From the NCBI GenBank assembly GCA_945874455.1, contig CAMCHO010000025.1:1-36257 (forward strand): a stretch of 36,257 nt of DNA, in the 5' to 3' direction. Source of the stretch: Opitutus sp. GAS368. Lineage in GTDB: Bacteria > Verrucomicrobiota > Verrucomicrobiia > Opitutales > Opitutaceae. Below the pieces are notes generated by a model. The model did not search any database, was not told the DNA's origin, and saw only the letters and a program-made list of their open reading frames with translations. Below, one piece after another: positions 1-36,257 of the stretch. The translations under genes were made by a program, and so were the position numbers. Position 1 is the first letter of the stretch, and each line of letters begins with the position of its first letter.

Positions 1-2
1 CG

Positions 3-542
3 ACGGTGGTGGCGCGCGGGGCGCGGTACCTCGAAGCACCGTTTAGCGGGAGTAAGCCGGCGGCGGAGCAGAAGCTCTCCGTGTTTTTCTTGGGTGGCGA
101 CGCTGCGCTGATCGCGGAGCTCGAGGCACTGCTCGCGCTCGTTTCGGCGCACCGGTTTGTGATCGGGACGCCGGCCCAGGCAGCGGCGTTTAAGCTGGCG
201 ACGAACCTCAATATCGCCGCGCAGATGCAGGGTTTGGTGGAGGCGATCACGATGGCGCGGCGGGCGGGAATCAGCGACGACGTTTTTTTCTCGGTGCTCG
301 CCAAGCACACGAGCTACTCACCGCTGGCGAAGCTGAAGGAGCCGAAGCTGCGCGCGGAGGATTTCGCGCCGCAATTTTCGGTGAAGCATCTGCACAAGGA
401 TCTGCGGCTGGCGTCGGACATGGCGGGTTGCACGGATTTTCCCCTGCTGACGATGTTGCGGGAAACGTTGCGCACGGCGGAGGCGCGCGGGCTGGGGAAT
501 GAGGACATATCCGCAGTCATCAAGCTGCTCGCTGAGCGTTAA
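3..542 (+). CDS. NAD(P)-dependent beta-hydroxyacid dehydrogenase, C-terminal part (cut by window edge)
   Basis: This is the C-terminal portion of a 3-hydroxyisobutyrate / 6-phosphogluconate dehydrogenase-like reductase. The frame is open to the window edge, so the N-terminal Rossmann fold lies outside. What remains starts at the end of the nucleotide-binding domain ([12 protein letters not shown], the family's substrate-loop region). It continues into the all-helical C-terminal domain, with the conserved lysine segment [18 protein letters not shown], where K is the expected catalytic lysine. The stop is TAA at 540-542. These enzymes oxidise or reduce short 3-hydroxy acids; glyoxylate or succinic-semialdehyde reductases are equally possible and the substrate cannot be read here. 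The next gene on the same strand begins about 50 bp downstream but belongs to a different functional group. Confidence 0.8.
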
Positions 543-592
543 GGGCAAGAACGCGTTTGCGCGAAATGAGCGGGCGACTAGGGTCCGCGCTC

Positions 593-1564
593 ATGAGCGA
601 TTTTTTGCAGGCGGGGCAAATCACCGAGGCGACGCAGGCTTTGGGGCGGCTGCGCGCCAACATGCGCGTGACGATCAAGGGCAAAGACGAGGTGGTCGAG
701 CATGTGCTCGTGTGCCTCGTGGCCGGCGGGCATTTGTTGATCGAGGATCTGCCGGGAGTCGGTAAGACGACGCTGGCCTACTCGCTTGCGCGGTCGATGG
801 ACTGTGTGTTTTCGCGCGTGCAGTTCACGAGTGATTTGCTGCCGAGCGATGTGACCGGGGTGGCGATCTACGACGAGACGATCAAGGAGTTTGTATTCAA
901 GAAAGGGCCGGTGTTCGCGAATGTCGTGCTGGCCGATGAGATCAACCGCGCGACGCCAAAAACTCAGTCGGCATTGCTCGAAGTGATGGATCGCGCGAAG
1001 GTGACGGTGGATGGCCAGGCACACGCGGTCGGGTCACCGTTTATGGTGTTCGCAACGCAAAATCCCGTGGATTACGAAGGGACGTTTCCGTTGCCGGAAA
1101 GCCAAATGGACCGGTTTCTTATGCGGCTGCAGATGGGTTATCCACAGGCGGTCGATGAGCTGGAAATTTTGAGAACCCAGCGCGGTGGTTATGATGCGAT
1201 CGCGCTCAATCCGGTAGTCACACGGGGAGAGGTGGTGAAGCTCCAAGCGTTGGCGCACGGGGTGTTCGTCGAGGACAGCGTGCTCGATTACGTCCTGAAG
1301 ATTGTGACGGCGACGCGCACGGAGTCGGAGTTTCGGGCCGGCGTGAGTGTGCGCGGCGGGCTGGCGTTGCGCACGGCGGCGCAGGCGCGGGCGTTAGTGA
1401 AAGGGCGCGATTTTGTGTTGCCCGAGGATGTCGCGGAACTTGTGTCGGCGGTGCTGGCGCACCGCCTGGGTTTGGTGCGGCAGACCAGTGATACTCTCGA
1501 AGAGCGGCGCGCGGTGGGTGCGGTGTTGAAGCGGATAGTGGCGGCGATTCCCACGCCGGCGTGA
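593..1564 (+). CDS. MoxR-family AAA+ ATPase
   Basis: This is a 323-residue AAA+ ATPase of the MoxR class, thought to act as a chaperone for maturation of metal-containing or envelope complexes. Using the ATG at 593, the Walker A loop PGVGKTT lies at residues 54-60, Walker B (VVLADE) at 111-116, and a sensor-1 segment ending FATQN near 158. The C-terminal helical lid follows. In-frame starts also exist at 566 (ATG) and 557 (TTG). 593 was chosen because it places the family's usual short helix directly before the Gk-VVE segment. The protein is followed after 60 bp by a DUF58 protein and then a transmembrane transglutaminase. This is the classic MoxR / DUF58 / transglutaminase order, which supports the call. 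The substrate is unknown. Confidence 0.92.
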
Positions 1565-1624
1565 ACGGACAGGCAGAGCTCCCCGTTGAACGCGCAACGC
1601 TTAATTTTTAACGTTTAACACCCG

Positions 1625-2923
1625 ATGGATGGAACCGGCACTTCAGCGTTGGGCGTGGAGCGTCCCGCGTTAGACGTTCTGCGCGATGGCGCAGAGTGGG
1701 CTGGGCCGGGCGTGGGGGGCGGAACGCGGCGGAAGTTTACATGGAGCGCGCTGTTGTGGGCACTCGTCCACCCGCAGCGGGGGCATCGGATCGTGCCGAC
1801 GCTGCCGGGTGTGCTCCTCATCGGGCTGTCCATCGGCATCGGCACGGCGGCGTATAATTCATCGAACAATATTTTGTTTATCACGCTCTCGTTGCTGTTG
1901 GCGTGTTTGATTTTGAGCGTCGTCTTGGGGTGGCTGAATTTGCGGGGCGTGGCGTGGCGGCTACGTTTGGCGGCGCCGTTGCGGGTGGGGCGCGAGGCGG
2001 TGGTGGCGTTGGAATTGAGAAACCGAAAGGCGTTTTTACCGACGTATGGGCTGTGGTTCGAGCTGGCAGCACGCGCAGTCGAGATGGGCGTGCGGCAGCG
2101 GGCCGAGTCGACGGTCACAGGGCGGGGTCTCAACGTACGCGAGCTGTTAGCGAAGGCGGACGCCGCCGTGACGCGCGGACGACTGGGCTTGCGGACGCGC
2201 CTCGAGCCCCAGGGCGACGCTCGGCTGGAGTGGGGGTGCAAGCCGGGAAAACGCGGTTTGCTGCGGGTGGAGCTGACGTGCGTGGCGTCGCTTTTCCCTT
2301 TTGGGTTTTTGAAAAAAGAAATCGGTACAGCGTTGTGCGCGGAGGCGGTGGTGTGGCCGGCGGCGGTGGCGTATCAGGTCCACGCGATGGCGGCACCTCG
2401 TCGACAAGCGGGCGGCCCCAGGATGGCGCGGGCGGGAATAGGCGGAGATTTGTACGCCCTGCGGCGTTACGCGGCGGGGGACTCGCACCGGTTAATCCAC
2501 TGGAAGGCGAGCGCGCGGACGCGGACGTTGTTGGTGCGGCAATTTGCGGCGGAGACTGCGGAGGGATTCTCGCTCTGGCTGCGGACCGATGTAGCCGTGT
2601 GGGCGCGTCCAGAACAGTTTGAATTACTCGTGAGTTTTTGTGGCACGCTGGCCGAGGATTTTTTCCGGGCGGGTCGGCTGACAGGTTTGGCGATTGATGG
2701 AGAGGCTCCGGTATCCGTCCGGCGAGTGCACGATGTGGAAGCGTTCTTGGATCGGTTGGCGACCGTGCGTTGCGCGGAGGGTGACGGACAAACGGCGATG
2801 GCGCCGGGGAACTCGCGGGAGCTTGGGGAGCTGCGCGGGCGAAAAAATGTGATGACGTTTGAGCCGGACGGAACGCGTGGCGTGGTGGCGCTGGTCGACG
2901 GGGAAAGGGCGGCGTCGATATGA
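1625..2923 (+). CDS. DUF58 domain protein, membrane anchored
   Basis: This 432-residue protein has two hydrophobic segments near residues 60-100 (from IVPTLPGVLLIGLS and from ILFITLSLLLACLI), followed by a soluble part. The DUF58 signature is clear in the C-terminal half: GGDLYALRRYAAGDSHRLIH, then WKASAR. DUF58 proteins have a von Willebrand factor A-like fold and partner MoxR ATPases; the biochemical role is not established. Its stop codon overlaps the start of the transglutaminase gene (ATGA at 2920-2923), indicating translational coupling. The 45 or so N-terminal residues before the first membrane segment are low in complexity, so a later start is possible, but no better in-frame ATG is evident. 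Confidence 0.9.
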   Translation: MDGTGTSALGVERPALDVLRDGAEWAGPGVGGGTRRKFTWSALLWALVHPQRGHRIVPTLPGVLLIGLSIGIGTAAYNSSNNILFITLSLLLACLILSVVLGWLNLRGVAWRLRLAAPLRVGREAVVALELRNRKAFLPTYGLWFELAARAVEMGVRQRAESTVTGRGLNVRELLAKADAAVTRGRLGLRTRLEPQGDARLEWGCKPGKRGLLRVELTCVASLFPFGFLKKEIGTALCAEAVVWPAAVAYQVHAMAAPRRQAGGPRMARAGIGGDLYALRRYAAGDSHRLIHWKASARTRTLLVRQFAAETAEGFSLWLRTDVAVWARPEQFELLVSFCGTLAEDFFRAGRLTGLAIDGEAPVSVRRVHDVEAFLDRLATVRCAEGDGQTAMAPGNSRELGELRGRKNVMTFEPDGTRGVVALVDGERAASI

Positions 2924-5199
2924 GTGCGCGAGGAGCACGCGAACCGGTGACACGTGCCGTGCCCAGGGTCGTCGCGAGACGGCCACAGCTGACGCAGGAA
3001 GAGTTACACCAAGTGAAATGGATGCTTGGCGGCGTGCTCACGTTGCTGGCGGTGTGGACCGTTTTCTACATGGACGTGGCAGCATGGTCGCTGATGGTGG
3101 CAACGACGCTGACGACTCTGGCGGCGCTCGTGTGGCCGCGTTTGCCTGCCCGCGTGCCGGAGCTCGCGCACACGCTGGCGTTTCCGGTCATTGTGGCCTT
3201 TTTTGCCGGTGATCTTTGGCTGACGTCGGAGGTGCTGCCAGGGATGGTACGGCTGGGGATGTTTCTCTTAATGTATCGAGGAATAAGTTACCGTCAACGA
3301 CGCGACGATCTTCAGGTGATCGTGCTCGGGCTTTTTTTGATCGTAGTCGCGGGGGTGTTGACGGTGTCGCTTTTGTTTGCGGTGCAGATCTTCATCTACA
3401 CAGGGTGTGCGCTGGGGTTTTTGCTCGTGATCACGTTGACCGAGTCGCTGGAGGGCGGACAAAAGCCGGGGCCGCACAAAGCCGGAGACTTGCCGACGTG
3501 GGCGGCGCACGCGGACTGGGGCCGGCTGTTTCGGCGTTTGCGTGAAGTGGCGGACTGGCGAGTGGTCACGCTAGGCGGGGTGCTGTTTGCGGGAGTGTTG
3601 GGTCTGTCGGCCGTGTTGTTCCTAGCGCTTCCGCGGTTCCAATGGGAGAACAGTCTGTTTTCAGACCGTTACGTTGCGAAGAAGGCGCGGTCAGGGTTCA
3701 GCGACTCAATCAAGGTTGGTGATGTGTCCGAGATCATTCAGGACACGAGCGTGGCCTTGAGTGTAGACGTGTCGGATCGAAGCCAGGTGCCGATGGCGCC
3801 GTATTGGCGGATGGTGGTGCTCGACGAGTATCGTGACGGTACTTTTCGGTTTTCGGCGGGGCTCAAGAGAGAAGCGCTGGGCAAGGATCGCACGGACACG
3901 GCCTTGCGGGGAGAGGCGCGCCCGCGGAGGGGCGAGGCGGTTTTCTGGACGTTTTACCTCGAGTCCGGGGTGAGTCGCTACCTGCCGCTGCTGGGCGAAT
4001 TTGAACGGGTGCAGTTTCGTGAGCCGCAGAATTTTCAATACGCGGCCGAGTTGAACGTGGTGGCGCTGCGGAATGAGCCGGTCTCGATGACCGCCTACCG
4101 TGTGGAAAGTATGGATACGTCGGGGATACTGCGCGATCCGGCGTTTGCCCGGCGCTGGCAGGAGCGTGATCCCGCGGTGGCGCCAAGGATGGTGATGCAA
4201 CGGCGCGTGGGAGTGGGCGATTCGGATCGGACCCGGCTGGAGCAAATCGTGGCCGAGATTGCGATGGGTGGGCCAGGGCTGGCGGCTGAGGAATTTACGC
4301 GGCGGACCGAAGAGTGGCTGAGGAAGAACCACGCCTATTCGCTGTCGCCCCGAGTGCCTGGGGGCGAGGGGGATCCACTGGTGCGCTGGCTGGTTTCACA
4401 CGAGGCGGGGCATTGCGAGTTGTTCGCGGGGTCGTTCGTGCTGCTGGCGCGGACGGCCGGATTTCCCGCCCGGGTAGTCACCGGATTTCGGGGCGGCACG
4501 TGGAACGGTTTCTCCAATCACATTACTATTCGCAATTCTGACGCCCATGCGTGGGCGGAGATATTTGATGAGTCGACCGGGGCATGGGTGCGGGGAGATG
4601 CGCTCGGTGTCGCGGCGCCGGCCGAGACGAGCGAAGCGCAGCGGGAGGCAGCGTGGGTGCGGCGGATGGACCGGAGTTGGTCGGCGCGTTTTGACAGCCT
4701 GCGGATTTTTTGGTATCGGCGTATCGTGAACTTCGATCAGCGCTCGCAAGTTGAGGCGCTCCGCGCGGTGAAGATGGCGACGCAAAACTCGGGCAAGCGG
4801 CTGCGCGAGGCGGTCGAGCAGCTCGGCGCTGACCTAAAGGCGTGGCTGTCGGCTCCGTGGGACGGGGTGCGGGTGATCAAGTCGGGAGCCGTAGTCGCGC
4901 TGGCGGGCGGAATGACCTGGTGGTGGATCGCGGTGGGGCGAGGATTGGTGCGCGGGTGGTGGCTCTGGCGCGGGGGGCGACGATCAGATCCGGTTCGGCT
5001 GTTGGCGGGACGATGGCTCGGCGAAATGGCTGGTTATCGCTCGGCGAGCGGCGAATCGAGGGAACTGCCGGAGCTGGTGGCGGAATTACAACGGGTGCGT
5101 TTCGGACCGCGGGAGACATGGCCGGAGCCGGAGGGCGTGTTTCGGCGCGCGAGGCGGGTCTCGCGCGAGGTGCGCCGCCAACGGCGAGCGGCGGGCTAG
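2920..5199 (+). CDS. Transmembrane transglutaminase-like protein (TgpA / DUF3488 type)
   Basis: A 759-residue membrane protein. Several N-terminal helices lie between residues 30 and 235. A large extracytoplasmic region carries the transglutaminase core, and another helix lies near 650-675 (AVVALAGGMTWWWIAVG). The probable catalytic triad is C499 (in AGHCELFAG), H543 (in DAHAWAE) and D560. The Asp sits in WVRGD rather than the common DPT context. Family members resemble Pseudomonas TgpA, an essential periplasmic-facing protein of unknown substrate. The gene overlaps the DUF58 stop by four bases and is the last gene of the MoxR operon. Downstream, the transcript would run into the palindrome array and the convergent mrdA gene. 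Confidence 0.9.
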   Translation: MSARGAREPVTRAVPRVVARRPQLTQEELHQVKWMLGGVLTLLAVWTVFYMDVAAWSLMVATTLTTLAALVWPRLPARVPELAHTLAFPVIVAFFAGDLWLTSEVLPGMVRLGMFLLMYRGISYRQRRDDLQVIVLGLFLIVVAGVLTVSLLFAVQIFIYTGCALGFLLVITLTESLEGGQKPGPHKAGDLPTWAAHADWGRLFRRLREVADWRVVTLGGVLFAGVLGLSAVLFLALPRFQWENSLFSDRYVAKKARSGFSDSIKVGDVSEIIQDTSVALSVDVSDRSQVPMAPYWRMVVLDEYRDGTFRFSAGLKREALGKDRTDTALRGEARPRRGEAVFWTFYLESGVSRYLPLLGEFERVQFREPQNFQYAAELNVVALRNEPVSMTAYRVESMDTSGILRDPAFARRWQERDPAVAPRMVMQRRVGVGDSDRTRLEQIVAEIAMGGPGLAAEEFTRRTEEWLRKNHAYSLSPRVPGGEGDPLVRWLVSHEAGHCELFAGSFVLLARTAGFPARVVTGFRGGTWNGFSNHITIRNSDAHAWAEIFDESTGAWVRGDALGVAAPAETSEAQREAAWVRRMDRSWSARFDSLRIFWYRRIVNFDQRSQVEALRAVKMATQNSGKRLREAVEQLGADLKAWLSAPWDGVRVIKSGAVVALAGGMTWWWIAVGRGLVRGWWLWRGGRRSDPVRLLAGRWLGEMAGYRSASGESRELPELVAELQRVRFGPRETWPEPEGVFRRARRVSREVRRQRRAAG

Positions 5200-5715
5200 T
5201 TTTACAGCGTCACCGCTGCTCAAGAAGCGCCCGGAATTATTTGTCACGTATTACGTGACAAACGCTCCGTGCGGCCTCGTGAAAAGTGTCACGGATTACG
5301 TGACACTTGCGTCGTTTCGCTTCCGGAGACTTGTCACGTATTACGTGACAAACGCTCCGCGCGGCGTCGTGAAAAGGGTCACGGATTACGTGACAGAGTA
5401 TTACGTGAAAATCGCATCGTTTCGCTTCCGGAGACTTGTCACGTATTACGTGACAAACGTTCCGTGCGGCCTCGTGAAAAGTGTCACGGATTGCGTGACA
5501 TAGTATTACGTGAAAATCGCATCGTTTCGCCTCTGGGCACTTGTCACGGATTACGTGACAAACCCTCCGCGCGGCGTCGTGAAAAGGGTCACGGATTACG
5601 TGACAGAGTATTACGTGGCCCTCGCATCGTTTCGCCTCCGGGCACTTGTCACGGATTACGTGACAAACCCTCTAGAAATGGCTGGGTTTTCTTCGCGAAG
5701 TTAACAGGGTGTGGG
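5200..5715. other. Convergent intergenic region without a credible gene
   Basis: This 516-bp gap between two convergent operons is filled almost entirely by the palindromic repeat array described separately. Reading frames through it stay open only because the repeat periods (90 and 105 bp) are multiples of three. They lack an ATG start and encode repetitive low-information peptides, so they are not called. No standard hairpin plus T-tract terminator was found, although the palindromes could form hairpins in either transcript. Confidence 0.75.
5241..5672. repeat. Tandem array of near-perfect palindromes on a 15-bp lattice
   Basis: Four tandem units start at 5241, 5331, 5436 and 5541 (lengths 90, 105, 105 and 105 bp), followed by a partial fifth at 5646. 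Each full unit holds two palindromes. The first has 10-bp arms TTGTCACGTA / TACGTGACAA around a single T; later copies carry GGA in place of GTA. The second has arms TGTCACG or GGTCACG and CGTGACA around GATTA (GATTG in one copy). The nine palindrome centres are at 5251, 5296, 5341, 5386, 5446, 5491, 5551, 5596 and 5656. Degenerate half-sites (TATTACGTG) are centred at 5401, 5506 and 5611. All centres are congruent modulo 15, with spacings of 45 or 60 bp between full sites. Unit 1 lacks the 15 bp holding the half-site. Between palindromes lie conserved GC-rich spacers such as TCCGTGCGGCCTCGTG. The function is unknown; the symmetry suggests multiple dimeric protein-binding sites or hairpins. 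Confidence 0.9.
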
Positions 5716-7701
5716 CTACTGTCCCTTGGCGGGCTGGAACGGGGAGGTGGCGGCGCGATTCTTCTTTTCGAAATATTTTTTTAGAATCGCACTGGCGACC
5801 GGGCCGGCATTGCGGCCGCCGCCAAATTCTTCCCCGGGCGTATCGCCTTCGAGGGCGACGGCGATGGCGATTTCGGGGTTTTCCACGGGGGCAAAGCAGA
5901 TGAACCAGGCAATGTTAATCATGCCGGCCTTAGTGCTGACCTGCGCGGTGCCCGTCTTTCCAGCGATGCGCACGCCAGGGACGCGCTGGATTTCAACAGT
6001 CGTAAGGTTGCGAGCGGTGCCCCTGGGCGGAAGAGTGCAGGCTTCCATGCCCTCGATGAGGGCGGCGCGTTGTTCGGGCGTGAGACCGATGGATTCAGAT
6101 TTTTGACGCGGTCGGTTGGGCTGATGGATCAAAGTCGGTTGGGTGAAGACCTCGCCACGCGCGACCGAGGCAGTGAAGCAGGCCATCTGGAGGGGCGTGA
6201 CGAGGACGAAGCCCTGCCCCATCGACATGTTGGCGGTGTCGCCGGGGAACCATTTTGCGTTTTTCGCGCGCTCTTTCCAGGCGTTGTCGGGCACGAGCAT
6301 GCCGCGGGTCTCGCCGGGGAGTTCGATGCCGGTGCGGCGGTCGAAGTGGAAACGGCGCGCCTCTTCGGCGAGGCCTTCGGGTTTGGTCAGCCAGCCCGCT
6401 TCATTGAAGTAGAGGTCACAACTCTCCGCGATGGCCTCGCGGAGGAGTACATTGTGGTGATGGCCGAGGCCATTGTAACAGACGAAGCGGTGATTGAATT
6501 TTTGGAGAAAGCCGTCGCAGTCGATAATCGGCGCGTCGGGGGTGATCGCTCCGCGACGCAGGGCGGCGATGGAGGTGAGGATTTTGTAGGTCGAGCCTGG
6601 TGGGTAAAGGCCGCTGAGGGCGCGGTTGAACTCGCCGCCTTGGGCCTGAATCGCGGCGTAGGTGGCGTTGCTGACGCGGGGCGAGAAATCGGTGAGGTTA
6701 TAGTCGGGCTTGCTGACGAGGGTGAGCACTTCGCCGGTGGTAACATCGATGGCGACGGCGGCGCCGATTTGATCGCCGATGGTTTGCTCGGCCGCAAGTT
6801 GGAGGTCGATGTCCAAGGAGCTGACCAAGTTTTTTCCTTGGAGGGGCAGTCGTTTCTCGAGTGGTGGGTTGACCTTGTAGCCGGCGGGATCGACGCGGAA
6901 AATGGTGCCGCCGGCCTCACCTTGGAGTTGGCTGTCGAAGGTTTTTTCCAAGCCGTCTTTACCGATGGTGCCCTTCATTTTGAAGGTGGCGAGATCTTCG
7001 CCGGGGAAGTCCTCGACGTTGAGTTCTTCGTTCACGCGGACGAAGCCGAGGGCGTGGGCGGCGCCGGAGCCGAAGGGGTAATGGCGCGTGCTGGAGGTGT
7101 AGACTTGCAGCGGCGAGCGGACCGGGAGGCCCTCGATCAGGCGGGCGTATTCCGGTCCGGTGAGATCATCGATGAGCTTGTAGGGCAGGAGCAGTTGGTC
7201 GCCGAAGTGGCGCGCGAGGGAGGCTGCGTCGACTTTTTCGGAACGGCCGATGATGGTGTTCACCTCGTCGAGGTAGCGCTGCACGACGCTGACGCGGCTC
7301 ATGCGGGAAAAAGGCATTTCGCGCAGGGCGGCCTCGGGCATATCGGACTTGCCGTAGTTTTTCTTGATGATCCGCGCTTCGCTCAGGAACTCGGACTTGA
7401 GTTCATCGAGATAGAGCACGACGGAAAAGCGTGGACGATTGCCGACGAGGACCGTGACGCCGTCCCGCGCATAGATGTTCCCGCGCGGGCCGGGCACGAG
7501 GACGCGGCGCTGACTCTGCACGCGCTCGCGCTCGTGGTAGGTTTCAGTTTTAAACAGCTGTTGATAGGCGAGGCCGCCGGTGAGAATCAACAGCAGGACG
7601 GCGAGGGCGAAATAGAAGGAAATCACTCGCGGGTCGTAACCCTTATGGGACTCAAGGAGAGTGCCAGAGTGCTCTAAGGGATTGGACTCGGACGTGGGCA
7701 T
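5716..7701 (-). CDS. mrdA: Penicillin-binding protein 2, elongation-specific transpeptidase
   Basis: A 661-residue class B penicillin-binding protein that cross-links peptidoglycan during lateral wall growth. It has a short cytoplasmic N-terminus and one membrane anchor at about residues 28-48. The PBP dimerisation region follows (VPGPRGNIYARDG near 70-81), then the transpeptidase domain. Active-site motifs are S370-T-Y-K373, S427-C-D429 and K582-T-G-T585. An Asp in the second motif is usual for PBP2. The ATG is 4 bp after the mreD stop, so it is the promoter-distal gene of mreBCD-mrdA. The usual next gene, rodA, is absent; the operon ends at the palindrome array. This context separates it from the divisome paralogue FtsI. 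Confidence 0.95.
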   Translation of the reverse strand: MPTSESNPLEHSGTLLESHKGYDPRVISFYFALAVLLLILTGGLAYQQLFKTETYHERERVQSQRRVLVPGPRGNIYARDGVTVLVGNRPRFSVVLYLDELKSEFLSEARIIKKNYGKSDMPEAALREMPFSRMSRVSVVQRYLDEVNTIIGRSEKVDAASLARHFGDQLLLPYKLIDDLTGPEYARLIEGLPVRSPLQVYTSSTRHYPFGSGAAHALGFVRVNEELNVEDFPGEDLATFKMKGTIGKDGLEKTFDSQLQGEAGGTIFRVDPAGYKVNPPLEKRLPLQGKNLVSSLDIDLQLAAEQTIGDQIGAAVAIDVTTGEVLTLVSKPDYNLTDFSPRVSNATYAAIQAQGGEFNRALSGLYPPGSTYKILTSIAALRRGAITPDAPIIDCDGFLQKFNHRFVCYNGLGHHHNVLLREAIAESCDLYFNEAGWLTKPEGLAEEARRFHFDRRTGIELPGETRGMLVPDNAWKERAKNAKWFPGDTANMSMGQGFVLVTPLQMACFTASVARGEVFTQPTLIHQPNRPRQKSESIGLTPEQRAALIEGMEACTLPPRGTARNLTTVEIQRVPGVRIAGKTGTAQVSTKAGMINIAWFICFAPVENPEIAIAVALEGDTPGEEFGGGRNAGPVASAILKKYFEKKNRAATSPFQPAKGQ

Positions 7702-7705
7702 CGGG

Positions 7706-8215
7706 CTAGGGGGTGAGTTCCCGGGTGGTGCCGGTGAGCACGAGGGCGCGGTGTTGCAGGGCGAAAAACCACGGGGCGATTAGGGAGAGGAAAACTTGCG
7801 AGCAGACGAGATCGGCGATCAGACGTGGCCAAGCGGCGGCAGGGGCCGGTGAGCGGGCGATTTGGATAAAGGAAAACACGAGGAAGAGGGCGAGATTGGT
7901 GAGGAGCGCGACGAGCAGGCGCGCGATGGTGTCGTCACGAGGCAGCCGATCACGAAGGTGGAAGATTACGGCGTGGGTGGCGGCGAAGAGCAGCGTATGC
8001 GTGCCAAAATCCACGGGCGAATTGGCATCGCAGAGGAGACCGCTGAGGAGAGACGCACCGAGGCCTGAACGCAACGGAAGCTTCAGCGCGGCGAAGATGA
8101 CGAAAAGGCTGCCGACAAAAAGATACACGCGCAGTTCGGCGAGCGCGTGATTCACCTGCGCGACGAGCGTCCAGAGGAGGAGCAGCGTGAGGGCGGTGAC
8201 GAGGGAGAGGCGCAC
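7706..8215 (-). CDS. mreD: Rod shape-determining protein MreD
   Basis: A 169-residue, very hydrophobic protein with about five predicted membrane segments (LSLVTALTLLLLWTLVAQVN, LYLFVGSLFVIFAAL-like, LLFAATHAVIFHL, LLVALLTNLALFLVFSFI and a C-terminal one). MreD proteins diverge strongly in sequence, so the call rests on topology, size and position between mreC and mrdA. It is part of the elongasome that links MreB filaments to wall synthesis. The start is a GTG (complement of 8213-8215). No Shine-Dalgarno motif is evident, and 110 bp separate it from the end of mreC. Confidence 0.85.
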   Translation of the reverse strand: MRLSLVTALTLLLLWTLVAQVNHALAELRVYLFVGSLFVIFAALKLPLRSGLGASLLSGLLCDANSPVDFGTHTLLFAATHAVIFHLRDRLPRDDTIARLLVALLTNLALFLVFSFIQIARSPAPAAAWPRLIADLVCSQVFLSLIAPWFFALQHRALVLTGTTRELTP

Positions 8216-8325
8216 AGGGGGAATTGGGGAGCGGAGGGGTGAGAGTCGGGCGTCGCAAGAAGGAGAGAAGGCGAAGAGAGCGTGGGGCTTTTCTAAACGT
8301 CAGTCTGCAACGCCCGACGTGGTTG

Positions 8326-9156
8326 CTACTCTGGAGTCAGCGGCACCAGCACGGTGACCTCGGTGAGAGAACCGAGGCGTTCATCGAGTTTCACTTCGCC
8401 GGTCTTGAAGAGGCCGTCGGTGCTCAGCTCGACCTTGGTTACAGATCCGATTGTGAGTCCGGGTGGAAAGACGCCACCGAATCCGGACGTGACAAGGCGT
8501 TTCGGAGCGGAGGCACTGGCGAAGGTGTCCAGTGGTACGAGCTCCACGATCCCCATCGGTGGGCCGAAGGTGGGGTTGATCCCGCCCTGATAACTCATCA
8601 CGTGATTTTCGCCCTCGACGATGCCGGCGAGGCGGACGTTGGGGCTGCTAATGAGTTCGACTACGGCGGTCGTGGCATAGACCTCCGTCACGCGACCGAC
8701 GACTCCGCCGCTGAACACGACGGGCGAGCCGGCGGTGAGGCCGAAGTTTTTCCCTTTGCGCAGTACGATGCGCTGCCACCAACCGGAAAAATCGCGGCGG
8801 GCGACGCGGGCGTGTTCGAGCCGGTAATTATTGTACGTGGGCAACCGGAGGAGTGATTCGAGACGCTCAAGGCCGGCTTGGAGTTCGGCGTTTTGTTGGA
8901 CGGCAAACTCGTAGGAGGCGTTGATGCGAGCGAGGTCGCGACCGGCGACGATGAGTTCGTGGTTAGAGTGGAGGCGGAGGGACCAGTATTCCTGAAGACC
9001 GCGTGCGTAGTCGGCGGCGACGGTGACCGGTGCGGTGAGTTCAAAAAAACTCGCGCGGGCAAATGACTTCAGGCCGACCGGCACGAAGAGCCAGGCGACG
9101 ACGACAAAGCCGAGGGTGGCAAACGGTTGGTGGGTGGCGAAGCGGCGGAAGGGCAC
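8326..9156 (-). CDS. mreC: Rod shape-determining protein MreC
   Basis: A 276-residue single-pass inner-membrane protein with a large periplasmic part. It has an N-terminal anchor at about residues 12-30 (FATLGFVVVAWLFVPVGL) and a coiled-coil helix around 60-105 (NQ/E-rich, ending LERLESLLRLP). The beta-rich MreC core follows, including the conserved GLTAGSPVVFSGGVVGRV stretch. MreC organises PBP2 and the elongation machinery along the cell. It lies between mreB and mreD on the same strand, with gaps of 113 and 110 bp. These gaps are unusually long for this cluster, and the first holds a GTAG-headed repeat. Confidence 0.93.
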   Translation of the reverse strand: MPFRRFATHQPFATLGFVVVAWLFVPVGLKSFARASFFELTAPVTVAADYARGLQEYWSLRLHSNHELIVAGRDLARINASYEFAVQQNAELQAGLERLESLLRLPTYNNYRLEHARVARRDFSGWWQRIVLRKGKNFGLTAGSPVVFSGGVVGRVTEVYATTAVVELISSPNVRLAGIVEGENHVMSYQGGINPTFGPPMGIVELVPLDTFASASAPKRLVTSGFGGVFPPGLTIGSVTKVELSTDGLFKTGEVKLDERLGSLTEVTVLVPLTPE

Positions 9157-9232
9157 GGGCGGAGCGATTTATTTGCCCACGGAACACGGGGAAGACACGG
9201 AAAATGTTTCCGGCGGTCCGGAGTGTAAAAAA

Positions 9233-9259
9233 CCAGCACGGGCTGAAGCACCGCGCTAC
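9233..9259 (-). repeat. GTAG-headed imperfect hairpin downstream of mreB
   Basis: On the minus strand this reads GTAG at 9259-9256, followed by GCGCGGTGCTTCAGCCCGTG and then CTGG, and directly after it a TTTTTT tract (9227-9232). It begins 10 bp after the mreB stop. The GTAG head and imperfect stem resemble REP-type elements. The trailing T-run means it could also act as a weak or partial terminator between mreB and mreC. The pairing is imperfect, so either reading is tentative. Confidence 0.35.
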
Positions 9260-9269
9260 ATCGCCAGAC

Positions 9270-10283
9270 TCACGCGTTCTGCATTAGCCACGACAGGTCG
9301 TTAAGGACCGCGCCGGTGCCGTTGGCGACGGCGGAGAGCGGGTCTTCACTCACCGTCACCGGGAGGCCGGTCTTCTCGCTCAGCAGTTTGTCGATGCCCC
9401 GGATAAGGGCGCCGCCGCCGGCCATCACAAAGCCACGGTCTACGAGGTCGGCGGAGAGCTCAGGGGGGCAGCGTTCGAGGGTCACACGCACGGCGTCCAC
9501 GATGTGCGAGATGGTGTCGGCGAGGGCTTCGCGAATTTCTTGGGACGTAATGTGAATGGTCTTGGGCAGGCCAGCCACGGAGTCGCGACCTTTTACCTCC
9601 ATGGTAAGTTCTTCGTCGAGCGGATAGGCGGAGCCGACGCGGCATTTGATTTCCTCAGCGGTGCGCTCACCGATGAGAAGATTATAGGCGCGCTTCATGT
9701 AGTCGATGATGGCGCTGTCCAATTCATCGCCGGCAACGCGGATCGATTTCGAAAATACAATGCCGTTGAGCGAAATGACGGCGATCTCGGTGGTGCCGCC
9801 GCCGATGTCCACGATCATGTTGGCCGCCGGTTCATCGATGGGGAGTCCGACGCCAATGGCGGCGGCCATGGGCTCGGGAATTGTAATGACGTCGCGGGCG
9901 CCGGCGTGCATCGCGGATTCTTTGACGGCGCGTTTTTCCACTTCGGTGATGCCCGAAGGAATGGCGATGACGACGCGGGGCGGAGCGCGAAACGAACCGC
10001 TCGAAACCTTGCGGATAAAGTAGCGGAGCATCGCTTCGGTGACATCGAAGTCGGCGATGACGCCGTCTTTCATCGGACGGATCGCGGTGATGTTACCGGG
10101 AGTGCGGCCGAGCATCTTTTTCGCTTCGTCGCCGACGGCGCGGACTTTGCGGGTGACGGTGTCGAGGGCGACGACCGAGGGCTCGCGCAAGACGATGCCC
10201 TTGTCTTTCACGTAGACGAGCGTGTTAGCGGTGCCGAGGTCGATACCGATGTCGTTGGAGAAGTAGCCGAAGATGTTGGCCAT
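9270..10283 (-). CDS. mreB: Rod shape-determining actin homologue MreB
   Basis: A 337-residue bacterial actin that polymerises under the inner membrane and directs lateral cell-wall synthesis. The actin-fold nucleotide-binding motifs are intact: phosphate-1 [13 protein letters not shown] near residues 13-25, phosphate-2 [14 protein letters not shown] in the middle, and the adenosine motif [10 protein letters not shown] near the C-terminus. Length is as expected. It is the first gene of mreBCD-mrdA and is divergent from the antiporter gene; the 154-bp gap between the two starts should hold both promoters, but no convincing -35/-10 pair was found there. The ATG at 10283 has no Shine-Dalgarno motif upstream. 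Confidence 0.97.
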
Positions 10284-10437
10284 GATTACGTGAGCGGGAG
10301 AGCGGGTGACGGCGTTGCCGCCGACGGAACCGAATCGCCGGGCGGAGGGGGTGTCAACGAGGGAAACGGGTAGGGTGGAGGAACGAGGTAGCTTGACGGG
10401 AGTCCGGCAGCGGACGTCTCCTTTGGCCGGCGTTCGT

Positions 10438-12762
10438 ATGCACGGAATTCATTTTATCCAAGATCTCGCGGTGGTGCTCGTCGTGGCTGGCGTGGTGGGG
10501 TGGTTGTGCCAGCGGATCGGGTTGTCTGTCGTGGTCGGGTTTCTCGTAGCTGGGATCGTAGCGGGACCGAAATCCCCAGCGTTCGCGTTGGTGCAGGACG
10601 CGGCGAGTATCGAGACTCTGGCGCAGGTGGGTCTGATCTTTCTGATGTTTGCCATAGGGCTCGGGTTGAGCCTGCGGAAGATGCGGCGGCTGGGGCCGGG
10701 GCTGATGTTGGCGACGTTTGGCGGGGCGATCGTGATGTATTATCTCTCGCGGCTGTTGGGGGCTGCGCTCGGTTGGTCGAGCACGGAAGGGCTTTTTCTG
10801 GCGGGTATGCTGATGGTATCTTCGTCGGCGATCATTGGGAAAATATTGCACGAGACCGGGGCCAATCACGAGCGCTCGGGCCAACTCGCGATGGGGATTT
10901 CGGTGCTCGAGGATGTGGTCGCGGTGGTGATGCTGACGCTGCTGAATTCGGTCGTAAAGATCGACGCCGGGGGAGGCGGGCAAGTGGCCCGAACGTTGTT
11001 TCAACTCGGGGCGTTTGTGGTTCTGGCGGGTGTGTTGGGGCTGCTGCTGGTGCCGTGGTTGCTGAAGCGGATGAGCATCGCGGCGGACGAAGAACTGCAA
11101 ACGCTCGGAATGGCGGCGCTGCTTTTTGGGATGGCGGTCGTCGCGGTGCAGGCGGGCTACTCGCCGGCGCTCGGGGCTTTTTTATTGGGCACGATCATCG
11201 CCGAGACCTCGCACCGGCATCAAGTGGAGCGGACGTTTGAAGGGATGAAGAAAATCTTTAGCGCGGTTTTTTTCGTGGCGATCGGAATGCAAATCGACGT
11301 GTACGAGCTTTGGGGAGCTGCCGGGTTAATTGGAGGGATCGCGGCTTTCACCTTGGTGGCGAGACCTCTGGCGGTGACCAGCGCGCTGGCGCTGAGTGGC
11401 ACGCCGCTCAAGGATGCGTTGCGCACGGGGTTGACGGGGACGCCGATCGGTGAGTTTTCGTTCATTATTGCGCAACTTGGGGTGACCATGGCCGTGGTGC
11501 CGCCGCGGTTTTATCCTATGGCGGTCGGGGTATCCTTGGTGACGACGCTGATCGCGCCGATGTTGACGCGGCATTCGGAAAAAATCGCGGATGCGATACT
11601 GCGGCGGCAGCCCCGTTGGCTTGCGGATTGGGGCGGCGCATACCTTGGTTGGCTCGATGGACTCCAGCAGCGGAGTTCGCGTAATCTTTTGTGGCAGCTC
11701 AGTCGCAGGCGACTGATCCAGGTGGGCGTCGGCATGTTGTTCGTGAGTGGCGTCGTCGTTTTTTCAGGACAGTTTTTTTCGATGGCTGAGGCGTGGATCG
11801 GCCGCGACCGACTCTTTCCGCGCGATCTCGAGTTGTTCTTTGGGGCGACGCTGGTGCTATTGATTCTGGCTCCGTTGGTGGCGATTTGGCGCAATGTCTC
11901 GGCCATGGCCATGCTCTACGCGGAGGTTTCGACGAACGGGCACCCGCATGCTCAGCGGCTGCGCACCTTGGTGGAAACCGTGCTGAAGATCATCGCGGGA
12001 GGAGGGATGTTTGTGTGGCTCGCGGCGATCCAGCCCGCGGAAGGCCAAGGGCAATGGCTCTTGCTGTTTAGTGCGGTGGTCGCGGGGGTGGCGTTACTGA
12101 TTCTGCGGCGAAAGTTGATCTACTGGCACAGTGAGATGGAGGTCGAGCTGATGAGCGTGATTGAGACGGGGGACACCAAGATGACCGCTACGACCGCGCC
12201 CTGGCTCCAGCCCCACGGGGAGTGGAATCTACACATGATCGACTGCACCTTGCCGGACCTAGCGGATTGCCAGGGAAAGAAAATTTCCGAGCTCGGACTG
12301 AGGAGCCACTTTGGTTGCTCGGTGGTGGGTATTGAGCGACAAGGATTCATGATCCCGTTGCCTCCGCCGGAGGCGGTGTTGTTCCCGCGCGACAAGGTGT
12401 TGTTGTTGGGCACGTCGGAGCAGGTCACTGCGGGCAAGGCATTTCTCGGAGTGGTGTCGGGTGCGTCGGGAGCGGATTCGCTGTTTGAGGAAGTGCGCAT
12501 GGAGGCGATGATGGTGCCGCGCTGGAGTTGCGCGGAGGGCCGCACCTTGGGTGAACTCTCGCCGGCTCAGATCCACGGGGTGCAGATCGCGGGAGTAAAT
12601 CGCAACGGGCTGCGGGTGCTCAACCCGACGGCAGCGGAGAGCCTGCGTTCGGGGGATGAGTTGCTGGTGCTCGGGGCACCGATGCAGATTGCGAAGTTCA
12701 AGATTTGGCTGCGGGAGCGCGCGGAAGAGCAGCCGGCCGCGCTCAATGCGGACCCAAAATAA
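10438..12762 (+). CDS. CPA2-family cation/proton antiporter with two RCK_C domains
   Basis: A 774-residue monovalent cation:H+ antiporter of the KefB/CPA2 family, likely exchanging K+ or Na+ for protons at the inner membrane. The N-terminal Na+/H+ exchanger domain has about 12 helices (from [19 protein letters not shown]). About four more helices follow (about residues 425-560). Two TrkA_C (RCK_C) domains lie at about residues 597-675 and 690-762. No TrkA_N nucleotide-binding domain is visible, unlike KefB/KefC. The ATG at 10438 was chosen because it begins right at the first helix; the frame is open up to 10306, but those residues are charged and unlike the family. RCK_C domains bind c-di-AMP in some Gram-positive transporters, relevant given the cyclase at 19.1 kb. 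Confidence 0.9.
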
Positions 12763-12766
12763 AAAA

Positions 12767-12787
12767 ACGCGCCTCAAAGGGGCGCGT
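12767..12787 (-). terminator. Intrinsic terminator after tatA
   Basis: A 7-bp perfect stem, ACGCGCC / GGCGCGT, with a 7-nt loop. On the minus strand it is followed by a run of seven T (complement of 12760-12766). It lies 43 bp past the tatA stop and closes the dnaG-rpoD-lipoprotein-tatA gene run. It may also stop the convergent antiporter transcript, although the plus-strand side lacks a T-tract. Confidence 0.85.
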
Positions 12788-12829
12788 TGGGGAAACTTCA
12801 GGGTGAGCGCGCGAGGCGCTGACGAGTAC

Positions 12830-13066
12830 TTAGTTGGCGCCCTGGGTCTTGATAGGGTCGACCTTCTTGGCTTCGGGTGCGGCGGCAGTTTTTACTTCTT
12901 GATCGTCTTCCTTGGACGATTTCTTGAATTCCTTGATCGACTGCCCGAGGCCCTTGGCGAGCTGGGGGAGCTTGGAACCGCCAAACAACACGAGAAGAAT
13001 GACGAGTATAACAATGAGTTCGGTCGGCCCGAGGCCCATGATGCCGATGGTTGTAAGCGAGGTCAT
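12830..13066 (-). CDS. tatA: Sec-independent translocase subunit TatA/TatE
   Basis: A 78-residue pore-forming subunit of the twin-arginine translocase, which exports folded proteins. It has a hydrophobic helix ([14 protein letters not shown]), the hinge FGGSKLP, an amphipathic helix ([15 protein letters not shown]) and a charged tail, all typical of TatA. The conserved Phe-Gly hinge is intact. No tatB or tatC lies in the window. Two proteins at 26.7-30.4 kb carry twin-arginine signals and could be its cargo. It lies 54 bp after the lipoprotein gene on the same strand and ends at a good terminator. Confidence 0.95.
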
Positions 13067-13120
13067 AAGAAAATAAAGCTAGGCGGCAGTCGTGAGCTGT
13101 AAAGACGGAAAGCGATGCCG

Positions 13121-13507
13121 TTACTTCGCGTGAAACACAACCTCGTCGCCTAGCTTTGGTTGACCGGAGATAATTTGTGTGCCGAGCGTGCGCCCGCGGT
13201 TGTAGCGGGAGGTGCGTACGCGCCCGGTCTCGCGCAGATCGTCCGAGCGTACGATGAGTTCGCCACCCGCGACGAGCGCGGCGGCGGGCGTAGTCGTGGT
13301 GAGGCTGACGAACGCGAAGCCACGCGCGGTATCGACCGCCACGATACGGCCAACGATCTTATGCGGGCTAAGGGTCAGTGCGTCGGCCGGGGGAAGTATG
13401 GCGGCGGCTGCGGCGCTGCGGCTTGCCGGGGTCGTCGTCGCGGTGCTGCAGCCCGGCACAAAATAAATCACCGCCAGCAGCGTGAGCAGTCTGGCAGTGA
13501 GAGACAT
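13121..13507 (-). CDS. Small lipoprotein of unknown function
   Basis: A 128-residue protein with a type II signal peptide: hydrophobic LLTLLAVIYFV and lipobox VPGC, with C20 as the lipidated residue. An Ala/Thr-rich linker follows. The C-terminal part (from KIVGRIVAVDTARGFAFVSL) looks like a small beta-barrel-type domain with the ending LGDEVVFHAK. No family is recognised. It sits between rpoD (38 bp upstream) and tatA (54 bp downstream) on the same strand, so it is probably cotranscribed with them. The function is not inferable. Confidence 0.75.
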   Translation of the reverse strand: MSLTARLLTLLAVIYFVPGCSTATTTPASRSAAAAAILPPADALTLSPHKIVGRIVAVDTARGFAFVSLTTTTPAAALVAGGELIVRSDDLRETGRVRTSRYNRGRTLGTQIISGQPKLGDEVVFHAK

Positions 13508-13545
13508 GACGCAAGTCGGAGAGGGCGTCGCGGCTTCCGATTGGG

Positions 13546-15432
13546 TCAGAGCTTGGGCTTGGGTTTAGGAAGCCCGATGCCGCCAGGGAGACTGCCGGGG
13601 CTCTGGGGGCTGGCGGACGCGATCCCAGGAGCGGCGGGCGCATCGCCCGGCCGTGAGGTCGCGGCAATCTTCATTAAATTTTGGGCGTTATCGATCTGCT
13701 CGGCATCGAAGAAGCCATGGAGTTGGCGAATACGCGTCGGGTGACGCATTTTCCGCAGCGCCTTGGCCTCGATTTGGCGGATGCGTTCGCGGGTGACTTT
13801 GAATTGTTTGCCGACCTCTTCGAGCGTGCGGCTGTAGCCGTCGACGAGGCCGAAACGGAGGGAGAGTACGCGGCGCTCGCGCTCGGTGAGGGAGTCGAGG
13901 ACGTCGACGATCTTTTCGCGGAGGAGCGAATAGGCCGTCATGTCGTAGGGGTTTTCCGCGGACTTGTCCTCGATGAAATCGCCGAACGAGGTGTCGTCGC
14001 CGTCGCCGACCGGTGACTGGAGTGAGATGGGCTGCTGCGCCATCTTCATGATTTGCTGCACGCGTTCGACGGGCAAATTCATCTCGTCGGCCACTTCGTC
14101 GGGTGTCGGCTCGTGGCCGTATTCCTGCAGGAGTTGTTTTTGCACCTGCATGACCTTGTTTAAGGTCTCGATCATGTGGACTGGGATGCGGATGGTGCGG
14201 GCCTGATCGGCGATCGAGCGGGTGATGGCCTGGCGGATCCACCACGTGGCGTACGTGGAGAATTTGTAGCCGCGGCGATACTCGAATTTTTCGACGGCCT
14301 TCATGAGGCCCATGTTGCCCTCTTGAATGAGGTCGAGGAAGGAAAGGCCGCGGTTGGTGTATTTCTTGGCGATCGAGATCACGAGGCGGAGATTTGCCTC
14401 GACCATCTCGGTCTTGGCTTTGTGGGCCTCGCGGACGTGGACGAAGGTTTGGTTGAACACGCGGAGCATCTCCTCAGGTGCGATGCGCTGCACGCCCTCG
14501 ATTTGCTTCAGGCGGGCGTGAACGGGCTTCGTATCAATTGCGGCGTCCTTCTTGGTCTTCGGGTGCTTGGCCCGGTCCAACTGCGCATTGATTGCTTCAA
14601 TCTCTTCGATCGTGGGGCGCAGTTGTTCAAGGTATTCTTCGTAGACCTTGAGTTTGAAGAAAAACTTGGAAAAGAACGCGCGGAGGACGGATTCGCGTTT
14701 CTTGAATTTCGACAGGACTTTCTTCCGTTCGGCCTCGGTTTTGGCCTTGAGATATTCGGCCCAAGCTTCGGCGGTCCCGGCTTCGGATTTCTGGGTGTTC
14801 TCGACGAGTTTCGGGAGGCTCTTGAAGTAGGCTTCGCGGGAGTCGATTTTCTTGTCGATGACGACGCGGTCGAAGCGCTCCTCACGGTTGAGCAGCTTGG
14901 CGCCGAGTGTGCCGATGTAGGAGCCGACGGCAGAGGCTTCAAACAGGGCGGTTTGCGCCTTCAGTTCGGCGTTTTCAATGCGTTTGGAGATTTCCACTTC
15001 CTGCTCGCGGGTGAGCAGCGGGACTTGCCCCATTTGCTTGAGATACATCCGGACGGGATCGTCGAGGATGTCGTTTTGGGAGGTGCGACTCTCCTCTTCT
15101 TCGGCTTCTTCCTGACGCGCCTTGTAGTCCTCAACCTGATCGGGCTCAAGAATTTCAATCTCTAGATTTTGGAGAATGGAGAGAACGTTGTCGATTTCCT
15201 CCTGATTCTCGACGGATTCGGGCAGCGCCTCGTTAATGTCGTCGAACGTGAGGTAGCCTTGTTCTTTGGAAAGGCGGATGAGGTTGCGGATTTTGTCGTT
15301 GATGCCTCCGGGTGTCGCATCGGCTCCCGGGAGGGCGCCCGCGCCGGTGGAGGGCGGGATTTTAGCGAGGACAGCCTCGACGGCTTCAGACTGGTCGGAA
15401 TCAACGGAGACGGACTTGGCTTTGCGCGGCAT
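13546..15432 (-). CDS. rpoD: Primary sigma factor RpoD (sigma-70)
   Basis: A 628-residue housekeeping sigma factor. Region 1.1 is at about residues 45-80, region 1.2 contains [17 protein letters not shown], and a non-conserved charged segment follows. Region 2 ([20 protein letters not shown], then [18 protein letters not shown]) covers core binding and -10 recognition. Region 3 follows, and region 4 has a helix-turn-helix ([20 protein letters not shown]). Most primary sigma factors end shortly after region 4, but this one carries a further 54 or so residues (about 575-628), rich in Pro, Ala and Gly and ending in PKPKPKL. The gene starts 29 bp after dnaG, as in the macromolecular-synthesis operon, here without rpsU. 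Confidence 0.96.
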
Positions 15433-15461
15433 AGGAATGGGAAGACGAAGCGAAAAAATGG

Positions 15462-17327
15462 TCAGGCAGAAGCCGCCAAAGAGATCGGTTGGCGGAGGAG
15501 GCGGTGTAGTTCGGAACGTTCTTTCAAGAGTGAAATTGGGTCAGATTCTATTTCCGCATGGGGGTTGGCCAAGGCAAGTTCTATTTGCCGGAGGCGCGGC
15601 TCCAGCGCCCGGGTGCGCAACTGCCGCAGACCCTCTTGGGCCACCTTAAGGGGATCTTCAAAACCGGGGGTTTCGAACAGCAAGCTCGCGACCATTGAGC
15701 GTTCGGCGTCGGTTTCGAGCAGGTTTTCGAGGTGATCCTTGCCGGGCCAGAGATCGTGTTCGAACTCACCGAGGAATCGGTTGAGGAGGGCACCGGCGGG
15801 GTGGCTCAGGTCGATCCAATCGTGGGGAAGGGAGTGGCTCAAAGGCTTGCCGATTGCTTCGAAGTGCAGGCAGAGTAAAAGGAGATCGCGCTCGGAGGTG
15901 TGGGCGGTGTGAGGGGTCGGAGGAGGGGCGGCGGGCACCGCGCCAGGCGGACGCGCGGCGGCCAACCGGTTTTGGCGTTGGAGAAAGGTCTGGAAATCCT
16001 TGTGGGCGGCAGCGAGTGGGAGCCGGAGATGGGCAGCTGTTTCGTTGACGAATTCGGAGCGGGTGACGGCGCTTTCGGCGTTGGCGATGATTTCGAAAAC
16101 CGTTTGGGCGGCCCGTGATTTCAGCTCGGCGGACGCCGTAGGGGGATCGGGCAGGGCGGCGCGGCAGGCAAAGACCATGGCGCTTTGCGCGCCGCGGCGG
16201 ACTTCGTCATATGCGGCGAGACCGCGCTCGAGGAAGAGCAGGTCGGGATCGACCTTGCTGTCGCCGGCCAGCGTGAGAAAACGGATTTCAAGGCCGGCCT
16301 TCAGGGCCATCGGCAGGAAACGCAACGCGGCTTTCTGCCCGGCACCGTCGCTGTCGAAAAAGCATTCCACTTGAGTGTGATAGCGTCGCATCAACACGAG
16401 CTGGCCTTCGGTGATCGAGGTGCCTTGGGGTGCGATGGCGGTTTTGAGTCCCACGGACCAGCAACGGAGGGCATCGAGTTGACCCTCGACCATGACGAAA
16501 GGTTTGCCCTCCCCGACGGCGGTGCGGGCGCGATCGAGGTTAAAGAGTAAATTTCCTTTCGTGAAAATCGGGGTTTCGGGGGAATTGACGTATTTGGCGT
16601 CCTTGGCGGGGTCGTCTGCGGGGGTGAGATCGGTTTGGCGCGCAGTGAATGCGCACACCCGGCCTTGGTGGTCGCGAATGGGAATCATCAGCCGACCGCG
16701 AAAGCGTGGGCGCAGCGATTGGAGCGTGATGGCGGCGTCATCGTAGACGAAAAATAATCCGCAGCGTCGCAACGCCTCCTCGGAGAATTTTCGCCGCATC
16801 ATCGCTGCACCGAGCCCGCTGCCAGTCGCATCAGCGGCGCCAATCTTAAACTCGTCGGCCAGTTCGGCGGTGAAACGGCGCTGCTCGATCCACAGGTGGC
16901 GCATGGCATCGCCGGTCGTGTCTTTCGCCTTGAAGGCTTGGAAGTAATGTTCCGCGGCAGCATCGTGGAGGTCGAAGACTTCTTGCCGCAACGTGCGGTC
17001 CGCCGTGCTCGGACCGCCGGAGCCTTCTTCGTATTCAATCGGAATCCCGAAGCGCTTGCCGAGCGCCTCCACGGCTTCGGAGAAATTCAACTGCTCCGTT
17101 TCACGGACGAACGAGATGATGTCGCCGCTCTTGCCGCAGCCGAAGCAGTGGTAGTAGCCCTTGTCGGGATCGACATTGAACGAAGGTGTTTTCTCGTTGT
17201 GAAACGGGCACAGTCCCTTGAGGCGCGCCCCGCCCGCCTTGCGCAAGGTCACCATGCGCGCAACGACGTCAGCGAGATTGACTCGCAGCTTCAGGTCGCG
17301 GACGCAGGTGGGTTTGATGACGGGCAT
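15462..17327 (-). CDS. dnaG: DNA primase DnaG
   Basis: A 621-residue primase that makes RNA primers for replication. The CHC2 zinc ribbon uses C40, H43, C61 and C64 ([11 protein letters not shown] ... [11 protein letters not shown]). The catalytic core with the TOPRIM fold follows: the acidic residue in [10 protein letters not shown] (VEGQ rather than the common VEGY) and the [12 protein letters not shown] motif. A C-terminal DnaB-interacting region of lower conservation completes it. It is the first gene of the run leading to rpoD, the lipoprotein and tatA. A 171-bp gap separates it from the divergent DUF362-like gene. The sequence before the ATG is pyrimidine-rich (CTCTGCTCC), with no Shine-Dalgarno motif. 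Confidence 0.96.
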
Positions 17328-17498
17328 GGAGCAGAGAATGGTGGAGCAGGGGAGCGCTGCCCTCCATCGCTTGCCGCGAAGTGAGCCAAAAAGAATGCAC
17401 TTTCAACTCACCGACTCGGCTGTCAAGTTCGCGCCTCTTTTACGAAGTTTCGCGGCATCCGAGGAAACTTCGCTCCATCTCGCACGACACACTCCACT

Positions 17499-18542
17499 AT
17501 GCGTTTTCCCGTTCTCTCGTTTTTCTGTGCAGTCTTCTTGGCAGCCTCCCCGACGCTGCGCGCAGCGGCCCCCTCGCTCGCGGCCAAGGTGCCGCTGCCA
17601 GAGCCCGTGTGGCAGGCGACGCTCGCGGCGTTTGACGAGGCCAGCTACGCCAAGCAGGTCGAGTTGCTGATCGCCAACTACGAGAAGGTTTACGGCAAGA
17701 AGCTCGTCCCGGGATTGAAGAAGAAGGCCGGGCTGAAGGTCTATGCCGACTCAGGGCCGGGCATGGCGACGCCCGTGCCACTGGTGAAAGCTGTGATCGA
17801 TGCGCTGGTGCGGCGGGGTTTCGACAACAAGGATATTTTTCTCGTCGGCCTGAACGCGCTGCGGCTCCGCATGACCGGTTACCTTCCCTCATTGGTCTCG
17901 GGAGCCACGCCCTTCAATGGCAACCCGGTCTACGTGCTCGAGTCGGGCCGGTATTATGATCCGGTTTGGTTTTACGACTCACCGTTGCCTCAGCGCTTCG
18001 ATCCGATTTTTGCCGAGAAGCAGACGGAAGGCGTGGCGAACACGTCATCCAAAGATGAGGATCGGAAGAGTTTCCTCGCGACCCCGTTGTTTCTTGATGC
18101 TGATTTTTGGATCAATCTACCGGTCTACACCGACCACCCGACGCTGGGCGTCAACGGTGCGCTCGTTAATGCGACGCTCTGGAATGCGTCGAACACGGCG
18201 CGCTTTTTCCGCTCGCCGGCCAATGCGCCCGCAGCCGTGGCGGAGATGAGTGCGATTCCCGAGTTGCGGCAGACCTGGATGTTCACGCTCACGAGCCTGC
18301 AGCACTACCAATTCATCGGCGGACCGTTCTTCAATTCGCTTTACTCCAACTCGGAGCCGTTGCTGTGGTTGAGCACCGACCCGGTGATGCTCGATGCGCT
18401 CGTGCGCGAGCGGATGAATTCCCTTCGGAAGAAGGGCGGGTTCGTGGATATCTCCGACGAAATCCGGACCTTGGAGTTCGCCGAATCGCTCGGCGTCGGC
18501 TCGACGAAAACGAAGTTGGTGAAGATCATGCCGGTGGACTGA
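17499..18542 (+). CDS. Exported DUF362-like protein
   Basis: A 347-residue protein with a Sec signal peptide (FPVLSFFCAVFLAASPTLRA, cleavage near AAAP). The body resembles DUF362-family proteins: a segment of the type TPVPLVKAVIDALVRRGFDN (choosing an index after a substrate-like loop), and later FWINLPVYTDHPTLGVNGAL. The ferredoxin-type cysteine motifs found in many DUF362 proteins are absent, so it is not an obvious iron-sulphur protein. The true function is unknown. It is divergent from dnaG and lies 90 bp upstream of nuoA, so cotranscription with nuoA is possible. The family assignment is from memory of motif style and is moderate. Confidence 0.65.
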   Translation: MRFPVLSFFCAVFLAASPTLRAAAPSLAAKVPLPEPVWQATLAAFDEASYAKQVELLIANYEKVYGKKLVPGLKKKAGLKVYADSGPGMATPVPLVKAVIDALVRRGFDNKDIFLVGLNALRLRMTGYLPSLVSGATPFNGNPVYVLESGRYYDPVWFYDSPLPQRFDPIFAEKQTEGVANTSSKDEDRKSFLATPLFLDADFWINLPVYTDHPTLGVNGALVNATLWNASNTARFFRSPANAPAAVAEMSAIPELRQTWMFTLTSLQHYQFIGGPFFNSLYSNSEPLLWLSTDPVMLDALVRERMNSLRKKGGFVDISDEIRTLEFAESLGVGSTKTKLVKIMPVD

Positions 18543-18632
18543 GGCGCGGATGGGCGCGGAGAAATCGTTGCCGAAGAAATTCCCGCTTGCGGCGCGGCAG
18601 ACGCTGCGCCCCATTAAAGGGCGTTAACTGAC

Positions 18633-19007
18633 ATGACCTCCGCTGCCTATCTCCCGTTTCTGATTCAGGCCCTGCTCGCAGGGGGCATCACCGCGTTTAT
18701 TATCGGCGCGAGCCATTTTTTTGGCCAACGGGCCAAGCACACGAAGATCAAAGACTCGGCCTACGAGTGCGGGATCTCGGATGCGGGCATCGTGCATACG
18801 CGGTTCTCGGTGAAATTTTACGTCACCGCGCTCCTCTTCATGCTGTTCGATTTGGAAATCGTGATTCTGGTGCCGTGGACATTTATTTATCGGGAGTTCC
18901 TCGCCAATCAGATCGCGATTCTCGGGCCGATTATGTTTTTTATCGGCGTGCTGGTCTTGGGGCTCGTTTACGAAATTAAGAAGGGCGCGCTCGACTGGGA
19001 GAAGTGA
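18633..19007 (+). CDS. nuoA: NADH-quinone oxidoreductase subunit A
   Basis: A 124-residue membrane subunit of respiratory complex I. It has three helices and the diagnostic motifs YECGI near residue 47 and RFSVKFYVTALLFMLFDLEI near 62-82, including the acidic residue in the middle helix. The protein is complete and intact. It is not followed by nuoB, which normally comes next; the downstream gene is a diadenylate cyclase fusion 48 bp away. The remaining nuo genes must lie elsewhere, or this is a lone paralogue. Confidence 0.95.
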   Translation: MTSAAYLPFLIQALLAGGITAFIIGASHFFGQRAKHTKIKDSAYECGISDAGIVHTRFSVKFYVTALLFMLFDLEIVILVPWTFIYREFLANQIAILGPIMFFIGVLVLGLVYEIKKGALDWEK

Positions 19008-19055
19008 CGCGCTGCGTCTGCTTGCGCGCCGCCAACGATCTGGACCAAGCTCGCC

Positions 19056-20399
19056 ATGCGGCTCGATAAAATCATCGCGCGGAGCCGGATCATCGATCTG
19101 CGTAGTCACGACCTCGAAGGGGCACTCCAAGAGTTGCTCGCCGTTTGCGTCGGAAGTTTTTCAGACCTGAAACCGGATGCCTTGCTCAAAGGCCTGCTGG
19201 CCCGTGAGAGCACGATGACGACGTACCTTGGGCTCGGGGTGGCGCTCCCTCATGTGCGGGTGAAGATGAGCCGCCGTTATATTCTCGCGATTGGGCGCAG
19301 TCGGGTCGGTATCCGCCACGACGGTGCGTTGGCGGATGAGCGTGTGCATTTGATTGTGATGCTGATTGCCGGTGAAAAGGCGCGCGACTACCTACAGGTC
19401 CTCGCTTCGATCGCTCGGCAGGTGAAGGAAAAAGAATTGGTCGATCGCTTGGTGGCCTCATCCGATTTGGATGCGTTACACGAGCAATTGGTGGGTGGCT
19501 TCGGCGGTATCCGGCCTGTTCAGGCCCAGCAGAACCGGATGAATCGGCTGATGTTCCGCGAGGCGGAACGCGTCGCGAAGGGGGCTGATTGCGGGGCGAT
19601 TATGGTTTTCGGGGATACCTTTGTGGGTGGGATCGAGCGCGGGGCGATCGAGTCCAAGCTGAAAACGATCCTCGTCACGCGTAACCCGATCGAGCCTGGA
19701 GAGGACGAACGTGCATTTGCTGAGACGATCCAGGTGCGCTCGTTTTCGAATCAACGCATGGCGCAGTTGCGCAGCGCGATTCTGGTGGCCCTCACTCGCG
19801 GCGTGATTTCGTTTAACGACCGGATCTGCTGCCTCGATGGCATGACTGGGAGCAACCAGTTCGACACGCTGGTCGTCGTCGATATTGAACGGGAATTTCA
19901 GACCCTGCTTGCCGGTCATACCTCCGACCTCCTGCCGGAGGATGTGAAACCAGAAGTGCTCGAGCGGGTGATCGCGGTCGCGACCGAACTCGCCGTCGAG
20001 GGCCGGGAGGGTCGACCGGTCGGTTGTCTCTTTGTCGTCGGGGACAATGAGAAGGTCGCGTCCTTCATCAAGCCCCTCGTGCTCAATCCGTTTTTCGGCT
20101 ACAAGGAAGAGGAGCGTAACATTCTGAATCCTTTCATGGACGAGACGGTGAAGGAGTTTTCCTCGATCGACGGCGCTTTTATTATTCGAGGTGACGGGGT
20201 AGTGGAGTCGGCTGGCAGTCTCATCCAGGCCACTGACACCGACTATTCGCTACCGAGTGGATTGGGTAGTCGCCATGCGGCGGCGGCGGCGATCAGCGTG
20301 GCGTCCAATTGCATTTCCATCGTCGTCTCTTCGAGTACGAGCCAGGTGACGCTCTTCCGTCGTGGGGTAATGCTGCCTTTGACAGAAAAACGGCGTTGA
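19056..20399 (+). CDS. Three-domain protein: PTS EIIA, pyruvate-kinase-C-like domain, diadenylate cyclase
   Basis: A 447-residue predicted c-di-AMP synthase. Residues 1-150 match a PTS EIIA (fructose/Ntr type) domain, with the phospho-acceptor H66 in [11 protein letters not shown]. Residues 165-280 look like a pyruvate kinase C-terminal-like alpha/beta domain, running from [18 protein letters not shown] to the [19 protein letters not shown] ending. Residues 295-447 are a DisA_N (DAC) domain with both catalytic motifs: D372-G-A and G404-S-R406-H407. No membrane helices are seen, so it is cytoplasmic. A PK-C plus DAC arrangement is known for the CdaZ class; the added EIIA domain suggests control by phosphotransfer. 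It follows nuoA by 48 bp and precedes rpmG by 88 bp. The fold assignment of the middle domain is inference; the EIIA and DAC motifs are direct. Confidence 0.87.
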
Positions 20400-20487
20400 C
20401 GCGTGGTTTGCGGGAAAAGGTGAGCACTTTGGAGTTGCACCTGATCGGGCGCGCCCTTTCCTCCTCACCTTCCAACCATTTATAACC

Positions 20488-20652
20488 ATGCAAGAACTCG
20501 TCACGCTAGAGTGCACAGAAGCCAAAAAAGAGGGTAAGCCCGTCTCCCGTTATCTCACGTTCCGGAATAAGAAGACCGTGACCGAGCGCATCGAGAAGAA
20601 GAAATACAATCCCCATCTCAAGCGCCACACTCTCCATAAAGAGATCAAGTAA
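20488..20652 (+). CDS. rpmG: 50S ribosomal protein L33
   Basis: A 54-residue protein starting [17 protein letters not shown] and containing YLTFRNKKT, typical of the bL33 family. It is rich in Lys and Arg as expected. The paired zinc-binding cysteines of the C+ form are missing: only one Cys (in LECTE) is present, so this is the zinc-independent C- form. The leader before the ATG (ATTTATAACC) has no Shine-Dalgarno motif. A strong terminator begins 38 bp after the stop codon. Confidence 0.93.
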
Positions 20653-20690
20653 TTTCCCGCCGCGCCCTTGGGCGTAGCCACCGTTTCCTA

Positions 20691-20718
20691 GCCGGGCCCA
20701 GGAGCCCGGCTTTTTTTT
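20691..20718 (+). terminator. Intrinsic terminator after rpmG
   Basis: A perfect 7-bp stem, GCCGGGC / GCCCGGC, with a 6-nt loop (CCAGGA), followed by eight T. It is well placed 38 bp past rpmG and works on the plus strand only. Confidence 0.92.
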
Positions 20719-20746
20719 GCCCGCTGGGCCGCACCCAGCGAAGTGA

Positions 20747-21019
20747 TCAGGTTGTTCGCTTGTCGCCGATGGACGTCGCAAACGGGGTCGCCGTCCCAGG
20801 GGCGCCACTCTGCTGTCGACGCGCGGCCCGCCAGCACTCCCGGTGCTTGCGAATCCAGTCAAGCAGCGCGCGCTCAAAACCGACATCGTAGCCCAGTCGC
20901 TCCGACTCGAGCCACTTGTGTTTCAGGATTTCTTCCCGCTCGGCCAGGAATTCCTGGTAGAGGCTGGATTGTTTGACGAACTCGTGAGAGGTCGAAGGCT
21001 CTTGAACGGATGGAGTCAT
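20747..21019 (-). CDS. Small conserved protein of unknown function
   Basis: A 90-residue cytoplasmic protein without signal or membrane segment. The conserved-looking part runs over residues 19-68, with motifs LYQEFLAEREEILKHKWLES and ERLGYDVGFERALLDWI. The pattern HKW...SE..G.DVG...A...W recalls short proteins annotated with DUF4032-type C-termini, but this is a recollection rather than a match. It is 69 bp downstream of the Mrp ATPase gene on the same strand. The function cannot be inferred. Confidence 0.6.
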   Translation of the reverse strand: MTPSVQEPSTSHEFVKQSSLYQEFLAEREEILKHKWLESERLGYDVGFERALLDWIRKHRECWRAARRQQSGAPGTATPFATSIGDKRTT

Positions 21020-21088
21020 GCGGCGTGACGCTGTCGAAATGAGAGGGAGTGGGCGCGGTGTGTCAATGCCTGCAATTTACCGCAATCG

Positions 21089-22180
21089 TCACATCCGTAC
21101 CGTGGCGGGCTTGGCTAGGCGCGCGAGCAGATCGGTCGCGATGTCTCGAAAGGTCTGGCCGGCGACGCTGGCTGGTTGGCTGACGACGATCGGCGTGCCG
21201 GAGTCACCACCCTCGCGGATTTCCGGGATGAGCGGAACTTGTCCGAGGAGGACGGTCCCGAGTCTTTCCGCAGTGATGATGCCGCCGCCCGAACCGAAAA
21301 GGGTGTGCTTGTTGCCCGCCGGATCGATGAAGAAGCTCATGTTTTCAGCGACGCCAATGATCGGCACGTTGACCTTTTGAAACATGAGGCCGCCCTTCCG
21401 CGCGACGTTGGTCGCGGCGGGCTGGGGTGTCGTCACGATGATCGCGCCGTCGAGGGGAAGGGTTTGGACGAGGGAAAGTTGGGCGTCGCCGGTGCCGGGC
21501 GGCAGATCGATGAGCAAGATATCCAAATCGCCCCAACGGACGTTTTGCACGAATTGTTGAATGGTCTTCATGATCATCGGTCCGCGCCACACGACCGGCG
21601 TGTTGTCGTCTACGAGGAAGCCCATGCTCATCACTTTCACGCCGTGACGTTCCAATGGTACGAGCGAGTCACCGTCGACCTCGGGGCGACCTTGAATACC
21701 CATCATGAGAGGCACGCTCGGACCGTAGATATCGCAGTCCATTAGGCCGACGCGATGGGGGCTGCCTTGGGCGGTGAGGATCTGGGCGAGTGCCGCCGCG
21801 AGGTTGACCGAGAAGGTACTCTTGCCGACACCGCCCTTGCCGGACGCGATGGCCACGGCATAGCGGATGGCTCGAGGGGCGGCGGTATTACCAGCCAAAT
21901 TAGCCCCGGTGGCAGCCGCTGTGGTGGGCGGCGCCTTCGCCGGAGCGACTGAGATCTCGACGAGAATTTCGTTCACCCCGGGCAGTGCGCGCAGGCATTT
22001 TTCAACCTCGGTTTTTAGGTGGAGAGGGACCTTGGGATCGTTCGTGGTGAGCGCGAGGGAGACCTTCACGACGCCGTCGAATATGCCCGCCGAGCGCACG
22101 ATTCCGAAGGACACGATATCGCGGCTGAAGCCGGGATATTTTACTTGTTTCAGATGATCTTTGATTTCGTCGGAGGTCAC
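21089..22180 (-). CDS. mrp: Mrp/ApbC-type P-loop ATPase lacking the CXXC motif
   Basis: A 363-residue protein. An N-terminal DUF59 (MIP18-like) domain covers about residues 1-80, then an Ala/Pro linker and an Mrp/NBP35 ATPase domain. The deviant Walker A is K115-G-G-V-G-K120-S-T, and switch motifs DCDIYGPSVP and DLPPGTGD are present. Family members act as scaffolds or carriers for iron-sulphur cluster assembly. The cluster-binding CXXC expected after ENMS is missing: residues 280-296 read ENMSFFIDPAGNKHTLF. It therefore may not bind a cluster in the usual way. It is followed by a small unknown gene. The start context is AACC-ATG with no Shine-Dalgarno motif. Confidence 0.92.
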   Translation of the reverse strand: MTSDEIKDHLKQVKYPGFSRDIVSFGIVRSAGIFDGVVKVSLALTTNDPKVPLHLKTEVEKCLRALPGVNEILVEISVAPAKAPPTTAAATGANLAGNTAAPRAIRYAVAIASGKGGVGKSTFSVNLAAALAQILTAQGSPHRVGLMDCDIYGPSVPLMMGIQGRPEVDGDSLVPLERHGVKVMSMGFLVDDNTPVVWRGPMIMKTIQQFVQNVRWGDLDILLIDLPPGTGDAQLSLVQTLPLDGAIIVTTPQPAATNVARKGGLMFQKVNVPIIGVAENMSFFIDPAGNKHTLFGSGGGIITAERLGTVLLGQVPLIPEIREGGDSGTPIVVSQPASVAGQTFRDIATDLLARLAKPATVRM

Positions 22181-22257
22181 GGTTTGGGAGGTGTTCGAGA
22201 TTGTGAGTAAATAAGAGTTGTTAAGCGGCGGTGCCGCGCAAATAGAAATGAGGATAC

Positions 22258-23481
22258 GTGCAATTCGTTCGCGCGCTGTTTTCCTCCATGAACTCCATCT
22301 TACGTATATTTTTGCTCATCGCTTTGCTTGGCGTGCCGGTTTGGGCACAACGTGGCTCCAGCATCGGCGACGTGGTCGTTGGCATTGACAAGAATACGGT
22401 GCTGATTCGCGTCTCTGCGAACACTTCTGAGTTGAACGACCTCGCCCTCCAGGCGTTCGCCTCGCATGGCCGCTACAAACTCGTCGCGAGCGGGCAAGCC
22501 TTCGACATCAAGTTCACTGCCGCTGGTGCCACGAAGGTCCGCGTGGACATTACGAAAGGGGCGGCGGCCACGCCGGTCGCCTCGGAAGTCGTCACCGGCA
22601 CGAGCGCGCGTAATGCGCTGTTGCGCGCCGCCGACGTCGCCGTGGTGAAAACCAACGGGGTCGGCTTGAAGGGTTTTTTCGCTTCCAAGGTCGCGTTCAT
22701 CCGTGACCAAGGCAGGGTCAAGGAAGTGTGTGTGGCGGATTTATTTTTCGGTGAGGCGAAGCAGATTACCCACGATAAAGCGCTGGCGCTCATGCCGCGA
22801 TGGTCGCCCGACGGCACGAAGATTATCTACACGAGTTTTTATAAGTCCGGTTTCCCTGATATTTTCCTGCTCGATGTCGCGAGTGGCCGCCACGAGACAT
22901 TTGTAAGTTTCCGGGGCACGAATCAAGGCGCACGCTTCAGTCCCAACGGCCAACAAGTGGCCATGGTGTTGAGCGGTGAGGGTACGCCGGAGATTTATTT
23001 GAGCAACGGGCAAGGGCGTCAGGTGGCGCGCAAGACGCGCTCTGACGCCGTCAAATCGTCCCCGTGTTTCTCGCCCGATGGCGGGCGGTTGGTCTTTACG
23101 ATGGAGCCGGGGCCGCAGCTCTATCTGATGTCGACGGCTGGAGGGGCGCCGCAGCGGCTCGTCACGGGTTTCCGTTATGCGGCCGAGCCGGATTGGAGCC
23201 GTGGGAACCCGCAGAAGATTGCGTGCACGGTTCGGGTTGACGGAGGAAAATATCAAATTGCGGTTTACGACTTTGCCGCTGGCAAAGCCGAGGTCGTCTC
23301 CAAGGCCTCGTTCGACGGCGTCGAACCCAGCTGGCTGCCGGATGGGCGTCACCTCGTCTACACCGCACGTGATCGCAACTCGAGTGTGTTGAGTATCCTC
23401 GATACTGAGACGGGGAACAGCCGCCGTATCTCCGTGGGCAGCCTCGGTCCTGTGGCGCAGGCCAGCGTGCTGGCGCAGTAA
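22258..23481 (+). CDS. tolB: TolB-like beta-propeller protein
   Basis: A protein of 407 residues (397 if it starts at the ATG at 22288). It has a Sec signal peptide (LRIFLLIALLGVPVWAQ), an N-terminal domain with the shape of TolB_N (GSSIGDVVVGI ... LLRAADVAVVK), and a six-bladed propeller with repeated WSPDG / FSPDG motifs (MPRWSPDGTKI, ARFSPNGQQ, PCFSPDGGRL, EPSWLPDGRH). TolB is the periplasmic member of the Tol-Pal system. No tolQRA or pal lies nearby, so a paralogue with another role is possible. GTG at 22258 is preferred because GAGG lies 4 nt upstream, a rare Shine-Dalgarno-like site in this window; the ATG at 22288 would give a more standard signal peptide. Confidence 0.85.
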   Translation: MQFVRALFSSMNSILRIFLLIALLGVPVWAQRGSSIGDVVVGIDKNTVLIRVSANTSELNDLALQAFASHGRYKLVASGQAFDIKFTAAGATKVRVDITKGAAATPVASEVVTGTSARNALLRAADVAVVKTNGVGLKGFFASKVAFIRDQGRVKEVCVADLFFGEAKQITHDKALALMPRWSPDGTKIIYTSFYKSGFPDIFLLDVASGRHETFVSFRGTNQGARFSPNGQQVAMVLSGEGTPEIYLSNGQGRQVARKTRSDAVKSSPCFSPDGGRLVFTMEPGPQLYLMSTAGGAPQRLVTGFRYAAEPDWSRGNPQKIACTVRVDGGKYQIAVYDFAAGKAEVVSKASFDGVEPSWLPDGRHLVYTARDRNSSVLSILDTETGNSRRISVGSLGPVAQASVLAQ

Positions 23482-23526
23482 TCTGCAGCGTGGCGAATGG
23501 CCGCGGTTGTGACCGCGGTTGGACAT

Positions 23527-23564
23527 AAAAAAAGCCGCACCTTGGCCGGTGCGGCTTTCGTTTT
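23527..23564. terminator. Bidirectional terminator between tolB and sodA
   Basis: A perfect 11-bp stem (AAAGCCGCACC / GGTGCGGCTTT) around TTGGCC, with an A-run on the left and a short T-run on the right. It ends both convergent genes, 46 bp past the tolB-like stop and 17 bp past the superoxide dismutase stop. Confidence 0.92.
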
Positions 23565-23580
23565 GAAATGCTCGCCTGAC

Positions 23581-24213
23581 TTACGCGATGGCTGCGGCGT
23601 AATTTGCCTCAGCGGCCTTCCAGTTAACGACGTTCCAGAACGCCGTGATATAGTCGGGGCGGCGATTCTGATAATTGAGGTAGTAGGCGTGCTCCCAGAC
23701 GTCGAGCGCGAGGACGGGTTTGCCCTCGATCCCGGCGACGGCCTTGCCCATCAACGGGCTGTCTTGGTTGGCGGTTGAGCCGACGGCGAGTTTTTTGTCG
23801 GCGGTGACGATGAGCCAAGCCCAACCGGAGCCGAAGCGGGTCGCGCCGGCCTTGGCGAAGTCTTCCTTGAATTTGGCGAGACCGCCGAGTTGAGCGTCGA
23901 TTGCGGCCGCGAGCGCGCCGGACGGGGCGTCTTGATTATGCGGAGCGAGGACGGTCCAGAAAAACGAGTGATTGCTGTGGCCGCCGGCGTTGTTGCGCAC
24001 GCCACCGCGGATGGCCTCGGGAACTTGGCTGAGGTCAGCGATCAATGTAGCGACGTCCAGTGCGGCCAAAGCGGTGTGGTCCTTGAGCAGGTTGTTGGCG
24101 TTGGTGATGTAGGCTTGGTGATGCTTGCCGTGATGGATTTCCATCGTCTTCGCGTCGATGTGTGGAGCGAGGGCGTCGAGAGCGTAGGGCAGGGCCGGGA
24201 GGGTGAAGGGCAT
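23581..24213 (-). CDS. sodA: Superoxide dismutase, Mn type
   Basis: A 210-residue Fe/Mn-family superoxide dismutase. All four metal ligands are present: H27 (in MEIHHGKHH), H82 (in NHSFFW), D171 and H175 (in DVWEHAYY). The second-shell signature NNAGGHSNH together with NQD (Q150) is that of Mn or cambialistic enzymes rather than Fe enzymes. No signal peptide is present, so it is cytosolic. It lies 116 bp downstream of tadA on the same strand and ends at a bidirectional terminator. Confidence 0.95.
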
Positions 24214-24329
24214 GGGTGTGATTTATTTATTTTTCTGATGGAACGGGAACGCGGGATGCGGGCAGAAACCAATGCATCGGCAGGGCAAGGCGTCAACTTT
24301 GCGATGTGACTTACCGGTGGCGCGCCCCC

Positions 24330-24854
24330 TCACTCCGCCGCGCGCTTGAGCTTAAAAAACGCCTGCAGCAACGCGCGGCATTCGGTTTCGAGGACGCCGC
24401 CAACCGTGAGCTGGACGTGATGATTCACGCGGGGCAGTTCGTTCAGGTTGGTCGCTCCACCGAGGCAGCCCATCTTCGGGTCGGGCACCGCGTAACACAC
24501 GCGCTTTACCCGCGCCATTAGCATGGCCCCGGAGCACATGGGGCAGGGTTCCTTTGTGACGTAGACGGTGGCTCCGGACAGGCGCCAGTCGCCGAGTTTC
24601 GCAGCGGCCTGGGTAAGGGCGAGCATTTCGGCGTGGGCGGTGGGATCTTTCGCGCCCTCGACGGTGTTGTGGGCTGAGCCGAAGACTTCGCCCCCGATTT
24701 CAATGACGGCGCCGATCGGGACCTCGTCTTCCCGCCACGCCTCAATGGCTTGATTGTAGGCCAAGCTCATGAAAAACGCATCGTCGCGCACGAGTTGCGA
24801 CGGGAAGCGTTTCTCGAAAGGGCAGAAAGGTGGGAGCTCGGGCGAAGCGGGCAT
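24330..24854 (-). CDS. tadA: tRNA-specific adenosine deaminase
   Basis: A 174-residue zinc deaminase. The motif H74-A-E76 (in PTAHAEMLAL) and C104-P-M-C107 form the zinc site with the catalytic Glu. The fold and size fit TadA, which converts A34 to inosine in tRNA-Arg. Related guanine deaminases share these motifs, so the substrate is likely but not certain; the extended N-terminus (about 28 residues before MSLAYNQAIEAW) is poorly conserved, and the ATG at residue 29 is an alternative start. No Shine-Dalgarno motif precedes either start. Confidence 0.85.
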   Translation of the reverse strand: MPASPELPPFCPFEKRFPSQLVRDDAFFMSLAYNQAIEAWREDEVPIGAVIEIGGEVFGSAHNTVEGAKDPTAHAEMLALTQAAAKLGDWRLSGATVYVTKEPCPMCSGAMLMARVKRVCYAVPDPKMGCLGGATNLNELPRVNHHVQLTVGGVLETECRALLQAFFKLKRAAE

Positions 24855-24983
24855 GGCGGCAGGCGCGGGAAGGCGTGGATCAAGAGGGAAACCTTGACTA
24901 AGGCGGCTGCGATCTGCCTTACAAGGGGGTTTTGAAGACCGCCCATATGATGATCCGCTCCGCGCACCAACTCCACGTTAACC

Positions 24984-25247
24984 ATGGCTGATACCAACTC
25001 GATCGAAGTGGAGGGCCGCGTGATTGCCGTGCTCCCGGGCACGATGTTCAAGGTTCAACTAGCTAATGAGCACGTGGTCCTCGCGCACATTTCGGGTAAG
25101 CTCCGGAAAAATTTCATCAAGATCGCCGCCGGGGATATGGTGAAAATGGAGATGAGCCCTTACGATTTGGAGAAAGCGCGGATTACTTTCCGGATGAAAG
25201 AGACGAACTCTAACTATGTCCCGCCGCCGCGTCGCCGCAAATACTGA
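24984..25247 (+). CDS. infA: Translation initiation factor IF-1
   Basis: An 87-residue S1/OB-fold protein that binds the ribosomal A site during initiation. [38 protein letters not shown] and [13 protein letters not shown] are all canonical. The usual protein has about 72 residues; this one has roughly 15 extra at the C-terminus, ending PPPRRRKY, a basic tail. The start context is TTAACC-ATG with no Shine-Dalgarno motif. A terminator follows 24 bp after the stop. Confidence 0.95.
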
Positions 25248-25271
25248 GCGGCCTCTGCGCATTTGAAAATC

Positions 25272-25301
25272 GACGCCGCCCTCCCGCGGCGTCTTTTTTT
25301 T
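25272..25301 (+). terminator. Intrinsic terminator after infA, abutting the xerD start
   Basis: An 8-bp perfect stem, GACGCCGC / GCGGCGTC, with loop CCTCCC, followed by eight T ending at 25301. The xerD start codon is only 4 nt further on, so the hairpin would lie in the xerD leader of any read-through transcript. Confidence 0.9.
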
Positions 25302-25305
25302 CGCC

Positions 25306-26235
25306 ATGCGCGTCGACCACAGCCAGGCTCCGGGGGCGTTTGCCCACGATATCGATGCCTTTCTCGCGTTCATTGGCCTCGAGCGTGGGTTGTCCCCGAA
25401 CACCATCGCGGCCTACCGCCGCGACCTTGATCAGGCTGCCACGTTTCTCGCCCGGAGCAAGGTGACCGACTGGCGCGGCGTCACGCGGGCGGAGGCCGGA
25501 GCGTGGATTCACTCGCTCGACAGCAAGCGCTACAAGACGGCGACTCTGGCGCGCAAACTTACGGCGGCCCGCATGCTCGCTCGGTTTTTGGTTCGCGAAA
25601 AAATCCGCGACGATGATTTTACGGCGCTATTGTCTGGACCGAAGCTCGTCCGGAAAATTCCCGGCACGCTCTCCGCCGGCGACGTGGCGCGGTTGCTGGT
25701 GGCGCCGAGTGGTGGCACTCCGCGAGCGCTCCGTGACCGGGCTTTGTTGGAACTTTTTTATTCCAGCGGTCTGCGCGTTTCCGAACTCGCTGCGTTGATG
25801 CTCCAGCAGGTTGATCTGGAAAATGGTCTCATCCGGGTGTTCGGCAAAGGCTCGAAGGAGCGGATCGTGCCGGTGGGCGGCAAGGCCCGGGACGCGCTGA
25901 CGACGTATCTGGTGTCGGGTCGCCCGCACTTGGTGAAGCTCAAGACGGGCAGCCAGTTTTTTCTCAATAACCGCGGGAGTGCGCTCTCTCGGGTGATGCT
26001 GTGGATGCTCGTGAAAAAATACGCCCAGCAGGCCGGCATAGCGAAAAACGTGAAACCCCACGGACTGCGTCATTCATTCGCGACGCATTTGTTGTCGGGT
26101 GGTGCGGATCTCCGCGCCATTCAAGAGATGCTCGGCCACGCGAGCATCTCGACGACGCAGATCTACACGGCGGTGGAACCGCAGCGGTTGATCGAGCAGC
26201 ACGCGAAATTTCATCCGCGCAATCGGGAGAAATAA
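25306..26235 (+). CDS. xerD: Tyrosine recombinase XerD/XerC
   Basis: A 309-residue site-specific tyrosine recombinase. It has an N-terminal SAM-like core-binding domain (AFIGLERGLSPNTIAAYRRD) and a catalytic domain with the full set R157, K181, H252, R255, H278 and the nucleophile Y287 (in QIYTAVE). It likely resolves chromosome dimers at dif, although XerC and XerD cannot be separated by eye. The ATG at 25306 is the only possible start: an in-frame stop lies at 25264 and no other start codon intervenes. The infA terminator ends 4 nt before it. Confidence 0.92.
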   Translation: MRVDHSQAPGAFAHDIDAFLAFIGLERGLSPNTIAAYRRDLDQAATFLARSKVTDWRGVTRAEAGAWIHSLDSKRYKTATLARKLTAARMLARFLVREKIRDDDFTALLSGPKLVRKIPGTLSAGDVARLLVAPSGGTPRALRDRALLELFYSSGLRVSELAALMLQQVDLENGLIRVFGKGSKERIVPVGGKARDALTTYLVSGRPHLVKLKTGSQFFLNNRGSALSRVMLWMLVKKYAQQAGIAKNVKPHGLRHSFATHLLSGGADLRAIQEMLGHASISTTQIYTAVEPQRLIEQHAKFHPRNREK

Positions 26236-26275
26236 TCCGCTCGTCCTTTTGGGGACGTCACCTTCGCACTCCGCC

Positions 26276-26302
26276 TTGTGAAAGGAGCGATGCAGTTATA
26301 AT
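26276..26302 (+). promoter_or_regulatory. Possible sigma-70 promoter
   Basis: A perfect -10 hexamer TATAAT at 26297-26302 has TTGTGA at 26276-26281 with a 15-bp spacer, which is shorter than ideal. No gene starts downstream on this strand within 1 kb, so it would drive a non-coding RNA across the REP-like region, or be accidental. Confidence 0.3.
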
Positions 26303-26396
26303 ACATTTCACGACCCCGCCGGTGTTCGCTGGTGAGTGGTGCGACAACGAAAATATGCGACGTCTGACTGGGGGGGTGAATCGGGGTCCGGGCGGC

Positions 26397-26477
26397 GTAG
26401 CCCTGCTCGTGAGAGCAGGGAATCAAGGAATCCGGAGTTGAAGCGCGATCCCTCCCGACTATCACGAGGCGGGCTAC
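26397..26477. repeat. Inverted pair of GTAG-headed REP-like elements
   Basis: Element 1 (+, 26397-26420) has head GTAG, then a perfect 8-bp stem CCCTGCTC / GAGCAGGG with loop GTGA. Element 2 (minus strand, 26477-26454) also begins GTAG, then CCCGCCTC, the same loop GTGA, and TAGTCGGG, an imperfect stem. The two point toward each other across a 33-bp spacer. A GTAG foot beside a hairpin and inverted pairing are hallmarks of REP/BIME elements mobilised by RAYT transposases. No RAYT gene is in the window. Confidence 0.6.
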
Positions 26478-26650
26478 TGCGAGCGGGCACTCGGAGCGGT
26501 CACCTAGCTCCCTGGTTGAGTCGTCGCGCTCGGCCTGCCTTTGGCCCACCCATCGAACGTAGCACGACCGGTTCACGCAGAGGGATCGCCCGGAGGATAA
26601 ATCCGCGAGTTTTCCACGGCGTGGCGCGTGCCCGGTGAGGTTGCGGAGAA

Positions 26651-26703
26651 AGAGGGAGGGACTTCAGCCCCTCTGCCGCTTTTGCAGGGACTGAGGTCCC
26701 TGC
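26651..26703. repeat. Two adjacent hairpins with related cores
   Basis: Hairpin A (26651-26674) has arms AGAGGG / CCCTCT. Hairpin B (26684-26703) has a perfect 8-bp stem GCAGGGAC / GTCCCTGC with loop TGAG. Both cores contain a GGGACT...CCC motif, suggesting a second repeat family. Neither is followed by a T-tract on either strand, so terminator function is doubtful, although B lies 46 bp past the amidohydrolase stop. Confidence 0.5.
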
Positions 26704-26749
26704 CACATTCAGCGCAAAATTGTGGGCCAATTGCAGGGGCAGGCGACAA

Positions 26750-27748
26750 TCAGAGACGGAACAATCTCTGCGCGTTTGCGTAGAGCATTTTTCGTTCGGC
26801 GGTTTTGTTCGGTGCGTAGGCTCGAACTTGGGCGAGCTGCCGCGCGCCGGAGCACACGGCAACGTCCGCCGTGGGGTCGACGCAATCGCTGCCGAACATC
26901 AGTTTGTCCTGATGGCGAGCCAGGAAGGCGCGCGCGTGATCCGGGTCACGCTTAAAGGCGTTTTCACCGGAGCCGGCAGACAGGTCGCCGAACATGTTGG
27001 GGTAGTCGCTGAGATAGCGGTCGGTCAGGCCGCCCGGGGTTAATTTGCCGCGGGGATAGAGATTTCGCGGATCGTTGTCACAGGCCTTGTCGATGTTGGC
27101 CCACCACGTTTGCGCGTGGCCGATGAAGTTCACCTTGGGATACTTCTTCAACATCGTGTGGAAACGGTCGAAGCCCTGGTTGTAGCTGCCGACCTGCCAA
27201 TGCATCAAAATCGGCACGCGGTAGGCGTCGGCCAGTTCATAGAGTTTTTGCATTTCGGCCGAATCGCATTCGACGTTGAATTTTTGTTCACCGATGAGCA
27301 CTGCGCCGAGCTTGAGATATTTTTCGATGACCGCGGTGGCGTCGGCGAGATCGCTGACCTCGTTGGCACCGAAGACGAATTCGTCGGGGAAGGCTCGGAC
27401 GAAGGCGAGACAGTCCTCGTTACCGGTGATCGTACTTTCGAGACCGTTGGAGCGGCCGTTGATGGTCGAGGGGCGAAAGGCGTCGCGGCCGGATGGGAGT
27501 AAAATGGTCTTGGTGACGCCGAGGCCGAGTTGGTGAGCTCGGAGTTGGGCGTGAGTGCGGGCGGGAGAGATTTGACGGAAAGCGGCGTCCCGGACTCCGC
27601 CGTAGTTAGTGTGTTGGTGAATATCGATAATCGGCTCGGCGGTGGCGGGCGAGTGCGCGGGAGCGGCGGCGTGAGCGATGCCGGCGCCGGCGAGGGTGGC
27701 GGCAGAAAGGAGGAAGTCGCGACGGGAGAGGGGGCGGGGTGCGTTCAT
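26750..27748 (-). CDS. Tat-exported amidohydrolase (metal-dependent TIM-barrel hydrolase)
   Basis: A 332-residue amidohydrolase_2-type protein, counted from the ATG at 27748 (another in-frame ATG lies at 27775). A twin-arginine signal, SRRDFLLSAATLAGAGIAHA, sends the folded protein out of the cytoplasm. Likely metal ligands are the pair in DIHQHTNYGG, the His in ILMHWQVG, the His in NFIGHAQTWW and the Asp in LMFGSDCVD, in the right order for this barrel family. The substrate is unknown; relatives include decarboxylases and lactonases. It is divergent from the GMC oxidoreductase gene, 353 bp away, and may share regulation with it. Confidence 0.85.
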   Translation of the reverse strand: MNAPRPLSRRDFLLSAATLAGAGIAHAAAPAHSPATAEPIIDIHQHTNYGGVRDAAFRQISPARTHAQLRAHQLGLGVTKTILLPSGRDAFRPSTINGRSNGLESTITGNEDCLAFVRAFPDEFVFGANEVSDLADATAVIEKYLKLGAVLIGEQKFNVECDSAEMQKLYELADAYRVPILMHWQVGSYNQGFDRFHTMLKKYPKVNFIGHAQTWWANIDKACDNDPRNLYPRGKLTPGGLTDRYLSDYPNMFGDLSAGSGENAFKRDPDHARAFLARHQDKLMFGSDCVDPTADVAVCSGARQLAQVRAYAPNKTAERKMLYANAQRLFRL

Positions 27749-28101
27749 TAGCGAGAGTGTTGGCTGTAGAAGCATGAAATGGAAAGCGAAACGCGCGGGT
27801 GCGTGTCGGGGAGGGAATTCTCGCGCTGGATTGAGCCTGCTCGGTTCCTGCGTGCACCCTAATCTGCTGTCTATTTTTGTGCGCTTCGCGCAACCGCCGT
27901 TCCGTCAAAAACGCGGCGAAAAAAGTGTCCCGATTCGTGGGGCGCGTGAATTCTGCGGATGCCGCCAAACCAGCCGATACGCCCGTGGATGGGGCGCGAA
28001 AGGTCCGGGTTGCCACGCGACGATTCGGCGTGTTGAACCTCCGCGCTCCTCATCCCTCCGGTTCAATCGTCAGCAACTTCGACTCGGCAATAGATTTTCC
28101 C
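27749..28101. promoter_or_regulatory. Divergent intergenic region upstream of amidohydrolase and GMC genes
   Basis: This region of 353 bp must hold promoters for both divergent genes. The plus frame of the GMC gene is open back to 27877, but that extension is Arg/Ser-rich and unlike the family, so it is treated as non-coding. A 7-bp inverted repeat, TTGAACC at 28033-28039 and GGTTCAA at 28060-28066 (27 bp centre to centre), could be an operator. No clear -35/-10 pair was found. Confidence 0.35.
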
Positions 28102-29817
28102 ATGGCCACCATTCAAGGCGCAGGCACGAAACAAAACACCTACGATGCGATTGTCATCGGCTCGGGTATCAGCGGCGGTTGGGCCGCGAAGGAGCTGAGC
28201 GAAAAAGGCCTGAAGACCCTCGTGCTCGAACGGGGCCGCGATGTGAAACATGGCGACTACCCGACGGCGATGACGGAGAGCTGGGGATTTGAGGGCCGCA
28301 CCAAGATCTCGGCAGCGGACGGCGCCAAACAACTCAAGCAGGCGCGCACGGGCTACACGACGCACCCGGCGTCGGCGCACTGGTTCGTCAACGACGTTGA
28401 TAATCCCTATTCGGAAACCCAACGATTCGACTGGATGCGCGGCTATCACGTTGGCGGGCGATCGCTGCTCTGGGGGCGGCAATCCTATCGGTTGAGCGAT
28501 CTCGATTTTGAGGCCAACGCCAAGGATGGCATGTCGATCGACTGGCCGATCCGTTACGCCGACATCGCGCCGTGGTATGATTATGCCGAGCGCTTCGCTG
28601 GTATCAGCGGCAGCAAAGAAAATCTGGCGCATCTGCCGGACAGCCAGTTTCTGCCGCCGATGGAAATGAACTGCCTCGAGAAAGATGTGAAGCGTCGCAT
28701 CGCGGATGCTTTTGGCGGACGCCCGATGATCATTGGCCGAGTCGCCAACCTCACCAAGGAGCTCAATGGCCGCGGGAGTTGTCAGTATCGGAACCGCTGC
28801 ATCCGAGGCTGCCCTTATGGCGCGTATTTCAGCAGCAATGCGGCGACGCTGCCGGCCGGCTACGCGACGGGAAATCTCACGCTGCGGCCCTTCTCGATCG
28901 TCAACCAGATCATCTACGACCAGGACAAGGGACGGGCGACCGGCGTGCGGATCATCGATGCGGAGACGAATGAAGTCATCGAATATTATGCGAAGGTGAT
29001 TTTCTCGTGCGCGTCCGCCGTTGCCTCGACGTTCATCTTGATGAATTCGAAGTCGGAGCGTTTTCCGAACGGCCTCGGCAACGACAGCGGCGAGCTCGGG
29101 CACAATCTGATGGACCATCACTTCAAGGTGGGCGCGAGCGGGATTTCCGAAGGGTTTACCGACAAGTATTTTCGCGGTCAGCGCGCGAACGGCATCTACA
29201 TCCCGCGCTTCCGTAATCTGAATAAGGAAACGACGCGCAAGGACTACGTGCGGGGTTTTGGTTATCAGGGAAGTGCGAGTCGCCTCGATTGGGCGAGCAG
29301 CATCAAAGAGCTGAGCCACTTTGGCGGGAAATTTAAGGCCGATCTGATCGCGCCCGGCCCTTGGCGTTTCGGAATTGGTTCGTGGGGCGAGTGTCTGCCT
29401 TATCATGCCAACCGTCTTACGTTGAACCCGGCCCTCCGCGACAAATGGGGCCAGCCGACGGTCACGTTCGACTGTGGTTGGAAGGAAAACGAATACGCCA
29501 TGCGGAAAGACATGCAGGCCTCGGCGGTCGAGATGTTGGAGGCGTCGGGATTGAAGAACGTCACAGGCTTCGACGACGTGGTGAACAGTGCGCCGGGCAA
29601 CTGTATCCACGAGATGGGCACTGCGCGCATGGGCCGCGACCCCAAGACGTCGGTGCTGAACCAGTGGAACCAAGTCCATGCCGCGCCGAACGTCTTTGTC
29701 ACCGATGGCGCGTGCATGACCTCCGGCGCGTGCGTCAACCCCTCGCTCACCTACATGGCGCTCACGGCGCGGGCCTGTGACCACGCGGTCAGCGAGTTGA
29801 AGAAGAATAACCTCTAA
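28102..29817 (+). CDS. GMC-family FAD oxidoreductase, large subunit (candidate glycoside 3-dehydrogenase)
   Basis: A 571-residue GMC oxidoreductase starting at the ATG at 28102. The FAD-binding motif VIGSGISGGWAAKEL is at residues 18-32. The C-terminal signature has the catalytic pair H503 (CIHEMGTARMG) and N546 (CVNPSLTYM). A cysteine cluster C227-x5-C233-x3-C237, followed by PYGA, resembles the site that carries a 3Fe-4S cluster in the FAD-dependent glucose dehydrogenase of Burkholderia. There is no signal peptide of its own; it probably rides out with the Tat-signal subunit encoded 18 bp downstream. Family knowledge covers gluconate, sorbitol and glucoside-3 dehydrogenases. Given the neighbouring DUF1080 gene, C3 oxidation of glycosides is the favoured inference. 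Confidence 0.88.
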   Translation: MATIQGAGTKQNTYDAIVIGSGISGGWAAKELSEKGLKTLVLERGRDVKHGDYPTAMTESWGFEGRTKISAADGAKQLKQARTGYTTHPASAHWFVNDVDNPYSETQRFDWMRGYHVGGRSLLWGRQSYRLSDLDFEANAKDGMSIDWPIRYADIAPWYDYAERFAGISGSKENLAHLPDSQFLPPMEMNCLEKDVKRRIADAFGGRPMIIGRVANLTKELNGRGSCQYRNRCIRGCPYGAYFSSNAATLPAGYATGNLTLRPFSIVNQIIYDQDKGRATGVRIIDAETNEVIEYYAKVIFSCASAVASTFILMNSKSERFPNGLGNDSGELGHNLMDHHFKVGASGISEGFTDKYFRGQRANGIYIPRFRNLNKETTRKDYVRGFGYQGSASRLDWASSIKELSHFGGKFKADLIAPGPWRFGIGSWGECLPYHANRLTLNPALRDKWGQPTVTFDCGWKENEYAMRKDMQASAVEMLEASGLKNVTGFDDVVNSAPGNCIHEMGTARMGRDPKTSVLNQWNQVHAAPNVFVTDGACMTSGACVNPSLTYMALTARACDHAVSELKKNNL

Positions 29818-29835
29818 GCCGAAGAAATCCGGACC

Positions 29836-30435
29836 ATGAATCTCTCCGCTCCCTTTGAATCGACCGAGGCGCGTGCCCTGACCCGCCGTGAGGCCATCCA
29901 GCGCGCGACCTTGTTTCTCGGCGTCGCGCTGTCGCCGTCGTTGCTGACCAGCGTCATGCAGGCCGCGACGCCCCTCGGGGGCGTGAATGCGAAGCCCGTT
30001 TACCTCTCGGCGCAGCAGTTCGCAATCGCCGGCGCCGTGGCGGAACGCATCCTTCCACGCACCGATACGCCGGGTGCACGCGACGTGGGCGTGCCGGCTT
30101 TTATTGATCTCATGTTCGGTAAATATCTCGCGGCGTCGGACAGGCAGGTCGTGGCGACAGGCCTGGCAGAAGTCGAGGCGGCCAGCGTCGCCGCGCACAA
30201 GAAGAGTTTTCTCCAACTGACGGACGCGCAGCAGGACGCCTTGCTGACAACGCTGGCCGAGGCCTCGAAGACTAAGGTCCGAACGTTTTTCCATCAGTTC
30301 AAAGAGCTGACGGTACTCGGGTATTTCACGTCGGAAACGGTCGGGAAAACGGTGCTGCACTATGATCCGGTGCCTGGGCGTTTCGATGCGTGCATCCCGC
30401 TGGCCGAGGTCGGCAACAGGGCTTGGACCAAGTAA
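29836..30435 (+). CDS. Gluconate 2-dehydrogenase subunit 3-like protein (Tat-signal small subunit)
   Basis: A 199-residue protein with a twin-arginine signal (LTRREAIQRATLFLGVALSP, R17-R18). The body is typical of the gluconate 2-dehydrogenase subunit 3 family: AIAGAVAERILPRTDTPGAR, a VPAFIDLMFGKYL helix, and a C-terminal KELTVLGYFTSE stretch. Such subunits are required for export and stability of the GMC subunit, which lacks a signal. It starts 18 bp after the GMC stop, so they form one operon. A cytochrome c subunit, common in these dehydrogenases, is absent from the window. Confidence 0.88.
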   Translation: MNLSAPFESTEARALTRREAIQRATLFLGVALSPSLLTSVMQAATPLGGVNAKPVYLSAQQFAIAGAVAERILPRTDTPGARDVGVPAFIDLMFGKYLAASDRQVVATGLAEVEAASVAAHKKSFLQLTDAQQDALLTTLAEASKTKVRTFFHQFKELTVLGYFTSETVGKTVLHYDPVPGRFDACIPLAEVGNRAWTK

Positions 30436-30501
30436 GTGACCTCCCGACCGACGCTCTCCAATTCGAATAAATTGTTACGGCTCAACCCGCCAACGTTCCC
30501 T

Positions 30502-31797
30502 ATGAAAATCCTCACCCCCTTCATTTTTGGCTGCGCCTCGCTCTGCGTGGTGACGAGCCAAGCGCAAACCGCACCGGCGACCAAGGCGGCGTCTGGCATC
30601 GCAGCCGAAAGCAATTTTGCGCTGCCGGCGACTGACGATGGCTTGGCGGGCACGGGGCCGATTCGCCGCTACGACTGGTTTCAGAAACTCTGGACGGAAA
30701 AACGCAGTGGATGGGCGAAGCGGGTGAAGCAAGATCAGGATGGCGTCGTGTTTCTCGGCGACTCGATCACCCAAGGTTGGGCGGCCAATCTAAACCAGCT
30801 TTTCCCCGGAATTAGGACCATCAATCGCGGCATCAGCGGCGACACGACCCGCGGCGTGCTGCTCCGCTTGCAGGAGGACGTTATTGCGCTGAAGCCTCGG
30901 GGCATTGTGTTGCTGATTGGTACGAACGATCTCGAGGAAGCTGCGGCGCCAGAATCCACGGCGAGCAATCTCAAGCTGATCCTGGCGGCGCTGAAAGCGC
31001 ACAACCCCGCGATGCCGGTCGTGCTGTGCAATGTGTTTCCGAGTTCGGCGACGAAGAAGCGTCCGGCCGACCAGATTAAAAAGATCAATCAGCTCTGTTA
31101 TGCGCTGCTGAAGGATGAGCCCCAGGTCACCCTAGTGGACACGTGGTCGTTGTTCGCCAACGCGCAGGGCGACGCGAAGCCCGAGGAGTTTCCCGATCTG
31201 CTTCATCCGAATTCGGCGGGGTACATTAAATTGTCCGCCGCATTGCGGCCGATCATGGAAACTGTCGGGCTCGCACCGGCGTGGCCCGATGATTTTTCGC
31301 CCGAGCCTGGATTCGAGAGTCTGTTTAACGGCCGCGATCTGACCGGCTGGGGCTATTTGGATAAGCCGGCCTTTGACGGTAAGACGGTGAGCGACGATGG
31401 TCGGTTTGCCGTGCGCAATGGCCGGCTGATCGTCACGGTGGCGCGTGAGGAACGGGCTCACCGGAAGCTCATGACGACCCGGGAATTCCCGAAAGACTTC
31501 GTGTTGAAAATGGAGTTCCGGGCGAGTCCCAACGCCGACAGCGGAGTCTTCGTGCGTGAGCCGCAACTCCAGATGCGCGACTTTCCGATCGCGGGGCCGT
31601 GGCTCACCTTGAAGCACTATCGACCGCTGGATTGGAATGAGATCGTGATCACGGTGCGGGGCGGCCTCGCCCGCGCGACGTGCAACGGGGAGGTGCTCGT
31701 CGATGCGTTTACGGTGCCGGCCACGGGTCCGATCGGAGTCGAGAGCGACCACGGCCAGATCGAATATCGGCGGATTCGCGTCCAAGAATCCCGTTGA
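30502..31797 (+). CDS. SGNH hydrolase - DUF1080 (3-keto-disaccharide hydrolase) fusion, exported
   Basis: A 431-residue exported protein with signal peptide KILTPFIFGCASLCVVTSQA. Residues about 60-255 are an SGNH/GDSL hydrolase with block I G-D-S88-I-T, block III G-T-N142-D and block V D232-L-L-H235, so the Ser-Asp-His site is complete. Residues about 270-431 are a DUF1080 domain (FESLFNGRDLTGWGY ... NADSGVFVR ... LDWNEIVITV), a concanavalin-like fold linked to 3-keto-glycoside hydrolysis in Bacteroides. The ATG at 30502 begins the signal peptide; the open frame back to 30436 gives no better start. It follows the subunit-3 gene by 66 bp. The fusion suggests combined deacylation and keto-sugar cleavage. 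Confidence 0.88.
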   Translation: MKILTPFIFGCASLCVVTSQAQTAPATKAASGIAAESNFALPATDDGLAGTGPIRRYDWFQKLWTEKRSGWAKRVKQDQDGVVFLGDSITQGWAANLNQLFPGIRTINRGISGDTTRGVLLRLQEDVIALKPRGIVLLIGTNDLEEAAAPESTASNLKLILAALKAHNPAMPVVLCNVFPSSATKKRPADQIKKINQLCYALLKDEPQVTLVDTWSLFANAQGDAKPEEFPDLLHPNSAGYIKLSAALRPIMETVGLAPAWPDDFSPEPGFESLFNGRDLTGWGYLDKPAFDGKTVSDDGRFAVRNGRLIVTVAREERAHRKLMTTREFPKDFVLKMEFRASPNADSGVFVREPQLQMRDFPIAGPWLTLKHYRPLDWNEIVITVRGGLARATCNGEVLVDAFTVPATGPIGVESDHGQIEYRRIRVQESR

Positions 31798-31831
31798 GTT
31801 TCGCCGACCGGCTCATCTGCTGATCGCCTCT

Positions 31832-32086
31832 ATGGATACACCACCGAATCACCGCACGATGGCGGAATATTTTATGAAAGGTATTGCCGACGGCTCCGTC
31901 GGGGCTGCCGAAGTCATCGCGTGGGCTGACGAAGTCGTCGTCGCGGCGGCTAAGACGGAGGATTGGATGATCGAGATTTCCTCGTCGAATCCGGACGACC
32001 ACACGGGGGTGCTGCATCATTTGCATGCGGTGCAGGGCGAAATCCAGCCGGAATTGCTCGCGGCGTTGCTGGCTCGGAAGGGTTGA
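31832..32086 (+). CDS. Small protein of unknown function
   Basis: An 84-residue acidic, mostly helical, soluble protein beginning MDTPPNHRTMAEYFMKGIAD. The frame is open upstream to 31703, but that part overlaps the preceding gene, and the ATG at 31832 is a natural start 34 bp after its stop. There are no cysteines, signal or membrane segments. No family is recognised. It may be the last gene of the GMC operon. Confidence 0.55.
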   Translation: MDTPPNHRTMAEYFMKGIADGSVGAAEVIAWADEVVVAAAKTEDWMIEISSSNPDDHTGVLHHLHAVQGEIQPELLAALLARKG

Positions 32087-32435
32087 AATCACGTGTGTTC
32101 AAGAAGCGCCGCAGGACGGTCTTTTTGCGGCCTGCTTTGAGGCGATTTCGCAAGTGATAATCGCCTGCCAGCAGACGCCGGCCACGCCTACCGCTGCGCC
32201 TGTTAAGTTCATCTTGAACGCGAATGCGCTGAGTCCGGCGTGGCGGCGATAAATCACGCGGGTACGGCGTTGGCGAGGTGGCTACTGCGAAGGAAGGCGA
32301 GGTCGCGGTGGAGGGGCGCGGGTGCAGAAATGCGGAGAACGAAGGGGGCTGAGTGTGGTCGCGGATGAGCGGTGCGCGACTCCCTGGCCACACGTGGGCT
32401 TGCGAGGCCCAACAGAGCGGACTTCTTTACTCAGC
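32087..32435. other. Intergenic stretch, nothing recognised
   Basis: This gap of 349 bp contains one weak hairpin (GCCGCA at 32108-32113 pairing with TGCGGC at 32126-32131, no T-tract after it). I see no promoter, RNA gene or credible reading frame. The frame of the next gene stays open back to 32322, so its start could lie earlier. Confidence 0.5.
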
Positions 32436-32990
32436 ATGCTACGGCACAAAATAAATCCCGGCCTCGAGGTGCGACTGCTGCAGCCCGAGCACGCGGCGGA
32501 GCTGTTTGCGCTGGTTGATGCCAACCGCGCAGCTTTACGTGAGTGGCTGCCGTGGGTTGATGCGACGTGCAAGGTGGGCGACTCGGAGAAATTTATCGCG
32601 GAAGCGTTGCGGGAACGGACGGCGACCCGGGCGTACCAGGCCGGGATTTGGTCGATGGGCGCGTTGGTCGGTGGAATTGGCCACAATCGTATCGACGCGG
32701 CGGCGCGGGTGGCGTTTCCCGGTTGGTGGCTCGTGCCGGCGGCGCAGGGGCAGGGTCTGATGACGCCGTGTTGTCAGGTCGTATTTGCGCACGCGTTCAC
32801 CCAGTTGCTCGTCACGCGGATTGTTGTGGGTGTGGCGATGGGCAATGCTCGCGGGCAGGCGATTGTAAAGCGCCTGGGATTTAAACAGATTAGCACGTTA
32901 AAAAACGCCGAGGTACTGGGTAATCGGAGTGTGGATCACTTTATTTACAGTTTGGTCCCGGGCCAAGCGCAGCCGAGTGCGAGGCGCTAG
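32436..32990 (+). CDS. GNAT N-acetyltransferase, RimJ/RimL type
   Basis: A 184-residue acetyltransferase of the ribosomal-protein-serine/alanine type. It has an N-terminal LEVRLLQPEHAAELFALVDAN, a central GWWLVPAAQGQGLMT acetyl-CoA loop (Q-G-Q-G matching the R/Q-x-x-G-x-G/A motif) and a C-terminal NARGQAIVKRLGFKQ segment. It transfers acetyl groups to N-termini or small molecules; the substrate is unknown. It is not clearly linked to its neighbours. The ATG at 32436 fits the start of the fold. Confidence 0.82.
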   Translation: MLRHKINPGLEVRLLQPEHAAELFALVDANRAALREWLPWVDATCKVGDSEKFIAEALRERTATRAYQAGIWSMGALVGGIGHNRIDAAARVAFPGWWLVPAAQGQGLMTPCCQVVFAHAFTQLLVTRIVVGVAMGNARGQAIVKRLGFKQISTLKNAEVLGNRSVDHFIYSLVPGQAQPSARR

Positions 32991-33158
32991 TGCGGGGAAA
33001 CGCGGACGAGCCGATGGTTCACACCTGATCCCTTCGACTCGTTCCACCGGTCGACGTCGGCTTAAGCGGTAACCTTTTCTAGCTCGCCGCCGCAAACACA
33101 GGTGTTGTTCTCAGCTCAGACGCTGCGGGCAATCTCGATCCGTAAAGGCGCCTCGCCC

Positions 33159-36100
33159 ATGAACTCAACCATCGCGACCGGCATCGATCCGGCACACCTC
33201 ACCCCTCCGTTAAGTTTGAAATCAGGTTGTTACCGACCGATGTCCTTCAACGCCCGCGGCGTGTTTCAACGGGGAGTGGCGCGGATCGGTCTCGCCGTCA
33301 TCTGCGCACTCGGCATCGGCGTTTCCTTACGAGCGCAGTCGCCGGCCACAGGGAGGATCATCGGTCGGATCTTCAATCCGGCTACCCAGGAATACGTGAG
33401 ACATGCGGAGATTGCGGTCGACGGTACAAACCTCACGACCGTGTCCGGCGACGATGGCTCCTATGTCCTTTCCAATATTCCGGCCGGAAACGTAAGCGTA
33501 TCGGTCACCTACACGGGTTACGATCGGGCGAGCAGCCAAGTCGTGCTCCCGGCCGGTCAAACGGCGACGCGTGATTTTGAACTCAAGGGTTCGACCTATC
33601 GCACCGGAACCTCGACCGTCGGCGACAGTGTGATCACGCTCGCGAAATTCGAGGTCTCAAGCGAACGCGAGGGCAATGCCAAGGCGATCATGGAACAGCG
33701 TGCGGCGCTGAACATGAAGAACGTCGTGGCGTCGGACAATTTCGGCGACGTCACGGGTGGAAACATCGGTGAGTTCATGAAGTATGTGCCCGGCATCGTC
33801 ATTGATTATAACAACGCTGACGCCCGCGCCGTGCGCATCAGCGGCCTCGATCCGAAATACGCGGCGGTGAGTATCGATGGGATGCGCATGGCCACCGCGG
33901 CGTCGGCCTCGTTCGGCGCCACTTCGCGGCAGTTCGAATTCGAGCAGGCCTCCATCACCAGCATTGAGTCCATCGAGGTGAACAAGACGTCGACCGCGAG
34001 CATGGATGCCGACGCGCCGGCCGGCACGATGAACCTGCGGAGCAAAAATGCCTTCGAGCGCCGAGGCCGCGAGATCACCGTGCAGGCTAGCGTTACGGCG
34101 AACCCCTACGAATTCACCCTCGCCCGCACGCCGAGCCCGGGCGATGGCGCGCACCGCAAGATTCGTCCCGGTCTGCTCTTCACCTTTGCGGATTCGTTTG
34201 CCGGGCGCTTCGGTATCCAGCTCAGCCTTTCGGCGAATAGTCTTTTCAACGAGCAGGTCGCGTTGGTCCAGGCCATCGACAACAGCCTCGCCGCGCGAGG
34301 CCCGGTCATCAATCTGCTCACGTTTCGCGATAATCCGAAGATCACGACTCGCGCCGCGTTCGGGCTGAATCTCGATTACAAATTCACGCCGCACTTGGTT
34401 TTTTCTCTGCGCACGGCCGGCTCTCATCTGAACGACGAGATCAATGCGCGCACGCTGACGTTCCGCGCCGCCACCGCCCAGATCGATCCCTCCTCGACGC
34501 TGACTTACCTGCTGGCCCAGCCCACTGCGAACATCAACACGAGGCTCGAGCAAAATATCGGCCACAGCCACAAATTCAACGAAACAGCCACGTATACACC
34601 TAAGCTCGAATACAAGCTCAACGACATCGTGGTCACCGCCAGCGGTGGCTATTCGCGCAGCAAGACGCACTACGAGGACCTTCGCTCCGGCTACTTCACC
34701 GCCGCGATTAACCGGCTCACGCGCATGAGCTGGAGTGCGCACCGGAGCAGTCCGACGTCGACCGACTGGCAGCTGACTCAATTGTCCGGACCGGCCTGGT
34801 CCGATCTCGCGAACTACAACCGCGGCGACGCCAACCCCAACAATATCGGCAGCTCCGCCCGCATCGGGAAGAGCCAGGTGTTTCTCGGCTACCTTGATGC
34901 GAAGAAGACGTTCACCCTCGGCTTGCCGATCACCCTCCAGGCTGGCGTGAAAACCCGCCTGACAACCTACGATCTCAATCGGACCGGTGCGCTCACCTGG
35001 ACGTACGTCGGCCCGAGCGGAAACCAGCTCAACTCCGCCACGGTCATGATTCCCCACACGACGCCGGGGCTGTTCGACTCGAAACAGGGCGACAACATCG
35101 CGACGATGAACATCCCGATCCCGAACGACACCGAGATGCTGAAACTGTACCGGGCGCATCCGGAGTATTTCGTCGAGAACACTTATGGGAATTTTGTCAT
35201 CGACCGGACCACTGGGCGCGGGATCAAGGAGCAGATCGACGGCCGTTATGTCGAAGCGAACACTCGCTGGAAGCAGCTGCGGTTGAATCTCGGAGTCCGC
35301 GAAGAGCGCACCCGCACACTCGGGCAAGTGTTCGACGTGCTCCCCACGGCGCTGGTGCGGGCCGCCGGCTTTACTGCGAACACCATTCCCTATCTCACGT
35401 ATCAGTATCGCAACTTCGAGCGGCGTAAAAAATACGGCGGCTACGAAAATCTCTTTTTCAGCGGTGGGGCAAAATATGCGCTGACGAAAAACCTGAATCT
35501 GCAGCTCGCCGCGAGCCAGTCGATCGGTCGGCCCGATTACAACAACCTTGCGGGTATCATCACCGTCAACGACACAAACTTCACTGTCGCGATTCCCAAC
35601 CCGGACCTAAAACCCGAGACGTCGGACAAATACTTTGCGAGCGTGCAATACTTCATCGAGCCGGCTGGCACCGTGACCGTCTCGGCCTATGAGCTCTCCG
35701 TGAAAAACATGGGCACGGCCAATACCCAAGTGTCGGCGGAAGCCGCCGGTTACGGCGACGACCCGGACTATGTCGGCTATCGGTTTTTGCAGCCCACGAA
35801 TCTTGACGGCATTCGCAAAATCAAAGGGGTCGAGGTTGAATACAGTCAGCAGCTCGTATTCCTGCCCGGTTTCGCGCGCGGTTTGAGTGTTTTCGGTTCC
35901 GTCTCCCGCGCGGCTCCCGATATCCGGCTCACGGCGGTGGTACCGAAAGCGGTCAACGGCGGCATCCGTTTCAGCAACCATAAGTTCAACCTGCAGCTGC
36001 GCTCGACGTGGGCCTCGGCGCGGATTACGTCGATTGGTGCCACGCAGACCCAGTGGCAATATGAACGGCTGATGTTCGACGTGAGCGGTGGCTATAAACT

Positions 36101-36242
36101 TAGCCAGACCTACGAAGTCACCCTCAGCGGACGCAACATCACGAATGCGCCCATCCGATCCTTTGTGAACGAGCCCGGGCTCCTGCTCAGTAACCAGGAA
36201 TACGGAGCGGTTTGGACCGTGGGAGTACGCGGGAGGTTTTGA
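33159..36242 (+). CDS. TonB-dependent receptor with carboxypeptidase-regulatory-like domain
   Basis: A 1027-residue outer-membrane receptor counted from the ATG at 33159; the ATG at 33240 would give a more standard signal peptide (GVARIGLAVICALGIGVSLR, then AQ), and GTG at 33102 is also open. A carboxypeptidase-D-like beta domain follows (GRIIGRIFNPATQEYVRHAE). The plug is next (GGNIGEFMKYVPGIVIDYNN, VRISGLDPKYAAVSIDG), then a long beta-barrel ending in the aromatic VGVRGRF. Such receptors import oligosaccharides or siderophores with TonB-ExbBD energy. Its place beside the GMC/DUF1080 genes suggests a carbohydrate ligand. About 170 bp separate it from the acetyltransferase gene. Confidence 0.93.
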   Translation: MNSTIATGIDPAHLTPPLSLKSGCYRPMSFNARGVFQRGVARIGLAVICALGIGVSLRAQSPATGRIIGRIFNPATQEYVRHAEIAVDGTNLTTVSGDDGSYVLSNIPAGNVSVSVTYTGYDRASSQVVLPAGQTATRDFELKGSTYRTGTSTVGDSVITLAKFEVSSEREGNAKAIMEQRAALNMKNVVASDNFGDVTGGNIGEFMKYVPGIVIDYNNADARAVRISGLDPKYAAVSIDGMRMATAASASFGATSRQFEFEQASITSIESIEVNKTSTASMDADAPAGTMNLRSKNAFERRGREITVQASVTANPYEFTLARTPSPGDGAHRKIRPGLLFTFADSFAGRFGIQLSLSANSLFNEQVALVQAIDNSLAARGPVINLLTFRDNPKITTRAAFGLNLDYKFTPHLVFSLRTAGSHLNDEINARTLTFRAATAQIDPSSTLTYLLAQPTANINTRLEQNIGHSHKFNETATYTPKLEYKLNDIVVTASGGYSRSKTHYEDLRSGYFTAAINRLTRMSWSAHRSSPTSTDWQLTQLSGPAWSDLANYNRGDANPNNIGSSARIGKSQVFLGYLDAKKTFTLGLPITLQAGVKTRLTTYDLNRTGALTWTYVGPSGNQLNSATVMIPHTTPGLFDSKQGDNIATMNIPIPNDTEMLKLYRAHPEYFVENTYGNFVIDRTTGRGIKEQIDGRYVEANTRWKQLRLNLGVREERTRTLGQVFDVLPTALVRAAGFTANTIPYLTYQYRNFERRKKYGGYENLFFSGGAKYALTKNLNLQLAASQSIGRPDYNNLAGIITVNDTNFTVAIPNPDLKPETSDKYFASVQYFIEPAGTVTVSAYELSVKNMGTANTQVSAEAAGYGDDPDYVGYRFLQPTNLDGIRKIKGVEVEYSQQLVFLPGFARGLSVFGSVSRAAPDIRLTAVVPKAVNGGIRFSNHKFNLQLRSTWASARITSIGATQTQWQYERLMFDVSGGYKLSQTYEVTLSGRNITNAPIRSFVNEPGLLLSNQEYGAVWTVGVRGRF

Positions 36243-36257
36243 GTCGGAGCCGGGCAG

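Follow-up and report, generated by a model that had tools for sequence, protein, structure and literature searches.

The nine-palindrome array at 5241–5666 of the 36,257-bp window (the whole stretch of Opitutus sp. GAS368 DNA that was analysed) is best read, with a probability that we put at roughly 0.8 from sequence comparison, as a tandem-amplified REP-like palindrome of the Opitutaceae, each copy of which would most likely be the double-stranded binding site for a dimer of a small, co-diversifying Cro-like HTH protein. The protein and the site family may have diversified together, so that lineages, and paralogues within one genome, would each own a protein-palindrome pair. We infer that the HTH protein binds these sites, that it dimerises, and that the palindrome has spread by mobility or by copying; the HTH partner apparently co-evolves with the REP-like family.

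Layout of the array and origin of its 15-bp lattice

The array comprises four units (90, 105, 105 and 105 bp) followed by a terminal palindrome, and lies, as the preliminary description stated, between convergent genes, namely a TgpA-like transglutaminase gene (2920–5199, + strand) and a PBP2-type transpeptidase gene (5716–7701, – strand). Both neighbours are regarded as host context only; mreD-, mreC- and mreB-like genes adjoin the PBP2-type gene on the same strand. Nine copies of the consensus TGTCACG(G/T)ATT(A/G)CGTGACA, two of which start with G, occupy 5242–5665 with no strand assigned to the array or its parts. Palindrome 1 (TGTCACGTATTACGTGACA) lies at 5242–5260, palindrome 2, with a GATTA centre, at 5287–5305, palindrome 3 at 5332–5350, palindrome 4 (GGTCACG...CGTGACA) at 5377–5395, palindrome 5 at 5437–5455, palindrome 6 at 5482–5500, palindrome 7 at 5542–5560, palindrome 8 (GGTCACG...CGTGACA) at 5587–5605 and palindrome 9 at 5647–5665. 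Zero-mismatch matches to GTCACGNATTNCGTGAC start at 5243, 5288, 5333, 5378, 5438, 5483, 5543, 5588 and 5648 (n = 9), and 18 strand matches are obtained with up to three mismatches, compared with 1.25 ± 1.15 in shuffles. Pairing within the 19-mer reaches at least 8/9 in seven of the nine palindromes, including 9/9 pairs in palindromes 1, 3 and 5, and is lower in the two copies that start with GGTCACG (5377 and 5587).

The palindrome centres (5251, 5296, 5341, 5386, 5446, 5491, 5551, 5596 and 5656) all equal 1 modulo 15, with centre-to-centre spacings of 45, 45, 45, 60, 45, 60, 45 and 60 bp. In units 2–4, the second palindrome is followed at 15 bp by the centre of a degenerate half-site, (GA/TA)GTATTACGTG, within the 15-bp steps at 5396–5410 (centre 5401, no strand assigned), 5501–5515 and 5606–5620, the latter two following palindromes 6 and 8; unit 1 lacks both the step and the half-site. 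Nine palindromes on an exact 15-bp lattice, in units of 90 or 105 bp of which the first is short by one half-site step, are what had been described at the outset, and this description is confirmed, with a small correction for the two less symmetric copies. No Rfam match was obtained in the window, no promoter-like site was found in the array region and no match to the array was found among plasmids. Elsewhere in the window, a single protein encoded at 19056–20399 (+ strand) combines diadenylate cyclase (DAC), PTS EIIA-2 and DacZ_P sensor domains.

Comparison of the array locus across six congeners (G001, G002, G003, G006, G007 and G008) reveals a series of alleles. The own genome (G000) carries four units, G002 carries three 105-bp units, and G003 and G008 carry a single palindrome with the sequence of palindrome 1. 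The right flank (5666–5715, no strand assigned) recurs beside the array in G002 and beside the single palindrome in G003, and the exact palindrome is kept between G003 and G008 despite their diverged flanks. The alleles of G001, G006 and G007 have no palindrome, but their divergence is too great to reveal an exact empty site. The locus search returned no match in G004, and none at the array locus in G005. L043, L075 and L094, which apparently equal G003, G002 and G034, respectively, were counted once in this locus history.

Doublets spaced by 45 bp recur elsewhere in seven genomes (G000, G002, G003, G005, G006, G007 and G008, some of them being one locus across genomes), indicating that doublets of the genus are commonly spaced by 45 bp. 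The second palindrome is followed by an extra 15 bp that resembles a partial duplication (ATTACGTGACAGAGT / ATTACGTGAAAATCG). These two lengths, copied along with the unit, yield the whole modulo-15 lattice, so that selection on phasing is unnecessary; and since the units appear to be mutual copies, their regularity provides no independent evidence of selection. The lattice is a by-product of duplication. A single site would have expanded into a 45-bp-spaced doublet with a 15-bp partial duplication, and the resulting 90/105-bp unit would then have been repeated to give the lattice, with slippage or recombination probably setting the copy number; we infer the direction of the series, expansion from a single site, from the alleles above. 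The preliminary description had offered selection or recent unit duplication as the source of the phasing. Duplication is supported by the occurrence of one palindrome, three units and four units in different genomes, and selection is not needed. It had also held that copies scattered without phasing would count against its reading; such copies are what we find, and in effect they dispose of the lattice and leave the palindrome standing.

A dispersed palindrome family and its variants

Sites with the exact arms TGTCACG-N5-CGTGACA number 36 in the own genome and occur in 19 of the 57 genomes searched, the own genome included, every one of them within Opitutaceae (maximum count, 70); none was found in the 20 genomes from other families of the order. 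Inside the genus, the count of CACG sites ranges from 0 to 45. An exact scan of named genomes matched at least 110 stretches, and all of those listed are titled Verrucomicrobiota, the titles among them including Opitutia, Opitutae, Opitutaceae, Opitutus, Lacunisphaera, Ca. Synoicihabitans and 'Verrucomicrobia bacterium'; the exact palindrome was not found in IMG/VR. A repeat family of this lineage, one of the possibilities raised from the window alone, is thus confirmed, and is confined to the family among the genomes searched.

Gene placement, for which a home-made gene caller was used and orthologous loci were left uncollapsed, was obtained for 117 of 136 clusters: 95 clusters are intergenic, 20 lie inside genes and two lie at gene edges. 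The intergenic clusters fall in 56 tandem, 23 convergent and 16 divergent gaps, close to the share of gap length at the same loci (68.8, 22.9 and 23.5 kb, respectively), indicating that the palindrome is mostly intergenic and has no orientation preference. Many copies are single or paired, and G028 has 24 mapped sites on one contig. Pair spacings vary among lineages and, when pooled, cluster at 43–48 and 53–60 bp; helical phasing of the pairs is not claimed (p = 0.32 for distinct spacings alone). The flanks beyond the 19-bp core are mostly unrelated apart from pairing at ±1 and ±2, which over 196 sites occurs in 89% and 70%, respectively, against 38% and 35% in the control; a second count has pairing at ±1 in 174 of 195 sites. 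A CCTCT tail at +3/+4 after the palindrome, seen 24 times around 195 sites, is a subfamily feature, and the 11 copies read in G031 show, by eye, only a few flanking bases in common.

Some copies form part of longer elements. In the own genome, an element of about 115 bp with ends AGTATTACTCTGTTA/TAACAGAGTAATACT carries the palindrome in its middle and T-runs on both sides, and a search for its ends recovered five copies (L161–L170; for example C22:9253-9367). G035 contains a non-coding element of about 135 bp with palindromes at both ends, of which nine copies were read (L293–L301) and which looks like a REPIN or a MITE.

A palindrome also sits at one coding position of a methyltransferase gene in several genera (the gene has matches in 51 of 57 genomes). 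Across 30 loci, the type at this site is CACG in G000, G002, G003, G005, G008, G030 and G033, CATC in G029, CAAC in G025, CACC-like in G026 and G017, and TTTCACT in G035; at the remaining loci, the palindrome is absent or decayed, some of them with in-frame insertions at the site. The position occupied by palindrome or insertion is apparently an insertion-tolerant loop. The SAM-dependent methyltransferase gene of the own genome is L195 (G000:C14:23893-24672), and it and its orthologues, among L188–L217, can carry at this position either a lineage-specific palindrome or an in-frame insertion of up to about 80 codons. The variants at the methyltransferase site motivated a search for other arm sequences. 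With TGTNNNNTATTANNNNACA, nine of 18 genomes gave matches (0–2 per genome in the reversed control), including 33 sites in G017 and 23 in G025 that comprise several self-complementary types.

A candidate HTH partner and its covariation with the palindromes

Clustering of palindrome-adjacent genes yielded a small HTH gene with flanking palindromes. A profile built from five sequences gave 31 matches in 20 of the 57 genomes, every one in Opitutaceae. Thirty of these genes have a locus, and within 220 bp a palindrome is found on both sides of 14, on one side of 10 and on neither side of six; in many copies it lies near the gene start. The candidate gene of the own genome (contig C3, 49235–49618) has a palindrome on both sides. 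Flanking criteria vary between comparisons, and the six genes without a palindrome under the strict 220-bp rule include L287, which has CGTCAAC on both sides and is missed by that rule, as well as L285 (G000:C5:35847-36194), a second paralogue in the own genome. The L285 group, with orthologues L272, L282 and L283, is syntenic in G000, G002, G003 and G008, has the helix GVSRQRLH or GISRQRLH, and has a palindrome (CATC type) near the G002 copy only.

With a uniform pattern, at least six sites are present in 13 of the 20 family genomes with the HTH gene and in none of the 17 without it (p = 2e-5, a value that ignores shared descent and a threshold that was chosen after the counts were seen). A second comparison of counts used mixed patterns, in which five of the 17 genomes without the gene received CACG patterns only and TTT variants were sought in 10 genomes, all with the gene; mixed patterns inflate the p-values, and the uniform-pattern figure is therefore preferred. 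A few sites occur in genomes without a detectable HTH gene (G009, G012, G023, G026, G029 and G033), and the congener G001 has neither the gene nor sites by the patterns used.

The HTH protein is about 120 aa long and has no recognised nuclease domain. Its best Pfam match is YdaS_toxin (12–17.3 bits against a cut-off of 30), to which one fused copy adds an integrase-core fragment; for three proteins, NCBIfam, PHROG and PADLOC gave nothing better than E = 0.04, and no relatives were found in IMG/VR, plasmids, phages or PDB sequences. The AF2 model from three sequences (mean pLDDT 71, with residues 51–90 at 83–90; other models, 48–64) shows one helix at the N-terminus and four at the C-terminus. 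Many of the best Foldseek matches are XRE proteins, with a best E-value of 0.18 and none at E ≤ 0.001. This small undescribed HTH protein is probably DNA-binding. The fused copy, L099:2721-3224, has an integrase-core (rve) fragment attached to the 5′ part of the HTH gene, and looks like a copy into which an insertion sequence has inserted.

Arm types differ between HTH copies, and the flanking arms are also dispersed in most genomes checked (site counts here include the copies adjoining the HTH gene). Four of the five HTH copies in G034 are accompanied by palindromes, of the CACG, TAACG, CACT/CACC and TGTAATA types. The three HTH paralogues of G017 lie beside CATC/T, CACC and CAAC types, which together account for about 30 of its 33 sites. 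In G031, the gene lies beside TGTAAAC/TGTCAAC and 31 of 52 sites are CAAC. G004 has no CACG site: 16 of its 17 sites start with TTT and one with TCT, and its gene is of the TTTCACT type. The 43 sites in G035 comprise eight CACG and 35 TTT-types; one of its genes adjoins CACG and another TTTTACT. The flanking type is TAACG in G018 and TTTCACG in G011; the type of the genome's own gene accounts for 4/13 sites in G018 and 6/24 in G028, alongside CACG sites. Four genomes are exceptions: G028 has 17 CACG sites, yet its sole gene adjoins CACC; G030 has 32 CACG-arm sites and no palindrome near its HTH gene; the gene of G014 lies beside CACG, yet encodes Asn at position 96; and G036 has a gene with a CATC palindrome adjoining it and no site by the TTT-inclusive pattern.

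Comparison of the neighbours of the HTH gene for synteny shows one locus shared by G000, G003, G005, G006, G007 and G008, and five of these orthologues are flanked by CACG. At the G005 locus, all four flanking palindromes are CACT, and in the helix of the G005 protein E97 is replaced by Q and V95 by I, along with further changes. The 55 stretches sampled from G005 (about 1.04 Mb) contain 12 palindromes (three CACT, three half-and-half, two CACG and four TGTAACC; reversed control, 0), six of which lie in L334, L337 and L338, stretches picked for earlier matches. The other 52 stretches contain four TGTAACC palindromes (the commonest type, 4/6), one CACT and one CACG, and the TTT-inclusive pattern gives 60 sites in G005 with types pooled. 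The half-and-half sites may mark a population of sites that is in transition. The TGTAACC...GGTTACA type occurs on G005 contigs C3, C14, C15 and C18 (L346, L356, L357 and L360), and a matching HTH gene was not found in this genome.

Covariation between protein columns and half-site bases was examined in 22 representatives of 25 typed genes, collapsed at 85% identity only; genes without a flanking palindrome (L277, L282, L283, L285 and L286) are omitted. The top-ranked columns are R92 for base 2, H96 for base 4, P91 for base 6, and A104 closely followed by E97 for base 7. Each of these was reached by 0/300 permutations, in a test that ignores phylogeny and the number of columns; A44 (base 2) and V116 (base 7), which lie outside the helix, were likewise reached by 0/300. 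Alignment to the AF2 model puts P91 at the start of the predicted recognition helix and R92, H96 and E97 within it. At base 2, G accompanies Arg92 in 19/19 cases and T accompanies Pro or Ala in 3/3. C at base 4 goes with His96 in 14/18 cases or with Asn, and A goes with Asn or Gln in 3/3. At base 6, C is found with Pro in 15/15 cases, A with Asp91 in 3/3 and T with Ser in 2/4.

The pairing at ±1 (174/195) is more than a plain operator requires. A folded-strand hairpin, drawn initially from this pairing and from the methyltransferase variants, was dropped as the main reading because the helix covariation and the G005 half-and-half sites fit double-stranded half-sites better. The preliminary description had considered a multi-site landing array for a dimeric protein; the dimeric protein gains a candidate cognate HTH family, and the phased landing array does not hold, given the many single or paired copies and the lineage-variable spacings.

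Alternative explanations and known repeat systems

REP-like repeats are common in bacteria, and their known partner is the RAYT transposase. If the palindromes were ordinary REP/REPIN repeats moved by RAYT (Y1) transposases, with the HTH gene a bystander hit by repeats, their REP-like dispersal, the doublets at lineage-typical spacing, the G035 element with palindromes at both ends (nine copies read) and the presence of Y1_Tnp matches in 43 of 57 genomes would follow. However, no palindrome lies within 500 bp of Y1_Tnp at any of 16 loci, a minority of all Y1_Tnp matches and including five from other families without the palindrome; 23 and 52 palindromes occur in G025 and G031, respectively, where Y1_Tnp has no match; Y1 and palindrome counts do not correlate (rho 0.10, from mixed-pattern counts); and the GTAG tag is not evident in the flanks, by eye or among enriched 6-mers. 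A RAYT partner is rejected because linkage and correlation are absent in the loci examined, and we consider this explanation improbable. An unlikely but more serious possibility is that the HTH protein acts on the nucleoid or in segregation, with the arrays as its strong loading sites. The sites of Noc, MatP and SlmA are functional chromosome-organising sites; here too, many sites would serve one protein, the HTH gene has a fixed locus in six congeners, the palindrome stays exact while flanks diverge (G003 versus G008) and spacings cluster at 43–48 and 53–60 bp. Such a role sits poorly with CACG counts that run from 0 to 45 within the genus, with the lack of both gene and sites in G001 by the patterns used, and with paralogues of different palindromes sharing one genome. 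We regard as quite doubtful a conventional regulon, in which the palindromes would be operators of HTH-controlled genes: the palindrome just upstream of many HTH genes looks like autoregulation, but the 56 tandem, 23 convergent and 16 divergent intergenic clusters are near the gap-length share, 22 clusters lie in or at genes, and the neighbours have no common function, as far as comparison of neighbour sequence clusters can tell.

An intrinsic or bidirectional transcription terminator, also proposed in the preliminary description, would account for self-complementary sequences between convergent operons, and T-runs adjoin the palindrome in one subfamily of the own genome. We rejected it as very improbable, as 5150–5760 contains no terminator-like site (0.9 in shuffles), the palindromes show no convergent excess, and copies occur inside genes. 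An artefact of slippage or assembly in one strain is scarcely credible as the source of the array: array length varies between close genomes, as an artefact might, but the separate assemblies of G000 and G002 both contain the array and 19 of 57 genomes contain the palindrome, which contradicts, as a sole explanation, the one-strain slippage artefact that had been named as the outcome that would undo the original reading.

The preferred reading, a REP-like palindrome family with a cognate HTH protein, has partial counterparts among known systems. Like GTAG REPs and REPINs, the palindromes are scattered over intergenic regions, singly, in doublets or in clusters, with some copies inside genes, there are several families per genome, and a family-specific gene is flanked by repeats; they differ in that the partner is a Cro-like HTH protein of about 120 aa, the GTAG tag is unseen and the palindromes are unlinked to the Y1_Tnp genes examined. 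In its passages on these repeats, PMC3733652 reports GTAG REP families in Opitutus terrae, and repeat-specific REPtrons in species with several GTAG families. The part of the same source that deals with CGTC REPs reports these REP-like palindromes without a RAYT partner (PMC3733652); the Opitutaceae palindromes resemble them in this, as far as the Y1_Tnp loci examined show, and differ in sequence and in having a candidate cognate HTH gene. Cro/C1/XRE regulators (P22 c2, 434 repressor and restriction-modification C proteins) resemble the HTH protein in symmetric sites, a site near the gene start in many copies and, weakly, predicted fold (best Foldseek E 0.18), but here sites lie on both sides of the gene in many copies and number tens genome-wide. 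The non-coding multi-copy elements with inverted ends (about 115 bp in G000 and about 135 bp in G035) recall MITEs, although no transposase with matching ends was found among Y1_Tnp, the sole class checked. A search of open-licence PubMed Central full text found no account of a palindrome family with an HTH partner.

More tentatively, a Cro-like, non-transposase protein may fill the place of RAYT for these REP-like palindromes, with the protein and dozens of sites shifting specificity together in each lineage to give orthogonal pairs per cell, and with the protein driving or protecting the spread and homogenisation of its own sites. If true, a repeat family with a plain DNA-binding partner raises two questions, the mode by which such repeats spread and the reason for their persistence. 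The family would also supply protein-operator pairs from nature whose code can be read in part (Arg92–G2, Asp91–A6 and His96–C4); with these and the half-and-half sites of G005, one could directly test how a DNA-binding protein co-evolves with dozens of its sites.
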